Source of the DNA: Cognatiyoonia sediminum
Lineage (GTDB): Bacteria; Pseudomonadota; Alphaproteobacteria; Rhodobacterales; Rhodobacteraceae
Direction: 5' to 3'
Length of the DNA: 64,000 nucleotides
Assembly: GCF_900129845.1 (NCBI RefSeq)
Contig: NZ_FQXB01000005.1
Coordinates: 62,001-126,000, forward strand
Every line of letters begins with the position of its first letter. Within the stretch, counting starts at the first letter, position 1. The notes beneath the pieces are model-generated. The model saw nothing but the letters and a program-made list of their open reading frames with translations. It made no database searches and had not been told where the DNA came from. The position numbers were made by a program, and so were the translations under genes. Of the stretch, positions 1-64,000 are shown in pieces.

Positions 1-497
1 TCTACAAAGTTTGCCTTAGGCCATCGTGATGTCATGTCCACCATTGCTTCGTCTTCGCCCGTCACGGCAGAGAAGGCCAAGCCGCAAATTCCCTTGTCTG
101 TGCCCATCAGGAGAGCAGGGCCAAACGGACTTTCAAACCACCCCCAATTTATCGTTAAATCTGATCCACCTTTAGCAAAGTCTCCTGGGGTCATTGCTTC
201 CCAGCGCACAAACAGATCATGCAGTCGGCTGCTTCCGGAAAGTCCAACAGCATTCGATGTTTCAAGTGTCGTGAAACGATCTCGCAAAAGCGACTTGGCG
301 TGCCCGAGGGCGAGGTACTGTTGATAGCGTTTCGGACTGACACCGACCCATTGGGTAAAGAGCCGCTGAAAATGGGCCGGAGACATGTTCATTTGCCGCG
401 CAAGCTCTGTCAGCGAAAGTGGTTCGCTGTCATGCGCATCGATCAGTTCAATCGCGCGCGCGATGACTTGGTAATGATATGAGTCGTTCTGTTCCAT
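1..497 (-). CDS. Ada-like AraC regulator / O6-methylguanine-DNA methyltransferase (3' end outside window)
   Basis: Partial gene; the reading frame is open from the ATG at 497 to the left edge (165 codons). The visible protein begins with an AraC-type helix-turn-helix (SLTELARQMNMSPAHFQRLF, about residues 28-47, then GVSPKRYQQY), followed by a linker (TPGDFAKGG) and the start of a methyltransferase domain (GWFESPFGPALLMGTDKGI). This is the order in bifunctional Ada-type proteins that lack the N-terminal phosphotriester-repair cysteine domain. Such proteins transfer a methyl group from O6-methylguanine in DNA to their own cysteine. The acceptor PCHR motif would lie beyond the window edge, so activity cannot be judged. 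It is divergent from nth, another repair gene. Confidence 0.85.
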   Translation of the reverse strand, partial: MEQNDSYHYQVIARAIELIDAHDSEPLSLTELARQMNMSPAHFQRLFTQWVGVSPKRYQQYLALGHAKSLLRDRFTTLETSNAVGLSGSSRLHDLFVRWEAMTPGDFAKGGSDLTINWGWFESPFGPALLMGTDKGICGLAFSAVTGEDEAMVDMTSRWPKANFV

Positions 498-558
498 GTA
501 GCTAACCTAGGAAAAGCAATGATTGCAGGCGACCCGAAAATTGCGCATAGATTTTCGG

Positions 559-1203
559 ATGGCAAAGCAACTTGACTACAATACGATCCGAGAGATTTTT
601 GAGCGGTTTCAGGAAGCTGAGGCGGAGCCGAAAGGCGAGCTGAACCACACCAACGCCTATACTTTGGTCGTGGCGGTGGCTTTGTCGGCGCAGGCAACCG
701 ACAAAGGTGTGAACAAGGCGACGGAAGCCTTGTTCAAAAAGGTCGAGACGCCGCAGCAGATGCTTGATCTGGGGATCGATGAGCTGACGGACCATATCAA
801 GACCATCGGCCTTTATCGCCAAAAGGCCAAAAACGTCATGAAGATGAGCCAGATTTTGGTCGATGTCTATGACGGCGTTGTTCCGAATTCGCGTGCGGCT
901 TTGCAGTCGTTGCCCGGCGTTGGCCGTAAGACAGCAAATGTCGTGCTTAATATGTGGTGGCAGCAACCAGCGCAGGCGGTGGACACTCATATCTTTCGCG
1001 TTGGAAATCGCTCCGGCATAGCGCCTGGAAAGGATGTCGATGCTGTCGAGCGCGCGATTGAGGACAATATCCCAGCGGACTTTCAACTTCATGCGCACCA
1101 CTGGCTTATCCTACACGGACGGTATACTTGCGTCGCGAGAAAACCAAAATGCGCGGCCTGTTTGATCCGCGACCTTTGTATGTTTGAGGACAAGAACTTA
1201 TGA
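559..1203 (+). CDS. nth: Endonuclease III (DNA glycosylase/AP lyase)
   Basis: 214 residues, the normal length. It removes oxidised pyrimidines from DNA and cleaves the abasic site (base excision repair). Visible family features are the helix-hairpin-helix LPGVGRKTANVVLN with its catalytic lysine, the catalytic aspartate in AVDTHIFRVGNR, and the C-terminal iron-sulfur cysteines spaced C-x6-C-x2-C-x5-C (CVARKPKCAACLIRDLC). I start at the ATG at 559 (MAKQLDYNTIREIF); an in-frame TTG at 523 would add 12 unlikely residues. The stop overlaps the next gene's start (ATGA), so the kinase is probably co-transcribed. The N-terminus is the least certain part. Confidence 0.96.
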   Translation: MAKQLDYNTIREIFERFQEAEAEPKGELNHTNAYTLVVAVALSAQATDKGVNKATEALFKKVETPQQMLDLGIDELTDHIKTIGLYRQKAKNVMKMSQILVDVYDGVVPNSRAALQSLPGVGRKTANVVLNMWWQQPAQAVDTHIFRVGNRSGIAPGKDVDAVERAIEDNIPADFQLHAHHWLILHGRYTCVARKPKCAACLIRDLCMFEDKNL

Positions 1204-2189
1204 GCAATTTCGACGTCATTGGGATCGGCAATGCAATTGTCGATGTGATTTCTCCTGCTGAAGATATGTTCCTTGATCAGATGGGCATCGAAAAAGGGAT
1301 CATGCAGCTTGTCGAAAAAGACCGCGCAGAGGTTCTTTATGCGGCCATGCGGGATCGGGTCGAAACACCAGGCGGGTCTGTTGCGAACACGATTGCCGGA
1401 CTTGGCGGGCTTGGTTTGACGACTGCATTTATTGGTAAGGTGAAAGATGACGCGCTGGGCCGGTTCTATGCCAAAGGTATGGAAGATGCAGGAACAGCGT
1501 TCCCGAATGCTCCGGTTCAGAATGCAGATGCGCCCACGTCGCGGTCGATGATTTTTGTCTCCCCGGATGGGGAGCGTTCGATGAACACATACCTCGGCGC
1601 TGGTGCTGACCTAAACAGTGGCGATGTGTCCGGCGATTTGTTCGGTGGCAGCAAGTTCCTGTTTTTGGAAGGCTACCTTTTTGACAAGGATGACGGGAAG
1701 ACCGCGTTTAGTGAAGCGGCACGCTTGATGCATGCTGCCGGCGGGAAATCGGGTATCACGCTTTCTGATCCGTTCTGTGCGGATCGCCATCGTGAAGGCT
1801 TTCAACGGCTCATCAAAGAGGACTTGGATTTCACGCTAGGCAACGAAGATGAGTGGAAGACGCTCTACGAAACAGACGATCTGGATGCTGCATTGGCCCA
1901 AGGGTCGGCGGCGTGCGACACAATCGCTTGCACTCGCTCAGGTGATCCGATCCTGCTCATACGCAACGGAGAACGGGTCGAGGTGCCGGTTACATCGATC
2001 ACGCCGGTTGATGCGACAGGGGCAGGGGATCAGTTTGCGACGGGGTTCATCTATGGCATGGCAACCGGCCAGCCGCTTGATGTTTGCGGTCGAATGGGCT
2101 CTGTGGCCGCTGCTGAGGTCATCCGGCATATTGGCCCTCGTCCTCAAGCCGATCTAAAAGTGTTGTTTAAGGACGCCGGACTGATCTGA
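1200..2189 (+). CDS. PfkB-family sugar kinase, probable adenosine kinase
   Basis: 329 residues. PfkB/ribokinase-fold kinase that transfers phosphate from ATP to a sugar or nucleoside. The N-terminal GIGNAIVDV strand, the substrate-binding TPGGSVANT and the C-terminal PfkB signature DATGAGDQFATGF (anion hole plus catalytic Asp) are all present. Close relatives in Rhodobacterales are annotated as adenosine kinase; substrate specificity cannot be read from motifs alone, so ribokinase or fructokinase activity remains possible. It overlaps nth by 4 bases, and its 3' end overlaps the convergent gene at 2167 by 23 bases. Confidence 0.85.
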   Translation: MSNFDVIGIGNAIVDVISPAEDMFLDQMGIEKGIMQLVEKDRAEVLYAAMRDRVETPGGSVANTIAGLGGLGLTTAFIGKVKDDALGRFYAKGMEDAGTAFPNAPVQNADAPTSRSMIFVSPDGERSMNTYLGAGADLNSGDVSGDLFGGSKFLFLEGYLFDKDDGKTAFSEAARLMHAAGGKSGITLSDPFCADRHREGFQRLIKEDLDFTLGNEDEWKTLYETDDLDAALAQGSAACDTIACTRSGDPILLIRNGERVEVPVTSITPVDATGAGDQFATGFIYGMATGQPLDVCGRMGSVAAAEVIRHIGPRPQADLKVLFKDAGLI

Positions 2190-2874
2190 GCCAAAGCGCA
2201 TCAAGCGCGTCGATGGCATCAACGTCGAAACGGTCTTCTACTTTCCAGTATTTCCCGCTTGGGACATAGTAATCCAAACGTGTCTCTTCTGCCTCGGCGG
2301 CTGCAACCAATTCTTCGTTGAACGACGCTGGTTTAAGTGCGCCAACATCAGCGACATCTGTTCTTGGAAACACCAACCGGCTCTCTTCTTTGCTCAGGTT
2401 CACCATAGCGCAACCTTGTTGAGCTGCTTTCACCAGCAGTCGTGCGGACTTTGCTTCTAGGCTTCGAAGGGTTTTGTCCTCTCGCAGTGGATCAGCAGTT
2501 CCCTTGCCATAGAAGTGGGTCCGCTCGGTTTTCGGATAAACCATGTCGCACCCTAGGACCGCAATTGCTCTTGGTTTGAGGGCGGCTAAAGCCCAATAAC
2601 TCGCTGTGAAGGCCATTGTACCACCTGCGTAGACGAAACCTCCGTATTGGTTCTGGAGCGGGACGTAGTCTATCGCTTGAATGACCTTTTGATCAGGCGC
2701 CATCTGTGGAGGCATCCGATCCTCAGGGAAGTCAGAAGGATGCACAAGATGCGTCCAATCAGGTCGGACGCGCCAAGCGTTGTTGATCGCGACAATGTGG
2801 TTAAATGGCACATCTGACCAATCCTTAGCGGTCAACACGTTTGGCCCGCTTCCAAGCAAGAGTACCAATGTCAT
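2167..2874 (-). CDS. Unknown protein with Rossmann-like N-terminus (MAF/DUF115-like)
   Basis: 235 residues; family not recognised with certainty. It opens with a nucleotide-binding-like strand-loop (LVLLLGSGPNVL), then IVAINNAWRVRPDWTH, and has a central GCDMVYPKTERTHFYGKG. That layout resembles DUF115/MAF-type or sialyltransferase-like glycan enzymes that act on nucleotide sugars; this is a resemblance, not an assignment. It is last in a minus-strand run of three (sulfotransferase, DUF3052, this gene; 14-base gap to DUF3052), which fits a role in surface-glycan modification. Start ATG at 2874. Confidence 0.6.
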   Translation of the reverse strand: MTLVLLLGSGPNVLTAKDWSDVPFNHIVAINNAWRVRPDWTHLVHPSDFPEDRMPPQMAPDQKVIQAIDYVPLQNQYGGFVYAGGTMAFTASYWALAALKPRAIAVLGCDMVYPKTERTHFYGKGTADPLREDKTLRSLEAKSARLLVKAAQQGCAMVNLSKEESRLVFPRTDVADVGALKPASFNEELVAAAEAEETRLDYYVPSGKYWKVEDRFDVDAIDALDALWLRSVRRP

Positions 2875-2888
2875 TTTGGGGCCTTTTT

Positions 2889-3299
2889 CTACTGACGCAG
2901 TTCTTTTCTGATTACCAACTTAAGCCCAGACCAAGTTGCGTCCACCGCGCAGACTTTCACATCAACCAAAATTCCCGACAATGCGATCTCCCTGATCACA
3001 TCTTCGGTTATGTCAGTATCTACTTTCGAGGCTCTCTTTGGCCAGCTTACCCAGATCATTCCATCACGCGCCATTGAGGCTAAGCATTCAGAGAGTAAGT
3101 GCTCTAGCTCCGCGCGAGCTGATGAAAAGATATGATAAACCGCTCCGCCGGTTCGAAGTTCGTATTCAAAACTTACATCCGGTCGACCTTCGCCAAGTAG
3201 GTCCAAGTAATCTTTAGGCGGGTTCATCAGGCAGACGGTTTGCCCTTCATTCAATCCAAGCTTTTTCCAAAGCGGATTGCCTGAATATCCGGCCGTCAT
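2889..3299 (-). CDS. DUF3052-family protein
   Basis: 136 residues. The hallmarks are the opening GYSGNPLWKKLGL, the middle WVSWPKRAS followed by DITEDVIREIAL, and the close VCAVDATWSGLKLVIR. Proteins of this family are small, cytoplasmic and without known function. The start ATG overlaps the sulfotransferase stop by 4 bases, so translation is probably coupled to it. Nothing in the sequence shows catalysis or a signal peptide. Confidence 0.8.
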   Translation of the reverse strand: MTAGYSGNPLWKKLGLNEGQTVCLMNPPKDYLDLLGEGRPDVSFEYELRTGGAVYHIFSSARAELEHLLSECLASMARDGMIWVSWPKRASKVDTDITEDVIREIALSGILVDVKVCAVDATWSGLKLVIRKELRQ

Positions 3300-4114
3300 T
3301 CTCCTAACTTTGCGTGGACTTCCGTCAGATCAATCTCTCCGGTTGGCATTTTGTTCGACGGGTCTTCAAAGTCATATTTGAAGAGCTGGAAATCGCGTTT
3401 GTAGATTTCGTAGACCAAATGCATCGACAAATCGTCAAAATAGTCTTCCACCGGGAAGGCCCGCTTTGGCCCATGTCCTTCGCTTTCGTTAAAGCGAGGG
3501 ATTTTTGTGATGTCTACAGGCTTGGGCGTTTCAATTTCATCCAAAACGGCTTTCATACCGTCGTTGAAATGTTCCGTCCAAAAAATGCGATCGTATTTAC
3601 CACCATTCACAATGAACGTTGAGATATGGCCGGACATGGCTGACCAGTGAATGTCAGGCTCCATCGGGCGGCGCCACCGAATGGTGTCGCGCGCAAAGAG
3701 CAGAAAGCGGCGGAACGACTTAATCTGGTCGAATTCAAAGCCGGTTTCAGGATCGCCGACCTCGATCCCGTATTTCTGGATCAGCAGAGGGACCAGGTTG
3801 CCGCGATAGCGTTTGCCGTTGCGCTGAATGCCGCAAATCTTGTCAAAGAACGAAGATAGAATGCGGGTGTAGGGGTTTCGGACGCAGGTGAAAGCGTAGC
3901 TTTTGTGGCTTTCAATGTTGGCGGTGATCAGAGGTTGGCTGTCTTCCAACGCCCATTTGTGCATGCCACCCTTTGCATCATGAATGTCGCCATCGAAGAA
4001 CTCACCGTGATCGGAATAGTACATGATTTGCCCAATGGTCGAACACGCGCATTTAGGCACGACGCGATAGACGACGCTCTCGCTTTCCGTCATCCAGGTC
4101 CCTGGAAAACCCAT
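3296..4114 (-). CDS. Sulfotransferase family 2 protein
   Basis: 272 residues. Predicted to transfer sulfate from PAPS to a carbohydrate or other surface acceptor. The 5'-phosphosulfate loop is VVPKCACSTIGQ near residue 18 and the 3'-phosphate-binding motif is CVRNPYTRILSSF near residue 77, both with the expected Arg and Ser. There is no signal peptide, so it is cytoplasmic. The ATG at 4114 has a GGAGG Shine-Dalgarno seven bases upstream, favouring it over the ATG seven codons later. It heads a three-gene minus-strand run and is divergent from the GT14 gene, a pairing common in roseobacters. The acceptor is unknown. Confidence 0.85.
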   Translation of the reverse strand: MGFPGTWMTESESVVYRVVPKCACSTIGQIMYYSDHGEFFDGDIHDAKGGMHKWALEDSQPLITANIESHKSYAFTCVRNPYTRILSSFFDKICGIQRNGKRYRGNLVPLLIQKYGIEVGDPETGFEFDQIKSFRRFLLFARDTIRWRRPMEPDIHWSAMSGHISTFIVNGGKYDRIFWTEHFNDGMKAVLDEIETPKPVDITKIPRFNESEGHGPKRAFPVEDYFDDLSMHLVYEIYKRDFQLFKYDFEDPSNKMPTGEIDLTEVHAKLGE

Positions 4115-4266
4115 ATGTCAGCCTCCGCGCGAGCTGTTGGACAAATTGCTCGCCTTGGGACACTGTATTAGTTGAGCCTTTACGGCAAAGAAACCCTGTA
4201 TATTCAATGTCGCTTCTTGTTATTAGTTCCGAACAATAGCCCGATAATACACCGACTGTTTCGAGA

Positions 4267-5844
4267 ATGGCAAAAATAGCATTCATCCTCCTGTGTCATA
4301 AAGACCCAGAGGCCATCATACAGCAAGCAAAACAGTTCACGGCTGTCGGAGATTACATCTCGATTCACTTCGATGCGCGGGCACCGAAAGAGGCATATGA
4401 CCTCATCCGAAAAAAACTCTACGGCAATCCAAACGTCGCTTTTGCCAAGAAACGGATCAAATGCGGTTGGGGGGAATGGAGCCTTGTACAAGCAACTTTG
4501 TATGCGGTCGAAGCAGCAGTCGACGCGTTTCCGCGAGCAACTCATTTCTACATGGTGTCTGGCGATTGCATGTCGATCAAATCGGCAAAATACGCACATA
4601 AGTTTTTGGACGCCAACGACGTCGATTATATTGAGAGCTTCGATTACTTCGAAAGTGATTGGATTAAGACGGGCCTCAAAGAAGAACGATTGATTTATCG
4701 CCACTGGTTCAATGAGCGCACACAGAAGCGACGGTTCTATTGGAGTTTTTGGACGCAACGCAAGCTTGGCATCACCCGAGAGGTTCCGAACGACATTCAA
4801 ATCATGATTGGGTCGCAGTGGTGGTGCCTGCGGCGTCGTACAATTGAGTGGATCCTCAATTTTGTGAAAGAGCGGCGGGACGTTGTTCGGTTCTTCAAAA
4901 CAACTTGGATTCCAGATGAGACATTCTTTCAGACTCTGGTGCGCCACCTGGTGCCTGCGGATGAAATCAAGACACGTACGCTGACCTTCTTGATGTTCAC
5001 CGACTACGGAATGCCGCTGACGTTCTATAATGATCATTATGATCTGTTGATCGGGCAAGACGGCCTATTTGCCCGCAAGATCAGCCCGGAAGCTGCTGAA
5101 TTGAAGTCTCGTCTCGGTAAGCTTTACGCGTCAGACCAAGAGGATTTTAACGTTTCCGCCGAAGGCTGGAACCTCTTCAAATTTTTGACGGGACGCGGCC
5201 GGATTGGCAGGCGGTTTGCTCCTCGGTTTTGGGAAGCAGAGGCAACGCTTGGCAGAGATCGAGAATTGTTCGTGATCGTTTGTAAGAAGTGGCACGTTGC
5301 TAAACGCCTTTCGGCATCGATTAGAAACCACACGGACATTCCAGCGATCGACTATCTATTTAACGAAGATCAAACTGACTTGCCGGATCTTGGCGGCATT
5401 CAGACGTCACTGGCCAAACGAACACGCCATAGGCGCTCTCTTATGCGGATGTTGTTTGACTACTACGAAACGGAAAAGCTCGTCATTTGTTTGGACACCG
5501 CGAATATCGATCTTTTGGAGGATTTCTTTTCCGACCGGTCTCGTGCTCGGCTGTTGGAGGTCGAATGCGATTTCTCTGACGAATACCTTATTGGGCACGC
5601 CAAACGCGTAGGTTTGGCAGCACCTGACTCCAGTCAAGAAACGCTTGGACAAATTATCCCGACAATCCGCTACGATATAGCCTTTGAAAGTGAACGCATT
5701 CAGGACAGTAATTTCCAAGGCTACCACCGCATTCAGCAAGACCATAGCCAAGCGAAAAATGCTGAAATCCTTGGGTCTTTCCTTGATGTGACACCCGAAG
5801 TGGCGCAAGAGTTGTCGGCAACGCCTTACCTCTTTGATGGATGA
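4267..5844 (+). CDS. Core-2/I-branching type beta-1,6-N-acetylglucosaminyltransferase with DUF5928-like C-terminus
   Basis: 525 residues. The N-terminal half (about 4-270) reads as a GT14 'Branch' glycosyltransferase: AFILLCHKDPEAI, then SIHFDARA, FYMVSGDCM, GSQWWCLRR and WIPDETFFQT, where the Asp-Glu pair is a family landmark. The C-terminal 230 residues form a second domain seen in roseobacter homologues (DUF5928, from memory); LFVIVCKKWHVAKRL near 335 suggests a P-loop-less Rossmann-like fold. No transmembrane anchor is apparent. Divergent from the sulfotransferase at 4114, suggesting the two act on the same surface glycan. Donor and acceptor are not known. Confidence 0.82.
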   Translation: MAKIAFILLCHKDPEAIIQQAKQFTAVGDYISIHFDARAPKEAYDLIRKKLYGNPNVAFAKKRIKCGWGEWSLVQATLYAVEAAVDAFPRATHFYMVSGDCMSIKSAKYAHKFLDANDVDYIESFDYFESDWIKTGLKEERLIYRHWFNERTQKRRFYWSFWTQRKLGITREVPNDIQIMIGSQWWCLRRRTIEWILNFVKERRDVVRFFKTTWIPDETFFQTLVRHLVPADEIKTRTLTFLMFTDYGMPLTFYNDHYDLLIGQDGLFARKISPEAAELKSRLGKLYASDQEDFNVSAEGWNLFKFLTGRGRIGRRFAPRFWEAEATLGRDRELFVIVCKKWHVAKRLSASIRNHTDIPAIDYLFNEDQTDLPDLGGIQTSLAKRTRHRRSLMRMLFDYYETEKLVICLDTANIDLLEDFFSDRSRARLLEVECDFSDEYLIGHAKRVGLAAPDSSQETLGQIIPTIRYDIAFESERIQDSNFQGYHRIQQDHSQAKNAEILGSFLDVTPEVAQELSATPYLFDG

Positions 5845-5850
5845 TTTTAG

Positions 5851-6216
5851 ATGCAGTTTGACTATGACGATCAGAATATCTTTGCGAAAATTCTGAGGGG
5901 CGAAATCCCGAACAGCACGGTTTTTGAAAGCGAGCACGCGCTTGCCTTTCACGACATTCAGCCGCAAGCGCAAGTGCATGTTCTGGTCATTCCAAAGGGT
6001 CCATACGTGAGCCTCGATCACTTTGCCCGCGACGCCTCAGCAGAGGAACAGGCGGGGTTTATGGCGGCCGTGGCAGAGGTGTGTCGCATCACCGGTGTAG
6101 TTGACGGGTTTCGCGCTATCGCGAATACCAGAACCCATGGTGTCCAAGACGTACCGCATTTTCATCTGCATATCATCGGTGGCCAACAGCTTGGTCGGAT
6201 GTTGCCGCGCGACTGA
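5851..6216 (+). CDS. HIT (histidine triad) family protein
   Basis: 121 residues, HINT-like. The catalytic histidine triad HFHLHIIGG lies near residues 104-112, and the N-terminal IFAKILRGEIPNSTVFE is typical of HINT1-like purine nucleoside phosphoramidases, which hydrolyse AMP-amine conjugates. It begins six bases after the glycosyltransferase stop and may be read on the same transcript. It ends exactly where the convergent ABC ATPase ends, with no gap. Confidence 0.93.
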   Translation: MQFDYDDQNIFAKILRGEIPNSTVFESEHALAFHDIQPQAQVHVLVIPKGPYVSLDHFARDASAEEQAGFMAAVAEVCRITGVVDGFRAIANTRTHGVQDVPHFHLHIIGGQQLGRMLPRD

Positions 6217-7140
6217 TTATTCTGTCAGCGACAAGAAAACATCTTCGAGATCTGGGATATCCGTCTGAATGTCTTTGATGACCACGCCCGCTTGCCGAAG
6301 GTGATCGAGGACTTCGTTGTCTGAGATGTTTGCAGGTCGATAGGATAAGCGAAGCGCGCCGTCTTCTGTTGTTTGCTGTGATATCTCGGCAGGCAGGACG
6401 ACACGGGATACTGCTTCGGCAGGGGTGATGACCAAAGTCTTACTGTCGAGCTTGGATAGTAGGTTTGATGTTGTGTCGCGGACGATCAATTCCCCATGGT
6501 TGATGATCGCGATCTCATCGCACATTTGCTCCGCCTCTTCGAGGTAGTGCGTGGTGAGGATGATGGTCATGCCCTCATCATTCAACCGACGCACATTTTC
6601 CCAAAGCTGATTGCGCAGAGTGATATCCACCCCAGCGGTTGGCTCATCTAGCACCAAAATTTGAGGACTATGAACCAATGCTTTGCCGAGTAGCAGGCGC
6701 CTGCGCATTCCGCCGGAAAGGGAGCGCGCATAGGCATTGGCTTTGTCGCTTAGACCGATCAGCTCGAGAATCTCCGCTGTCTTGCGCTGCATGCGCGGAA
6801 CACCATAAAGGCCTGCTTGAACATCTAGGGATCCAGCAGGGGTAAAGTATGGGTCCAGATTGGGTTCCTGCGGCATGATTCCAATGGACGCCCGCGATTG
6901 GCGCGGGTTTTCATCTTGGTCAAAGCCCCAGATTTTGACCGACCCTTCGGATTTCGTGACCAGACCGGCTAGAATGTTGATTAGTGTCGACTTTCCCGCG
7001 CCATTTGGCCCCAAGAGACCAAAAATAGATCCTTGGGGGATATTCAGGTCGATCCCCTTCAAAGCGACTTTTGCCTCTTGCGTTTTGGACGCGGCATAAG
7101 TCTTTCTTAGGCCAGAAATTTCGATAGCATTGGCGGTCAT
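6217..7140 (-). CDS. ABC transporter ATP-binding protein (ABC-2 exporter type)
   Basis: 307 residues. One complete ATPase: Walker A GLLGPNGAGKST, Q-loop in IGIMPQEPNLD, signature SLSGGMRRRL, Walker B ILVLDEPTAGVD and H-loop LTTHYLEEAE. The remaining ~90 residues resemble the regulatory C-terminus of DrrA/CcmA-like exporters. Such ATPases drive an ABC-2 permease, but no permease gene is adjacent here, so its membrane partner must be encoded elsewhere. Substrate unknown. Start ATG at 7140. Confidence 0.9.
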   Translation of the reverse strand: MTANAIEISGLRKTYAASKTQEAKVALKGIDLNIPQGSIFGLLGPNGAGKSTLINILAGLVTKSEGSVKIWGFDQDENPRQSRASIGIMPQEPNLDPYFTPAGSLDVQAGLYGVPRMQRKTAEILELIGLSDKANAYARSLSGGMRRRLLLGKALVHSPQILVLDEPTAGVDITLRNQLWENVRRLNDEGMTIILTTHYLEEAEQMCDEIAIINHGELIVRDTTSNLLSKLDSKTLVITPAEAVSRVVLPAEISQQTTEDGALRLSYRPANISDNEVLDHLRQAGVVIKDIQTDIPDLEDVFLSLTE

Positions 7141-7223
7141 TGGCGTCTTTTCCCCAGCGCAGGCCTGCGATATGAATGCTTGAGTTAAGGCGGATTACCT
7201 CCGCATCAACAGACAGGCCAGCC

Positions 7224-7403
7224 ATGACACGTCCCGCACCGGAAACCAAGATTGTAAAAGACTATCGCGTTGCTTGCGACGGTGGCGAAAGTGGTTTTGG
7301 ACACCCGCGCGTGTATCTGCAAATTCCGACGGATACAGGTTGGGTTGAATGCCCATATTGCGACGCGAAATACGTCCACGAAGATTTCAAAGATCAAGCC
7401 TGA
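7224..7403 (+). CDS. Small CHCC-type zinc-finger protein (NDUFS6-like)
   Basis: 59 residues. Metal ligands are readable as [17 protein letters not shown] followed by [11 protein letters not shown], the Cys-His-Cys-Cys pattern of the zf-CHCC domain. The mitochondrial complex I subunit NDUFS6 carries this domain, and many alphaproteobacteria encode a free-standing 60-residue version. Whether the bacterial protein attaches to NADH dehydrogenase cannot be told from this locus: no nuo genes are near. I chose the ATG at 7224 (MTRPAPETK) rather than a longer in-frame start at 7176, which would give an unconserved-looking leader. Confidence 0.85.
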
Positions 7404-7467
7404 TCCTTCTGGTCCCTTCCTCCGGTTCATGCGAAACTAGATGAACGATTGACTGGGGGAGCGCGAC

Positions 7468-10269
7468 ATGACCACGCAATTCGGTAAAAGCTGTCATCTT
7501 CATTTGATTGATGGGTCGGCGTTTATTTTTCGCGCCTATCACGCTCTGCCCCCGCTCACGCGGAAATCAGATGGATTGCCGGTGGGAGCGGTCAGCGGTT
7601 TCGTGAACATGCTTCAGCGCTATGTCGAGGGGAACACCGGCCCAGACGCCGCGACCCACGTGGCCGTGATTTTCGATAAAGGCAGCCATACATTTCGTAA
7701 TGATCTTTATGACCAATACAAAGCGAACAGAGAGGCGATGCCAGAGGATTTGCGCCCTCAAATCCCACTGACACGTGACGCAACGCGGGCCTTCAACATT
7801 GCATGTGAAGAGATTGAGGGGTTCGAGGCTGACGATATAATCGCGACATTGGCCCATCAGGCGCGCGATGCGGGCGGTCGTGTGACGATCCTTTCGTCTG
7901 ACAAAGACTTGATGCAGCTGGTCGGTGGCGGTGTCGAAATGCTCGACCCGATGAAAAATAAGCGGATCGATACTGATGGCGTGCATGAGAAGTTCGGCGT
8001 CGGGCCGGAGCGGGTGGTTGATGTGCAGGCGCTTGCCGGTGATAGCGTTGATAACGTTCCAGGTGCGCCCGGAATTGGGATCAAGACAGCCGCGTTGCTG
8101 ATAAATGAATATGGCTCTTTGGAAGAGCTTCTAGATCGCGCAGAAGAAATCAAACAGCCCAAGCGGCGTCAGACTTTGATCGATAACCGGGACCAGATCG
8201 AATTGTCCAAGCAACTGGTGCAATTAGACTGCGACATGGAATTGCCGTTCGATCTCGACAGCTTGGAAATCAAAGACGCCGATCCAGAAACTTTGATGGG
8301 GTTCCTTGCGGAAATGGAATTCCGCACTGTGACCAAACGGATTGCGGATAAGTTGGGGATCGAAGCGCCCGTAATTGCCGATGTCGCACCGACACCTATT
8401 GAAACCTCTGCAGCTGAAGCGGTGCCGTTCGATCAGGCAACCTATTCGAAGGTTGCCGATGCGGCGACCCTCGAAGACTGGATTGGGCGCATTCGAGAGC
8501 GTGGCTATGTGGCTGTCGATACTGAAACCACAGGCTTGAACGAGATGACAGCAGATCTGGTTGGCATCTGCTTGTGTGTTGAGGCAGGGGACGCTTGCTA
8601 TATCCCGCTGACCCACAAGGCGTCTGCATCCGACGATCTGTTCGGGTCGGATGAACTTGCTCAAGGACAGATGGGTTTGGACGAAGCGCTCGCGCTCCTC
8701 AAGCCTGTGTTGGAAGACCCTTCGGTTCTGAAAATCGGTCAGAACATGAAGTACGATGCAAAGATTTTCGCGCGTGTCGGCATCGATATTGCAGCCATGG
8801 ACGACACGATGCTGATGTCGTACGCGATGAACGCAGGCCTGCATAATCATGGGATGGATGGGCTGTCAGAACGGTACCTCAATCACAAGCCAATTGAGAT
8901 CAAATCGCTGTTGGGGACAGGAAAATCCGCCATCACCTTTGATCGTGTGCCAATCGAGGACGCTGTGAAATATGCCGCGGAAGATGCGGATATTACACTG
9001 CGTCTGTGGCAACTGTTCAAGCCGCAACTGCATGAAAAGTGCGTCACGACTGTCTACGAAACGTTGGAACGTCCTTTGGTGCCGGTGTTGGCCCAAATGG
9101 AAAGGACAGGCGTCAAAGTTGACCGGGATACGCTGTCGCGGATGTCGAATGCCTTTAGCCAAAAAATGGCAGGGCTAGAGGCCGAGCTTTACGAATTGGC
9201 GGGGCGTGAATTCAACGTACAAAGCCCCGCGCAGGTTGGCACAATCCTGTTCGACGAAATGGCGTTGGAGGGGGGCAAGAAAACCAAAACCGGCCAGTGG
9301 TCAACACCTGCCGATGTGTTGGAAGACCTTGCCACCGAACATGATTTTCCGGCCCGAATTTTGGACTACCGCCAACTGGCCAAGCTGAAATCCACCTATA
9401 CGGATGCCCTTCAGACGCATATCAATGTGGAAACGGGTCGGGTTCACACGTCCTATTCCATCGCTGGGGCCAACACTGGCCGGTTGGCCTCTAATGATCC
9501 TAACCTTCAGAACATTCCGGTGAGGACGGAGGAAGGCCGTCGTATTCGCGAAGCATTCGTCGCGGAACCTGGTAAGACGCTCGTATCGCTCGACTATTCA
9601 CAGATTGAGCTTCGCATCCTCGCACATATCGCCGGTATCGATACGCTCAAACAGGCGTTCAAAGATGGGCACGACATTCATGCGATGACTGCTTCGGAGA
9701 TGTTCGACGTTCCGCTTGATGAAATGACGCCAGATATCCGGCGCCAGGCGAAAGCGATTAACTTTGGTGTGATTTACGGGATCAGCGGGTTTGGGCTTGC
9801 ACGCAACTTGCGTATCCCACGGGCGGAGGCGCAGGGCTTTATCGATCGTTATTTCGAACGGTTCCCCGGCATACGAACCTATATGGATGACACCGTCGCC
9901 TTCGCGAAAGAGCATGGCTACGTGGAAACATTGTTCGGTCGCAAGATCAATACGCCAGAGATTAACGCCAAAGGCCCGCATGCAGGTTTCGCAAAGCGCG
10001 CGGCGATCAATGCTCCGATCCAAGGAACAGCAGCGGATGTGATCCGCCGCGCCATGATTAGGATGCCGGCCGCTATCGCGGGCCAGCCTGCTAAAATGCT
10101 TTTGCAAGTGCACGATGAATTGATATTCGAAGTTGCCGAGGATGGCGTCGATCAGCTGATCGAGACAGCGCGCGAGGTCATGGAAGGGGCCAGCGATCCA
10201 GCGGTTCGTTTAGACGTCAAGCTTGCCGTGGATGCGGGTCAGGGCGCCAACTGGGCAGAGGCGCATTGA
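7468..10269 (+). CDS. polA: DNA polymerase I
   Basis: 933 residues, full length. Domain order: 5'-3' nuclease (LIDGSAFIFRAYHALPPL from residue 12; GFEADDIIATLA; DNVPGAPGIGIKTA), 3'-5' proofreading exonuclease with an intact acidic motif VDTETTGLNEM near 347, then the polymerase with motif A SLDYSQIELR near 707, motif B RRQAKAINFGVIYG near 758 and motif C LLQVHDELIFEV near 877. It fills gaps in repair and removes RNA primers. The ATG at 7468 follows a GGGGGAG Shine-Dalgarno. A terminator hairpin follows at 10281-10304. Confidence 0.98.
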   Translation: MTTQFGKSCHLHLIDGSAFIFRAYHALPPLTRKSDGLPVGAVSGFVNMLQRYVEGNTGPDAATHVAVIFDKGSHTFRNDLYDQYKANREAMPEDLRPQIPLTRDATRAFNIACEEIEGFEADDIIATLAHQARDAGGRVTILSSDKDLMQLVGGGVEMLDPMKNKRIDTDGVHEKFGVGPERVVDVQALAGDSVDNVPGAPGIGIKTAALLINEYGSLEELLDRAEEIKQPKRRQTLIDNRDQIELSKQLVQLDCDMELPFDLDSLEIKDADPETLMGFLAEMEFRTVTKRIADKLGIEAPVIADVAPTPIETSAAEAVPFDQATYSKVADAATLEDWIGRIRERGYVAVDTETTGLNEMTADLVGICLCVEAGDACYIPLTHKASASDDLFGSDELAQGQMGLDEALALLKPVLEDPSVLKIGQNMKYDAKIFARVGIDIAAMDDTMLMSYAMNAGLHNHGMDGLSERYLNHKPIEIKSLLGTGKSAITFDRVPIEDAVKYAAEDADITLRLWQLFKPQLHEKCVTTVYETLERPLVPVLAQMERTGVKVDRDTLSRMSNAFSQKMAGLEAELYELAGREFNVQSPAQVGTILFDEMALEGGKKTKTGQWSTPADVLEDLATEHDFPARILDYRQLAKLKSTYTDALQTHINVETGRVHTSYSIAGANTGRLASNDPNLQNIPVRTEEGRRIREAFVAEPGKTLVSLDYSQIELRILAHIAGIDTLKQAFKDGHDIHAMTASEMFDVPLDEMTPDIRRQAKAINFGVIYGISGFGLARNLRIPRAEAQGFIDRYFERFPGIRTYMDDTVAFAKEHGYVETLFGRKINTPEINAKGPHAGFAKRAAINAPIQGTAADVIRRAMIRMPAAIAGQPAKMLLQVHDELIFEVAEDGVDQLIETAREVMEGASDPAVRLDVKLAVDAGQGANWAEAH

Positions 10270-10280
10270 CCATTACGCAC

Positions 10281-10304
10281 AAAAAACACCGCCCGATTGG
10301 GCGG
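10281..10304 (-). terminator. Rho-independent terminator of the hsp20 gene (possibly also polA)
   Basis: Six-base stem CCGCCC/GGGCGG with loop GATT at 10289-10304. On the minus strand the stem is followed by TGTTTTTTG, a proper U-tract, so it suits the minus-strand Hsp20 gene. In the plus direction there is no T-run, so its role for polA is weaker. Confidence 0.7.
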
Positions 10305-10333
10305 CGTCTGGTGACTTCGTTCAAGTCTGAGAC

Positions 10334-10801
10334 CTAGTTCACTTTCTCAGCGTCGATCACGTTTGCATCGCTTGACGGAGCTTTGCTGATTTCGATCTGA
10401 CGTGGCTTCAGTGCTTCAGGTACTTCGCGAAGCAGGTCGATGTTCAACATGCCGTCAACGTGGCTCGCACCTGTTACTTTGACGTGGTCGGCCAGATGAA
10501 AGCGGCGTTCAAATGCGCGCGTAGCGATACCACGGTGTAGGTATTTTCGATCTTTTCCTTCGTCAGCTTTGCGCCCGGTGATCACGAGGGACCGTTCTTT
10601 GACTTCGATTGCGAGGTCAGTGTCGGAGAAACCGGCGACGGCAATGGAAATCATCCATCCGTCTTCTTCAGTCTTCTCAATGTTATATGGAGGGTAACTG
10701 TTCTGGCCGACGTCACTGGCGAGGGCGCGATCCATGAGGTCTGCGATTTGGTCAAAGCCAACAGTGGCACGGTACAGGGGTGTCATATCAAAACGACGCA
10801 T
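10334..10801 (-). CDS. Small heat-shock protein (Hsp20/alpha-crystallin family, IbpA-like)
   Basis: 155 residues. ATP-independent holdase chaperone. The N-terminus MRRFDMTPLYRATVGFDQI matches the IbpA group. The alpha-crystallin domain spans about 35-130, with YNIEKTEEDGWMISIAVAGF and the closing GMLNIDLLREVPE in place of the usual GxLxIxLxRxxPE. The ATG at 10801 has an AGAAGG Shine-Dalgarno; an in-frame upstream start at 10843 lacks one. I saw neither a clear RpoH promoter nor a clear ROSE thermometer in the 130 bases upstream. Confidence 0.93.
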   Translation of the reverse strand: MRRFDMTPLYRATVGFDQIADLMDRALASDVGQNSYPPYNIEKTEEDGWMISIAVAGFSDTDLAIEVKERSLVITGRKADEGKDRKYLHRGIATRAFERRFHLADHVKVTGASHVDGMLNIDLLREVPEALKPRQIEISKAPSSDANVIDAEKVN

Positions 10802-10930
10802 GTCGATTATCCTTCTCAAAGCGATAACTATGTTGCCCTCCATTCACGGACGGGCGATTGATTTTCGGGACCCATCATTGGCATCCCGATGATATCGATT
10901 TGGGAAGGCCCGCGGCCTATTTCAAGAGTG

Positions 10931-11743
10931 CTAGTTGCTGGGTCGAACGAATTTCGCGCCTGTGTCGTTACGTTCCCCGACACGCATGACCCTTTGCGTG
11001 CCACCAGGGCGCGCTGGTCCTAGAGAGGCGAAATGCGACAGAAGCGTTTGCAATGGTTCGCGTAGGGATGTGCCAAGGCTCACCTTATCTTCACCCACCT
11101 GCGCAATGGCAGAGACCACCGAAACGATCCGAGGGGCACCGTCGCTCAGCGTAAAGACGGGCGACCCGCTGGATCCTTGAACAACGTCGCATGTCATCAC
11201 GACCACGCCGGTTTGACGACCGAGGACGGAACAGACCTCTTGAAGGCTAGGGGCCTCGGACCGGCCACGACCGTAGGACACGACGCCGATCTGATCGCCT
11301 TGAGTGGGTTGCTCATCGATGCGGAACGGCTGGATACGTGCGCGGCGGATAGGTTGATCCAACCGAAGAACGGCGATGTCGACCGCGACGTTTTTATCTT
11401 CGATAGAATTCGGCGAATGTTCGTATTGAGGGTGCGCGACTAGGCTATGCACACCGCGCGTCGCCTCTGCACGGCCAGAACGTAAACCAGCGCTAAATGT
11501 AAACTCGTTAGCATCGCGAATACGACCCGCATCGGTGTAAACACAATGCGCCGCTGTCAAAATCAAGTTGTCTCGGATCATTGCCGCGGTACAGAACCCA
11601 TCGCGAAAATCCAACCGCCCAACCGCTTCCCAACCACGAACATCTGCGCCCGTTTCAAGCGTTCTTAAATCTGTCTCTTGTGCCGAAACGACCGATACCG
11701 CGCCGAGCCAAGCCAAAATCGCAATCAAAACGTGTTTCATCAT
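10931..11743 (-). CDS. Secreted trypsin-like serine protease (S1 family)
   Basis: 270 residues. An N-terminal signal peptide (MKHVLIAILAWLGAVSVVSAQ, cleavage after SAQ likely) sends it to the periplasm or outside. The catalytic triad is complete: His in LTAAHCVYT, Asp in AVDIAVLRL and Ser in QGSSGSPVF. Two consecutive ATGs exist; the second (11740) sits at better distance from the AGAGG Shine-Dalgarno. The domain is single, with no PDZ, so it is not DegP-like. Target unknown. The next minus-strand gene upstream is glcF, 50 bases away. Confidence 0.9.
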   Translation of the reverse strand: MMKHVLIAILAWLGAVSVVSAQETDLRTLETGADVRGWEAVGRLDFRDGFCTAAMIRDNLILTAAHCVYTDAGRIRDANEFTFSAGLRSGRAEATRGVHSLVAHPQYEHSPNSIEDKNVAVDIAVLRLDQPIRRARIQPFRIDEQPTQGDQIGVVSYGRGRSEAPSLQEVCSVLGRQTGVVVMTCDVVQGSSGSPVFTLSDGAPRIVSVVSAIAQVGEDKVSLGTSLREPLQTLLSHFASLGPARPGGTQRVMRVGERNDTGAKFVRPSN

Positions 11744-11794
11744 AAACCTCTTAAAGCCGGTTTAGTGATAAAATGATACGGCGAGATTAAGGCG

Positions 11795-13114
11795 TTATCG
11801 CAGTATTGGTATGAAACCTGGGCGTGTGGTGTCTGGATCCATTGCGCGAGGCTTTGGTCCTCCGGTTGCCCAATCGAGCAGTTCGACTGTGTGGACAATC
11901 GGTGTATCGGTCCCGCTGCCAATCTGCATCATGCAACCAATGTTACCGGCAGAGATCACGTCCGGCGTCAGGGCTTCCAGTGTCTGGACTTTGCGTTCCT
12001 TCAGCTGGCCAGAGATTTCGGGCTGCATCAAGTTGTAAGTACCGGCAGAGCCACAGCACAGATGCGGGTCCGCTGGTTCCAGCACCGTGAAGCCCGATTT
12101 CTTCAACAGGGTCTTCGGGTGCGTTTTGATTTGCTGACCGTGCTGCAAAGAACAGGCAGCATGGTAGGCGACTTTCATATTCTTGCTCTCACCTTCCGGT
12201 AGGTCGAGCTTCATCAGCACTTCAGAGATGTCCATTGCGAGCTTAGAAACCTCTGCCGCCTCCTCTGCGAAAGGATCGTTGCGGAACATATGCCCGTAGT
12301 CCTTCACGGTCGTACCGCAGCCTGACGTATTGATGACGATGGCGTCCAACCCGCCATTGTTAATCTCTTTTTGCCATGCTTTGATGTTGGCGGCTGCTGA
12401 TGCATGGCTCTGATCTTCCTTGCCCATGTGGTGGGTCAGTGCACCGCAGCATCCGGCGCCTTCAGCGACGACGACCTCTGCGCCAAGCCGAGTGAGCAAT
12501 CGTATTGTGGCGTCATTGATGTCGGTGTTCAGTGCTTTTTGCGCGCAGCCTGTCATCAACGCCACGCGCATCTTCTTAGCAGGTGCTTCGAACACTTGAG
12601 GTTCGTCATTTGCGCTTACAGGTGGGATCTGCTTCGGCGCCATATCCAGCATGGCGCGCAGCCGCGGATCGGGCATCAGTCCCTTAAAAGGGCGGCCAAT
12701 CTTCGCAGCAAGCAGGGCCAATCGGAAGCGATTGGGGTAGGGCAGGATTTGCGCCAGTGTCCAACGCAAAGCGCGATCCATGAAAGGGCGCTGATACCGT
12801 TCTTCAATGTAGGCGCGTGCATGATCGACAAGGTGCATATAATGCACACCTGAGGGACAGGTCGACATACAGGCTAGGCAGGACAGGCAGCGGTCGATGT
12901 GTTTGACCGTTTTCGCGTCAGGCTCACGCTCGTTTTCGAGCATGTCTTTCATCAGATAGATGCGCCCACGCGGACTATCCAATTCGTCGCCCAAGACTTG
13001 ATAGGTTGGACAGGTCGCGGTGCAGAACCCGCAGTGAACGCATGCGCGCAGCACCTCGTTGGCGCGGGCCGTGCCGGGGTTTGTTAGCTGTTCCGGTGTA
13101 AAGTTGGTTTGCAT
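11795..13114 (-). CDS. glcF: Glycolate oxidase iron-sulfur subunit
   Basis: 439 residues. Passes electrons from glycolate oxidation towards the respiratory chain. Two [4Fe-4S] ferredoxin motifs lie at the N-terminus (CVHCGFCTATCPTY and CLSCLACMSTCPSG). The C-terminal half carries two CCG domains (GAGCCGALTHHMG and HLCCGSAGTYN). It is third in glcDEF: the glcE stop overlaps its ATG by one base. Cytoplasmic face of the membrane. Confidence 0.97.
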   Translation of the reverse strand: MQTNFTPEQLTNPGTARANEVLRACVHCGFCTATCPTYQVLGDELDSPRGRIYLMKDMLENEREPDAKTVKHIDRCLSCLACMSTCPSGVHYMHLVDHARAYIEERYQRPFMDRALRWTLAQILPYPNRFRLALLAAKIGRPFKGLMPDPRLRAMLDMAPKQIPPVSANDEPQVFEAPAKKMRVALMTGCAQKALNTDINDATIRLLTRLGAEVVVAEGAGCCGALTHHMGKEDQSHASAAANIKAWQKEINNGGLDAIVINTSGCGTTVKDYGHMFRNDPFAEEAAEVSKLAMDISEVLMKLDLPEGESKNMKVAYHAACSLQHGQQIKTHPKTLLKKSGFTVLEPADPHLCCGSAGTYNLMQPEISGQLKERKVQTLEALTPDVISAGNIGCMMQIGSGTDTPIVHTVELLDWATGGPKPRAMDPDTTRPGFIPILR

Positions 13115-14229
13115 TAGCTCATCAATCCCGGGTTCAGGATCCCGCGAGGATCGAACTTTGAGCGAAGCTCGTTTGAAATGAGGGCCAGTGGTTTCGGTTC
13201 GGGTTGGAACGTCGCGATTTCGGATCGGATCGCAGGGGATGCCTTGATCAAAGTTGAATGGCCCGCGATGTCAGGGATCAATGCACGAACATCAGTGCCC
13301 GATGGCGTTTCCATCCAGATGAGGCCGCCGCCCCAATCCATCAGGTAAGATGTCGGATTGACAGCTTGAATTACAGCTGGCCCATCAGATGGTTTGACTG
13401 AGACCCGCCAAATGTCGCCTTCGGCACCGCTAAGCGCTTTTGCATCACGGACATCTTGCCAAAGGAGATCGTGAGCGTCGCCGCTGATAATCTCAGCGGT
13501 TCCAATTGCGCTCAGATGTTGGGTAAGTTTTTCGGTGCGATAGGCGACCGACTTCTCAAAACCCTCGATCCGCACAACCGTATGTCCAGAGGCTGGGATA
13601 TGCGCAGCACCTGTTACGTCGTAAGGCGAGCCAAGTGCCGAAGACATGGCAGCAACGGCTTGTTCTACATCCAAACCGTTTAGGATGAGTGTCGCGGCTG
13701 TTTCGTCAGCAGGCATCACTTTCAAGGACACCTCGGTCAGTATCCCCAACGTGCCAAAAGACCCAGCCATGAGCTTCACGAGGTCATAGCCCGTCACGTT
13801 CTTCATAACGCGCCCGCCGTTCTTGATGATCTTGCCTTCACCATCCACAAAGCGAACACCCAAAAGAAAATCACGGGCAGCGCCGACCGAAATGCGGCGT
13901 GGGCCACTTACGTTGGCGGCAATCACTCCGCCGATCGTAGGGCTTCCTTCTTGACCTAGGATAGCGCGGTGATCCATCGGCTCGAAAGCCAAACGCTGAT
14001 TGTTCTTGGCGAGTTCGGCCTCAATCTCAGAGACCGGAGTTCCGGCCTGAGCGACGATCGTGAGCGCGCCGGGTTCGTAGAGCGTGATGCCCGAAAGTTT
14101 GGACGTTGAGATCACCTCGCCCTGCACGGGGCGTCCGTAATCTCTGGTACCACCGCCACTTATACGCAGTGGGCCGTTCGCGGACTTCAAAGCTTCGGCC
14201 AACTCGGCTTCTGTCTTGGGCTCAATCAT
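13114..14229 (-). CDS. glcE: Glycolate oxidase FAD-binding subunit
   Basis: 371 residues. Accessory flavin subunit of glycolate oxidase. An FAD-binding type 4 (PCMH) domain fills the N-terminal half: LRISGGGTRDYGRPV, then GSPTIGGVIAANVSGPRR, GGRVMKNVTGYDLVKLMAGSFG truncated here to GYDLVKLMAGSFG. It is shorter than GlcD at its C-terminus, as expected. It lies 29 bases downstream of glcD and overlaps glcF by one base, so the three subunits are one transcript. Confidence 0.96.
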   Translation of the reverse strand: MIEPKTEAELAEALKSANGPLRISGGGTRDYGRPVQGEVISTSKLSGITLYEPGALTIVAQAGTPVSEIEAELAKNNQRLAFEPMDHRAILGQEGSPTIGGVIAANVSGPRRISVGAARDFLLGVRFVDGEGKIIKNGGRVMKNVTGYDLVKLMAGSFGTLGILTEVSLKVMPADETAATLILNGLDVEQAVAAMSSALGSPYDVTGAAHIPASGHTVVRIEGFEKSVAYRTEKLTQHLSAIGTAEIISGDAHDLLWQDVRDAKALSGAEGDIWRVSVKPSDGPAVIQAVNPTSYLMDWGGGLIWMETPSGTDVRALIPDIAGHSTLIKASPAIRSEIATFQPEPKPLALISNELRSKFDPRGILNPGLMS

Positions 14230-14258
14230 TTTGACTACTTACTTCTGAACGTCGAGAG

Positions 14259-15695
14259 CTATGCCGCCGCACGGCGCGTTTCGCTGTCTTTGAGTGGGAA
14301 AACTTTTGCGGGGTTCAAAAGCCAATTCGGGTCGAACACATCTTTGACCTGCATCTGAGCTTCTAAATCCGCGTCGGTATATTGCGCGTTCATCAGGTCG
14401 CGCTTTTCAATGCCAACACCATGTTCGCCGGTCAGACATCCACCCACTTCAACACAAAGTTTCAGGATTTCCGCACCAAGCGCCTCACACGTTTCCAACT
14501 GTCCCGGCGTGTTTGCATCGAACAAAATCAGAGGATGCATGTTCCCATCGCCTGCGTGGAAGACATTGCCCACATCTAGCCCGTATTCCTTGGAAAGCTC
14601 ACCAATCCGACGGAGCACGAACGGAAGCTCCGACACCGGAATCGTTCCATCCAAGCACATGTAGTCATTGATCTGGCCCATCGCGCCAAAAGCAGACTTA
14701 CGCCCGAGCCAGATGCGAGCGGCTTCGTCGGCATCGTTGGCCTCTCGCAGCTCTACTGGGTTGTGCGTCTGTGCAATCGCTTTGATCTTTGAAAGCTGTT
14801 CTTCGATTTCCAGCTCTGACCCTTCAACCTCTACGATCAGCAAGGCTTCGCACAGCGGGTAGCCCGCTTTGGCAAAGTCTTCGCAGACTTCGATGCATAG
14901 CTTATCCATATATTCGATTGCGACGGGAAGAACGCCCGCCTTAATAATGTCGGACACGCACTCACCTGCCACCTCTGCGCTGTCAAAACCCATCAGGACG
15001 GGCAATGCGCCTTCTGGCTTGTGCAAGATGCGCAGAGTGGCTTCTGTCACAACACCAAGCTGACCTTCGGAACCGCAGATCACGCCGAGCAGATCAAGCC
15101 CGCCCGCGTCCAAATGCGCCCCGCCTATATCTACGATAGTGCCATCCATCATCACCATTTTGACGCCATGCAGGTTGTTCGTCGTCACGCCGTATTTCAA
15201 ACAATGCGCCCCGCCGGAGTTCATAGCGATATTGCCAGCAATCGCGCAGGCCAATTGGCTAGAGGGATCCGGGGCGTAAAAGAACCCGTCGGTCTCAACC
15301 GCGCCTGTGACGCTCAGGTTCGTGCGACCAGATTGAACTGTGATCGTGCGATCAGGATAATTCGTTTCGATCACTTGGTTAAGGCGCGCAACGCCAAGGA
15401 TCACGCTATCCGCAGTTGGCATCGCACCGCCAGCAAGTGACGTGCCAGAGCCGCGAGGCACAACAGGAATGCCTTCAGCATGGCAAATTTTTAGCACAGC
15501 AGCCACTTCTTCGGTCGTCGCTGGAAGAACGGCGCAGAGTGGGGGGCATTTGTAGGCCGCCAAACCATCGCATTCATAGGCGCGTGTTTCGGCAGGGTCA
15601 TGAATGACCGCATCGGCCGGTAGAACCGAGTGCAGTTTCTCAACGATCATATTCTTGCGGTTTAGGATCGATTGGTCTGGCTGTGGCATCTCCAT
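14259..15695 (-). CDS. glcD: Glycolate oxidase catalytic flavoprotein subunit
   Basis: 478 residues. Oxidises glycolate to glyoxylate, a route used in the sea for photorespired glycolate from algae. FAD-binding PCMH domain about 45-225 (VVPRGSGTSLAGGAMP; YAPDPSSQLACAIAGNIA; LKYGVTTNNLHGVKM) and FAD-linked oxidase C-domain with GNVFHAGDGNMHP and the closing CLTGEHGVGIEKR. The first ATG (15695) follows AGGAG at a seven-base distance and is preferred to the ATG two codons later. A palindrome at 15714-15738 lies in its promoter. Confidence 0.97.
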   Translation of the reverse strand: MEMPQPDQSILNRKNMIVEKLHSVLPADAVIHDPAETRAYECDGLAAYKCPPLCAVLPATTEEVAAVLKICHAEGIPVVPRGSGTSLAGGAMPTADSVILGVARLNQVIETNYPDRTITVQSGRTNLSVTGAVETDGFFYAPDPSSQLACAIAGNIAMNSGGAHCLKYGVTTNNLHGVKMVMMDGTIVDIGGAHLDAGGLDLLGVICGSEGQLGVVTEATLRILHKPEGALPVLMGFDSAEVAGECVSDIIKAGVLPVAIEYMDKLCIEVCEDFAKAGYPLCEALLIVEVEGSELEIEEQLSKIKAIAQTHNPVELREANDADEAARIWLGRKSAFGAMGQINDYMCLDGTIPVSELPFVLRRIGELSKEYGLDVGNVFHAGDGNMHPLILFDANTPGQLETCEALGAEILKLCVEVGGCLTGEHGVGIEKRDLMNAQYTDADLEAQMQVKDVFDPNWLLNPAKVFPLKDSETRRAAA

Positions 15696-15713
15696 GAGAG
15701 ACTCCTTTGCTGT

Positions 15714-15738
15714 AATTGGTAAATTAATATAACCAATT
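15714..15738. promoter_or_regulatory. Palindrome in the glcD / DUF599 divergent promoter
   Basis: Perfect seven-base arms AATTGGT (15714-15720) and ACCAATT (15732-15738) separated by 11 AT-rich bases, 18 bases in front of glcD. TTGGT/ACCAA half-sites are typical of FadR-type GntR regulators such as PdhR, LldR and GlcC, but those sites usually have a three-base spacer, so the match is partial. No GntR gene lies in the window. Confidence 0.5.
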
Positions 15739-15780
15739 TATCGGATTGGCAAGCTGGAATGCCGCGACATACTGTGCGGC

Positions 15781-16479
15781 ATGGAACATTTCTCAGCGCT
15801 CGACCAACTCCCGATCATCGATTTCATAGCCGTTGCATTTGTCGTCGGCTCTTGGTTCTTAATTGGGTGGCGCATCGAGCATCCGTCCCCTAAGCGCAGT
15901 TCAGTCACAATGCTGATGGCGCAGTTCCATAGAGACTGGGCCAAGGTCTTCGTGGATAGAGATCCGCGCATCTTTGATAGCCAAGTCCTTGGAATATTGA
16001 GACAAGGTACCGCGTTCTTTGCGTCGACAAGTATTCTGGTTCTAGGTGGATTGCTCGCATTAATGGGTAACGCGGATCCTTTGCGTGGCGTGGTCGAGCA
16101 AGTCGGATTAGTCGAAATGTCTGTCCTGATTTGGCAGCTGAAATTTGCTTTGGTTGCGTTCTTTGTCACCAATGCCTTCCTAAAATTCGTCTGGGCACAT
16201 CGCGTTTTTGGATATGGCACGGTCATGATGGCTGCGGTTCCAAATGATCCAAACGCGCCTGACGCAATAGACCGCGCGATGCAGGCCGCCGAATTGAACA
16301 TCCGTGCGGTCATAAATTTTAACCGCGGGCTTAGGGCGTTGTACTATGCGTTGGGTTCGCTTGGCTGGATTCTTGGTACACCGGCGCTCTTCCTGACGAC
16401 TCTTATTGTGATCTGGGTGCTGTGGTCACGAGAATTTGCATCCGTTCCGCGCAGCATTCTGATAAATGGAAAAGAATGA
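15781..16479 (+). CDS. DUF599-family membrane protein
   Basis: 232 residues. Four hydrophobic segments are readable near 12-30 (IIDFIAVAFVVGSWFLIGW), 75-92 (TAFFASTSILVLGGLLAL), 118-137 (IWQLKFALVAFFVTNAF) and 190-215 (ALYYALGSLGWILGTPALFL). The polar stretch AQFHRDWAKVFVDRDPRI and the central FVWAHRVFGYG are DUF599 landmarks. Function unknown; inner membrane. Divergent from glcD across 85 bases and coupled by ATGA to the small secreted protein downstream. Confidence 0.85.
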   Translation: MEHFSALDQLPIIDFIAVAFVVGSWFLIGWRIEHPSPKRSSVTMLMAQFHRDWAKVFVDRDPRIFDSQVLGILRQGTAFFASTSILVLGGLLALMGNADPLRGVVEQVGLVEMSVLIWQLKFALVAFFVTNAFLKFVWAHRVFGYGTVMMAAVPNDPNAPDAIDRAMQAAELNIRAVINFNRGLRALYYALGSLGWILGTPALFLTTLIVIWVLWSREFASVPRSILINGKE

Positions 16480-16829
16480 GAGTTCTTACAGCTTCTTTAT
16501 TTCTATGTGCCGGTGCTGCTGTTGCTGATCCGGTCGAAATCGTAGCCGTCGACGCCTCAAAATCTGGCGACACTTGGCGGTTTTCAGTGACCCTCCAACA
16601 TCCAGATACGGGCTGGGATCACTATGCCGACGCTTGGGAAGTGTTGGACGCGGATGGCAACCGGCTCGGAATTCGTGAATTGGCGCATCCACATGTGAAC
16701 GAACAGCCGTTCACGCGGTCTCAGTCCGGTATTTTGATCCCCGAGGACATGGATGTCGTTTATATTCGAGCACGCGAAAATGTGGACGGATGGAACGAAA
16801 CCACGACAGAGTTCGTTTTGCCGAAATAG
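16476..16829 (+). CDS. Small secreted protein of unknown function
   Basis: 117 residues. A cleavable signal peptide is clear (MRVLTASLFLCAGAAVADP). The mature part looks like one small beta-sandwich: FSVTLQHPDTGWDHYADAW, then LGIRELAHPHVNEQPFTRS and a final strand TTEFVLPK. The His-Pro-His and the Asp-His cluster could bind metal, but that is a guess. The start overlaps the DUF599 stop (ATGA); longer starts in frame would destroy the signal peptide. Confidence 0.75.
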   Translation: MRVLTASLFLCAGAAVADPVEIVAVDASKSGDTWRFSVTLQHPDTGWDHYADAWEVLDADGNRLGIRELAHPHVNEQPFTRSQSGILIPEDMDVVYIRARENVDGWNETTTEFVLPK

Positions 16830-16831
16830 CG

Positions 16832-18898
16832 CTAGCTGCGGCCTTCTCTTACCCACGCGCCAATGATCAAACCGCTGGCGAGCAGTAGGAACGCCCATGC
16901 AGGCAGTAGCGGGGCGATGCTGATATCGGCGGTTTCGTAGGCTTCGCGAGGGGAAATCCCAAGCCAGCCGCGACCGGCAGCGGGACGACCTGGGCGAACG
17001 GTCCGCAAAGAAATATCGCCGTCAGACACCAAAACCGCACCGCCTCCTGTGGCGTCGAGAGCCGGTAAGAGGAGTTCATCAGTCGCGATCGTTTGCTCAA
17101 ATTCTCGCGGTGCCGCTGGGCCCAGAGCGATAACAGCCTCCTCGTCGCCATTAGTGAGCCGATAAAGCCCGATACTTGGCGCGTCCCAAAGCGTCTCGAA
17201 CCGGCCAGGGGAAACTTGATCGAGTGTCAATTCAGTTTCCGTGCCATCGGGGTGCGTGACTGTCACGGACCCTTGGCTCTCTTCCAGCGTCCTCCGGATG
17301 ATGCGCATCGTTTGGCCGGATGGCTCAACCCAAAGCGCTTCTTCCTCTAACTCTGGTTCCTTCATCATCCAGTGCGCTAATCGCCTGAGCAATTCAGCCT
17401 GCGGGCCGCCGCCTTCGTAGCCACGATCCCACAGCCAAGAATGATCTGACGCCAATAGAGCAACCCGCCCGTTGCCGATCCTTTCGAGCGACAGCAATGG
17501 GCGTTCGTCCAGCCCGCTCATCAGAGTTGTCGCCGAATTTGGTACCTCAACATCAACCAAGCGGAACCAGCGGCCCCAGCTTGGGTTGTCTTCTTCAATG
17601 ACAGCTTGCGTATCCAAACCCTCTGTAACCGGATGTCGCTCGCCAATATCCGTGACGAGCGGCTTATATCCTCGTTCGAACACGCGTGCGGTTGGAGACC
17701 CCGGTATGATCGAGCCGAGGGGAGAGCGATAAATGCTTTCTGCGCCACCATACTCTGGCCCAGCGGCCACCAATACCGCGCCACCATCGGCAACGTAATT
17801 CACCACATTGTCGAGGTATTGCGACGGCAGGATGCCGCGCCTGCGGTAGCGGTCAAAAATGATCAGATCGAAATCATCGATCTTTTCAAGAAACAACTCT
17901 CGCGTTGGAAAGGCGATCAAAGACAGTTCGTTCACCGGAACGCCGTCTTGTTTTTCGGGTGGTCTGAGAATGGTGAAGTGCACGAGATCGACAGACGCAT
18001 CGGCTTTGAGCAGATTGCGCCAAGTGCGTTCGCCTGCGTGCGGCTCTCCCGACACCAGCAATACCCGTAGTCGGTCGCGCACCCCGTTGATTTGAACCAC
18101 CGCCGCGTTGTTCCGGCCAGTTAGCTCACCATCTTCGGTCGGAATTTCGAATTGCAGCACGTTCATACCGCCGTGCGGAAGATTGACCGGTAGTTCTATA
18201 TCTCGCCCAATGGCAACGTCGAACGTCAACGGCGCGCCCCCATCGATGCTGATGTTAAGCGGCACAACGCCTGAGTTTTCGGGAGCAGCACCCTGATCTT
18301 CGATGCGAAGCGTGAGGGAGACAGACTCGCCCAAAATGGCGAAGGCCGGCGCATTTGAGATGACCAAACGTCGATCCCAATCGTCGGGCTGCCCAGTTAT
18401 CAGCGCATGAAGTGGGGCGGGCATGTTGGGCGTTCGCTCTAAATCGTGCAAGCGTCCATCTGTCAGTAGGATTGCGCCAGCGATCCGCCCCTGTGGTTCT
18501 TCGGACATAGCATCAGATAATGCGGCCATCAGCTGAGTACCCGCATCCCCCTCGCCATCAGCGACTGTCGATATGCGCAATTCGGTGTTGGGTAGACGCG
18601 AAACTTCTCGTTCGATGTTGGCGATTGCTTCTGCGTTTTGGGCACTTCGGTCACTGATGGATTGGCTCGCCGTTTCATCGACAACCAACAGAATGATGTC
18701 GCTCAGCGGCGCGCGGTCTTCTTGTTGGAGGGATGGATTCAAAAGAGCGCCGATCAAGACAAGTCCCGCCAGCCCGCGTAACCACCAGCCGGATAGACGT
18801 CGATACAGGGCCAAACCAATGGTGATGCCAGCTAGGATCGCGATCAGCGCGATCAGGATGATTGGCAAAAGGGGATTTAGGATAATCTCGTTCGTCAT
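16832..18898 (-). CDS. Membrane protein with VWA-like and glutamine-amidotransferase-like domains
   Basis: 688 residues. Two N-terminal membrane helices (about 10-30 and 37-55), a VWA-like segment (IILLVVDETASQS near 68-80, a non-standard MIDAS-type DxTxS), a beta-sandwich region, a class I amidotransferase-like Rossmann domain from about 290 (RLRVLLVSGEPHAGERTW), and a final helix (LLPAWAFLLLASGLIIGAW). No catalytic Cys-His pair of real amidotransferases is evident, so it is probably structural. Last gene of the MoxR operon; ATGA overlap with the DUF4159 gene. Cell location: inner membrane with periplasmic bulk. Function unknown. Confidence 0.75.
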   Translation of the reverse strand: MTNEIILNPLLPIILIALIAILAGITIGLALYRRLSGWWLRGLAGLVLIGALLNPSLQQEDRAPLSDIILLVVDETASQSISDRSAQNAEAIANIEREVSRLPNTELRISTVADGEGDAGTQLMAALSDAMSEEPQGRIAGAILLTDGRLHDLERTPNMPAPLHALITGQPDDWDRRLVISNAPAFAILGESVSLTLRIEDQGAAPENSGVVPLNISIDGGAPLTFDVAIGRDIELPVNLPHGGMNVLQFEIPTEDGELTGRNNAAVVQINGVRDRLRVLLVSGEPHAGERTWRNLLKADASVDLVHFTILRPPEKQDGVPVNELSLIAFPTRELFLEKIDDFDLIIFDRYRRRGILPSQYLDNVVNYVADGGAVLVAAGPEYGGAESIYRSPLGSIIPGSPTARVFERGYKPLVTDIGERHPVTEGLDTQAVIEEDNPSWGRWFRLVDVEVPNSATTLMSGLDERPLLSLERIGNGRVALLASDHSWLWDRGYEGGGPQAELLRRLAHWMMKEPELEEEALWVEPSGQTMRIIRRTLEESQGSVTVTHPDGTETELTLDQVSPGRFETLWDAPSIGLYRLTNGDEEAVIALGPAAPREFEQTIATDELLLPALDATGGGAVLVSDGDISLRTVRPGRPAAGRGWLGISPREAYETADISIAPLLPAWAFLLLASGLIIGAWVREGRS

Positions 18899-21651
18899 TG
18901 CCCAAGCCTCTCCAGGAGGTCAGGAACATGAACCTGATCAGATTTATAGTTGCCGGTCAGTACGTGCATGATCAGATTCACACCAAACCGATACGCCAAT
19001 TCCCTTTGACGCTCACCCGTCCGGCCACGCCCAACTGGGAACATTCGGTTTCCGACGTCGTCGATGGCCCATGCACGGGCCCAATCATTGCCACCGATGA
19101 CCACAGGTGTCACACCGTCGTTGAGATTGCGGAAGGGCATCCCTTCGGCCAGTTCAGCGTCGGCTGGCGCAGCTTCAACCCAGATGTCGCGGCTCGCGTA
19201 GCGACCGGGGAAATCTTGCAGCAGGTAGAATGTACGGGTCAGAACATGATCCTGCGGGATCGGTTCCAATGCAGGTATGTCGAGCGTTCTCGCGATAGCG
19301 CGCAATGTACGCCCCTCGGGGCTGCTTGACCCGAACGACGCGTTATCAGCGTCACCGGTATCAAAGAGGATCATTCCGCCCGAGCGAAGATAACGATTGA
19401 GCTTTCCATAGGCTTCACGGGAAGGAAGCCCTTGGTCTGGAGTGATTGGCCAGTAAAGAAATGGAAAGAAGGCGAGTTCATCTGTCTCGATGTTCACACC
19501 GACAGGTGCAGAGGGTTCGATTGTTGTGCGTTGGAAAAGTGTCCGGCTTAACCCGCGAAGGCCTGCTTCCGAAATTTCATCGGTGTGCTCATCGCCCGTC
19601 AGCACATAGCCAAGAACCACGTTCGAGGTCGCATTCAAAGCGAACTCGTCTTCTTGAGCCTCTGCCCATTGCGGCGTGAGTAGAACCAACGCAAGCAGCG
19701 CTGCAGTTATGTCCGCGCGCGGGCCCCTCAAACGCCCGCCAACCGCGAGCGAGGCGATGACATCAATGGCCAAAAGCAACGTGGCGGCAGCCAAGAACCA
19801 TCCTTTGAGGTCAGTTTCTTCGCTCACGTCTAGGCCTTCCACTGTTACGCTGTTTGGCCATTGCGCCGTCGCGAGGGCCGTTTCCGCATCAATAACGTTT
19901 ACCGCAATCAACCGATCATTGCCGCTGTAAAGGCCTGGCTGTAGCTCTGGACCCGGCGACGGATTTTCAAGGAGGCTGCCGTCGACCCCGGCAAGTGTTC
20001 GGCCGTCATAGAGACGTCCAAAGGCATCCAGCACATCTTCTGGCAACCAAGTTGTGCCTTCGAGTTCGCCAGCCTCAATATCGCTGGGGCGCGTTGAAAT
20101 CGCGAGGCGTTCAAGCATTTGAACGAAAAGCCCAGACAACGGAAGGCTCGACCATTCGGCATTGGCAGTGACGTGGAACAAGATGACTGACCCCTCGCCA
20201 ACTTGCTTGCGCGTCACAAGAGGCGTTCCATCGGCAAGTTGCGCAATAACGCGGGACGCGAGTGTCGGATCAGGTTGCGCCACCACTTGAGCCGTGACTT
20301 CGACATCGTCTGGCACTTGCAAACCAAAGAACGGGGAGGTTTCTGCGAAGGGCGCAAGCGCTTTTGGCTCTCCCCAGCTCATAGTACCACCGATGCTCCT
20401 CCCGCCTTGGCGCAGGCGTACCGGCAATAGCGGGTCTTCGTCTGATCGCCCAATTTCACTTGCAGCGAGCCTTGGCCCCGCAAAACGCACCAGCAGCCCA
20501 CCATTTTCTACCCATTCGAGCAGGCCTTCTGTTTCATCACTTGCGAGCGTTGCGAAATCGGCTAAAACAATTGCATCTGGATTGGCCAGAAGCATATCCG
20601 ACAAAGTGCCGTCGATCAGATCAGCGGTCGGTTCCAAAGCCTCGCGCAGGTAAAACAGAGGGTCAAGCAGATCGAGCTGTTCCTGATCACCAGCGCCGGA
20701 CAACAGCGCCACTTCGCGTCGCTTCAGAGCGTCGTCGGTCAAACTAATGGCAGCTGCCGAGCGCACGCCATCGATCTCAAAACGGGTGATGCGATTGCGC
20801 AATTCCGGCGGGACAACAATTGCTCTTTCTGCGACGGGTTCACCGGCTGTGAAATCCAAGTCAACAGTCACCAATTGCCGCTCTACGCCTGCTGGATCAA
20901 GACCAATGGCGACGACTGGGATCGTTGTGTCATTTCCGATTGGGGTTCGTGTAGCAGAAACGAGGATTTCACCATCAACGAAACGGGCAGGGCGCAGACC
21001 GAATGTCTGGCGCGGCGTTTGAAATACGGTCACGCTGCCGCGCGCTTCAAAGTCGGTCAATAGCAAGTCCCGGCTTTTTCGCGCCAACCCATCTGACAAC
21101 CAATATGTGTCGAAGTCACCAGGCAGCGTATTGATCCAGTCAAAAAGCGCGTCTTCGGCGGGTTCCCATGGGTTTGGTTGTAAGTTTGGAAGTGTTTGCG
21201 CCACGGCACTTGCAGATTGGAAGAGGGTCGTTTCTGGTAGGTCAGTCAACGACAGAAGGGCAACCGGCCGACCTTGGCGCGCCGCGTCGTTCAGCAGGGC
21301 GTCGATACGCTCAATCCGAGCGTTCCAATCACGGGCGTCGGCCCATGTCCCATCAGCGATAATCAAAAGCGGTCCGTCGCCCGTCTCTTGATTTTGCGGG
21401 TTTAGGACGGGTCCGGCAAATCCAATGATCGCAGCGGCGACGGCCATCATGCGCAACAAGAGAAGCCACCAAGGGGTTCGATCTGTCTGGCTTTCGTCGT
21501 CGGTTAGCCCGATGAGCAGTGCCACTCCGGGGAACCGGCGGCGTATCGGTGCAGGGGGAACAGCACGCAGCAAAATCCAAAGGATTGGCAACGCCAGCAG
21601 ACCTAGCAGCAGCCAAGGCGACAAAAATCCAATTGGACCGATAGGCCACAT
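18895..21651 (-). CDS. BatA-like N-terminus plus DUF4159 C-terminus membrane protein
   Basis: 918 residues. The N-terminus has the BatA-type hairpin of membrane helices (FLSPWLLLGLLALPILWILL and WWLLLLRMMAVAAAIIG), followed by a VWA-like region (PLLIIADGTWADARDW). The last 200 residues are a DUF4159 domain (FFPFLYWPITPDQGLP; GGMILFDTGDAD; FRNLNDGVTPVVIGGNDW). I start at the ATG at 21651, which overlaps the DUF58 stop as TGATG and opens with MWPIGPIGFLSPW; an ATG 11 codons earlier is also in frame. Such operons are linked to cell-envelope assembly; the molecular role is unknown. Confidence 0.82.
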   Translation of the reverse strand: MWPIGPIGFLSPWLLLGLLALPILWILLRAVPPAPIRRRFPGVALLIGLTDDESQTDRTPWWLLLLRMMAVAAAIIGFAGPVLNPQNQETGDGPLLIIADGTWADARDWNARIERIDALLNDAARQGRPVALLSLTDLPETTLFQSASAVAQTLPNLQPNPWEPAEDALFDWINTLPGDFDTYWLSDGLARKSRDLLLTDFEARGSVTVFQTPRQTFGLRPARFVDGEILVSATRTPIGNDTTIPVVAIGLDPAGVERQLVTVDLDFTAGEPVAERAIVVPPELRNRITRFEIDGVRSAAAISLTDDALKRREVALLSGAGDQEQLDLLDPLFYLREALEPTADLIDGTLSDMLLANPDAIVLADFATLASDETEGLLEWVENGGLLVRFAGPRLAASEIGRSDEDPLLPVRLRQGGRSIGGTMSWGEPKALAPFAETSPFFGLQVPDDVEVTAQVVAQPDPTLASRVIAQLADGTPLVTRKQVGEGSVILFHVTANAEWSSLPLSGLFVQMLERLAISTRPSDIEAGELEGTTWLPEDVLDAFGRLYDGRTLAGVDGSLLENPSPGPELQPGLYSGNDRLIAVNVIDAETALATAQWPNSVTVEGLDVSEETDLKGWFLAAATLLLAIDVIASLAVGGRLRGPRADITAALLALVLLTPQWAEAQEDEFALNATSNVVLGYVLTGDEHTDEISEAGLRGLSRTLFQRTTIEPSAPVGVNIETDELAFFPFLYWPITPDQGLPSREAYGKLNRYLRSGGMILFDTGDADNASFGSSSPEGRTLRAIARTLDIPALEPIPQDHVLTRTFYLLQDFPGRYASRDIWVEAAPADAELAEGMPFRNLNDGVTPVVIGGNDWARAWAIDDVGNRMFPVGRGRTGERQRELAYRFGVNLIMHVLTGNYKSDQVHVPDLLERLGQ

Positions 21652-22523
21652 CAGTTTCGCCGCTCCATCGCTTGATAAAGCCATAAGAGGGCCGAGGTTG
21701 CCGGTCTATCGGTATGATGCGTCCGAAACTGCCAGCCGGTGACTTTGGCAAGGTGGTCGAGCCGGTCTTTGCGTTCCCTCAAGCGGTCTTCATATCTGGT
21801 TTTCAGATCGCCTGCTTTGAGCGTCTCATGGCGCAGCGTTCCGCCCATCGACTCAAACACCGTGCGCCCATCGAACGGAAACGCCTCTTCTTGCGGGTCA
21901 AGGATTTGTAGCAAAGCGCCTGAGACCCCCCGATCAGCAGCCCGCATTAGGGCTCCTTCAATTGGGGCCATGTCTCCCAGAAAATCGCTGACGAACACAG
22001 CGCGTGAATGGGGCAACATGCCCTGCGCTTCGGGCGAGCCATAGTCGACCTCTGCATCCTCTGCCAGCTGCTCTGCCATTTGTCGAATTTGCGCCTCGCC
22101 CCTTTTTGGCGGGAGGCGGAGACCTGTTAGGCCAACGCGTTCGCCGCCTTGCAGCAGGAGGATGGCGGCGGCAAGCGCTATAACGCGCGCCGCGGTAGAC
22201 TTTGATTGGATATTTGCGTCAGATTGAAACCGCATTGACGCCGATTGGTCGACCCAGAACAACACTGATTGGGCGATCTGCCATTCTTTGTCCTGAACAA
22301 ATGCTGCGTCTGACCGCGCCGAGCGACGCCAATCGATCGATCGCGCGGTATCGCTCGCTTGAGCTGGGCGATACTGCCAGAATGTATCCCCAACACCGGC
22401 GCGCCTGCGCCCATGCTCTCCTAGAATGACTGTTGATGCCAAATGCTCCGCTTGCGCCAGAAGTGCTGGCATTGGGGCAGCAAGTGCCTCTGCTTCTGAT
22501 CTGAGCGCGAGCGGTTGGCTCAT
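21651..22523 (-). CDS. DUF58-domain protein
   Basis: 290 residues. Carries the DUF58 core: RRAGVGDTFWQYRPAQASDTARSIDWRRSARSD (GVGDTFWQYRPAQ and IDWRRSARSD are the key parts), then a VWA-like fold with SVLFWVDQSASMRF. DUF58 proteins accompany MoxR AAA+ ATPases and are thought to be chaperone partners for complex assembly. Cytoplasmic; no membrane segment seen. ATGA overlap with moxR upstream and TGATG with DUF4159 downstream. Confidence 0.9.
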   Translation of the reverse strand: MSQPLALRSEAEALAAPMPALLAQAEHLASTVILGEHGRRRAGVGDTFWQYRPAQASDTARSIDWRRSARSDAAFVQDKEWQIAQSVLFWVDQSASMRFQSDANIQSKSTAARVIALAAAILLLQGGERVGLTGLRLPPKRGEAQIRQMAEQLAEDAEVDYGSPEAQGMLPHSRAVFVSDFLGDMAPIEGALMRAADRGVSGALLQILDPQEEAFPFDGRTVFESMGGTLRHETLKAGDLKTRYEDRLRERKDRLDHLAKVTGWQFRTHHTDRPATSALLWLYQAMERRN

Positions 22524-23524
22524 GCCGCAGCTGACCCGCTGGTTAAGTCAGCGGCGAGGGTCTCGATCAAAGCGTCTAGATCTTCGCTTCTTGCACGGGC
22601 GGCGAAGGACAAGGCCATGCGGTGTTTCAAGACGGGCACGGCCATAGTTTGAACGTCTTCGGCGGATGGCGCTAGGCGGCCGTCGAGAAGCGCTGCGGCG
22701 CGCACGGTTAACATCAGGGCTTGGGCCGCACGAGGGCCTGGACCCCAGCTTACAGAAGCGCGTACAGTCTCGGGCGCATCGGCGTCGGGACGGCATTTGC
22801 GCACCAGATCGAGGATCATTTCGACGATGTTGTCGCCAACGGGCATCCGGCGCAAAAGAGTTTGTGCGGCAAGGAGTTCTTCGGATGTGAACACGGATGT
22901 CGACTCATTTTCAGTCGCACCTGTGGTGGCAATCAGAATGTCACGTTCTGTCTCGCGATCTGGGTAGGGGACATCAATTTGAACTAAGAAGCGGTCCAAT
23001 TGTGCTTCGGGCAGGGGATAGGTGCCTTCTTGTTCAATCGGGTTTTGCGTAGCGAGCACGTGGAATGGTGTTCCGAGCGGACGATGCGCACCCGCGATTG
23101 TCACTTCTTTCTCCTGCATCGCTTGCAAAAGCGCCGACTGAGTGCGCGGTGAGGCGCGGTTGATTTCATCGGCCATCAGAAGCTGGCAAAAGATCGGGCC
23201 TTCAACGAACCGGAAGGACCGAGCCCCATCGGCATCCGTATCGAGAATTTCAGACCCCAGAATGTCAGCAGGCATAAGGTCAGGTGTAAATTGGATGCGG
23301 TTTCCATCTAACCCCATCACTGTCGAAAGCGTATCGACAAGGCGTGTTTTACCGAGGCCGGGAAGACCGATCAACACGGCATGGCCTCCGCAAATCAGTG
23401 CAGACAAGGTCAGGTCCACAACGCGTTCTTGCCCGATAAAGCGCTCAGATATACTCGCGCGGGCTTCGCCGAGCTTTTCGCCTAGTGCTTCGATTTCTGC
23501 GACCAGATTTTCGGCGTCAGCCAT
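22520..23524 (-). CDS. MoxR-family AAA+ ATPase
   Basis: 334 residues. MoxR-type chaperone ATPase: Walker A GLPGLGKTRLVDTLS, Walker B LLMADEINRASPRTQ, sensor and arginine-finger region FHVLATQNPIEQEGTYPLPEAQLDRF (ATQNPIEQEGTYPLPEA being diagnostic). Drives assembly or metal insertion of partner complexes, usually with VWA proteins. The ATG at 23524 has an AGGAG Shine-Dalgarno at about nine bases; a TTG at 23539 is less likely. First gene of the four-gene operon. Confidence 0.95.
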   Translation of the reverse strand: MADAENLVAEIEALGEKLGEARASISERFIGQERVVDLTLSALICGGHAVLIGLPGLGKTRLVDTLSTVMGLDGNRIQFTPDLMPADILGSEILDTDADGARSFRFVEGPIFCQLLMADEINRASPRTQSALLQAMQEKEVTIAGAHRPLGTPFHVLATQNPIEQEGTYPLPEAQLDRFLVQIDVPYPDRETERDILIATTGATENESTSVFTSEELLAAQTLLRRMPVGDNIVEMILDLVRKCRPDADAPETVRASVSWGPGPRAAQALMLTVRAAALLDGRLAPSAEDVQTMAVPVLKHRMALSFAARARSEDLDALIETLAADLTSGSAAA

Positions 23525-23572
23525 GACAATGCTCCTCAAGGACTATATCAGTCATAACAACAGATATTCCAA

Positions 23573-24169
23573 ATGACCCCAATGGCAAAAACAATGACCG
23601 GACAAAAGATCGTTACCCCATCGGCGGAAAGCCTCGCAGCCTCAGCACGATCCGCTAAAGGCAAAGGATTGCCGCCCGTTCACCTATGGAATCCGCCGTT
23701 TTGTGGGGATTTGGATATGCGCATCGCGCGGGACGGGACATGGTACTACCTCGGTACTCCGATAGGGCGCAAAGAGTTGGTGAAACTTTTCTCGACAATC
23801 ATCCGCAAGGATGGGGATGACTATTTCCTCGTAACGCCGGTTGAGAAGGTCGGGATCACCGTTGATGACGCGCCTTTTGTCGCCGTTGATTTCGATCCCG
23901 ATGGCGATGCTTTGGTGTTTGAGACCAACGTTGGTGACAGAGTAGTTGCATCATCAGAAAATCCGATCCGCGTGCTCCGCGATGAAGAGACAGGCGAGCC
24001 GTCGCCTTACATCCTCGTGCGAGCCAATCTCGAAGCATTGATTGACCGAAAGAGCTTTTATCGGCTGGTCGAAATTGGCGTCGAAGAAAACATCGATGGC
24101 ATAGATTGGTTTGGTGTGACGTCTAAGGGAACGTTTTTTCGGATCATACCCGCCGCCGAACTGGCTTAG
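23573..24169 (+). CDS. DUF1285-family protein
   Basis: 198 residues. The core [19 protein letters not shown], the middle [20 protein letters not shown] and [18 protein letters not shown] are DUF1285 landmarks. Small, soluble, function unknown. It is divergent from moxR with 48 bases between, an association frequently seen in Rhodobacterales. Three nearby ATGs (23573, 23582, 23594) are possible starts; none has a strong Shine-Dalgarno. Confidence 0.85.
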
Positions 24170-24195
24170 CGCATTTCTTCTTCGCTACTGAAAAC

Positions 24196-24219
24196 CTCCT
24201 GACACAACGCTGTCAGGAG
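24196..24219. promoter_or_regulatory. Perfect palindrome in front of the VOC-WYL operon (operator candidate)
   Basis: Nine-base arms CTCCTGACA (24196-24204) and TGTCAGGAG (24211-24219) with a six-base centre, 43 bases upstream of the VOC gene. There is no T-run in the plus direction, and no gene on the minus strand ends here, so an operator is more likely than a terminator. The obvious binder is the WYL regulator encoded two genes downstream. Confidence 0.6.
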
Positions 24220-24262
24220 TGGTATGGTTATGTGACTTCATCAACATTTGAAGGAGATTGAT

Positions 24263-24631
24263 ATGACCACTTCACCCGTGCTCGTTTGGTGCGAAATCCC
24301 GGTAACTGACTTGGATAAATCGGCAAAATTCTATGAATCAGTTTTTGGCTATACCACCGTCCGCGATGATACTCAGGTGAACCCCATGGTGAACCTGACC
24401 ACTGACATGCAGGCCATTGCGGGCCATCTCTACCCTGGCACACCAGCATCTGATGGGGGCAACACAATACACCTGGCTCTTAGCGATAAGTTGGAAGATG
24501 GCATGAAACGCTGCGCTGACGCAGGTGGCGAAGTGGTAAGCCCAATCATCACCATTCCGCCCGGTCGGTTTGCATACGCCAAGGATATCGATGGCAACTC
24601 TATTGGGCTCTTTGAGCCTGCGATGGCCTAG
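24263..24631 (+). CDS. VOC-family (glyoxalase/bleomycin-resistance fold) protein
   Basis: 122 residues, one pair of beta-alpha-beta-beta-beta modules. Readable landmarks are WCEIPVTDLDKSAKFYESVFGY at the start (EIPVTDLDKSAKFYE), HLALSDKLEDGMKRC in the middle and the closing FAYAKDIDGNSIGLFEPA with the metal-ligand Glu. Could bind a small molecule or metal; the reaction is not predictable. A strong AAGGAG lies before the ATG at 24263. The next gene starts directly after its stop. Confidence 0.88.
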   Translation: MTTSPVLVWCEIPVTDLDKSAKFYESVFGYTTVRDDTQVNPMVNLTTDMQAIAGHLYPGTPASDGGNTIHLALSDKLEDGMKRCADAGGEVVSPIITIPPGRFAYAKDIDGNSIGLFEPAMA

Positions 24632-25324
24632 ATGCGCCGGGCCGACCGCCTTTTTCAAATATTGCAATTTTTGCGAGGCGGTCGGCTTGTGACTGCGGCC
24701 CAGCTTGCAGAGCGGCTCGAGGTGACGCCCCGTACAATTTACCGAGACATAGCGCACCTCATAGGCTCTGGCGTCCCTCTAGATGGGGAAGCTGGCGTTG
24801 GATATCTGATGCGCGATGGCTATGATCTTCCACCTCTTATGTTTTCCCATGACGAAATAGTCGCTTTGGTTTCCGCTGCTCGACTAATGCAAGCGTGGGG
24901 CGGTTCAAAGATGGCCGCAGCGGCAGAAGAGGCATTGGTCAAGATCGATGCGGTGCTGCCCGAAGATGCGCGCGTGCGATCTGGCCAAGTGCACGTGCAT
25001 GCCTTTGAAGTGCGCTATGGACGCCAGAATTGGCGCGATCACCTAGATCTCATCGAGGACGCCGCCGAACGTGGTATCCGTCTGGACATGAGTTATGCCG
25101 ACGCGGAAGGTCGTTCGACGCGTCGGATCATACGTCCGCTTGGGGTTTGGTTTTGGGGCAAAGTATGGACCGCGATCGCGTGGTGCGAGTTGCGTGAAGC
25201 GTTTCGAATGTTTCGCTTGGATCGGATCACCGACCTGCAAGACGCAGGCCGGTTCAAGCCAGAGAAGGGCAAAACGCTTAAGGATTTCTACGAAGCGGAA
25301 GCCTATCGCGACTTCCACCAGTAG
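24632..25324 (+). CDS. YafY-type HTH/WYL-domain transcriptional regulator
   Basis: 230 residues. An N-terminal winged helix-turn-helix (RADRLFQILQFLRGG, VTAAQLAERLEVTPRTIYRDI) is followed by a WYL-type sensor domain (MSYADAEGRSTRRIIRPLGVWFWGKVWTAIAWCE: RIIRPLGVWFWGKVW is the key part). These regulators usually repress their own operon. It begins at the base after the VOC stop, so both proteins are made from one transcript behind the palindrome at 24196-24219. Confidence 0.9.
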   Translation: MRRADRLFQILQFLRGGRLVTAAQLAERLEVTPRTIYRDIAHLIGSGVPLDGEAGVGYLMRDGYDLPPLMFSHDEIVALVSAARLMQAWGGSKMAAAAEEALVKIDAVLPEDARVRSGQVHVHAFEVRYGRQNWRDHLDLIEDAAERGIRLDMSYADAEGRSTRRIIRPLGVWFWGKVWTAIAWCELREAFRMFRLDRITDLQDAGRFKPEKGKTLKDFYEAEAYRDFHQ

Positions 25325-25338
25325 ACATTCTGTCGACG

Positions 25339-26817
25339 TCAGACGCTCGTACAGATGTACTTCATTTCCATGTAGTCATCGATCCCATGGTGGGAACCTT
25401 CGCGCCCAAGGCCAGACTGTTTGACTCCGCCAAATGGTGCAACCTCTGTGGAGATGATCCCTGTGTTTACGCCGACGATGCCGTATTCCAATGCTTCGGC
25501 GACTTTCGTCACGCGGCTGAGATCCTTGGCATAGAAATAGCTCGCCAAGCCAAAGATTGTGTCATTTGCCTGTGCGATCACGTCATCCTCGTCTTCGAAT
25601 TTGAAGAGTGGGGCGAATGGGCCGAAGGTCTCATCTGTGCTGACGAGCATATCTTTGGTTGCATTTGTCACGATGGTTGGCTCGAAGAATAGGCCTCCAA
25701 GTTCATGTGCGTTTCCGCCGGTCAAAACTTCGCCGCCTTTTGATAGTGCGTCGTTCAAGTGTCGACGGACCTTTTCAACTGCAGCGGTTTCGATAAGCGG
25801 GCCCAATGCTGTCCCTTCGGTGAGGCCGTCGCCGATTTGTAGCGCCTCGACCGCAGCTTTGAGCTTTGCGGCAAACTCATCGTAAACGCCGGCCTGAACG
25901 TAGATACGGTTAGCACAAACGCAGGTCTGTCCGTTGTTGCGGAACTTGCATGCGATTGCGCCAACAACAGCCTCGTCCAAATCAGCATCGTCAAACACGA
26001 TGAACGGTGCATTGCCGCCAAGTTCCATGGAGCACTTCATGACCTGATCGGCTGCTTGGCGCAGAAGAATACGGCCGACCTCGGTGGACCCAGTAAACGT
26101 CAGCTTCTTAACATGGGGGTTCTCGCAGAATTCTTTACCGATGTCTGATGCTGCACTTGATGTCACAACTGAGAATACGCCCTTTGGGACGCCGGCTTCT
26201 TCAGCCAGCTTTCCCATGGCAAGCGCCGACAAAGGCGTTTGGGTCGCGGGGCGGATAATAAAAGAACATCCCGCAGCAAGGGCAGGCGCCGCTTTGCGCG
26301 TGATCATGGCATTCGGGAAGTTCCAAGGAGTGATCCCCGCGGCGACACCAATGGGTTGTTTGATAACGGTGATGCGCTTGTCGGGCATGTGACCCGGAAT
26401 GGTTTCGCCATAGACGCGTTTCGCTTCTTCCCCAAACCATTCAATGAAAGAAGCACCATATGCGATTTCGCCTCGGGCCTCTGCCAAAGGCTTACCCTGC
26501 TCAGCGGTCAGAATGATGGCGAGGTCTTCTTGGTTCTCCATCATCAGGTCAAACCACTTGCGCAAAATCTGAGCGCGGGACTTACCTGTCATCGCCGCCC
26601 AAGCATGCCTAGCATCTTCTGCTGTTTGAATAGCATCGGCAGTTTCCGCACGGGAAAGGTCTGCGACGGTGGCGATGACGTCACCGCGTGCAGGGTTCGT
26701 GACTTCAAATGTCTTGCCAACTGCAGAGCTCACCCATTCCCCTCGGATGAACGCTTTTTCGCAAACGAGGTCTGGGCGGGAAAGCAATGACTTCAGGTCG
26801 GTTGTTTGGTCAAGCAT
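25339..26817 (-). CDS. gabD: NAD(P)-dependent succinate-semialdehyde dehydrogenase
   Basis: 492 residues. Oxidises succinate semialdehyde to succinate, the last step of GABA breakdown. Aldehyde dehydrogenase motifs are intact: PWNFPNAMITRKAAPALAAG, FTGSTEVGRILL, the general base in CSMELGGNAPF and the catalytic cysteine in NNGQTCVCANRIYV; the C-terminus FGGVKQSGLGREGSHHGIDDYM (GVKQSGLGREGS) is typical of GabD. No gabT is adjacent, so related semialdehydes (for example glutarate semialdehyde) are possible substrates. Faces the WYL gene tail to tail with a 14-base gap. Confidence 0.9.
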   Translation of the reverse strand: MLDQTTDLKSLLSRPDLVCEKAFIRGEWVSSAVGKTFEVTNPARGDVIATVADLSRAETADAIQTAEDARHAWAAMTGKSRAQILRKWFDLMMENQEDLAIILTAEQGKPLAEARGEIAYGASFIEWFGEEAKRVYGETIPGHMPDKRITVIKQPIGVAAGITPWNFPNAMITRKAAPALAAGCSFIIRPATQTPLSALAMGKLAEEAGVPKGVFSVVTSSAASDIGKEFCENPHVKKLTFTGSTEVGRILLRQAADQVMKCSMELGGNAPFIVFDDADLDEAVVGAIACKFRNNGQTCVCANRIYVQAGVYDEFAAKLKAAVEALQIGDGLTEGTALGPLIETAAVEKVRRHLNDALSKGGEVLTGGNAHELGGLFFEPTIVTNATKDMLVSTDETFGPFAPLFKFEDEDDVIAQANDTIFGLASYFYAKDLSRVTKVAEALEYGIVGVNTGIISTEVAPFGGVKQSGLGREGSHHGIDDYMEMKYICTSV

Positions 26818-26990
26818 GGTAAGGCTCCGTCAATTTGCGGTGCATCTGAGGCAAATCACATCTTCGCGTCCAGTACTTTCGTTACTGGCTGCATCGTATT
26901 AGGGTATCTGGACTATTCTGAAGAACTGACACCAATCCGCAACTATCGTTGGGGTTGAAGATATGGCGCGCTATTTGACGTTTTTTTGCC

Positions 26991-27854
26991 ATGTTGACGG
27001 CTGATAGGATCGCGGAAAGCCAATTAGGTATGAACATGATTTCAGATTCGATCACCCGTCGCTCGTTTGGTGCGCTCATGCTGTCATCTGCAGCCGCTTG
27101 CGGTCAGTTGCCATTTTCCAACCCTGAGGTTGAAGAGACCCCTCAATTTCTGGAGGGATATGGTCCGATATTTGATGCGGGATATACGCTTCCGGGCATT
27201 CCTGAGGAATACACACAAGGCATCAACCGCCGGATGGAAGGCTTCTACACCGGAGAGGCTGAGCCGGGTACAATTGATGTCGATCCTTATTCCAAGTTTT
27301 TGTATCTGATCCAAGAAGACGGTCGCGCAGTACGCTATCCTGTTGGGGTTGGTCGTGCTGGCCGCAGCTTCAGCGGACGAGGTACCATTCAACTTAAGAA
27401 AAAGTGGCCGGGCTGGACGCCGACGCAGAACATGATCCGTACTGAACCGGACGTTTATGGCCCGTTCCGGCGGGGCATTCCGGGCGGTTTGCGGAGCCCA
27501 CTTGGTGCACGTGCGTTGTATCTATATCGCGGCGGTCGCGACACCTTCTACCGTATTCACGGAACAAATGATTTGGAGAGCATTGGCAACTCTGGTTCAG
27601 CCGGATGTATCCGCATGTTCAATCAGGACATTATCGACCTCTATAACCGTGTTTCGACGCCTATGAAGGTCAATGTGCGCAGCGAGGCGGAAAGCCTTCG
27701 TGTCGATCCAGAATATTTTGGCCGCGGTGTCGAACTGCCGCCGAAATTCTTGGATGCAGATGAGGTTTACAACGCGCTTGAAACCGATACGCCGCCTGAC
27801 TTTGACGCTGTTGACCCGGCTCTCATACCGGAAGTAGTTGAGTCAGAAATCTAA
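26991..27854 (+). CDS. L,D-transpeptidase (YkuD domain), exported
   Basis: 287 residues. Forms 3-3 crosslinks in peptidoglycan or attaches proteins to it. The YkuD active site is complete: HGTNDLESIGNSGSAGCIRM, with His and catalytic Cys. The N-terminus has a twin-arginine motif and hydrophobic stretch (ITRRSFGALMLSSAAACG), suggesting Tat export; the Cys could be a lipobox, but the -3 residue is Ala. Starts at 26991, 27030 and 27036 are all possible; the later two give a cleaner signal peptide. Periplasmic. Confidence 0.92.
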   Translation: MLTADRIAESQLGMNMISDSITRRSFGALMLSSAAACGQLPFSNPEVEETPQFLEGYGPIFDAGYTLPGIPEEYTQGINRRMEGFYTGEAEPGTIDVDPYSKFLYLIQEDGRAVRYPVGVGRAGRSFSGRGTIQLKKKWPGWTPTQNMIRTEPDVYGPFRRGIPGGLRSPLGARALYLYRGGRDTFYRIHGTNDLESIGNSGSAGCIRMFNQDIIDLYNRVSTPMKVNVRSEAESLRVDPEYFGRGVELPPKFLDADEVYNALETDTPPDFDAVDPALIPEVVESEI

Positions 27855-27961
27855 GCCGCTAAAGTGTATCCATTCCGTCGTTTTACGGACACAAACCCTT
27901 GGTAGCAGGGCTGTGGATACCTATATGTTAATAGGAAAAACATTAGAACAGGGGACTGCAT

Positions 27962-29038
27962 ATGGCAGATTTTGACGCGCAAATTGAACAATCTCAGGCT
28001 CAGGTCGCGGAAGCACAAAGTAAGATTGCAGAGCTGACCAGCCGGATCGAAACGGCGCGTCAGAAGATGGCAGAAGGGGCAGATATCGCCGTAGATATTG
28101 AGAATGCCACCCTTGAGGATGTGCACGCCCATACGGAGCTTATGAACGCCAATATTGCTGAATTGATTATGGGCTTGGACGATGTGACGGCGGGCTTTTC
28201 GAAAGACTTCGATGAAATGCGGTCGAAAACCACGATGGAAAGCATCGTGGGCTGGTTCTCCGGCGCGAAGTCGGACTCGATGCGGGAAGAGCGGATGCGC
28301 GAAAGCTCGGTCGATGACAAATTGCAGGATCTAATCAGCAAGTCGGACACGATCGTTAAGCTGCTGCAAGGGCAGCTCGATATGCTGAACGAACAAAAGA
28401 CGAGTGTTGAGACGAACCTTTCCGGCACGTTAGATGAGCGTGAAATGGTTGTGGCTGAGTTAGAAGGCGTGCGGGCCGAGATTGGTGGTATGGACCCCGC
28501 GATCATCACGTTGGAGAATAAGATCAGCGTCGAACAAGATGCCGCCGCGCGGACGAAGCTTGAAACAGAACTCGCTGAGCTGAACACCAAATACAACGCG
28601 CTGGTACAGGATGAGCAGGTGAAGCTTGCGAAGTCGCAGACGCTGGAGCGCTATATTGAGAAGGGCAAAACCTGGATTGACTCGCTGCAGAACCAGGCGG
28701 CGACGCAAATGGTGCTGATCAATAAGCTGCAGACGGACACCAAGCAGCGGGTTGTTCTCTATGATGCGCTGTCGAAGTCTTTGAAAACGGCGCAGCAGCA
28801 GGACGTGGCGCACCGGATCAATGAGATCGGTGTGAAAACCGACCAAGAGGCGCAGACCGCGATGGCAGCGATTGGGTCAGCGACCAATGCGAAGATGGCG
28901 GACATGCTGGAAGCGCATGAGGACCACATGGTCTTTGCCCGCGAGGTGTTGGAGCAAAAGGCAAAGGCCGATGAGCGGTTTATCCGCCGGTTCCAGAAGA
29001 TCGTGGAGAAGCATGATAGCAATCAGTACGGGGCTTAA
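27962..29038 (+). CDS. Long coiled-coil protein, first gene of the uncharacterised AAA+ locus
   Basis: 358 residues, not recognised. Heptad-rich helix runs almost end to end (AQIEQSQAQVAEAQSKI at the start; LDMLNEQKTSVETNL; LENKISVEQDAAARTKLETE), broken by a short hydrophobic FSGAKS-containing turn near residue 95 (ESIVGWFSGAKSD). It has no signal peptide or membrane span. The order (helical N-part, WF-SG turn, long C-terminal coiled coil) is loosely reminiscent of TelA/toxic-anion-resistance proteins; this is a weak impression only. Stop overlaps the next ATG (TAATG), so it is co-translated with the small membrane protein. Confidence 0.75.
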   Translation: MADFDAQIEQSQAQVAEAQSKIAELTSRIETARQKMAEGADIAVDIENATLEDVHAHTELMNANIAELIMGLDDVTAGFSKDFDEMRSKTTMESIVGWFSGAKSDSMREERMRESSVDDKLQDLISKSDTIVKLLQGQLDMLNEQKTSVETNLSGTLDEREMVVAELEGVRAEIGGMDPAIITLENKISVEQDAAARTKLETELAELNTKYNALVQDEQVKLAKSQTLERYIEKGKTWIDSLQNQAATQMVLINKLQTDTKQRVVLYDALSKSLKTAQQQDVAHRINEIGVKTDQEAQTAMAAIGSATNAKMADMLEAHEDHMVFAREVLEQKAKADERFIRRFQKIVEKHDSNQYGA

Positions 29039-29343
29039 TGTCCATTAGGTTGCGGTCCATTTTGGCGTTTACTGGACTCGTTGTTGTTTTCGTTGCCGGA
29101 GGGCTTCTAACACAGAGCGAAATATTCAGTTCGTCAGAGATTGAGTTTTTCTTGTTTTTGATAATGGTGCCTCTGTTCTTGCTTGGCATTGCTGCTCCGG
29201 CCTCGCGCAGTATGCTAAAGTCAACAAAATGGCTTGAGAACGAGCGAAATCTTCAAATTTGGCAGGATTCTCACGGCCCTTTTATGGGTAAATTTAGAGA
29301 GTGGTTTCTGGGCATAGATAAAGCGGGACACTTACGCGAATGA
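29038..29343 (+). CDS. Small two-helix membrane protein
   Basis: 101 residues, not recognised. Two membrane helices at about 7-28 (ILAFTGLVVVFVAGGLL) and 36-56 (FFLFLIMVPLFLLGIAA), then a basic/aromatic cytoplasmic tail ending WFLGIDKAGHLRE. Starts inside the stop codon of the coiled-coil gene. Probably a membrane partner for that protein. Confidence 0.65.
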   Translation: MSIRLRSILAFTGLVVVFVAGGLLTQSEIFSSSEIEFFLFLIMVPLFLLGIAAPASRSMLKSTKWLENERNLQIWQDSHGPFMGKFREWFLGIDKAGHLRE

Positions 29344-29368
29344 AGAGTTTGAAGTATTGCACCCAGTC

Positions 29369-29412
29369 GCCCGGCATCGCCGGGCAGCGCCCGGACCTCC
29401 CCCCGAGGGGAG
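29369..29412 (+). repeat. Two adjacent GC-rich hairpins between genes 2 and 3 of the AAA+ locus
   Basis: Stem 1: GCCCGGC (29369-29375), loop ATC, GCCGGGC (29379-29385). Stem 2: CTCCCC (29397-29402), loop CCGA, GGGGAG (29407-29412). No U-tract follows either, so they look like RNA processing/stability or pausing elements rather than terminators. Confidence 0.6.
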
Positions 29413-29467
29413 AGCGCTTCGCACCCACCCCTGATGTCCGTGCGATGCCCTTTCTATTGAGAATTGA

Positions 29468-30592
29468 ATGACCAAAACTGACCTCTCACAAGATCACTTC
29501 CAGCTTGAAGACACTCGTGTCACGCGTCGGTACTTTGGGAAGTTTGAGAAGATCACCGATCACCTGACCCGCGTCGCGGCCACGATGGAGGCGGAGCGGC
29601 GGTTGGCGCGACGGGATATTGAGGCGCTGGCAGGATATCTGGTTGGGCTAAATTACACGTTCAAAGCGCTGGCACATAAGTACCATTTCTCTGGCCGGTT
29701 CGCCCATGCGGGGCAATTGACCTTTGATAGGGTGGAAAGCGGGTTTCCTGTTTATCAAGAACTGCTCGAAATGGCGAATGATGCGCAGCAAGCGCAGGCA
29801 CACCTTGCTTCGATGCCATCGGTTGAAGAACTCAAGGAACAAATGGTCCGTACGATAGTCGGCGATCAGGAGATACCGACAAAACTGCAGTTCGCGCTGT
29901 CGCAAAGGCTCTATTATGAAGAGCTTTTGAAAGAGAAACTTTTCTGGGCGCGCAACGATCCCAAAATTGTCTGGCAGGGCAACAAACATGATCGCCGCCG
30001 TACGTTTCAAATCCATTGGGCAGTCTATGATAGTCAGGTCAATCTGCCGACGATCTACCTGATGGATATTGAAGATACCGGTCGGACAGGCTTGCCCAAG
30101 GACGAAAAGCGGTGGCCGGAGGTGCAAGCGCATCTGATGGCGCAATCCGTCGGTGGGTTGAAGTTGTTGACCATCGCCAAAGGCTTTGACGAGGATTTTG
30201 ACGACTTGCACCCCGTGCGGTTACGGCGATTTCATATCGGGCCAATGTATAGCCACGCCTTCACCCGTCAGCGTGGGCCATTGCGCGAGGTGTTAGAGCA
30301 GGCGAAATCCCCCGTTGGCGAGGATTGGGCGCTTGTCTGGACCGAAGAGGATTTGGTGTCGGAACGCGCTGAACGGGTGAAGTCAGGGTGGTTCGGGACG
30401 GTTGAGCGGCAGATATTCACGCTTGATCCCTTTGCAGGGCAGGGTGCGGATACGGGCACGACGCGGATGGAGCGATCTTTGATTATGCCGGAGCGCCCTT
30501 ATCAAGCATTGGCCGAACGCAATCCTCCGGGGTTTCGGGATGTGCGGAAATTTGTCGTGGGCGATGGGGGCCGCGTGTTGAGTTACCGATGA
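29468..30592 (+). CDS. Uncharacterised 374-residue protein of the AAA+ locus
   Basis: No family recognised. Predominantly charged and soluble, without signal peptide or membrane helix. The N-terminal 110 residues are helical (HLTRVAATMEAERRLARRD), the middle is mixed (IVWQGNKHDRRRTFQIHWAVYD; NLPTIYLMDIEDTG), and the C-terminus contains ADTGTTRMERSLIMPERP. The HDRRRTFQIHW stretch is very basic. Placed directly upstream of the ATPase gene, it may be a substrate adaptor or structural component; that is inference. Clear ATG at 29468 with only a weak Shine-Dalgarno. Confidence 0.7.
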   Translation: MTKTDLSQDHFQLEDTRVTRRYFGKFEKITDHLTRVAATMEAERRLARRDIEALAGYLVGLNYTFKALAHKYHFSGRFAHAGQLTFDRVESGFPVYQELLEMANDAQQAQAHLASMPSVEELKEQMVRTIVGDQEIPTKLQFALSQRLYYEELLKEKLFWARNDPKIVWQGNKHDRRRTFQIHWAVYDSQVNLPTIYLMDIEDTGRTGLPKDEKRWPEVQAHLMAQSVGGLKLLTIAKGFDEDFDDLHPVRLRRFHIGPMYSHAFTRQRGPLREVLEQAKSPVGEDWALVWTEEDLVSERAERVKSGWFGTVERQIFTLDPFAGQGADTGTTRMERSLIMPERPYQALAERNPPGFRDVRKFVVGDGGRVLSYR

Positions 30593-30633
30593 CGGGCGTC
30601 GCTTTTGCGCCCTGGCGCAACGCGCCCCGCCCG
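30593..30633 (+). repeat. Nested GC-rich inverted repeats between genes 3 and 4 of the AAA+ locus
   Basis: Inner stem TTGCGC (30605-30610), loop CCTG, GCGCAA (30615-30620), enclosed by CGGGCG (30593-30598) and CGCCCG (30628-30633). It starts right after the stop codon and no T-run follows. It probably folds in the mRNA and separates expression of the ATPase from the genes before it. Confidence 0.55.
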
Positions 30634-30668
30634 CCATCCCGCGAGATTAGACAGAAAGACGAACTGAG

Positions 30669-32603
30669 ATGAGCCAGACAACCGATCAGATGGAACTTCG
30701 CGAAGAAGAAATCCGCAGCCACTATGCCGCTGCCTTGGATTTGCTCGACGGGTTTGATCACGCCCCGCGGATCGCGACGGCGACTGCACCGGCGGCGGAA
30801 AAATCATCTGGCGTCGGAACACGTCGGGCGTTTCGGTCAACGACGCCGGGATTAGCGACGAGACGCGTCGCCCGCAAAGAGGGCATTCAGCTGACGTCGC
30901 GGATCGAAGCGGTAGAGGGGGGCGATGGTTTGGTCTCTCCTTTGCAAGCAACGGTGCAACAGTCGTTGCGTCGCGCCATCGCCATCGCTTTGGCTGTGGG
31001 TGAGCAATTTGCGGAGCGCACCGCGTTGAAAGACCACAAGCGGGCCAATTTGGAAGGCAGCCTCGCTGATGGAGCGCGGGCCGAATTTTCCGAGTTACTC
31101 ACGGCCGAGGCATTGGTCGCGCTTTATGTCTTTGGTTCTGCCACAGCCTTCCTGCTTGCCCCGCACGCAGGCGAAGATACAGTTGAGGTTGGAGAAGTCG
31201 AGGAGTTCCTGACTGACAACGGGCAATTGGCATTACACGGTGCGTTGTGGGAGCTTGACCAAGACATCGGCAAACATGCGGGCGACGAACCGAAACTCGT
31301 CGCAACGATCTTGGCATTTGCGGAAAGCTTGATGGATAAGACCGCGGCCCGCGCAAGTACGGCCGGCCGGTTGGAGCCGTTCAATACCGCGAGTTGGCGG
31401 GTTGAGGCGGATGACTTCCCGATCAACGGGTTCACACCTGCGCAGAAATCCAAGGGCTCTGTCCTGACGATGACGTTCAAGAAACCGAACGAAGTTGTCG
31501 GCAACCACATCGCCAAATATCAGGCGTTGAAGCTCTCCAAGATGTTGATGGCCTACGATTTTGAGCGGAAGCTTAACCCGTTTGCCGAGTTGGGCGGATT
31601 TATCTTTACCTTCATGGGCGACGGGAAACCGGGGACAGGTAAGACGACGTTGATCCAAATGATGGCCGGGCTGATCAACGATTACTGCCAAGTCGCGGGC
31701 TATCCGTTCCGCTATCAAAACCTATCGACGGACAATATTGATAGCTATCAGGGTAAATCCGGACAAAATGCAAAGGCATTCATCAACAACGTTGTTGATC
31801 CCGGTGTGATCGGGTTTGGTACGATTGACGATATTGATCAGTTGGCGGGCAAACGTGGGGATCGTCAGTCCTCTGCCGGTCAGTTGGAAATCACGGCTGT
31901 GCTGATGGAGAGTTTTGCGGGTGCCAATACGGTTGTACGAGGCAATTGCACCTTTGGGATGTTCTCGAACTACCCTGAAAACGTTGATGACGCCTTGCGC
32001 CAACGTGCCGGCGCGCGGTTCTTGGTCGACGGGCCACAAACGCGCGAAGACTATATTGATATTCTCTACCTGCTGATGGGTAAGAACCACGATATCCCCG
32101 TCGGTCAGCACGAAGTTTTCTCAGCGCAAGAGATCAAAAAGGCTGTGGCCGCCAGTTTCGAAAGCCACGCGCGCCCGCATGAAGAGGGGTTGATGAAGGT
32201 GTTTGATCGGGTCCAGTCCCAGATTGGGGATCTTGATACGATCGCCAAGCTGGGGACCTATCTGAAGGGCATTCAGGAAGCGGACGAACGCTTTACGGGA
32301 CGTGCAATCAAGAACATCACAGATGCCGTTAAAGTGCGGGCCATGGATTTCGAACTTCCTGACGAATGGATGGAAAACCCCGAGCTGTTCCTTTTCAAAA
32401 ACTACGACACCAAACGCGACATGATTGCCGATCTCCGCCAGCCCATCACGGTCGAAATGGTCATTCAAGAGATCAACCGCTACGCCGATAGCGAATTCCG
32501 ATATGCGGACAAATCGGACGAAGTGGCGATTGAAAATGCCGTCCGAGATATGGAGCGCATGGAAGAGGCCAAGCGCCGTTACCTGGAAGGAAAGGGAAGC
32601 TAA
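30669..32603 (+). CDS. AAA+ ATPase with a large N-terminal extension
   Basis: 644 residues. AAA+ core about 280-480: Walker A GDGKPGTGKTTL (318-329), Walker B-like GFGTIDDID (382-390), sensor-1-like FSNYP (432-436) and arginine-finger candidates in ALRQRAGARF (442-451). Residues 1-250 are an unrecognised helical extension, including a disordered basic stretch (GTRRAFRSTTPGLATRRV). The C-terminus is helical lid-like. It is not MoxR, Clp, FtsH or a transposition ATPase by motif context. Neighbours (coiled coil, small membrane proteins) suggest a membrane-associated remodelling machine; substrate unknown. ATG at 30669. Confidence 0.82.
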   Translation: MSQTTDQMELREEEIRSHYAAALDLLDGFDHAPRIATATAPAAEKSSGVGTRRAFRSTTPGLATRRVARKEGIQLTSRIEAVEGGDGLVSPLQATVQQSLRRAIAIALAVGEQFAERTALKDHKRANLEGSLADGARAEFSELLTAEALVALYVFGSATAFLLAPHAGEDTVEVGEVEEFLTDNGQLALHGALWELDQDIGKHAGDEPKLVATILAFAESLMDKTAARASTAGRLEPFNTASWRVEADDFPINGFTPAQKSKGSVLTMTFKKPNEVVGNHIAKYQALKLSKMLMAYDFERKLNPFAELGGFIFTFMGDGKPGTGKTTLIQMMAGLINDYCQVAGYPFRYQNLSTDNIDSYQGKSGQNAKAFINNVVDPGVIGFGTIDDIDQLAGKRGDRQSSAGQLEITAVLMESFAGANTVVRGNCTFGMFSNYPENVDDALRQRAGARFLVDGPQTREDYIDILYLLMGKNHDIPVGQHEVFSAQEIKKAVAASFESHARPHEEGLMKVFDRVQSQIGDLDTIAKLGTYLKGIQEADERFTGRAIKNITDAVKVRAMDFELPDEWMENPELFLFKNYDTKRDMIADLRQPITVEMVIQEINRYADSEFRYADKSDEVAIENAVRDMERMEEAKRRYLEGKGS

Positions 32604-32604
32604 G

Positions 32605-32940
32605 ATGCTGTTGGATGGCCTCTTTTTTCCTGCTGTGATCCTCGCGGTGTTGTCGTGGATGGTACCGAAGCTGCTTAGCTTCGTGATGCCCGAGGGTGTG
32701 AAACCTTTGCTTTTGTTGGCATTACTTTCAACGTTGATTTTGTTCCTTCTTTCTAGTGTGTTTTTCTTCGTTCTTTACCTCTGGCAAGGCGCGACACTCG
32801 CGCGATTGGCGGAAGGCGGACTTTCAACGAACATCCTATTGTTCGGGCGGTTGGGTATGATTGCAGGGATGATTTGGGCACCCATCATGGTTCTTTCGGT
32901 TGCGGCGCTACCGCGCCGTTGGAAAAAGGAGGTCTGGTAA
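32605..32940 (+). CDS. Small three-helix membrane protein
   Basis: 111 residues, not recognised. Three hydrophobic segments: about 6-28 (LFFPAVILAVLSWMVPKLL), 34-60 (LLLLALLSTLILFLLSSVFF) and 78-103 (ILLFGRLGMIAGMIWAPIM), ending with a basic tail RRWKKEVW. The ATG at 32605 overlaps nothing but begins one base after the ATPase stop, with a GGAAAGGGA purine tract upstream. Inner membrane. Confidence 0.65.
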   Translation: MLLDGLFFPAVILAVLSWMVPKLLSFVMPEGVKPLLLLALLSTLILFLLSSVFFFVLYLWQGATLARLAEGGLSTNILLFGRLGMIAGMIWAPIMVLSVAALPRRWKKEVW

Positions 32941-32943
32941 ATC

Positions 32944-34317
32944 ATGGATCTTCTGATCGAAAAGGGCCTGATGTTCGGCAATCTGATCCGCATTGATAGC
33001 CCAGTCTTGGTTGAACGCTACAATCGGGCGCTCGATGCTTTGACGGGTAAGCGAACCGAACTGACCGAGTTTCATATCGATATCGCTGGTTTCTCCCCAG
33101 AGATCGGGGATGAGTTGGCTGATCCGCTCTACCTTAACCATGAAGGTGTCAATCGGCAGTTCATCTTGTTGACTACCGAGCAGAAACGCGCGCCACTTCT
33201 GTCGTCGAAATTCTCAACATCACGAAGTATTCTACGCCAGTTTATTGATGAAAACGAACGCGAGTTATTTGCCCTGACGGTGCGGGACGCTGTGGCGGGC
33301 GAGGTGGTGAACTCTGTTTTCCGGATTGAGACACCGGCCGATTTGTTCGAGATCAGAAAACTGCGGATCGAGGCAGACACTACCGACGGGACCGTTCGCG
33401 TGGCGAAACGGCTTCGGGGCATGATCGATGAATTTAAGACCCGTCCTGATGCGTGGTTCGACGACGTGTTGATCGGTGAGATGATTGGCCTTGCTAAAGA
33501 AACCGGTGACGTTACCCGCAACCCTGTCATCTTGCCTGAAATGGAGTTCGACCAGTCGAACTTTTGGACCTCTCATTTTGGCGGCCTCTATGTCTTTCGG
33601 GATATTGAGAATCCTGCCGTAATCAGTGTTGGGCCAAAGAAAAAAATCGGGAAGACACCGCTGCCGATTGTCTTTGATTTCGATGATCGCGCGCATATTG
33701 CGACCTTTTTGGATTTGAACGACTTGGTGGAGCCGATCATCAAAGCGCGCGGAATGGATGCAACCGCTGTCCTTCGGCAGAAGATGGATTTTATCGTTGC
33801 ACGCGTTGCCGCCGACAGAGGAGAAGAACTTAGCCAGGCGACGCGACGTGATCTGCGCGCGTTGGGCCGCAAGTACGCAGCAAGTTTACCGGCTGAGTGG
33901 CAAGGTTTGGCGGCTTTGGTGCGCTGGGCTGAAGAGGGCGGAAGTTGGCCGCATATCACGTCAGGCCACCCAGCCTATTTCTATTCCTTGAGAGCCAAAC
34001 CGCACAAGGACGCAGATTTGGTCAACCGGTTGCTGGCAGAGCTGTCACCGCTTGATTTTCGCCAATTGTTTATCTGTCATAAGGATGCCTTTTACGCGGC
34101 TTACGCTGAATGGCCGGATGCAAAGCAGGCCTATGTGGCGCGTTTTTTGGAATCTGAGTATCAGGTGGATAAGGCGGGTGCTCGTGAAGCGCTTTTCGGT
34201 TCAGAGGCGGATATGAGCGAACCGGATCCGCAGGACGCTTCGCCGTGGAGCGCTGGACGCTCTCGTGATATGATCGATCGTGTTGGCCCTTGGGGTGCCA
34301 TCAATAGGAGAATGTGA
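32944..34317 (+). CDS. Uncharacterised 457-residue protein (DUF6638-like)
   Basis: Soluble, no signal peptide. I recall roseobacter proteins of this appearance as DUF6638, but could not verify it. Readable landmarks: FHIDIAGFSPEIGDELADP near 40, HEGVNRQFILLTTEQKRAPLL near 66, FRDIENPAVISVGPKKKIG near 218 and a C-terminal helical half (RHDLRALGRKY-like, HITSGHPAYFYSLRAKPHKD). No catalytic motif is recognised. Four bases after the membrane protein stop; the stop overlaps the next ATG (TGATG), so the three genes are translationally linked. Confidence 0.7.
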   Translation: MDLLIEKGLMFGNLIRIDSPVLVERYNRALDALTGKRTELTEFHIDIAGFSPEIGDELADPLYLNHEGVNRQFILLTTEQKRAPLLSSKFSTSRSILRQFIDENERELFALTVRDAVAGEVVNSVFRIETPADLFEIRKLRIEADTTDGTVRVAKRLRGMIDEFKTRPDAWFDDVLIGEMIGLAKETGDVTRNPVILPEMEFDQSNFWTSHFGGLYVFRDIENPAVISVGPKKKIGKTPLPIVFDFDDRAHIATFLDLNDLVEPIIKARGMDATAVLRQKMDFIVARVAADRGEELSQATRRDLRALGRKYAASLPAEWQGLAALVRWAEEGGSWPHITSGHPAYFYSLRAKPHKDADLVNRLLAELSPLDFRQLFICHKDAFYAAYAEWPDAKQAYVARFLESEYQVDKAGAREALFGSEADMSEPDPQDASPWSAGRSRDMIDRVGPWGAINRRM

Positions 34318-34583
34318 TGGGGTTTGTTCGTCTCGTTATTTTTGGCTTTCTATTACTGAGTGTCATCTATCTTTCGCTGTCCTGGTTCACTCGGTCTCTG
34401 CGGCGCGAAAGCCTTGAAAATGAGTGGGATGAAGACCAGCCTGAAGGTATCAGCCGAGACGACTACGTGGCAGCGGGGATTAAAGAGTACAATGACGGTT
34501 TGAGGCCTAAGCTATTGTTATTGGTCTACGTGATCCCCACCGTTTTGATTGCCACAATTGTTTATCTGACCAATTCGAACTGA
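34317..34583 (+). CDS. Small two-helix membrane protein
   Basis: 88 residues, not recognised. Helices at about 4-22 (VRLVIFGFLLLSVIYLSL) and 64-84 (KLLLLVYVIPTVLIATIVYL) flank an acidic cytoplasmic or periplasmic loop (ESLENEWDEDQPEGISRDDY). Start ATG at 34317 lies within the preceding stop (TGATG), with AGGAG at 34306-34310; an upstream GTG at 34314 is less likely. Topology and role unknown. Confidence 0.65.
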   Translation: MGFVRLVIFGFLLLSVIYLSLSWFTRSLRRESLENEWDEDQPEGISRDDYVAAGIKEYNDGLRPKLLLLVYVIPTVLIATIVYLTNSN

Positions 34584-34592
34584 GGACTAGCA

Positions 34593-35273
34593 ATGAACCG
34601 ACTGCGTATGATTTTTAGGGTGACGGTTTTTGTGATCGTCGGTTTGCTCTTGCATTATGTTTTGCCCCAACATGACATAGTGCGCATCACATCAACCGAA
34701 GTAATCCGGACGGATTTCAGTGGCTTCAATCGGTTCTTCTATGCGCAAGCGGACAGCGGAAACGTCGATCAGCCAACGCGTGATTTGCGGCTGATCAATA
34801 CGGACAAGAGAGAGACATTCCTTCTAGGGTTCATCCCACGCGACTCTACCGAAGTGATGGTCTACCGCAATGAAGACACCGGTTGGATTTGGCCGCCGTA
34901 CTTCAAGTTTGATAGCTCTGATTTACAAGCGGAGGCGGCAAGTGCGGCCAAGGAAGACGGCTGGCACGTGATGACACACTATGGCTGGCGTATTCGCTGG
35001 GCATCTATCTATCCCAATGCGATTGATATTCGGCCTGTGGAGGGGCCGGACGTACGGGTTATCCCGTGGTTTAACATCTTCTTCTTTACCTTCTTGATCA
35101 TCGCGATTGTGACGATCCGTGCGATGTGGCGACAATTCCGAGAGCGGAAGGTTGATCCCCTGTTAGATCAAGCGGGAGACAAATTTGATGAGGTTCAGGC
35201 TGGCGTCGCTGAGCGGCGGTCTGGGGTGCGCAAGTGGATGAACACTTGGCGAAAGCCAGAGAATAGAAAGTAG
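34593..35273 (+). CDS. DUF1523-family membrane protein
   Basis: 226 residues. Landmarks of DUF1523: LHYVLPQHDIVRITSTEV, MVYRNEDTGWIWPPYFKFD, MTHYGWRIRW and DIRPVEGPDVRVIPWFNIFFF. Membrane helices at about 8-24 and 155-180; the conserved middle is periplasmic. Function unknown. It is last in the locus, nine bases after the previous stop, and is followed by a chain of hairpins that probably ends the transcript. Confidence 0.85.
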   Translation: MNRLRMIFRVTVFVIVGLLLHYVLPQHDIVRITSTEVIRTDFSGFNRFFYAQADSGNVDQPTRDLRLINTDKRETFLLGFIPRDSTEVMVYRNEDTGWIWPPYFKFDSSDLQAEAASAAKEDGWHVMTHYGWRIRWASIYPNAIDIRPVEGPDVRVIPWFNIFFFTFLIIAIVTIRAMWRQFRERKVDPLLDQAGDKFDEVQAGVAERRSGVRKWMNTWRKPENRK

Positions 35274-35280
35274 GGTGTAG

Positions 35281-35351
35281 GCGGGCCCGCCTGCCCACCC
35301 CATTTGGGGGCATTCTGCCCCCACGGCCTTTCAGGCCTTCCCCCTGAAGGT
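35281..35351. repeat. Chain of intergenic hairpins (REP-like, shared 3' end of two convergent operons)
   Basis: Palindromes in a row: GCGGGCCCGC (35281-35290); GGGGGCA/TGCCCCC around TTC (35306-35322), competing with CCCC/GGGG (35298-35309); GGCCT/AGGCC around TTC (35325-35337); then CCCCCTGAAGG and TATTTTT. It fills the gap between the DUF1523 stop and the convergent ALDH stop. The T-rich tail supports termination in the plus direction. Similar chains occur at convergent gene ends in many Rhodobacteraceae (from memory). Confidence 0.65.
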
Positions 35352-35371
35352 ATTTTTGGCAAGAGGAAGGG

Positions 35372-37687
35372 CTATTCGCCGTAAGGGATCCAGATATTCT
35401 TGATCTCGGTCGCGGCGGCGAGAAGGTCTTTTGCTGGCGGCGCATGATCGTAACCGTGGTTAACGCATGTGCGTTTCAGGTTTCCGGCCGCAGCTTTCTC
35501 GATTGTTCCTGAGATATCAGAGCCGGAGAAGGACCACACAGCGTCAATATCTGCATGACCAGCCACGTGGGGGGCGAGTTCTGCATGCCCACCTGTCAGG
35601 ATATTGACCACACCGCCCGGAACATCCGAGGTTTCTAGGATTTGGTAGAGGTCGGTGGCCAAAAGCGGGAAAGGCTCTGAACCGATCAGTGTAATCCTGT
35701 TGCCCATCGACATTGCGGCTGCCATTGGGGCGACCGCGCCGAGTAGAGGGTAGTCATCCTCACAGAAGACCGCGATCTTACCGACCGGTTCTTTCATGGC
35801 CAATGCGACACCGCGGATTGGGACCCCATGCGCTTGACCGTCGTATTTGTCGGCCCAAGCGGCAAAGGTGAAGAGGGTTTGAATTGTTTGGTCGACTTCG
35901 ACCTTGCCCGCTTTGCCGGTCAGCGACTTGATCCGATCTGCAAGTTCATTGGCGCGTGCTGAGAGGTTTTCAGCGATGTAGTAGAGGATTTGCGCACGCA
36001 GGTGGCCGGTCGTTTTGCCCCAACCTTTGGCCGCGTTCATGGCTTCTACGGCGTTTCGCACATCCTTGCGATTGGCGAGACCAGCGTGTCCGACCAAGGC
36101 ACCTTTTGGCCCGTAGATTGGTTTGCTGTAGCCACCGTCGGGCCGCACTTGCTTGCCACCGATGTATAGTTTTGCCGTGCGATCTAGTGGATCACTAGGT
36201 GCACCATTGCCTGAGTAGGCTTGGATCGGTTTCAGTTTTGTCGGTTTCGCTTTAGGCTTGGTATAGGCTACCAATCCTTCCCAACCGCCTTCGCGACCAA
36301 ACCCGCTTTCACGAACGCCTCCAAATCCGGCGGCGGCGTCCATCATGTTTGTTCCGTTGATCCAAACGATGCCGCAGACGAGTTTTGGGGCGATGTCTAG
36401 GGCGAGATTTATGTTTTCCGACCAAACAGAAGCCGCCAGACCATAGCGAGTATTGTTGGCGATCTCGATGGCCTCCTCAGGTGTGCGAAACGTTGTGGCG
36501 GCCAGAACAGGGCCAAAGATTTCTTCCTGCATTAAAGTTGATGCTGGGTGCAGGCCGGTGATGAGCGTCGGCGGAAAGAAACAGCCAGAGGGTGCAGCAG
36601 TTTGGAAGGTCTCGCCCTCTGAGTTGTCGCTGACCATCTTGGAGATTTGTTCAAGCTGAACCGGATGCACGATGGCGCCAATGTCGATGCATTTATCAAG
36701 CGGATCACCGACCCGCAGGCCCGACATACGCGTTTTGAGGCGCGTGTAGAAATCCTCGGCAATGCCTTCTTGTACTAGTAAACGGGATCCGGCGCAGCAG
36801 ACTTGGCCTTGGTTGAACCAAATCGCGTCCACAAGTCCTTCGATCGCGCTGTCTATGTCGGCGTCTTCAAACACGATGTATGGGGATTTCCCGCCGAGTT
36901 CCAAGGTCAGCTCCTTGCCCGTTCCCGCGGTGGCTTCGCGGATGATCCGACCAACTTCGGTCGAACCGGTGAACGCGATTTTGTCGACGTCGGAATTTAC
37001 AAGTGCGGCCCCAGTCGAGCCGTCACCAGTGACGATGTTCACGACGCCGGGCGGCACACCTGCTTCTGTGCAAATCTCAGCAAACACCATTGCGGTGAGG
37101 GGGGTGTATTCCGCGGGTTTCAAGACGACCGAGTTGCCCATGGCCAAGGCGGGCGCGATTTTCCAAGCCAGCATCAGCAAGGGGAAATTCCAAGGGATAA
37201 TTTGCCCACAGACCCCAATCGCCTTGCGATCCGGCAGTTCGGTTTCCATAAGCTGCGCCATTCCTGCGTGATAGTAGAAATGTCGTTGCGCCAGTGGCAC
37301 GTCAATGTCGCGGCTTTCACGGATGGGTTTACCGTTATCGAGCGTTTCCATCACAGCAAAAAGACGGCTGTGCTTTTGGAGGAGGCGTGCAATCGCGTAA
37401 AGGATGCGCGCGCGGCCTTGACCGCCTAACTTCTCCCATTTAGGTTGTGCTTTTCGCGCGGCGGCAACGGCCCGTGCCACTTCCTCTTCGGTACCGTTGG
37501 TGACACCGGCGAGGCGTTCGCCTGTAGCTGGGTTGGTGGTGGTAAAATCGTCTCTCAAAGGACCCCACGACCCGTTGATGTAGTGGCCAGCGATGCCGCC
37601 GCGATCTGCCAACCATTGCAAAGCCTCGGTGCTGCTTTCGGGGGCTGGGCCATAGTCCATCGTTTCGAAAATCTCTTTGACGGTCAT
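35372..37687 (-). CDS. Two-domain aldehyde dehydrogenase (second domain degenerate)
   Basis: 771 residues, about 1.6 times a normal ALDH. Domain 1 (about 40-490) is complete: PWNFPLLMLAWKIAPALAMG, FTGSTEVGRII, general base in ELGGKSPYIVF near 263 and nucleophile in NQGQVCCAGSRLLV near 297. Domain 2 (about 500-771) has ALDH-like sequence (YIGGKQVRPDGG; GRVALAMKEPVGKIAV-like; ITLIGSEPFPLLATDL) but lacks the catalytic cysteine motif. Predicted to oxidise acetaldehyde released by DeoC to acetate. ATG at 37687, four bases after the deoC stop; an in-frame TTG at 37699 is less likely. Common partner of deoC in roseobacters. Confidence 0.88.
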   Translation of the reverse strand: MTVKEIFETMDYGPAPESSTEALQWLADRGGIAGHYINGSWGPLRDDFTTTNPATGERLAGVTNGTEEEVARAVAAARKAQPKWEKLGGQGRARILYAIARLLQKHSRLFAVMETLDNGKPIRESRDIDVPLAQRHFYYHAGMAQLMETELPDRKAIGVCGQIIPWNFPLLMLAWKIAPALAMGNSVVLKPAEYTPLTAMVFAEICTEAGVPPGVVNIVTGDGSTGAALVNSDVDKIAFTGSTEVGRIIREATAGTGKELTLELGGKSPYIVFEDADIDSAIEGLVDAIWFNQGQVCCAGSRLLVQEGIAEDFYTRLKTRMSGLRVGDPLDKCIDIGAIVHPVQLEQISKMVSDNSEGETFQTAAPSGCFFPPTLITGLHPASTLMQEEIFGPVLAATTFRTPEEAIEIANNTRYGLAASVWSENINLALDIAPKLVCGIVWINGTNMMDAAAGFGGVRESGFGREGGWEGLVAYTKPKAKPTKLKPIQAYSGNGAPSDPLDRTAKLYIGGKQVRPDGGYSKPIYGPKGALVGHAGLANRKDVRNAVEAMNAAKGWGKTTGHLRAQILYYIAENLSARANELADRIKSLTGKAGKVEVDQTIQTLFTFAAWADKYDGQAHGVPIRGVALAMKEPVGKIAVFCEDDYPLLGAVAPMAAAMSMGNRITLIGSEPFPLLATDLYQILETSDVPGGVVNILTGGHAELAPHVAGHADIDAVWSFSGSDISGTIEKAAAGNLKRTCVNHGYDHAPPAKDLLAAATEIKNIWIPYGE

Positions 37688-37691
37688 ATGT

Positions 37692-38678
37692 TTATCCAAT
37701 CGGGTGGCGCCAGTTGGCGGAGTAGTTGCCGGTCACATAGTGTTCGAGTTGTCGTTCGATATCGCCTAAAAGAGAAGAGGCACCAAAGCGGAAAAGGTCG
37801 GGCTGTAGCCAGCGGCCGCCCAGTTCGTCCTTGATCATTGCAAGATAGGTAATCGCGTCCTTTGCCTTTGAGATACCACCAGCTGGTTTATAGCCGACTT
37901 TTAGGCCAGTGCGCGCCTCATAGGCTCGGATAGCACGGATCATGGCGAGCGTGACCGGAAGGGTCGCATTCACTGGCTCCTTGCCGGTCGATGTTTTGAT
38001 GAAATCGGCCCCCGCCATCATGCAAACCAAACTTGCTTTGGCGACGTTGCGAAGGGTGCCAAGTTCGCCCGTCGCAAGGATGGCTTTGACATGCGCGTGA
38101 CCGCAGGCGGCGCGCATTTCTTTCATCTCGTCGTAGAGCGCTTGCCAGTTTCCGGTGAGCACGTGGCGGCGCGAGATGACGATATCGATTTCTTCAGCGC
38201 CCGCTGCGACGCTTTCGCCGATCTCCGAGATGCGCAAATGGAAGGGTGACAAGCCAGCTGGAAAGCCAGTTGAAACCGCGGCTACAGGGATGCTCGTGCC
38301 GCGCAGTGCATCCACGGCTGTTGGCACCATGTCGTGATAGACGCAAACCGCACCGGTGGTCAGGCCAGTCATACCGATCTTATCAAGGATAACTGGAGAC
38401 ACGGGCTGGCGCGCCTTTGCGCAAAGCCGTCTGACTCGCGCTTCTGTATCATCGCCAGACAGTGTCGTTAGGTCCATGCAAGAGATCGCTTTGCACAGCC
38501 AAGCCGCCTGGTGCGATTTCTTTACAGAACGGCGACCCGGCAGAGTTTTTGCCCGCCGCTCAATTGCAGATGTGTTCGCCTGTACTGATGCCACCCAATC
38601 CAGATCGAGAGGCATTCCATCGTTTCTCGGCTCTTGGATTTGCGGCAATTGCAGGGATTCGTCGATCGCGGTTTGCAC
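37692..38678 (-). CDS. deoC: Deoxyribose-phosphate aldolase
   Basis: 328 residues, larger than E. coli DeoC (259). Splits 2-deoxyribose 5-phosphate to glyceraldehyde 3-phosphate and acetaldehyde. The Schiff-base lysine lies in DFIKTSTGK, and the closing GYKPAGGISKAKDA holds the second lysine. An N-terminal extension of about 60 residues precedes the barrel. The only plausible start is GTG at 38678, seven bases after AAGGAG; the nearby ATG at 38694 hits a stop after four codons. First gene of a two-gene operon with the ALDH. Confidence 0.93.
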   Translation of the reverse strand: MQTAIDESLQLPQIQEPRNDGMPLDLDWVASVQANTSAIERRAKTLPGRRSVKKSHQAAWLCKAISCMDLTTLSGDDTEARVRRLCAKARQPVSPVILDKIGMTGLTTGAVCVYHDMVPTAVDALRGTSIPVAAVSTGFPAGLSPFHLRISEIGESVAAGAEEIDIVISRRHVLTGNWQALYDEMKEMRAACGHAHVKAILATGELGTLRNVAKASLVCMMAGADFIKTSTGKEPVNATLPVTLAMIRAIRAYEARTGLKVGYKPAGGISKAKDAITYLAMIKDELGGRWLQPDLFRFGASSLLGDIERQLEHYVTGNYSANWRHPIG

Positions 38679-38754
38679 GTCAGGACTCCTTCATGAACAG
38701 CCGTTTTGACACGGTTTAGACCGGCGAGGCAAGAGCCGTTGTTTTGGGGTTGGC

Positions 38755-39573
38755 TTATGGTTGAATGACGTCGCGTTGGTATTTCTGGCGATATTTCAGA
38801 GGTGTAGTGCCGTGTCGCTCTCGGAAGAGTTTATGGAAATGCGCCATATTTGGGATGCCGCATTGTTCGGCGATGGTTTGAACTGCTTCATCGTCCGTCA
38901 CGAGTTGCCGCGCGGCGTAGGTCATTCGGATATCATTTATGAATTCAGAAGGGCTTTGCCCAAGTTGCGCGCGCATTGTGCGACTGACGTGCGCATGGGC
39001 CTTGCCGGTCAAAGCAACAAGGCCTGCTGATCCATTCTGGAAGACTTCAGGATTGCGAGCCGCTTCCATGGCATCGATCAGCCAAGACGGAATGTTCTGA
39101 GGGACATCTTTCTTTGCGAAAGCCAAAAGAATGGGAAGCAGAAAGGCCTCTGTTGCCAAGTCACCGCGATTGCTTCTTTCCAATCTGAGCGCTGCTCTGT
39201 TCAAGCTCGCCAAGTCGCGACTGTCGATAGTCGCGAATTGTAATGTTGTCAGATCGGGTAAATCGTTCTGGTGGCGTGCGACAAGTTGATGGACGACCTC
39301 AGGGTCCAACGAAACAGACACCAAAAGACTGTGTTCGCCTTTGGCTTGGACCCCATGTTCTTGGCCCGGAGGTACCAGAACAAGATCGCCCTCGGTCAAT
39401 GTCTCGGTGCTGTCCGGCAGGTGGTGACGGACTTGGCCATTTTGGACCCAAAAGAGTTCAAAGAAGTCATGGGAATGCAGCGGATTGGGGCGTGCCGTCG
39501 TCAATGCAGTGCGCGCAAAATGCACGTGCTCCCCTTTGGCGCAGATATCTTTGAAGTTGAGTACGGCCACCAT
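38755..39573 (-). CDS. AraC-family regulator with cupin N-terminus
   Basis: 272 residues. Residues 20-90 form an AraC-type cupin ([31 protein letters not shown]), and the last 100 are the double helix-turn-helix ([52 protein letters not shown]). A sugar or sugar-acid ligand is likely. It lies 77 bases upstream of deoC in the same direction and is divergent from rpe across 105 bases, so it may control one or both; inference. Confidence 0.9.
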
Positions 39574-39678
39574 GTACTAAACCTTATCACAATGCAGTTG
39601 CAGCAAAAGCCTGTTCTCTACGTGACAACTAAGTTTTTGCTCGGTAAGGGTCGCTTAGACGCGATTTTTGGGGGAAAA

Positions 39679-40353
39679 ATGACGTTTGATAGGTCCATAA
39701 AGATTGCGCCATCGATTTTGGCGGCTGATTTTGCGAACTTTGGCGCTGAATGCGAAGCGGTCGAAGCACAAGGTGCGGATTGGATTCATGTTGATGTCAT
39801 GGACGGACACTTCGTTCCAAACATCACGTTTGGTCCGGCCACCTGCAAAGCCATCAGGCCGCACATCAAAGGCGTGATGGACGTCCATCTGATGATCGCT
39901 CCCGTTGATCCCTATATCCAAGACTTCGCTGATGCGGGTGCGGACGTGATCACGGCACATGTCGAAGCAGGACCGCACATCCATCGAACTCTACAAGCAA
40001 TTCGAGCTGCAGGTTGCAAGGCGGGTGTAGCCCTAAATCCGGCTACACCCGCGTCTTCAGTTGAAGAACTACTCGATGACGTTGACCTTGTGTGTGTGAT
40101 GACAGTGAACCCCGGGTTTGGCGGGCAAAGCTTCATCGATATGACGAGCAAGATCAGAAATCTGCGCAGCATGATTGGCGATCGACCAGTTCACATTGAA
40201 ATCGACGGTGGTGTCGATCCAAAAACCGCGCAGCTTGTCGTTGAAGCGGGCGCTGACGTTCTTGTGGCTGGATCGGCTGTGTTTAGGGGTGGCTCTGTGT
40301 CCAATCCCGCGCCTTATGGCGACAATATCAGAGCCATTCGCAACGCTATCTGA
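39679..40353 (+). CDS. rpe: Ribulose-phosphate 3-epimerase
   Basis: 224 residues. Interconverts ribulose 5-phosphate and xylulose 5-phosphate. Landmarks: [32 protein letters not shown] with the catalytic Asp and metal His, [26 protein letters not shown] and the closing [10 protein letters not shown] plus VAGSAVF for the phosphate. I use the ATG at 39679 ([14 protein letters not shown]), behind GGGGG; a longer in-frame start would run through the AraC gene on the other strand. Feeds xylulose 5-phosphate chemistry shared with the xylose locus. Confidence 0.96.
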
Positions 40354-40436
40354 TCTGCACAAAAACTGCACAAATCGGGCGTCAGCCTTTGCACGATTGA
40401 TCCCTAGTTCCTAAGTTAACGAAGACTAAGGGGACT

Positions 40437-41129
40437 ATGATGGACAGACATATCCTTGTGGCTGACGATGATGCACGCATCCGCGATGTGCTGCGCATTG
40501 CGCTTGGGCAGGCGGGATTTGAGGTTGATGAGGTTGCGGATGGCAAAGAAGCGCTAAGAGCAGCGCAACGCACGCAGCCCGATTTGATCGTTTTAGATAT
40601 AGGCATGCCGGAGATGGACGGGCTGGAGGTTTGTCGTGAATTGCGCAAAACCAGCCAGGTGCCGATCCTGTTTTTGACTGCACAAGGCGATGAAATTGAT
40701 CGTGTCGTTGGACTGGAGATGGGTGCGGACGACTACGTTTCAAAACCTTTTTCGCCGCGTGAAGTGATTGCCCGTATTCGAGCTATTTTGAAGCGATCTG
40801 GCGTTGAAGCCGAAGAGGCTACCGTCCTTCAACGTGGGGTTCTACGCATCGATCCGGAACGCCACTTGTGCGAAGTGGGAGATCGACCCGTAACACTGAC
40901 GTCCCGCGAAATGGAATTGGTCATTCAGTTGATGAAAAGGCCCAATCATGTCGTGGCGCGCCCTCAGTTGGTCGATGCGATCTATGGCACGAATGTTCAT
41001 GTCAGCGACCGTACGATGGACAGCCACTTGCGCAATGTTCGGGCAAAGTTCGCTGCTGTTGGATGCAAAGATGCCATTGAAACAGTTCACGGTGTCGGCG
41101 TGCGGATGGGGCCATGCAGCGCGACATAG
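40437..41129 (+). CDS. OmpR-family response regulator (CreB-like)
   Basis: 230 residues. Receiver domain about 1-120 with acidic pair ADDDARI, phospho-acceptor Asp in LIVLDIGMPEMDG, Thr in FLTAQGD and Lys in VSKPFSPRE; then an OmpR-type winged helix (LTSREMELVIQLMK; SDRTMDSHLRNVRAKF). The histidine kinase gene overlaps its end by 16 bases. Two ATGs at 40437 and 40440; purine tract AAGGGG upstream. Stimulus unknown. Confidence 0.93.
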   Translation: MMDRHILVADDDARIRDVLRIALGQAGFEVDEVADGKEALRAAQRTQPDLIVLDIGMPEMDGLEVCRELRKTSQVPILFLTAQGDEIDRVVGLEMGADDYVSKPFSPREVIARIRAILKRSGVEAEEATVLQRGVLRIDPERHLCEVGDRPVTLTSREMELVIQLMKRPNHVVARPQLVDAIYGTNVHVSDRTMDSHLRNVRAKFAAVGCKDAIETVHGVGVRMGPCSAT

Positions 41130-42055
41130 AGGTCAAATGGCGCCCGCCACTTTGGCTTGTCATCGCCTGTACGATTGTGGCGATGCTGATGCTTCCTGTG
41201 CTAGCACTTTTTGTTCTCAGCAGACTGCTTGGTGTTTTTGATTTTGATACCTCATTTCAAATCGCATCGGCCGGTACCATTGCAGCCGCAACGATTGTGG
41301 GCTGGGTGCTCTGGCGAATTTTGTTGCGCCCGATAACTGAACTTGCTGGTAGAGCCGACGACATTAAAACAGGCGAGGCTGCGGCACTGGCGCCACTCGA
41401 TCACTATGGCACGTCAGAAATGCAGGCCTTGGGCCGCGCGATGCGGGAGATGGGGCAGGTGCTTCAGGATCGCGAAACGGTTCTGAGAAGCTATGCAGAC
41501 CATGTGACACATGAACTCAAGTCGCCGTTGACTGTTATTCAAGGCGCAACAGAATTGCTGGCCGACCCCGACCTGCCAGAATCAGACCGTCAAAAAATGT
41601 TGCTGAACGTGTCTGATGCGACCGACCATATGAAAAAGCTCCTCGATGCACAGCGCGCGCTTGCGCGGGCCAAAGACCCGATGGCTTCAGGGTCTTGCCG
41701 ATTGAGCGACGTCATCGATCAATCTGACGACATCGTATTGGTGCGAGATGGAATGGTCCCGCTCTCAATCGATGTTTTTGAACCAGTCGCCACGCAACTT
41801 ATTGGAAACGCGCGAGCGCATGGCGCTAGTCGCATAGAAGTTGCGCTAGAAGGCGATCGCCTAACGTTCTCAGACAATGGACCGGGTATTTCCAGCGGGA
41901 ACAAGGATCGCATTTTTGATCCCTTCTTTACCACCAGACGCGATAACGGCGGAACAGGTATGGGGCTTTCGATTGTTAAGCGAATGCTGGAGGCTCAGGG
42001 TGCCTCAATCGAGCTTGCCGATGCCAAAAAAGCAAAGTTTGTTATCTCCTTCTAA
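41114..42055 (+). CDS. Membrane histidine kinase (CreC-like)
   Basis: 313 residues. Two membrane helices (about 12-35, WLVIACTIVAMLMLPVLALF; and 48-68, IASAGTIAAATIVGWVLW) with almost no periplasmic loop, a HAMP-like linker, H-box HVTHELKSPLTVIQGATEL near 140, N-box LIGNARAHG, D-box SDNGPGIS, F/G boxes FDPFFTTRRDNGGTGMGLSIV. The lack of a periplasmic domain suggests sensing in the membrane or cytoplasm. Overlaps the regulator gene by 16 bases. Confidence 0.92.
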   Translation: MQRDIEVKWRPPLWLVIACTIVAMLMLPVLALFVLSRLLGVFDFDTSFQIASAGTIAAATIVGWVLWRILLRPITELAGRADDIKTGEAAALAPLDHYGTSEMQALGRAMREMGQVLQDRETVLRSYADHVTHELKSPLTVIQGATELLADPDLPESDRQKMLLNVSDATDHMKKLLDAQRALARAKDPMASGSCRLSDVIDQSDDIVLVRDGMVPLSIDVFEPVATQLIGNARAHGASRIEVALEGDRLTFSDNGPGISSGNKDRIFDPFFTTRRDNGGTGMGLSIVKRMLEAQGASIELADAKKAKFVISF

Positions 42056-42105
42056 CCGCTGGTTTTTGAGGCTAGAACGTCTCCAAGGATTTCTAAGGTT
42101 TCATC

Positions 42106-43116
42106 ATGAGAGTATTGGTAACAGGCGGCGCGGGTTACATTGGCAGCCACACCCTAGTTGAACTGCTCGGTCAGGCGCACGAGGTCCAGGTTATTGATAA
42201 TTTCGACAATAGCTCACCCGAGGTCTTGTCGCGTGTCCGAAAGTTGACAAATGGCGACATGTCCTTTGCCGAAGGCGACGTGCGTGATGATGGGTTTTTG
42301 CGGTCTGTCTTTGAGGATTTTCAACCTGATCAAGTTGTCCATTTTGCCGGCCTAAAGGCGGTTGGCGAAAGCATGGAAAAGCCTCTCGAGTATTATGACG
42401 TCAATGTCAGAGGCACCATGGCGATCCTTCGCGCTATGGACAGCGTAGGGTGCCGCAAGATCGTATTTTCGTCATCAGCAACGGTTTATGGAGAGCCGGT
42501 TTATTTGCCCTATGACGAAGATCATCCCGTCGCACCAGAAAGTGTCTATGGTCGAACCAAGATGATTGCCGAGCACATCATCGGTGATTGGGCGCAGGCA
42601 AATGGCGGGACTGCTGTCCTATTGCGATACTTCAATCCCGTCGGTGCGCATTCTTCGGCGACGATAGGGGAGCATCCGCAGGGGGTGCCGAACAACCTCA
42701 TGCCATTTGTCGCTCAGGTGGCTTCGGGAAAGCGCGAACGGCTTTCCATTTTCGGTGACGATTACGACACGCCGGACGGCACAGGACGGCGAGATTATAT
42801 TCATGTCGTCGATCTGGCGTGTGCACATGTTGCGGCGGTCAATTATGCGCATGGAAACACTGGGACGCGACACTTCAACGTCGGAACGGGCCAATCCTAT
42901 AGCGTTCGGGAAATGGTTGCCGCTTTTGAAAAGGCGTCTGGGCGCGAGATTCCATGTGTCGTCACACCGCGTCGCAAGGGAGACATTGCTGAGATGAAGG
43001 CAGATGCCTCTCGCGCTAAACACGAGATGGGTTGGGAAGCAAAATTGGGGTTGGCTGATATGGCTGCTAGTACTTGGGAATGGCAGTCAAACAATCCTGA
43101 TGGATACGAAAAGTAG
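42106..43116 (+). CDS. galE: UDP-glucose 4-epimerase
   Basis: 336 residues. Interconverts UDP-glucose and UDP-galactose for surface sugars. NAD-binding GGAGYIGSHTL at the start, FAGLKAVGES, the Ser-Ser region KIVFSSSATVYGEP, the catalytic YGRTK (Tyr-x3-Lys) and the substrate-binding LRYFNPVGAH and RRDYIHVVDLA are all present. It starts 50 bases after the kinase, so it may share that transcript. Confidence 0.96.
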   Translation: MRVLVTGGAGYIGSHTLVELLGQAHEVQVIDNFDNSSPEVLSRVRKLTNGDMSFAEGDVRDDGFLRSVFEDFQPDQVVHFAGLKAVGESMEKPLEYYDVNVRGTMAILRAMDSVGCRKIVFSSSATVYGEPVYLPYDEDHPVAPESVYGRTKMIAEHIIGDWAQANGGTAVLLRYFNPVGAHSSATIGEHPQGVPNNLMPFVAQVASGKRERLSIFGDDYDTPDGTGRRDYIHVVDLACAHVAAVNYAHGNTGTRHFNVGTGQSYSVREMVAAFEKASGREIPCVVTPRRKGDIAEMKADASRAKHEMGWEAKLGLADMAASTWEWQSNNPDGYEK

Positions 43117-43129
43117 ATAAAAATCAATC

Positions 43130-43178
43130 TGTTGAATGTGGGTGGGAAACAAAGCCGATTGTTCCCACTAAATCAACA
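43130..43178. other. Imperfect long hairpin after galE
   Basis: Outer arms TGTTGA (43130-43135) and TCAACA (43173-43178); inner arms GTGGGAA (43142-43148) and TTCCCAC (43162-43168). No T-run follows. It may end galE transcription or be an unrelated RNA structure. The next 90 bases contain the nine-base direct repeat GTAGCGAGT twice (about 43205 and 43239). Confidence 0.45.
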
Positions 43179-43264
43179 ATAGCCCTATAACTATGTTACT
43201 GTCGTAGCGAGTGAAGGTGTTACCTAGTCTCGAAGGGTAGCGAGTTAATTTGGTTTAGAAACGT

Positions 43265-43299
43265 CACCTCGGCAAAAGACCAGCACTTCGGCCGAGGTG
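43265..43299 (-). terminator. Hairpin after xylA (terminator candidate)
   Basis: Nine-base stem CACCTCGGC (43265-43273) and GCCGAGGTG (43291-43299) with a 17-base loop, 23 bases beyond the xylA stop. The U-tract on the minus strand is short, so termination strength is uncertain. Confidence 0.5.
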
Positions 43300-43321
43300 G
43301 CGGGACTACTTTTCCCCAACA

Positions 43322-44623
43322 CTACAAGTACGAATTGACCAAGTTCTCCAGTCGTTCTTGGCGGCCGGAACGAGGTTGCGGGTTGATGTCGTTGTCACGT
43401 ACGAATTGCTCAACTCCTTCCAGATCGGACACAAGCAAATTCTGTGCCCGTTTGGTGTCCCAGCCAGAATAGCGGGCCGACCGAGCCTCCTCCAAAGCGC
43501 CATCTTCGATCATTGCCGCAGCTGCTTTCAGACCCGCAGCGCAAGCATCCATGCCGCCGACATGCGCCAAGATGAGGTCTTCTGGGTCCAATGATTGACG
43601 ACGAAGCTTCGCGTCGAAGTTTGTTCCGCCTGTCGTGAAACCTCCAGCGCGCAAAACTTCATAGAACGCCAATGCCATCTCCGGCACATTGTTGGGGAAT
43701 TGATCTGTGTCCCAACCTGATTGGTAGTCGTTTCGGTTCATATCGATCGAGCCGAAAATGCCTAACTCACGAGCAGTTGCCAATTCATGTTCAAATGTAT
43801 GTCCAGCCAAGATGGCATGGCCCTGTTCGATGTTTACTTGAACTTCATTTTCTAAGCCAAAGTCTTTGAGAAACCCGTAAACCGTTGCGACATCATAGTC
43901 ATACTGGTGCTTTGTTGGTTCCTGTGGCTTAGGTTCAATTAGAATGGCACCTTTGAACCCGGTCTTGTGTTTGTAGTCGACAACCATTTCCAACATACGG
44001 CCCGCTTGTTTCCGCTCGCGGCCCATGTCGGTGTTGAGAAGCGTTTCATACCCTTCGCGGCCGCCCCACAGCACGTAATTTTCGCCGCCAAGCTTTATCG
44101 TAGCGTCCATGCAGGTTTTGATCGTCGCGGCGGAGTAGGCGAACACATCCGGATCAGGGTTGGTCGCGGCACCCGCCATGAAGCGGCGGTTCGAAAAGAG
44201 GTTTGCTGTCCCCCAGAGGAGTTTCATACCGGTATCGTCCATCTTCTGGGCGAAGTAATCGACGATCTCTTCTAGGTTTCTGGTGTTCTCGGCAAAGTTT
44301 GTGCCTTCTGGGCGGACATCAGCATCGTGAAAGCAGAAGTAAGGGACACCTAGAATGTCGAACATCTCAAAAGCGAAGTCAGCTTTTAGCTTGGCCAGTG
44401 CCATGGTCTCGCCGAACCAAGGGCGTTCAAAGGTCTGCCCACCAAATGGGTCTCCGCCAGGCCATGCGAAGCTGTGCCAATAGGCGCAGGAAAACCGAAG
44501 ATGATCTTTGAGCGTTTTCCCCATGACAACTTCATCCGCATTATAGTGCCGGAATGCGAATTCGTTAGTGGTCTCGGGCCCCTCATAGGCGATCTTTGAA
44601 ATACCTTTGAAAAAGTCAGTCAT
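43322..44623 (-). CDS. xylA: D-xylose isomerase
   Basis: 433 residues, class II length. Converts D-xylose to D-xylulose. Visible: [13 protein letters not shown] with the catalytic His, [33 protein letters not shown] and [18 protein letters not shown] with metal ligands. Last gene of the xylFHGBA operon, one base after the xylB-xylA junction. Cytoplasmic. Confidence 0.97.
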
Positions 44624-44624
44624 C

Positions 44625-46061
44625 TTACAGGTCCTTCAGAAGTGAATATGCGTGTTTGTAGGCCGCATGGCCGTCTTTCATGGCGTCAGCCAGTGCGGTA
44701 TCAGGGGTAAATGTCTTTGCGATTGGCGGTTTGGATGCAACGTCTTGCCCAAAGTCGCCGTTTGCCATCATACCCAAGCGGGCCGCCCCAAGTGCCGCGC
44801 CAAAATCACCGGCCTCTGGCAGCTCCAAAGTGATCCCAAGCGTCGTTGCCAGCATGTTGAGCCAGTGCTCGGATTTGGACCCACCGCCAAGCGCAAGCGC
44901 GCTTTCAATTGTGGTGCCCGTCGCGGCGAGGGCGTCTTGGCAATCCGCAAAGGCAAAGCAGACCCCTTGAAAGACCGCGCGCGCCGCCTCGGTCGCGTCT
45001 GTGGCGTGATCAAGGTTTAAGAACTGGCCTCGAATTGCAGCATCGTTGTGCGGGGTGCGTTCGCCGCCGAGATAGGGGAGAAACATGGCCTTGGTCGGAG
45101 CTCGCAAATCACCGAGCGGGGCTGTAAGCTCTGCAGCGGTCTTGCCAGTTAACCTGCTGAGCCATTCCAATGCGTCAGTTGCCGCGAGGATGACCCCCAT
45201 TTGATGCCAAGTATTTGGGACCGCGTGGCAGAAGGTATGAACGGCTGTCGCAGGGTCTGGTCGATAGCCATCGTTCGCAGCGAAAAGAACACCGGACGTT
45301 CCCAAAGACAGGAATGCTTCGCCATTTCGAACGACACCGGCGCCTATTGCAGCCGCCGCGTTGTCGCCTGCACCGCCAGCAATTACTACGGGTGGAATGC
45401 CTAAATGTTCGGCCAAACTCGCACGGAGACGCCCAGATACTTCTGACCCTTCAACAAGGGAAGGCATGTGGCTTCGGTCCAAATGACAGCGGCGTAAGAG
45501 CTCATCGGACCAATCGCGTTCTCCGGTGTCCAGCCAAGTTGTCCCGGCGGCGTCAGACATTTCCGATACGTATTCGCCTGTCAGGAACAGTCTCAGGAAA
45601 TCCTTAGGAAGCATAACTTTATGGATTTTCTGGAACACCTCGGGCTCGTTGATCCTTACCCATTCAACCTTCGGCGCCGTAAATCCCGGGAATACGATGT
45701 TGCCTGAAATTTCTCGGAATGCGGGTTCGGCGTCCATTTGCGCCGCTTCAAGGTGGCTGCGAGTGTCGTTCCACAACATACAGGGCCGCAAAGGCTGATC
45801 ATCTGTGCCGATCAAAGTGGCACCGTGCATGTGGCCCGATAAGCCGATGCCTCTTAGGCCACTACAATCGGCCTGAGCGGCCAAAGATGACAAGGCCTCG
45901 ACAGCAGCTTTACACCAAGAAGACGGATCTTGTTCGGACCAACCGTCTTGGAGGCGCTGAACTGTCAGCGAAACGGAATGCTCTGCTAGAACATTCTGTC
46001 TGTCGTCGATTAGGATCGCCTTTAATGAAGAAGTCCCAAGGTCGAGGCCAATGTATGTCAT
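44625..46061 (-). CDS. xylB: Xylulokinase
   Basis: 478 residues. Phosphorylates D-xylulose to xylulose 5-phosphate. FGGY kinase motifs: [41 protein letters not shown], and the C-terminal [13 protein letters not shown]. The ATG at 46061 ([12 protein letters not shown]) overlaps the xylG stop as ATGA; an in-frame extension upstream lies inside xylG and is unlikely. Product enters the pentose phosphate pathway. Confidence 0.97.
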
Positions 46062-46813
46062 GCGGCGGCTTTTGGGTTTTTCCCGAGAATGATCATCGAA
46101 AGGATATCGTCTTCGGTTACGTCTTCGACTTTTTCCGTGCCAACCAACTGACCATTCTTCATAACGGAAACACGGTCGCACAATTCCATCATTTCGCGGG
46201 TGTCGTGACTGATCAGGAAGATACCTAAGCCTTGCTTTTTGAGTTCACCAATCAGCTTAGCCACCATGGCCGTCTCATGCACGCCCAAAGCCGCCGTTGG
46301 CTCGTCCATAATAAGGATTTTGGCGTTGAAATAGACGGCTCGCGCAATCGCGACAGATTGCCGTTGCCCGCCCGAGAGCGCAGAAACCGGCTCGCTGATC
46401 TTCTTGAAGTTGGGATTTAACCGCTTCATGATCTTGCGCGTTTCGGCTTCCATGGTGTCGTCATCGACAAAACCGAGAGGCGTTAGAATTTCGCGGCCAA
46501 GGAATAGGTTGGATGGCGCATCAAGATTGTCTGCCAGAGCGAGTGTTTGGTAGATCGTCTCGATGTTGTAGCTTCGTGCATCGCGCGGGGTATTGATCTC
46601 GGCCTTTTCGCCATTGATCCAAATTTCCCCGCTATCCATTTTGTAAGCGCCAGAAAGGATCTTGATAAGGGTGGATTTGCCTGCGCCGTTGTGACCCAGA
46701 AGGCCGACGACTTCTCCTGGATGGAGGTCGATGGATACACCATCAACCGCTCGGATGCCGCCAAAGCTGATGCGAATGTCCTTCATTTCGACGAGAGGTG
46801 TTTGTTTGGTCAT
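46058..46813 (-). CDS. xylG: Half-size sugar ABC transporter ATPase for xylose
   Basis: 251 residues with a single ATPase: Walker A GLLGHNGAGKSTLIK, signature LSGGQRQSVAIAR, Walker B ILIMDEPTAALGV and H-loop LISHDTREM. E. coli XylG is about 513 residues with two fused cassettes, so this is a one-cassette form that must dimerise, like rhizobial FrcA. AAGGAG lies before the ATG. Its substrate is inferred from xylF and xylBA on either side. Confidence 0.93.
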   Translation of the reverse strand: MTKQTPLVEMKDIRISFGGIRAVDGVSIDLHPGEVVGLLGHNGAGKSTLIKILSGAYKMDSGEIWINGEKAEINTPRDARSYNIETIYQTLALADNLDAPSNLFLGREILTPLGFVDDDTMEAETRKIMKRLNPNFKKISEPVSALSGGQRQSVAIARAVYFNAKILIMDEPTAALGVHETAMVAKLIGELKKQGLGIFLISHDTREMMELCDRVSVMKNGQLVGTEKVEDVTEDDILSMIILGKNPKAAA

Positions 46814-46824
46814 CTCAGGTCTCC

Positions 46825-48114
46825 TTAGTTGCCGGTCCGGCGGCGGTAGACAATGTCGACCCAGACCGCGAAAACGAGTACGAAGCCCACAACAATATTT
46901 TGTAGGGGGGCGTCGACGCCCACCGAGGCCATACCGGATTGCAGGGTTTGCATGATCAAAGCGCCGATAACGGCTCCATAAATCGTTCCGATACCGCCAG
47001 CGAGGGCCGTACCGCCAATAACGGCAGCAGCGATTACCCGTAACTCGTCAAGCGTTCCAAGGCCGACATCAACCGCGTTCAAACGTGCAGAAGCAATAAT
47101 AGAAGCGATGCCAGTGAGTGCCCCCATAAGGGCAAAGATCTTAACTGTCAGGAACCGTGTATTGATGCCAGACAATTCAGCGGCTTCCGGGTTTCCGCCA
47201 GTTGCGTAGATATACCGGCCAAATCGTGTTCGCGTGGCAATGATCGTCATAACAACTGTGACAACGACGAGGATCACAACGGGCAGTGCGACGCCATGAT
47301 ACCAAACCAAGTCTTCAGTGTATTCGATACCTTGCGATGCCGTGATCCGCTTCATCGCACCCTTTGGAATTGGGTAGCTATTCATGATCCAAACGTAGCC
47401 AAGGATCAGGCCTGCGGCCAAAGCCATCAGAATCCCTTCGGCCCAAGCCGGCTTAAGATGGAAGCCATGCGCAGCCTTACGACGCCGGCTCATCAACATA
47501 ATGCCCACCGCGGAAACGGCTGCGACGACGCCGAAGACCCAACTCAGCGTTTCGCCGAGGGTCCCCTCTGCGCCGCCGCCCAACAGGCGGAAGGTCGTGT
47601 CCAGAGGGGCTTGCGTTTGGCCTTGTGTGACCCACCACATCGCGCCGCGATAAATGAGGAAGCCGCCAAGCGTCACAATAAACGCTGGTACCGTAAGGTA
47701 CCCAATCACCCACCCTTGGAACGCGCCGAGCACAGCGCCCATAAGGATTGCGAAGATAACGGCGATTATCCAGATCGACCAATGGCCGAGACCAACGATG
47801 TCTGGTAGCCACTGAACTTGAAGCGCAGCCGTTGTCATACCGATAAAACCGAGCATTGAGCCGACCGATAGATCAATGTTGCGGGTCACAATAACGAAGA
47901 CCATTCCTGTCGCCATCACCGCCACAGACGCTGTCTGTACGCTGACATTGAAAAGGTTGCGCGGAGACATGAAGCGCCAATCGGTGAAGAACCCGAAGAT
48001 GATCCAAAGTACGACCAATGCGCCGATCATGCCCAACAAGCGGGTGTCGATCTCAAGTTCTTGTAACAGGGACCGCTTCTCTGGCGAAGAAGTTGCGGCT
48101 GTTTCGTCTGACAT
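46825..48114 (-). CDS. xylH: Xylose ABC transporter permease
   Basis: 429 residues. CUT2-family permease; hydrophobic segments include LGMIGALVVLWIIFGFF, MATGMVFVIVTRNIDLSVGSML (RNIDLSVGS is the family motif), WIIAVIFAILMGAVLGAF, LAGGIGTIYGAVIGALIM and IVVGFVLVFAVWVDIVY. About ten spans. Eleven bases upstream of xylG. A structured gap of 113 bases separates it from xylF. Confidence 0.95.
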   Translation of the reverse strand: MSDETAATSSPEKRSLLQELEIDTRLLGMIGALVVLWIIFGFFTDWRFMSPRNLFNVSVQTASVAVMATGMVFVIVTRNIDLSVGSMLGFIGMTTAALQVQWLPDIVGLGHWSIWIIAVIFAILMGAVLGAFQGWVIGYLTVPAFIVTLGGFLIYRGAMWWVTQGQTQAPLDTTFRLLGGGAEGTLGETLSWVFGVVAAVSAVGIMLMSRRRKAAHGFHLKPAWAEGILMALAAGLILGYVWIMNSYPIPKGAMKRITASQGIEYTEDLVWYHGVALPVVILVVVTVVMTIIATRTRFGRYIYATGGNPEAAELSGINTRFLTVKIFALMGALTGIASIIASARLNAVDVGLGTLDELRVIAAAVIGGTALAGGIGTIYGAVIGALIMQTLQSGMASVGVDAPLQNIVVGFVLVFAVWVDIVYRRRTGN

Positions 48115-48137
48115 AGCGATGCTCCAAAGTGACCTTG

Positions 48138-48156
48138 CCCATCATAACATGATGGG
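48138..48156 (-). other. Hairpin in the xylF-xylH gap
   Basis: Stem CCCATCA (48138-48144), loop TAACA, TGATGGG (48150-48156), 23 bases before the xylH start. Being this close to the start it may hide or expose the ribosome site of xylH. No U-tract. Confidence 0.45.
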
Positions 48157-48190
48157 GGCAGCTATATTGGTATTTCTGGGAGATAGTGAT

Positions 48191-48214
48191 CTGGTCCGCG
48201 TTGCCGCGAACCAG
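48191..48214 (-). other. Tetraloop hairpin after xylF (mRNA stabiliser candidate)
   Basis: Ten-base stem CTGGTCCGCG (48191-48200) and CGCGAACCAG (48205-48214); read on the minus strand its one mismatch becomes a U-G pair and the loop is GCAA, a GNRA tetraloop. No U-tract follows, so it resembles the 3' stabilising hairpins that raise binding-protein mRNA over permease mRNA. Confidence 0.6.
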
Positions 48215-48227
48215 AAGAGGTATGGCC

Positions 48228-49262
48228 TTAGTTACAAGGCGCTGGGCCGTTGGAAACGCCTTGGCAGAGAGATTCCTGAGAAATCCAGCCCGCGTCTACG
48301 ACGACTGACAGGTTGTCCGCAGTGATCGGAACAGGAGCCAAGAAAACAGCAGTCATTTCTGTTCCCGCTGGCGATGTCCAGGACTGAGAGCCATCAACAT
48401 CTGCCATAGCGCCATCGAGACCTGCCAACGCAACCGCGATTTCGCCAGCTGCTTTGCCGAGTTCTCGTGCGTCCTTCCAGACTGATACGGTCTGTGTGCC
48501 AAGTGCGACACGGTTCAATGCGGCATGGTCACCGTCCTGACCAGACACAGGCAAGCCTTCGAGGCCTTGTGCCGTCAGCGCCGCGACTACACCGCCGGCA
48601 GTACCGTCGTTGGAGGCCACGACAGCATCAACATCATTGTCGATGGATGTCAGGATCTGTTCCATGTTGCGCTGTGCATTCGCTGGAACCCAACCGTCGG
48701 TGTAAGCTTCGCCTACAATCGTGATTGCTCCGCTGTCGATTGCAGCTTGGAGGACCTCTTGTTGACCGCCACGAAGGAAGTCGGCGTTAGGGTCGGTTGG
48801 CGACCCCTTGATCATGACATAGTTGCCTTCTGGCTGTGCTTCGAGCACAGCGCGTGCCTGCATCCGGCCAACTTCCACGTTGTCGAAAGTCAGGTAGAAT
48901 GCGCGGCTATCTTCGATCAAGCGGTCATAGCCAATGACAGGGATGCCTTCGTCCGAAGCTGCATCGACTGCTGGGCCAATAGCTGCGGAATCCTGTGCGA
49001 GAATGATGAGAGCATCGACGCCTTGTGCAATCAAGCTTTCAACGTCAGCAAGCTGCTTAGCAGAGGATGACTGCGCGTCTGCAGATACGTAGGATGCGCC
49101 TGCAGCGTCCAATGCTGCTTTGATAGCTGCTTCATCGGTCTTCCAGCGCTCTTCTTGGAAGTTGGACCAGCTCACGCCGACCGTAATACCGTGGCCGTCG
49201 GCGAACGCGGGTGTTGCAAAAGATGCAGAGACAATGGCCGTGGCCATCATAAGTTTCTTCAT
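48228..49262 (-). CDS. xylF: D-xylose ABC transporter substrate-binding protein
   Basis: 344 residues. Periplasmic sugar-binding protein; signal peptide MKKLMMATAIVSASFATPAFA. Sugar-pocket landmarks: GVSWSNFQEERWKTDE, ALIILAQDS, PVIGYDRLIED, FDNVEVGRMQA and VSGQDGDHAALNR, which agree with XylF. The ATG at 49262 has a full AGGAGG; an in-frame start upstream would spoil the signal peptide. First gene of the operon. Confidence 0.95.
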   Translation of the reverse strand: MKKLMMATAIVSASFATPAFADGHGITVGVSWSNFQEERWKTDEAAIKAALDAAGASYVSADAQSSSAKQLADVESLIAQGVDALIILAQDSAAIGPAVDAASDEGIPVIGYDRLIEDSRAFYLTFDNVEVGRMQARAVLEAQPEGNYVMIKGSPTDPNADFLRGGQQEVLQAAIDSGAITIVGEAYTDGWVPANAQRNMEQILTSIDNDVDAVVASNDGTAGGVVAALTAQGLEGLPVSGQDGDHAALNRVALGTQTVSVWKDARELGKAAGEIAVALAGLDGAMADVDGSQSWTSPAGTEMTAVFLAPVPITADNLSVVVDAGWISQESLCQGVSNGPAPCN

Positions 49263-49347
49263 AATTTCCTCCCTAAATGAACCGATCAGGTTTTGATCGG
49301 GGCGGGTCACGCGACTCGCACGCTAAGAATTGCGATATTTAATTTAG

Positions 49348-49378
49348 TTGTCAAAATAAAAAACTTACGTTTTGACAA
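49348..49378. promoter_or_regulatory. Inverted repeat in the xylF / xylR divergent promoter (XylR operator candidate)
   Basis: Perfect nine-base arms TTGTCAAAA (49348-49356) and TTTTGACAA (49370-49378), 13-base AT-rich spacer, in the middle of the 200-base divergent region. Position and symmetry fit a ROK repressor dimer. The region is far more AT-rich than its surroundings. Confidence 0.6.
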
Positions 49379-49462
49379 AAAAATCTGTTTTCAGGCTAAA
49401 AATATCGAGATACGGTCCGGTAATTGCCGCTAATGCCGTTTTTTAGTTCAGGAGATGAATAA

Positions 49463-50725
49463 TTGAACTCGGCCTACACAGATGACCTTTTGGCTCCTGC
49501 CAGTGGATGCGGTCCGTTGTTGGAAGGCGGTCGCCGCGCTGGTCGGCCTTTAAGGCAGCAAGTGTTCGAGTATGTAAGGTCGCACGGACAAGCGGCGCGG
49601 TCTGACATTGCAAAATCCCTTGATATCAGTGCTGGGTCGGCAACAACGATAACGGCGGATCTTATTGCCGAAGGCTTGCTTCATGAAGTTGAGGGGCCTG
49701 CAAGAGAGCAGGGCCGTGGTCGCCCAAGAGTAGCTTTGGAAGTTGTCTCGCAAGCGGGCTATGCCATTGGCGTAAAGCTGGGTTTTGATGCTCATACGGC
49801 AGTCCTCGTCGACTTTAATGGAAATGTCCTTGCGGATGCAAAGCTGCCCTCCAAAGATCAGCGACGCTCGACACAAGAATTGCTGGATGAAGTTGATGAG
49901 CTCATCGGTAAACTTTTGTCGGAATATACCGTCGAACTGAAGGACGTCCGAGCAATCGGTGTCGGACTACCGGGTATTGTTGAGCATAGTTCAGGCCAAG
50001 TTATTTGGTCATCTATACTTCATGATCGAAATCAAGATCTCGGTATCATGTTGAAAGATCGTTACGGCGTCACGATCGCTCTCGACAACGACGCCAACAT
50101 GCTGACGTTGGCTGAGTTGTGGTTCGGTGCGGGTCGTTCGATGTCAGATTTTGCTGTCGTGACGATTGAAAGTGGGGTTGGCATGGGCTTGGTGTTGGGG
50201 AATGAAATCTACCGCGGCGCTCATGGACTTGGACTAGAGTTAGGGCATACGAAAGTGCAGTTGGATGGTGCTTTATGTCGATGCGGCCAGCGCGGGTGCT
50301 TAGAGGCCTATCTCGCCGATTACGCATTGAACAGAGAAGCGGGTGCAGCCCTGGGCCACCTTTTGGAACGCTCAATAGGGCCTGAAGAAACACTTAACCT
50401 TCTCTTTGATCAAGCAAAACAAGGACATGAAGCCGCGCAAACCATATTTCGTCGGGCGGGTAGGTTCTTATCAGCAGGTCTGTCAAACGTCATTCAACTC
50501 TTTGATCCGGCGCTGATCATTCTGTCGGGTTCGCAAATGAAATACGACTATCTTTATGCAAACGAAGTTATCGAGGATGTCGCGCAATTGACGCTCAATA
50601 ATGGCCGCAAGCCATGTAAGGTCGAAATACATGCGTGGGACGATTTGGTTTGGGCGCGCGGCGCGTCGGCGCTTGCGCTTTCTAAAGTGACCGATGCCAC
50701 CGTGGGTCGGGACCTAAACCCGTAA
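49463..50725 (+). CDS. xylR: ROK-family transcriptional repressor of xylose genes
   Basis: 420 residues. N-terminal winged helix (GRPLRQQVFEYVRSHG, ARSDIAKSLDISAGSATTI) followed by a ROK sugar-kinase-like domain (GVGLPGIVEHSSGQV; LDNDANMLTLAELWFGAG; the zinc motif ALCRCGQRGCLEAYL). Probably represses xylFHGBA and is released by xylose. The only plausible start is TTG at 49463, with AGGAG eight bases upstream; the ATG at 49455 is followed by a stop after three codons. Confidence 0.92.
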   Translation: MNSAYTDDLLAPASGCGPLLEGGRRAGRPLRQQVFEYVRSHGQAARSDIAKSLDISAGSATTITADLIAEGLLHEVEGPAREQGRGRPRVALEVVSQAGYAIGVKLGFDAHTAVLVDFNGNVLADAKLPSKDQRRSTQELLDEVDELIGKLLSEYTVELKDVRAIGVGLPGIVEHSSGQVIWSSILHDRNQDLGIMLKDRYGVTIALDNDANMLTLAELWFGAGRSMSDFAVVTIESGVGMGLVLGNEIYRGAHGLGLELGHTKVQLDGALCRCGQRGCLEAYLADYALNREAGAALGHLLERSIGPEETLNLLFDQAKQGHEAAQTIFRRAGRFLSAGLSNVIQLFDPALIILSGSQMKYDYLYANEVIEDVAQLTLNNGRKPCKVEIHAWDDLVWARGASALALSKVTDATVGRDLNP

Positions 50726-52206
50726 TGTATCGATTAGCTTTAGCGTTCTTTGTTGCATCGCCTGTCAATGCACAGGTCGCATTTGAAGACTTTTCAGATC
50801 GACTGATTGCCCACGAATACAATGGTGGGTGGGAGCATTTTGTCGGTGGCGGTATCGCGGTATTTGACTGCAATGCCGACGGGCTCCCAGATGTTTTTGC
50901 GGCAGGAGGGGAGAACCCAGCATCGCTTTTTGTGAATCAAGGTGAGTTCGAATTTGAGCGCCGTGACGGGCTAGAAGAACTCGGAACTGTTGGCGCTTAC
51001 CCTTTGAGACTGGACGCAGATGATCCTGTTGACCTATTTGTGCTGCGGGTGGGTCAAAACATCATACTCAAAGGTCGCGGTGATTGTGAGTTTGAGGACG
51101 CAACGAACGATTTCTCAATTCCTGCAAATGACCGTTGGAGCACAGCATTTTCGGCGTGGTGGGAAGACGGCGCGGAACTACCAACGCTGGCAATAGGAAA
51201 TTACGTCGATCGTAGTGACCCCGACGGGCCATTCGAAGCTTGTGACGAAAACACTTTGCTTCGACCCAATGGCGGCAGCTACTCACGAACTGCGCTCACA
51301 CCTGGATTTTGCCCTCTCTCCATTCTGGCAGCCAATGACGCGCGAGGTCGTCCGACGCTGAGGATTTCCAATGATCGTCATTATTATGTGACGGGCGGGT
51401 ACGAGCAGATGTGGGATATTGAAGATCAGCGTTTCTTAGATGAAGCGGATGGCTGGCAAAACGTTTCTCTCTGGGGGATGGGTATCGCCAGCCGCGACCT
51501 TACCGGCGACGGACGGGATGAGGTTATGTTGACGTCGATGGGAGATCAGCTGATGCAGCTGGCCAACGACGATGGGACCTATCGCGCTGCTCCCTATGGG
51601 ATTGGGACCTATGCGCAACGTCCTCACGTTGGTGGAGATGGCCGACCTTCGACAGGTTGGCATGCTGAGTTCGGTGATGTTGACAACGACGGATTGGCGG
51701 ATTTGTTCATCGCGAAGGGAAATGTTGATCAGATGCCGGGAATGGCCACGCGCGATCCAAATAATCTCTTGCAGCAACAAGCTGACGGGTCCTTTGTGGA
51801 AATTTCAGATCAGGCCGGAGTTGCGACGCTTGAAAGATCGAGAGGCGGTGCGTTGGTTGATTTTGACAACGATGGCCAGCTTGATCTGATCGTTTCAAAC
51901 CGTCGCGCACCACTAGAACTTTATCGGAACGTGACCGAAGGCACAGGTAATTGGATTAAAGTATCACTCGAACAGGCAGGCCCAAATCGCGATGCTATCG
52001 GTGCGAGGATTATCGTTGAATCCGACGGTCGCACTCAATCGCAACAGCACGTGATCGGGGGGGGTCATGCTGGCGGTCAGTTGGGGCCACGACATTTTGG
52101 CATCGGGCCCAGTGACTTGGCACGTGTAACTGTGATGTGGCCTGATGGAACTAAAACCAGCTTGGACGTCGGCGCAAACGAAGTCACAAAAATCCAAAAA
52201 CCCTAA
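50725..52206 (+). CDS. Secreted FG-GAP/VCBS protein with ASPIC/UnbV C-terminus (CRTAC1 family)
   Basis: 493 residues. Signal peptide MYRLALAFFVASPVNAQ. A beta-propeller with calcium-binding loops: DCNADGLPDVF, DLTGDGRDEVML, DVDNDGLADLF and DFDNDGQLDLIV. The last 75 residues (GARIIVESDGRTQSQQHVI; GIGPSDLARVTVMWPDG) are the ASPIC/UnbV domain. Exported, perhaps adhesion or sugar polymer binding. The ATG lies inside the xylR stop (TAATG), so translation is coupled to the regulator. Overlaps the convergent di-haem gene by four bases. Confidence 0.88.
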   Translation: MYRLALAFFVASPVNAQVAFEDFSDRLIAHEYNGGWEHFVGGGIAVFDCNADGLPDVFAAGGENPASLFVNQGEFEFERRDGLEELGTVGAYPLRLDADDPVDLFVLRVGQNIILKGRGDCEFEDATNDFSIPANDRWSTAFSAWWEDGAELPTLAIGNYVDRSDPDGPFEACDENTLLRPNGGSYSRTALTPGFCPLSILAANDARGRPTLRISNDRHYYVTGGYEQMWDIEDQRFLDEADGWQNVSLWGMGIASRDLTGDGRDEVMLTSMGDQLMQLANDDGTYRAAPYGIGTYAQRPHVGGDGRPSTGWHAEFGDVDNDGLADLFIAKGNVDQMPGMATRDPNNLLQQQADGSFVEISDQAGVATLERSRGGALVDFDNDGQLDLIVSNRRAPLELYRNVTEGTGNWIKVSLEQAGPNRDAIGARIIVESDGRTQSQQHVIGGGHAGGQLGPRHFGIGPSDLARVTVMWPDGTKTSLDVGANEVTKIQKP

Positions 52207-53522
52207 GGTACAGGCAAGCCACTCGGTACAGTTGCGGGCACCCCTAAGCGACCGTCGATGCTGTTTTGATCTGTCAGCGTCTGCAAAAAGGCGACCAGAT
52301 CAGAGATGTCCGATGGGCTAAGTTTGATTGTTACAACGGACACTGCCTTTGCTATTGCATCGACTTCGGCCTCATCCGACATAATGGTCGCATCTTCGTG
52401 GTCGAATGCTGGCAAGATCGCACTGGCGATGTCATAGTTTTGCAGTCCTACGATCGGGTTCGCATGTGCTGAGACAAATTGGGCGAGGTCGCTATGCGCA
52501 CCTGCGTGCCCATAGGGTCCAGTAGCCGCGATATTTCTTAAGGACGGTGTGCGGAAGGCGTAACGATCAGACTCGTTACCTGTTACGCGAAAGCGACCAT
52601 CATCGCGGTAATGCGTCTCGAATGTCGCTGACTTTCCCGGCCCTATCTGAGGCGCACCCATAGCGTGAAATTTGTGATCGGTCTGGAAGGGACCTCTATG
52701 ACAGGAAGCGCAATTCGCAGATCCGTAGAAAAGCTCCATCCCGCGTAGTTCAGCACCAGCAAGCTCTTCGTCTCCACGCAAAACGGCATCGAACTTCGAC
52801 TGGTCTGAACGCCACTCCCACTCCATGAAGGAGGCAATCGCGTTTGATATATCGGCGAAGGTGATGTCGTCGGGGGTGTCGACATGATCGTAGACTTCCA
52901 CAAAGAGATCAGCGTACCCAGGAATGTCTCCAACTCGTTTCGTTAGAATATCCCATGCCCCGCCATCTCCGGTGATGCGCCCCTGCCGAACAGCTTGGGC
53001 GACGTCGTTTTCGCCATAAGATCCCGCCATCTCATCTCGACTGAGAACAGGGAACATGGTCTGCGCCGAAAGAACTGACTCAAACCCTTGCAACATATCG
53101 CTGTCGAGCGGAGTTCGAATTCCGCCCGGGAAAGACGCATCTTCCTCTAAGCGCCCGTCGTGAAACATGACGCGGAATTCGTGGGCCCCCAGATTGAACA
53201 AGGCAGGAGCATTTCGAGGGATACGCTCTTCCGGCTTGTTGTCTGGATCAAAAACGCGGTCGGGACCTAACCCGACACCGCCGTCGCCAAAGGAAAGTGA
53301 AACGCCGTCTCCGGTTGCAAATCTAGGGTGGTGACACGTTGCACAAGCGATGGATTTATTGCCTGAGAGGATCGGATCATAGAATAAGTCACGGCCCAAG
53401 GGCACTGCGTCTTTGTTGATTGCTCGATAATCTTGGTCTTCGATCGCCGCTGGCAATTCGACCGCCTGCGCAGCCATTCCGGTGCCGATCAATACCAGCG
53501 GCAGTATAGCGCGAATACTCAC
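52203..53522 (-). CDS. Di-haem cytochrome c peroxidase/MauG-family protein
   Basis: 439 residues. Periplasmic; signal peptide MSIRAILPLVLIGTGMAAQA. Two haem c motifs CATCH (in CATCHHPRFATGDG) and CASCH (in CASCHRGPFQTDHKF), with PLGRDLFYDPILSG near the front and TPSLRNIAATGPYGHAG near the end, which are family landmarks. The GTG start at 53522 has GGAGG at the right distance; in-frame starts further up would place the signal peptide inside the protein. Electron partner and substrate are unknown; MauG-type activity would need a partner. Confidence 0.92.
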   Translation of the reverse strand: MSIRAILPLVLIGTGMAAQAVELPAAIEDQDYRAINKDAVPLGRDLFYDPILSGNKSIACATCHHPRFATGDGVSLSFGDGGVGLGPDRVFDPDNKPEERIPRNAPALFNLGAHEFRVMFHDGRLEEDASFPGGIRTPLDSDMLQGFESVLSAQTMFPVLSRDEMAGSYGENDVAQAVRQGRITGDGGAWDILTKRVGDIPGYADLFVEVYDHVDTPDDITFADISNAIASFMEWEWRSDQSKFDAVLRGDEELAGAELRGMELFYGSANCASCHRGPFQTDHKFHAMGAPQIGPGKSATFETHYRDDGRFRVTGNESDRYAFRTPSLRNIAATGPYGHAGAHSDLAQFVSAHANPIVGLQNYDIASAILPAFDHEDATIMSDEAEVDAIAKAVSVVTIKLSPSDISDLVAFLQTLTDQNSIDGRLGVPATVPSGLPVP

Positions 53523-53688
53523 AGAAGGCCCTCCAATTCCCAGAGTCATAATGAGGGGTAACGAGAACAAAAACAACGGTTTGGATGGGTTTTGGGGATA
53601 GTTTTGTGAAGCAATTTCTGATGCTTACAAATAGTGTGTTCTGAACACTTTCCCCTTAGAGGGATCAACCGATTTATCCTTGACGCAA

Positions 53689-53715
53689 CTCCGCGTTCTT
53701 TCTGAGGAAGCGGAG
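53689..53715. other. Stem-loop in the acnB upstream region
   Basis: CTCCGC (53689-53694), bulged G, TTCTT, loop TCTG, AGGAA, GCGGAG (53710-53715); one T-G wobble. No T-run after it in either direction. It lies upstream of the promoter I favour for acnB, so an RNA role is uncertain. Confidence 0.4.
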
Positions 53716-53770
53716 ACGTAAATTCAAATTGACTGGCCGGATCGTTACTGGTTGAACATTGTAAATTCAT

Positions 53771-53788
53771 TGTATACATCGGTATACA
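53771..53788. promoter_or_regulatory. Palindromic operator candidate over the acnB promoter
   Basis: Perfect arms TGTATAC (53771-53777) and GTATACA (53782-53788), spacer ATCG. It overlaps the putative -10 TATACA. TGTATAC-type half-sites are typical of GntR-family repressors. The regulator is not in the window. Confidence 0.6.
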
Positions 53789-53864
53789 TATTGACGAGCG
53801 TCTCGAATTAGCCCACCAGTCGCTCGCGATTTGCCAGAACATTTGAACCGACCGCGAGAAAGCC

Positions 53865-56657
53865 ATGAGCCTGTACACAGCCTATCTTGAAGAGATCGAA
53901 GCCCGCAAAGAACAGGGCCTAAACCCGAAGCCAATTGATGATGCCGCTTTGACAAAAGAAATCATCGATCAGATCAAAGATACAGCGAACCCGCATCGGT
54001 CGGATTCATTGAATTTCTTCATCTACAACACGCTCCCCGGAACAACGAGTGCCGCAGGTGAAAAGGCGCAGTTCCTGAAAGAGATCATTCTTGGGCAATC
54101 GGTCGTGGCAGAAATCAACGCGGCATACGCATTCGAACTGCTTTCGCATATGAAAGGCGGACCGTCGGTCGAAGTGCTGTTGGATTTGGCCTTGGGCGAT
54201 GATCTGGCCACTGCTGAGCAGGCTGCCGAAGTCCTGAAGACACAAGTGTTCCTGTATGAAGCGGATACGGATCGACTGAAAGGCGCTCACGAGGCTGGCA
54301 ACGCGATCGCGACGGACATCATTGAAAGCTATCTGGCCGCTGAATTCTTCACCAAACTGCCGGACGTCGATGAAGAGGTCAAAGTTGTCACGTTTGTTGC
54401 CGCAGAAGGCGACATTTCGACAGACCTTCTTTCCCCCGGTAATCAAGCCCACTCTCGCGCCGACCGTGAGTTGCACGGCAAATGCCTGATCGATGAAAAG
54501 GCGCAAAAGCACATTGAAGAATTGAAGCTTCAGCACCCAGACAAGCGGGTCATGCTGATTGCCGAAAAAGGCACGATGGGCGTTGGCAGCTCTCGCATGT
54601 CCGGTGTGAATAACGTCGCTTTGTGGACCGGCAAACAAGCGAGCCCATATGTGCCTTTCGTCAATATCGCACCGGTCGTAGCCGGAACAAACGGAATTTC
54701 CCCCATCTTCCTGACGACGGTTGGCGTAACCGGTGGCATCGGTGTCGATCTGAAAAACTGGGTCAAGAAAGTGGACGAGGATGGCAACCCGATCCTCAAC
54801 AACGATGGCAACCCGATTCTGGAGCAGAAGTATTCCGTAGAGACTGGGACTGTTCTAACCATCAACACAAAAGATAAGAAACTCTACAGCGAGGACGGCT
54901 CTGAAGAGCTTGTAGATATGGCCTCTTCCTTCACGCCTCAGAAGATGGAGTTCATGAAGGCAGGTGGCTCTTACGCGATTGTTTTCGGTAAGAAACTTCA
55001 GAGCTTTGCCGCCGAAACACTTGGCAAAGAAGCTCCGCAAGTCTTCGCGCCTTCAAAAGAGATCAGTCATGAGGGTCAAGGTCTGACCGCTGTTGAGAAA
55101 ATCTTCAATGCAAACGCCCGCGGAGTGTCGTCTGATGCGCCACTGCATGCTGGCTCTGATGTCCGTGTCGGCGTCAACATTGTCGGATCTCAGGACACCA
55201 CCGGATTGATGACAATGCAGGAGCTTGAGGCGATGGCGGCGACGGTTGTTTCTCCATCTGTGGATGGCGCCTATCAATCCGGCTGTCACACCGCATCGGT
55301 TTGGGATGTGAAGGCGCAAGCAAACACGCCCCGACTGATGAAATTCATGAATGACTTTGGCCTTGTTACAGGTCGCGACCCCAAGGGCGTTTATCATTCA
55401 ATGACCGACGTCATTCACAAAGTTCTGAATGACATCACCGTCAGCGATTGGGACATCATCATCGGTGGCGACAGCCACACACGAATGTCAAAAGGCGTGG
55501 CTTTTGGGGCGGACTCCGGAACTGTGGCGCTCGCCCTTGCAACGGGTGAGGCGTCGATGCCGATCCCACAGTCAGTGAAAGTGACATTCAAAGGGCAGAT
55601 GGCCGATCACATGGACTTCCGCGACGTGGTGCACGCAACCCAAGCGCAGATGCTAGAACAGCATAGCGACAACGTTTTTCAAGGCCGCGTGATTGAGGTG
55701 CATATTGGGACGCTGCTGGCCGACCAAGCCTTTACTTTCACGGACTGGACGGCTGAAATGAAAGCAAAAGCCTCGGTCTGTATCTCCAACGACGAGACTT
55801 TGATTGGGTCTTTGGAACTGGCGAAATCCCGCATCCAGATCATGATGGACAAGGGGATGGAGCACGACAATGGCATGTTGGCGAGCTTGCTTGCCAAAGC
55901 GGATCAGCGGATTGCAGAGATCAAATCGGGCGAAAGACCAGCCCTGCGCCCTGACGAGAATGCAAAATACTTCGCGGAAGTTGTGGTTGATCTCGACCAG
56001 ATCGTTGAACCAATGATCGCCGACCCAGACGTGAATAACGTCGATGTTTCAAAGCGGTATACGCATGACACGATCCGTCCGATTTCATTCTATAACGCGC
56101 AAAAAGAAGTCGATCTTGGCTTTGTCGGATCATGCATGGTGCACAAGGGCGACATCAAAATTGTCGCACAGATGCTACGCAACCTTGAGGCCGCAAATGG
56201 CAAGGTAGAATTCAAAGCGCCGTTGGTTGTAACTGCGCCGACCTACAACATCATCGAAGAGTTGAAGGAAGAAGGCGACTGGGAAATCTTGCAGAAATAT
56301 TGCGGGTTCGAATTCGACGATACGGCACCGAAGCAGGTCGCGCGTACCGAGTATGAGAATATTCTCTACCTAGAGCGCCCCGGTTGTAACCTCTGCATGG
56401 GAAACCAAGAAAAGGCGGCTAAGGGTGACACGGTTTTGGCAACGTCGACCCGTTTGTTCCAAGGACGTGTGGTTGCTGACTCTGAGACAAAGAAGGGTGA
56501 GTCCTTGCTTGGTTCCACGCCGGTCGTTGTGTTGTCCGCTATCTTGGGGCGCACACCGACATTGGAGGAATACAAGGAAGCGGTGGAAGGCATCGACCTG
56601 ACAAAATTCGCGCCGCCTAAGAAGACGCCATTGGACGCGCTTTCCGTCCACTACTAA
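53865..56657 (+). CDS. acnB: Bifunctional aconitate hydratase 2 / 2-methylisocitrate dehydratase
   Basis: 930 residues. Isomerises citrate and isocitrate in the TCA cycle and can hydrate 2-methylaconitate in the methylcitrate cycle. AcnB-type HEAT-like N-terminus (AYAFELLSHMKGGPSVEVLL), swivel domain, and the iron-sulfur ligands in SGCHTASVWD and ERPGCNLCMGNQ. Substrate-site GGDSHTRMSKG is present. About 65 residues longer than E. coli AcnB. Sole gene of its transcript; a strong terminator follows. Confidence 0.97.
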   Translation: MSLYTAYLEEIEARKEQGLNPKPIDDAALTKEIIDQIKDTANPHRSDSLNFFIYNTLPGTTSAAGEKAQFLKEIILGQSVVAEINAAYAFELLSHMKGGPSVEVLLDLALGDDLATAEQAAEVLKTQVFLYEADTDRLKGAHEAGNAIATDIIESYLAAEFFTKLPDVDEEVKVVTFVAAEGDISTDLLSPGNQAHSRADRELHGKCLIDEKAQKHIEELKLQHPDKRVMLIAEKGTMGVGSSRMSGVNNVALWTGKQASPYVPFVNIAPVVAGTNGISPIFLTTVGVTGGIGVDLKNWVKKVDEDGNPILNNDGNPILEQKYSVETGTVLTINTKDKKLYSEDGSEELVDMASSFTPQKMEFMKAGGSYAIVFGKKLQSFAAETLGKEAPQVFAPSKEISHEGQGLTAVEKIFNANARGVSSDAPLHAGSDVRVGVNIVGSQDTTGLMTMQELEAMAATVVSPSVDGAYQSGCHTASVWDVKAQANTPRLMKFMNDFGLVTGRDPKGVYHSMTDVIHKVLNDITVSDWDIIIGGDSHTRMSKGVAFGADSGTVALALATGEASMPIPQSVKVTFKGQMADHMDFRDVVHATQAQMLEQHSDNVFQGRVIEVHIGTLLADQAFTFTDWTAEMKAKASVCISNDETLIGSLELAKSRIQIMMDKGMEHDNGMLASLLAKADQRIAEIKSGERPALRPDENAKYFAEVVVDLDQIVEPMIADPDVNNVDVSKRYTHDTIRPISFYNAQKEVDLGFVGSCMVHKGDIKIVAQMLRNLEAANGKVEFKAPLVVTAPTYNIIEELKEEGDWEILQKYCGFEFDDTAPKQVARTEYENILYLERPGCNLCMGNQEKAAKGDTVLATSTRLFQGRVVADSETKKGESLLGSTPVVVLSAILGRTPTLEEYKEAVEGIDLTKFAPPKKTPLDALSVHY

Positions 56658-56661
56658 ACAT

Positions 56662-56693
56662 AAATGAGCGGCCCAACGGGCCGCTCATTTTAC
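56662..56693. terminator. Bidirectional terminator after acnB
   Basis: Thirteen-base perfect stem AAATGAGCGGCCC (56662-56674), loop AAC, GGGCCGCTCATTT (56678-56690), T-run in the plus direction and A-rich left flank that gives U in the minus direction. Shared by acnB and the GST gene. Confidence 0.9.
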
Positions 56694-56721
56694 GTTCTGG
56701 GGTTTACGCGTGCCCTTATTT

Positions 56722-57738
56722 CTACCGCGCCAGTTCTGGATGCGCGTACGCTTCCGGGTACGTCATCGGGCTCAACGGGCCGAGCGGCACCACACCATTC
56801 CATGACCTGCCAAAATACCCCTGTCTGCAATGCACCAATGATCCTGCCGTAGACACTCCGTTCAACGCGTAAACACGACAGAGCCAACGCCATAGGTTCG
56901 GGTAGTCAAGGATATGCGCACCGTTCAGTTTCATGCGAACGTAGTAGACAGGATCGTGGCGGTAGAGCGTTGGAAACAAACGTAAATCGGCTTCCGTAAA
57001 AGCGTCACCTGTCAGATAGAGCCGTCCGTTAGATAACAGACCTTCAAGATGCTCCAAAGTCTCGAAGTAGGCTTTGAAGGCGTCCGCATAGACTGTCTGG
57101 TCGGAGGAAAATCCGGCTTTGTAAGCGCCGTTGTTGATGGTTGTATAGATACGTTCGTTCAGGGTGGCGATATCATCGCGCACCGTTTCGTCGTCAGGCA
57201 AAAGTCGTGGGCGACCTGCCAGATTACTTCCCAAAGCACCAGAGTGCACATCCAGCATACGGATAATCTCGGCGCTCTCGTTGTTCACGATGCGACCTGT
57301 CACCTTGTCGTACAAAATGGGAACGGACTGTTCATCAGATCCCTCACGTTGATAGACCTGCTTGGCCAAGCGTAGCCCTTCGCCGGTGCCTGTTTCCAAG
57401 GTGCATTCGTCAAGGGTCTGTCCAGTTAAGCTCGCTACACGTTTAGGCGCAAACTCCCACAAATTAGGGCCAGCCGGATCTTCCTCACCGGTGCGATTAG
57501 GGAATGCGACATCCAACGTGATGCTATCCTCCAACCCTAAAACAGCACGCGCCAAGGTCACCCGATGGCACCACGGGCAGTTCAGAGCAACGAAAAGGTG
57601 ATACCGGCCGGGCTCCGCTGGAAAATCAGGGTCCCCAATGGCACTTCGAAAACCGCTGACGCCGCGCACGAATTCCCCTCGTGCACGGCGTCCTTTTGCA
57701 TCGGTTTGATCTTCTTGTGTAGAAGCGTCTTTCGTCAT
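56722..57738 (-). CDS. Glutathione S-transferase, glutathionyl-hydroquinone reductase type (Ecm4/YqjG-like)
   Basis: 338 residues, the length of Xi-class enzymes. Reduces glutathionyl-hydroquinones. Catalytic-cysteine motif ALNCPWCHRVTLARAVLGLE, then VPILYDKVTGRIVNNESAEII and the helical domain with RLYLTGDAFTEADLRLFPTLYRHDPVYYV (TGDAFTEADLRLF). Cytoplasmic. Its start lies two bases from the hemerythrin stop, so both are co-transcribed; a detoxification role for the pair is likely. Confidence 0.92.
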   Translation of the reverse strand: MTKDASTQEDQTDAKGRRARGEFVRGVSGFRSAIGDPDFPAEPGRYHLFVALNCPWCHRVTLARAVLGLEDSITLDVAFPNRTGEEDPAGPNLWEFAPKRVASLTGQTLDECTLETGTGEGLRLAKQVYQREGSDEQSVPILYDKVTGRIVNNESAEIIRMLDVHSGALGSNLAGRPRLLPDDETVRDDIATLNERIYTTINNGAYKAGFSSDQTVYADAFKAYFETLEHLEGLLSNGRLYLTGDAFTEADLRLFPTLYRHDPVYYVRMKLNGAHILDYPNLWRWLCRVYALNGVSTAGSLVHCRQGYFGRSWNGVVPLGPLSPMTYPEAYAHPELAR

Positions 57739-57739
57739 T

Positions 57740-58306
57740 CTAGCCTCTTAAGCGGTAATGAAGAATAATCGGGACTGCCAACTCCTCTTCGTCACTCAAG
57801 TGACGATTTAAAAAAGCTTCAATGGCATCAGCAGCCGGAAGAACGTCGTTTGCTTCTTCCAGTGATTGCGCCTCGTCCAACGTGGCCAGTTTGATCACTC
57901 TATTTGCCTTGCGTGTTATGTCGTCCGACACCTTATCTAGATCGGCATGATCCTGTTCCAACAAATCAAGTCCCTTATCAAAACGAGGGTCCGCTGCGGA
58001 CAGTTCTGGAAAGTAGCTATGATCTTCCCAACCGTGATGGCCGTGCAAGTTCGCAACGAGGTTTCCGCCGAAGTAAGAGAGTCGACCAATATAATCACCT
58101 AAGGCAATATCCTTGTTCAAAACCGCTTCGGTATCGAGCCGAACGCGTTCAGATACGCGACGAAACATCTGGTGGGCACCGAGCCAGTGGCGGGTTTTCT
58201 CATGAAACCCTGGATGGGCGTCCCACTCGTCGCGTGGATATTTGTCCAGAAGAAACCGCATCTCTTCCGGCATGTCGCTTTCACGAATTTTGTATGTATT
58301 GAGCAT
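57740..58306 (-). CDS. Hemerythrin HHE-domain protein
   Basis: 188 residues. Four-helix bundle with scattered metal ligands: WLGAHQMFRRV, LHGHHGWEDHSYFPEL, LEQDHADLDKV and RHLSDEEELAVPIIL. These suit a non-haem di-iron centre binding O2 or NO, or responding to redox. No transmembrane or signalling domain is attached. AAGGAG precedes its ATG at 58306. First gene of a two-gene operon with the GST. Confidence 0.88.
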   Translation of the reverse strand: MLNTYKIRESDMPEEMRFLLDKYPRDEWDAHPGFHEKTRHWLGAHQMFRRVSERVRLDTEAVLNKDIALGDYIGRLSYFGGNLVANLHGHHGWEDHSYFPELSAADPRFDKGLDLLEQDHADLDKVSDDITRKANRVIKLATLDEAQSLEEANDVLPAADAIEAFLNRHLSDEEELAVPIILHYRLRG

Positions 58307-58413
58307 TGGTCATCTCCTTTCGAGAGATGATGTGGGGACGCGTTGACGTTACGCCAACCCTTTGAGAGCAACGCGGCTATGTCGCTGTTGCAGTTAGATG
58401 ATGCCCAACAACA

Positions 58414-58447
58414 AAAGCCGAGGCGCCTTTCTGCTCGCCCCGGCTTT
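58414..58447 (-). terminator. Terminator of the unknown gene at 58474
   Basis: Arms AAAGCCGAGGCG (58414-58425) and CGCCCCGGCTTT (58436-58447) with a ten-base loop; one A/C mismatch becomes a G-U pair on the minus strand. Followed there by TTTTGTTGTT. Confidence 0.75.
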
Positions 58448-58473
58448 GAATATTCAATGTATTGAAGCCTGGA

Positions 58474-59082
58474 TCAGGCAGCCACGCTTTCCTCAAAAAC
58501 CTTCGGCAAAAACTCCTTTGTCGAAGCTGCGTTGTAGATCGCGAAGCCGACTTGCGGCTCGAATTTCATTAGCAGCGCTGCAAAGCGGCCGGAGATATGT
58601 TTGCGGCGGGAGATACCGAACCGCTTCATGAACCCTTCGATCCCCATCACGCACAGGCCACCTTTGCGCGCATCTTCAACGGTAACATCAAGTGACTTGC
58701 GACCTGACAAGAGTTCGTTTTGCAGGACTTCGAGCCTTCTCCAGTTCTGTTTGATCGCGCGACGCGTTGACCAGCAACTTTCTGCATCGGCAAACGCTTC
58801 TGTCGCAGTGGATGCCGGTGAGTGGTACCCTTTCTTTTTGCCGTCACGGCGCACATACCAAAGAAGATCACCTTCATCCGTAATCGCGCGATAGGCGGTC
58901 GCGCCCACACGTTCTGACCGAACGCTGTTCTCCAGATCGACCCACATGGGAACCCAGTCGGCGGTCTCCCGTTGTATCTGCGCTTCGATGGCGAATTCTT
59001 GCTCCATCAAGGACAGATCGCCGCGAACCTGAACCAGAGACTTCAATACATCTCGGTGGTCGAATTTATTGGTCTTTTTCAT
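58474..59082 (-). CDS. Unknown protein of 202 residues
   Basis: Not recognised. Basic, soluble, no signal peptide or membrane helix. Helical N-part (VLKSLVQVRGDLSLMEQEF) followed by AYRAITDEGDLLWYVRRDGKKKG, a Lys/Arg rich helix (TRRAIKQNWRRLEVLQNEL) and GFMKRFGISRRKHISGRFA near the end. The ATG at 59082 has GAGG upstream and gives a sensible N-terminus (MKKTNKFDH); an in-frame ATG at 59271 would add 63 residues of unconserved-looking sequence. Own terminator, so a single-gene transcript. Possible nucleic-acid binding from its charge; not shown. Confidence 0.65.
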   Translation of the reverse strand: MKKTNKFDHRDVLKSLVQVRGDLSLMEQEFAIEAQIQRETADWVPMWVDLENSVRSERVGATAYRAITDEGDLLWYVRRDGKKKGYHSPASTATEAFADAESCWSTRRAIKQNWRRLEVLQNELLSGRKSLDVTVEDARKGGLCVMGIEGFMKRFGISRRKHISGRFAALLMKFEPQVGFAIYNAASTKEFLPKVFEESVAA

Positions 59083-59356
59083 TTTGGAACCTCGGATTGG
59101 GGCTCTGCATTGCCATCGAATTCGACGCAGAACGGAAATGAATTTCGGAAAAATTTTTAAAGCAGAACGCGATAGCCAATGGGTGTTGTAACGCGCGGGG
59201 CGTCCAAAAAAGCCAACGAAATCGTCAGGCCGTTTAAGGCTGTCGATCTCGTTGGTGGCTAAAATAGTCATTTTTTGCTCACAGGTGCTTCAATGAGCAT
59301 GAGCTTCGTTGACCTCGCGTCAGAAAAAATCCCCCATATGGGGTAAAAAGGTCGAA

Positions 59357-61120
59357 TCAGCAGTATTTTTTTGCGGTTGCGACGACTTCGCGCCAATGGC
59401 GGAAAAACATTAACTGCCCGCTATCCTCATAAACGCGGAAGTCGATCCAAGGGTAGTCTTTTGCGTACTCTTCAATCGTATCGGGATGAACACTGGGATC
59501 TTGGGTGCCGTTGAACGAAATGAACGGGAACCGGCCTTCGCTTTGCTTGATAAGCTCTGGCGGGACTTTGCCATGTTCATAAAGCGATTGGCGGGCGAAC
59601 GATTCATGCGCATTATGTTGTTCTGAAAGGCAAATTTCAGATCCTGTGATCATCGCTTCGAACACTTCGGGATCTTCAAACGTATCGATGTCCGCTTTTG
59701 AGTCCCCGAAGACAGAGTGGACAAAGGCCCGTTTTCCACCACGCTTTGCAAGATGGAATCCTGCTTTGACGAGGAAGGGGAGGACTTGAGGCGTGTAGCG
59801 CGCACCAGCTTGAATGAAACGATGCCATTTGTGCATGCGTTCGAACTGTTGCGGACGGGTGAAAGGAAAAACCCCTCCAGCGGCGATGACCGCAGTGACT
59901 TGGCCGGGGCGCATCAGATCCAATTCGATTGCAAAGAGATGATCCGCACCGAGCGATATGACGGGACAGGGTGGCACATTTTCAGCGTCCAATACTGTGA
60001 TCAAATCTTGCGCGACGAGCTTTCCAAAATCACCTTTCTTCGGCAGCGCAGAAGAATGACCGAAACCTCCGCGAACGGGTGCGATGATTTTCAAACCCAT
60101 TGCCTTGGCTTCCGCTTCGGCCGAGGCTGGCCATCGCATAAATCCAAAGTCCATATGCAGATACAAGATCGGTGAACCATTCGGATCGCCAAGGATCAAA
60201 TAATCCAACGACCTGCCGTCAGGAGCGTCAACCGTCTGAAAGGGCACTGGATCAAGGGCTTCAAACCCTTCGGAGATGACTCTGGGTCCTGGATTCGTCT
60301 CCGTGGTCAGAGTCGCGATATCCATCATTGACATAGTGAGCCTGACAAGCTCGACCTGAGTACGTGTTTCTGTCTTCGACAGGATGGTTTTTAGCTGTCC
60401 TCGAACCGTCTCCAAAGACCGACCACGGGTTTCCGCAATTTCCTTCAGCGAACAGCATTCAACCAATAGCCTGACCACTTCGACTTCGGCTTTCGAAAGG
60501 CCAAAAGCAGAATGGAGGATATCGCCAAAACCAACGGGCCAGCTGAGATCGGATGTGACGGCAATGACTACAGGTGCGTCAGTTGAAAGCATCACGCGCT
60601 TCATGTGGAAAACGATGAAATGTCCTTCGTCAGCCGCCCTCACGCGGAAAACAGACGTTTGCGGCCCGTCGCTCGGCATCATCCTCGCGCATTGGCGGGC
60701 AAGGGCGGCGCGGTCCATCTCATCTAGCGCAATACGGGACAACCCCATCCCCTTTGAACTCCGTAAGACGCGCTCGGCGGCGTCGTTTAATTCCAAGATA
60801 CTGAGGTCACGGTCGATAATGACGGCCGCCATTGTGTCGAATTGCGTCATGAGCAGCTCAATCTCGGAAGGGCCAGTCGCGAGATCCCCGCGTTCGAGAA
60901 ATTCGGCAGCGCGGTCAAAATGGCCCAAGATCGAGGCATCATCTAACGAAGGGGCTTCTAAACCGTGAGACCGCATTGGACCCATGGTGGTTTCCCACTT
61001 GTCCAACAGCGTCTCATAGCGGGAAGGATCCAATGCCACATCGTAAACTCGGCTGATGATGTCATCCCAATCAGCGTCACTGGCCAAGGCACGTCGGTCT
61101 TGTAGCTGAGGTTTCGTCAT
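59357..61120 (-). CDS. PAS-LuxR-alpha/beta-hydrolase fusion regulator, hydrolase site apparently inactive
   Basis: 587 residues. Residues about 85-190 look like a PAS domain (TMAAVIIDRDLSILELNDAAERVL), 203-265 a LuxR-type HTH (GLSKAEVEVVRLLVECCSLKEIAE), 290-587 an alpha/beta-hydrolase (SPILYLHMDFGFMRW; APVRGGFGHSS; GTQDPSVHPDTIEEYA). The nucleophile region reads SLGADHLFA (389-397), with Gly where Ser belongs; the oxyanion HG is HM (322-323); the catalytic His place is Gln (GQLMFFRHW, 569). The acid Asp541 remains. A ligand-sensing pseudo-enzyme tied to a DNA-binding domain is the best reading; inferred. Confidence 0.82.
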   Translation of the reverse strand: MTKPQLQDRRALASDADWDDIISRVYDVALDPSRYETLLDKWETTMGPMRSHGLEAPSLDDASILGHFDRAAEFLERGDLATGPSEIELLMTQFDTMAAVIIDRDLSILELNDAAERVLRSSKGMGLSRIALDEMDRAALARQCARMMPSDGPQTSVFRVRAADEGHFIVFHMKRVMLSTDAPVVIAVTSDLSWPVGFGDILHSAFGLSKAEVEVVRLLVECCSLKEIAETRGRSLETVRGQLKTILSKTETRTQVELVRLTMSMMDIATLTTETNPGPRVISEGFEALDPVPFQTVDAPDGRSLDYLILGDPNGSPILYLHMDFGFMRWPASAEAEAKAMGLKIIAPVRGGFGHSSALPKKGDFGKLVAQDLITVLDAENVPPCPVISLGADHLFAIELDLMRPGQVTAVIAAGGVFPFTRPQQFERMHKWHRFIQAGARYTPQVLPFLVKAGFHLAKRGGKRAFVHSVFGDSKADIDTFEDPEVFEAMITGSEICLSEQHNAHESFARQSLYEHGKVPPELIKQSEGRFPFISFNGTQDPSVHPDTIEEYAKDYPWIDFRVYEDSGQLMFFRHWREVVATAKKYC

Positions 61121-61274
61121 TCGCTAGTATTTCCCAGTGTTGTACGAATGGTTAATGCTTCGTTAAGTCTGAACCATTCCGACGTTGACGCAAGGTCAGG
61201 AATCTCTGACTAAATGCGATCCAACACCATCAGAGCGTGTATTTAGGGGGGAAATTTTCTGGGAAATCGTCAAA

Positions 61275-61306
61275 TTGCCCCGTTCCTCTTCAAAAAAACG
61301 GGGCAA
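61275..61306 (-). terminator. Terminator after the NmrA-like gene
   Basis: Ten-base perfect stem TTGCCCCGTT (61275-61284) and AACGGGGCAA (61297-61306), 12-base A-rich loop. Lies 9 bases after the minus-strand stop at 61315; its U-tract is only three bases on that strand, while the plus side has GTTTTT. Confidence 0.65.
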
Positions 61307-61314
61307 GTCTGTTT

Positions 61315-62013
61315 TTAGCTCGCGTGCTGGTGAAGTAACTCTGCTTTCGCTGATGCTGTATTGCGCCCAACGATAGCAGGTGCTTGGTGGATCAAACGAT
61401 CATCGCGAAGCGCGTGAACCATGAACAAAGCGAAGTCGATGCGTTTGGTCATGTTCGAGGCCAAAACTGGATCGCCGACATGTTCAGCCCATACCGGCAA
61501 GCCGTCGCTTTCGCCTTCTTCCAAGTCAGAACCACGCACAACTGTCCAAAGCCTGTCAGAGGCGAAGATCCGGTTTGTTGCTTCGACTTGGTCGTTTAGG
61601 TCGACCAAGCGCAAGAGCGGGCCCAGCCATGAGAAGAGCCATACGATGCTGCGAATTTTCAAACCGTACGTGTCCTTTCCGTCTTTTGTAATGTGCCAAC
61701 CACATGAGAAGATCAGTCGTGCGTCCGGTTCAGCAAAATCCATAACAGCTTGGGCCGTGCCCGAGGCGTAGTCATTTACACCCCATGGGGCCAAAACAGT
61801 CAGCACGCCGTCACAACCCTTGACCGCTTGTTGAACGACCGCTCTGTCATCTGTGCGCCCTGGAAAGACAGTGATCTGATCTTTGAACCGGTCCAGTTTG
61901 TGAACGCTTTGTGGGCGACAGACGCCAACCACTTCGTAACCAAGATCGAGGCAGTGCTGGGTCATGTATTGACCGAGTTTGCCGGAGATTCCGATGATAC
62001 ATACCTTTTTCAT
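61315..62013 (-). CDS. NAD(P)-binding NmrA/SDR-like protein
   Basis: 232 residues. Rossmann opening KKVCIIGISGKLGQYMTQ with the GxSGxxG pattern, then VVGVCRPQSVHKL (dinucleotide 2' site) and VLTVLAPWGVNDYA. The usual YxxxK catalytic pair is not apparent, so it may be an NmrA-type sensor or an atypical reductase. ATG at 62013 follows AAAGGAG; its ATGA overlaps the DUF4386 stop. Divergent LysR gene probably controls both. Confidence 0.82.
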   Translation of the reverse strand: MKKVCIIGISGKLGQYMTQHCLDLGYEVVGVCRPQSVHKLDRFKDQITVFPGRTDDRAVVQQAVKGCDGVLTVLAPWGVNDYASGTAQAVMDFAEPDARLIFSCGWHITKDGKDTYGLKIRSIVWLFSWLGPLLRLVDLNDQVEATNRIFASDRLWTVVRGSDLEEGESDGLPVWAEHVGDPVLASNMTKRIDFALFMVHALRDDRLIHQAPAIVGRNTASAKAELLHQHAS

Positions 62014-62735
62014 GCCATCGCTCCTTTCAATGTAGTTGGGGCTTGCGGGGCACGAATGAAAAGCCAAAGAGCAAAGCCGATTTCAGAGAGTGTGACGATC
62101 GCCAAGAAGCCGATCCGAAGGGTGCCGAGCCACGCAACGTCTGTGAAAGCGAAGGCAAACGCGGAGTCGAGCACATACCCCATCCCGCCAATCATCAAGC
62201 CGTAGCCAAAGATCGACGGGAACCGGTCGGAACGCAGGACCAAGTAGCCAAGCAGCAGCAAATGCATCGTAAAGAAAATTTGCCATATCCAAACACCGGC
62301 GCGGTGCATTTCCAGAAAAAGACCAGTAAGGTCAGCACGTTGTGCTGCGCTAAAGTTGGTCATCACTTGATCTGACTGGGCGAGGAGGTCCGCTCCTGCG
62401 TGGAAAAACAACATGGCGGACATCACGCTGACCATGCTCAACCGAGCCATAGCGGCGGCGAAGGAAAGCGTTTTAGAGACATTTCGGAACATGAAATAGA
62501 GCATCGCAACGGCGAAAAGCTCAAAGACCATGACGACCACGTCACCTGCGATCCCTAGATGATACAGGCCGTTTTTGCCGACGATGTTTGCGACGGTTGC
62601 GGCCGCGTCGTTTTGCACGACGATTTGTGACGGCACATAGGCGATGGAAAACCCACCGGCGATTGCGATGCCCAGATAGAAAGCGCCTGTCCAGCGGGCG
62701 TAAGAGCTGGACATTGGGTCAGAAAAACTCTGCAT
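62010..62735 (-). CDS. DUF4386 membrane protein
   Basis: 241 residues, about six membrane helices (TGAFYLGIAIAGGFSIAYV; VVVMVFELFAVAMLYFMF; FAAAMARLSMVSVMSAMLFF; WIWQIFFTMHLLLLGYLVL; FGYGLMIGGMGYVLD; GFLAIVTLSEIGFALWLF). Landmarks MHRAGVWIWQIFFTMHLLLLG fit DUF4386. Function unknown. First gene of a two-gene operon with the NmrA-like gene; ATG at 62735. Confidence 0.88.
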   Translation of the reverse strand: MQSFSDPMSSSYARWTGAFYLGIAIAGGFSIAYVPSQIVVQNDAAATVANIVGKNGLYHLGIAGDVVVMVFELFAVAMLYFMFRNVSKTLSFAAAMARLSMVSVMSAMLFFHAGADLLAQSDQVMTNFSAAQRADLTGLFLEMHRAGVWIWQIFFTMHLLLLGYLVLRSDRFPSIFGYGLMIGGMGYVLDSAFAFAFTDVAWLGTLRIGFLAIVTLSEIGFALWLFIRAPQAPTTLKGAMA

Positions 62736-62896
62736 GTTTTGTCCTTTCGATAAGGCGCACGACTTGAGAGCCGACCGACAACCGACCGCTGCGCATGCGC
62801 TGAGAATTGATTTGATTGAGCCGTTGTATTTTGGCTGTGAGGTGGTTCTAGCCCAAAGGCATTCCCAACAAAATTGACGTATATTTTAATTCTGGT

Positions 62897-63802
62897 ATGC
62901 AATTTTGTATGGATTGGACTGCAGCTAAATTTGATTGGAACCGTGCCCGAGCCTTTCTCGTAACGGCGGAAGAGGGGTCGCTTTCAGCTGCGGCGCGCGC
63001 CTTAGGACTGGCGCAGCCCACGCTTTCTAGGCAAGTCGAAGCCTTTCAAACTGAGCTAGGAGTTGTCTTGTTTGAAAGGTTTGGCAGGGGGCTAGAGCTT
63101 ACACCAGCCGGAGCGAGCTTGCTGGAACATGTGCGGAAAATGGGAGAGGGGGCAGTTGCACTGTCGATTGCTGCACAAGGACAGAGCGATGACCTTTCTG
63201 GTCCGGTAACGATATCCGCGTCTGATGCTTATGCTGGTCTATGGTTGCCGCCGATTTTGGCACGGCTTCGGGAACAGGAGCCGGGACTTGCTATCAAGAT
63301 TGTCGCTGAGAATAGCGCGTCTGATCTAATGCGCAGGGAAGCCGATATCGCCATTCGCAATTTTCGTCCAAAAGAGCCCGAATTGGTTGCAAAGAAAATA
63401 TCCGACACGCATGCTGGCCTCTTCGCGAGCGAGGCGTATGTCGCAAAACACGGGATCATCGAAAATGCCGAAGATTGGAAGGACGCTAGCCTAATCGTTC
63501 CGGGAAACGTGGATGAATATCTAAAGGTTCTTCAGTCGCTAGGGCTGCCCGTGACGAGCAAAGCCGTAACTTTTGAATGCACCAGCTTTTTGGCGATGTG
63601 GGAAATGGTTCGGCAGGGCCTTGGTATCGGAATTCTCGACGTCAGATTAGGTCAGAATGAAAAAGGCATTGTTCCTGCTACGCAAGATGACCTACCGATG
63701 AACTTCCCCATCTGGCTCGTTGCCCATCGTGATATTCTGTCCAATGCACGTTTGCGGTTTGTTTTCGACTTTTTGTCGGACCAACTTCGGAAAAAAGTCT
63801 AA
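62897..63802 (+). CDS. LysR-family transcriptional regulator
   Basis: 301 residues. N-terminal HTH (ARAFLVTAEEGSLSAAARAL, GLAQPTLSRQVEAFQTELG) and a periplasmic-binding-like effector domain. Divergent from DUF4386-NmrA across 161 bases, the usual arrangement for a LysR regulator and its target. Starts possible at 62897 and, four codons later, 62909 (MDWTAAKFDW). Effector unknown. Confidence 0.93.
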   Translation: MQFCMDWTAAKFDWNRARAFLVTAEEGSLSAAARALGLAQPTLSRQVEAFQTELGVVLFERFGRGLELTPAGASLLEHVRKMGEGAVALSIAAQGQSDDLSGPVTISASDAYAGLWLPPILARLREQEPGLAIKIVAENSASDLMRREADIAIRNFRPKEPELVAKKISDTHAGLFASEAYVAKHGIIENAEDWKDASLIVPGNVDEYLKVLQSLGLPVTSKAVTFECTSFLAMWEMVRQGLGIGILDVRLGQNEKGIVPATQDDLPMNFPIWLVAHRDILSNARLRFVFDFLSDQLRKKV

Positions 63803-64000
63803 CCGTTCATTGGTTACTATGGTGTCGGTTACGTAGGATGGGCGGTTTAGTCGACGCGCCTACTGACACCCTAAAGTAGAGTGGCTGCCGTGGAGGCAAT
63901 CGGCGGCTCACTAGCTTTGTCTTTCTTGGGAAATCTGTTATATCAAATTTTTTCAAATGAATGGCAAAATCTGTCATTTAGTTTTGACGTGGTGGACATG
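63803..64000. other. Intergenic region at the right edge
   Basis: No coding sequence or RNA gene recognised in 198 bases. The last 60 bases are AT-rich and promoter-like. The final ATG at 63998 could begin the next gene but cannot be judged. Confidence 0.4.

Follow-up and report, generated by a model that had tools for sequence, protein, structure and literature searches.

A classic AAA+ ATPase gene that lies beside a gene for a coiled-coil protein and has membrane partners is known from the Vps4/ESCRT-III systems and from PspA systems with AAA+ ATPases (PMC11237479). A second group of described systems consists of defence operons with embedded genes. Hma-embedded defence candidates are attributed to Payne et al. 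(2024), as cited in PMC12988326 and PMC11411939, and TgvAB sits inside the type I R-M operon of Vibrio cholerae (PMC11411939). In these operons, unrelated genes, including PDC families, are placed between conserved operon genes.

Here we analysed a locus in a 64,000-nucleotide stretch of DNA from Cognatiyoonia sediminum (the window, used here for the whole stretch) that resembles both groups. It contains a classic AAA gene beside a coiled-coil gene, together with membrane partners, and its relatives harbour unrelated genes, PDC families among them, between conserved genes. On the other hand, the coiled-coil protein (CC) fits neither the PspA nor the Snf7 profile, the Walker B motif of the ATPase contains Asp-Asp, and no counterparts of its DUF6638 protein and its 374-residue protein (P374) are described for the Vps4/ESCRT-III and PspA systems (PMC11237479). 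In contrast to these embedded-gene operons, the host operon is one without an assigned function, the cargo consists mostly of small membrane proteins, and two fixed slots are exchanged with codon precision between near-identical operons. The four-gene core of this locus, found in marine bacteria and tied to membrane proteins, is undescribed; neither a description of the four-gene system nor a paper mentioning DUF6638 was found in the literature searched.

Gene organization of the locus

Eight open reading frames (ORFs) on the + strand of the window encode proteins of 358, 101, 374, 644, 111, 457, 88 and 226 residues. Eight same-strand genes had been proposed in an initial annotation, and their coordinates and sizes agree with our ORF calls. 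The five tight junctions proposed with them were also recovered, with spacings of -1 to +9 bases. These are a TAATG junction (29036-29040) leading from the coiled-coil gene to the 101-residue gene, the junctions of the ATPase and 111-residue genes (+1) and of the 111-residue and DUF6638 genes (+3), a TGATG junction (34315-34319) leading from the DUF6638 gene to the 88-residue gene, and the junction of the latter with the DUF1523 gene (+9). The remaining two junctions of the operon are wider (124 bp and 76 bp). Hydropathy analysis indicated 2, 3, 2 and 2 membrane segments in the 101-residue, 111-residue, 88-residue and DUF1523 proteins, respectively, which are the four small membrane proteins that had been anticipated. 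Pfam named three of the eight products: AAA (E 1.6e-11), DUF6638 (4.9e-223), a name that had been put forward with less certainty, and DUF1523 (2.9e-60). CC, P374 and the 101-, 111- and 88-residue proteins matched no family in profile searches including Pfam.

An L,D-transpeptidase gene (26991-27854) is situated upstream of the operon, and an aldehyde dehydrogenase gene, named from sequence, lies downstream on the opposite strand (35372-37699). The neighbours of the operon in the window are metabolic genes, and no obvious defence island was present. In terms of RNA structure, the gap between the 101- and 374-residue genes was the sole intergenic gap that folded better than shuffled sequences (z -2.2).

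The gene set is not a product of chance, as the core set is kept across many genomes. However, the eight genes do not behave as the single unit that had been assumed: the 101-residue gene is variable, and the 111-residue, 88-residue and DUF1523 genes are separable. The locus thus consists of three parts, a soluble four-gene core (CC, P374, AAA and DUF6638), a resident membrane trio and the 101-residue passenger.

Distribution of the core

We gathered 80 loci by ATPase similarity and approximately 110 by their place in whole genomes, plasmids and distant clades. After removal of redundancy, the comparison set comprised 168 complete loci. CC, P374, AAA and DUF6638 were found in constant order and on one strand at every complete locus. 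Among 196 sampled genomes of the order, the set of 112 (57%) that carry the ATPase was identical to the set that carry DUF6638; strains of Ruegeria, Sulfitobacter and Shimia are among the bearers of the locus. At the level of the phylum, the ATPase was found in 25 of 398 genomes. Homologues of the core genes are thus not scattered, and the earlier proposal of an undescribed system comprising an AAA+ ATPase, a coiled coil and membrane partners is supported, with four soluble genes travelling together.

The same gene order was observed in Rhodobacteraceae, on Rhizobiaceae plasmids, on Vibrio megaplasmids and in one very divergent gammaproteobacterium. On the Vibrio megaplasmids, the locus consists of the minimal four genes, with an ATPase identity of 38%. 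In the deeply divergent gammaproteobacterial locus (L160), the matches were 7e-58 for the ATPase, 7e-42 for DUF6638, 1.7e-9 for CC and 1e-4 for P374. Another gammaproteobacterium (G245) harbours a Rhodobacteraceae-type copy that was placed among Rhodobacteraceae in the core tree and has therefore probably been transferred. The core tree follows genera, with named genera clustering together, which indicates vertical inheritance. The core is dispensable, as it has been decayed or lost at the loci L140 and L289.

Proteins of the core

The first core gene (27962..29038, + strand) encodes the 358-residue CC. This is the most conserved member of the core, with a mean pairwise identity of 79.7% at 155 loci. 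No Pfam family was matched above the cut-off by 29 members. An identity as PspA_IM30 or Snf7 was rejected, as neither profile was matched at E <=0.1 in the same number of members.

The second core gene (29468..30592, + strand) encodes P374, a soluble protein with a helical N-terminal region and a beta-rich C-terminal region. The fourth (32944..34317, + strand) encodes the 457-residue DUF6638 protein, also soluble and a full-length member of PF20343 (741 bits against a cut-off of 27). AlphaFold2 models of the two proteins had pLDDT values of 88.7 and 83.7, respectively. Comparison with solved structures gave no confident match for P374 (best Foldseek E 0.54; VIA Z 5.0, rmsd 4.9, 151 aligned) or for DUF6638 (Foldseek E 0.59; VIA Z 4.0, rmsd 3.0, 50 aligned), a result that does not prove that the predicted folds are new. 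The core proteins are without a clear membrane anchor of their own.

The third core gene (30669..32603, + strand) encodes a 644-residue ATPase of the classic AAA clade, with a mean identity of 76.1% across loci. The PF00004 match covers residues 319-452, and the protein displays Walker A and Walker B motifs, a sensor-1 Asn and arginine fingers. The N-terminal region of approximately 290 residues, where an MIT domain would be sought in a Vps4-type protein, is without a family assignment, the AAA domain being the only domain found by Pfam. Walker A (GDGKPGTGKT, residues 317-326; 31617..31646, + strand) follows GDGxPGTGKT in at least 166 of the 168 loci, and the arginine-finger region with R444 and R446 (DDALRQR; 31998..32006, + strand) is near-invariant. 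Walker B (IDDID, residues 386-390; 31824..31838, + strand) contains Asp-Asp at all 168 loci, where the motif reads GT[IV]DD[IV]D, and is FDDID in the distant homologue of L160. The catalytic Glu of this motif is thus replaced by Asp throughout. We assigned the sequence SYQGKS (residues 359-364; 31743..31760, + strand), which is exactly conserved in 155 of 168 loci, as a putative pore loop 1 by analogy with Vps4-type proteins; Y360 would supply the aromatic side chain that threading AAA proteins typically have there. The nearest PDB sequences, all weakly similar, were FtsH-type proteins, fidgetin, Vps4 and katanin. Profile and PDB sequence searches thus did not reveal the ATPase to be a close relative of any described system.

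The membrane module

The 111-residue protein with three transmembrane (TM) segments (M111; 32605..32940, + strand) belongs to a resident family (cluster 0, 43 slot 2 genes) whose GC content is native, the difference from core GC being 0.000. The 88-residue 2-TM protein (M88; 34317..34583, + strand), whose gene is TGATG-coupled to that of DUF6638, was found at 155 loci; a GTG at 34314 is an alternative start that would lead to 89 residues. The 226-residue DUF1523 protein (34593..35273, + strand) is a full-length member of PF07509 (203 bits against a cut-off of 23). Its TM segments, located near residues 6 and 157 by hydropathy, enclose a presumed periplasmic domain. As in the case of PF20343, PF07509 is a family of unknown function.

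M88 and DUF1523 directly follow DUF6638 in 155 loci, and inserts at the DUF6638|M88|DUF1523 junctions were present in 0 of 155. This arrangement is that of Rhodobacteraceae. In Sinorhizobium and related loci, a membrane-anchored DUF2333 protein takes this place, being next after DUF6638 in 8 of 9 Sinorhizobium-type loci. The core of L160 is adjoined by a 2-TM and a 1-TM protein, and the Vibrio plasmid core is an exception to the presence of membrane-protein neighbours.

We also examined genomes without the core. An alignment search detected M111 in 49 of 196 genomes, 14 of which lack the ATPase. In all 14 core-less loci M111 adjoins DUF1523, and the 88-residue gene was detected in eight. Empty sites were examined by synteny of core-less loci, the DNA of a core-less congener being too diverged. 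The core-less locus L280 has the same flanks as relatives that bear the core, and its homology to them returns at the 88-residue gene. L289 retains a CC relic of 65 residues and a recognizable end of DUF6638, and L140 bears a decayed core. The core can thus disappear as one module and leave the membrane trio behind. M111 had been considered as cargo, and this was dropped in light of the native GC of the family and its retention with DUF1523 after core loss.

Two cargo slots with exchangeable contents

Variable genes occupy two positions of the operon. Slot 1 lies between CC and P374 (29039..29467) and slot 2 between the ATPase and DUF6638 (32604..32943); in relatives, the limits are the stop and start codons of the core genes. 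The window's own slots contain only membrane proteins. In slot 2 this is the resident 111-residue gene alone, and in slot 1 it is the passenger, a 101-residue 2-TM protein (M101; 29038..29343, + strand) whose gene is TAATG-coupled to CC. The GC content of the M101 gene is 45% against 53-55% in the core, and its family was seen at only 3 of 168 loci. Slot 1 measures at least 150 bp in 108 of 168 loci and slot 2 in 149, against 16 for the junction of P374 and the ATPase.

The slot ORFs were grouped into 161 clusters, of which 109 are singletons. Slot 1 chiefly harbours 2-TM proteins of 60-130 residues, and slot 2 harbours 3-TM proteins of approximately 110 residues, 2-TM proteins that also contain a coiled coil, and soluble proteins. 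Two or more predicted TM segments were present in 196 of 322 sense slot ORFs and in 0 of 234 antisense ORFs. The first cargo gene overlaps the upstream gene or lies within 10 bases of it in 77 of 105 cases in slot 1 and 77 of 149 in slot 2. The sense-only TM segments and the tight spacing indicate that the cargo ORFs are real genes. The variable cargo has a GC content approximately 7 points under that of the core of the same genome. A search for cargo outside the slots, performed with two families, gave no informative plasmid relative.

Exchange of the cargo is rapid. Among pairs of loci with core identities of at least 95%, the same cargo was found in 3 of 93 pairs for slot 1 and 14 of 102 for slot 2. 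The loci L223 and L232 have core proteins that are 99.7% identical (DNA approximately 95%) and carry different cargo in both slots. Their homology extends to the CC stop codon and resumes at the P374 start codon, and likewise extends to the ATPase stop and resumes at the DUF6638 start, with unrelated genes between. When pairs with disjoint cargo were compared, which are not independent of one another, homology ended within 15 bp past the upstream stop codon in 232 of 232 pairs for slot 1 and 230 of 233 for slot 2, and resumed within 15 bp before the downstream start codon in 232 of 232 and 227 of 233, respectively. Between 59 nearest-partner pairs, 45 and 43 homology breaks fell in the two slots and 5 in the junction of P374 and the ATPase. 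None fell in core genes or in the DUF6638|M88|DUF1523 junctions, and the flanks of the same pairs contained 33 breaks in 362 kb. The exact codon limits demonstrate exchange of the whole slot, and are what is expected when the entire segment between two coupled core genes is substituted. They point to no particular recombinase.

Identity of the cargo

A set of 73 cargo representatives, mostly from slot 2, was searched against profiles. Pfam detected Mrr restriction endonuclease, DUF559 endonuclease, AbiJ N-terminal and NA-iREase1 domains (two each), DUF2971 and an exonuclease. PADLOC detected PDC-S02, mREase_IV, PDC-S31, PDC-S48 and DEDDh. AbiJ_NTD4 and DUF2971/PDC-S31 were among the defence-like labels. 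In the second-largest cargo family, a 2-TM N-terminus is constant and the C-terminus varies; in 2 of 8 genomes tested, the C-terminus was putAbiC above the curated cut-off, and within the slot. In relatives of the locus, unrelated defence-type genes thus lie between core genes.

Defence matches at E <=1e-10 were obtained for approximately 5-7 of the 73 cargo representatives and for 1 of 75 flanking genes, the lone strong PADLOC match among these controls being a WYL regulator. This excess is modest and, as most cargo proteins are without a family assignment, suggestive rather than conclusive. The core proteins themselves gave no strong match and no complete system with PADLOC 2.0, the best matches being LmuB for the coiled coil (2.7e-6) and TRIP13 for the ATPase (2.8e-5). 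Judging from these profile matches, the slot cargo points more to phage or other genetic conflict than to the roles tentatively suggested at first, in envelope stress or in resistance against membrane agents.

Possible functions of the locus

Taking into account that the coupled slot cargo is exchanged at the pace of arms-race effectors, we tentatively favour, with a confidence slightly short of even, a role in defence or conflict. The core would be a membrane-coupled AAA+ machine that serves or controls interchangeable slot effectors, most likely against phages or in other conflict. CC, P374, AAA and DUF6638 would form a protein-remodelling machine coupled to the membrane, with M111, M88 and DUF1523 as the partner membrane module in this organism. 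DUF1523 and M88 may anchor the machine at the inner membrane, or sense damage there. The ATPase ring, with its aromatic pore loop, may remodel the coiled-coil protein, and hydrolysis is perhaps slow or switch-like, as Walker B is Asp-Asp. Through remodelling of CC, the coupled cargo could be set free or loaded; its small membrane proteins might block DNA entry or depolarize the membrane, and other cargo would act as nucleases and Abi proteins. An anchor-less core that lies beside differing membrane proteins in most lineages fits recruitment of a soluble ATPase complex to the inner membrane, and the conservation of CC fits a polymer or ring contact surface worked by the ATPase. A more far-reaching proposal, in which CC, P374, AAA and DUF6638 are a membrane-coupled AAA+ platform that is passed on vertically, loads or licenses fast-exchanged, unrelated effectors from two dedicated slots of the operon and constitutes a new class of conflict machine, is conceivable but rather doubtful. 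If it is true, near-identical operons bear different weapons.

Several results count against a defence role. Vertical inheritance of the core and its presence in 57% of the genomes sampled from the order are what a housekeeping machine could also show; the neighbours are metabolic genes, with no obvious defence island; most of the cargo consists of unassigned membrane proteins, and the excess of defence matches is modest; there is no strong PADLOC match to the core, and searches for the ATPase among phages and viruses found no relative. A housekeeping envelope machine, whose core would remodel inner-membrane complexes or small membrane proteins and whose slots would encode clients or accessory subunits rather than immune effectors, would agree with the vertical inheritance, the high conservation (CC 79.7%, AAA 76.1%), the occurrence of the membrane module at the same site without the core, and the small membrane proteins that make up most slot products. 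However, the presence of the core is patchy, with loss and decay, and the slot genes, with endonucleases and Abi proteins among them, turn over faster than clients should. We regard such a machine as conceivable, although leaning towards the improbable.

The diversity of the cargo (161 clusters, 109 singletons), its low GC content and the variation of the flanks, though much smaller, would also be expected if the slots were mere landing sites that tolerate coupled genes, which would hitch-hike on expression of the operon with no functional link to the core. Random hitch-hiking, however, does not predict insertion that is confined to two junctions, codon-precise, mostly translationally coupled and specific in its preference (2-TM proteins in slot 1; 3-TM, 2-TM or soluble proteins in slot 2), and we consider the landing-site reading unlikely. 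Finally, a faint likeness of CC to TelA had been noted initially, which raised the possibility of a TelA-kind system conferring resistance to toxic anions or membrane agents. CC and TelA (PF05816) are both helical, and profile comparison revealed one short TelA-like motif in CC (AGFSKDFDEMRSKTTMESIVG vs RGFSVDELDPNRRRSWWERLFG). Nevertheless, none of the 29 CC members matched TelA at E <=0.1, the profile-profile probability obtained with hhalign was 1%, and a separate, true TelA is encoded elsewhere in the genome. Membership of CC in this family was rejected, and a resistance system of this kind is highly improbable.

The core is without an assigned function, though more than half of the genomes sampled from the order carry it, and for two of its proteins, P374 and DUF6638, no solved fold was matched with confidence. 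The two codon-bounded slots provide a ready catalogue of approximately 160 cargo gene families, mostly uncharacterized small membrane proteins, all within a single defined setting. Should the core prove to be a defence platform, it would represent a new organization of swappable effectors and a further site at which to seek them; should it prove to be a housekeeping machine, the hyper-exchange within the operon needs another explanation.

A phage origin was rejected. No relatives of the ATPase were found in phage records or IMG/VR, and searches with the 111-residue and DUF1523 proteins were likewise empty, the former being absent from phage and plasmid records and the latter giving no phage match by tblastn. 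Separately, a weak match of a phage family to DUF1523 was observed.

Genes flanking the operon

An L,D-transpeptidase gene (window 26991-27854) lies upstream of the operon, and we found one in the same position in about 37 of the collected loci. A relative is also found upstream of L278 and L280, loci that lack the four-gene core, and the L,D-transpeptidase therefore accompanies the chromosomal site and not the core. Immediately 3' of the DUF1523 gene, GC-rich hairpins are present in a terminator-like position (window 35274-35371); their folding was no better than that of shuffled sequences.

Cargo genes and variant copies of the core

In one cargo family (L221:7363-8223, L258:5684-6499 and relatives), the membrane N-terminus is constant while the C-terminal domains vary, which is the layout of polymorphic effectors. 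The C-terminal domain is putAbiC in two members.

The most divergent core copy (L160:4556-14246) is flanked by genes for an M50B-like peptidase, a 2-TM protein, a 1-TM protein and a jacalin-like lectin. On Vibrio megaplasmids (L154, L155), the four-gene core occurs alone, without the membrane module, and is followed by an mfd-like gene. On pSymB of Sinorhizobium meliloti Ak57 (L156:10918-14333), two genes separate the ATPase gene from that of DUF6638, one for a transposase of the ISRm16 family and one for a protein with an endonuclease domain. Another copy, L140:6885-10325, is in decay, with both the ATPase and DUF6638 genes broken. As for TelA, to which the initial annotation had faintly compared the coiled-coil protein, a true family member is encoded elsewhere in the genome harbouring the operon (G000:C14:1240070-1241062; L176).
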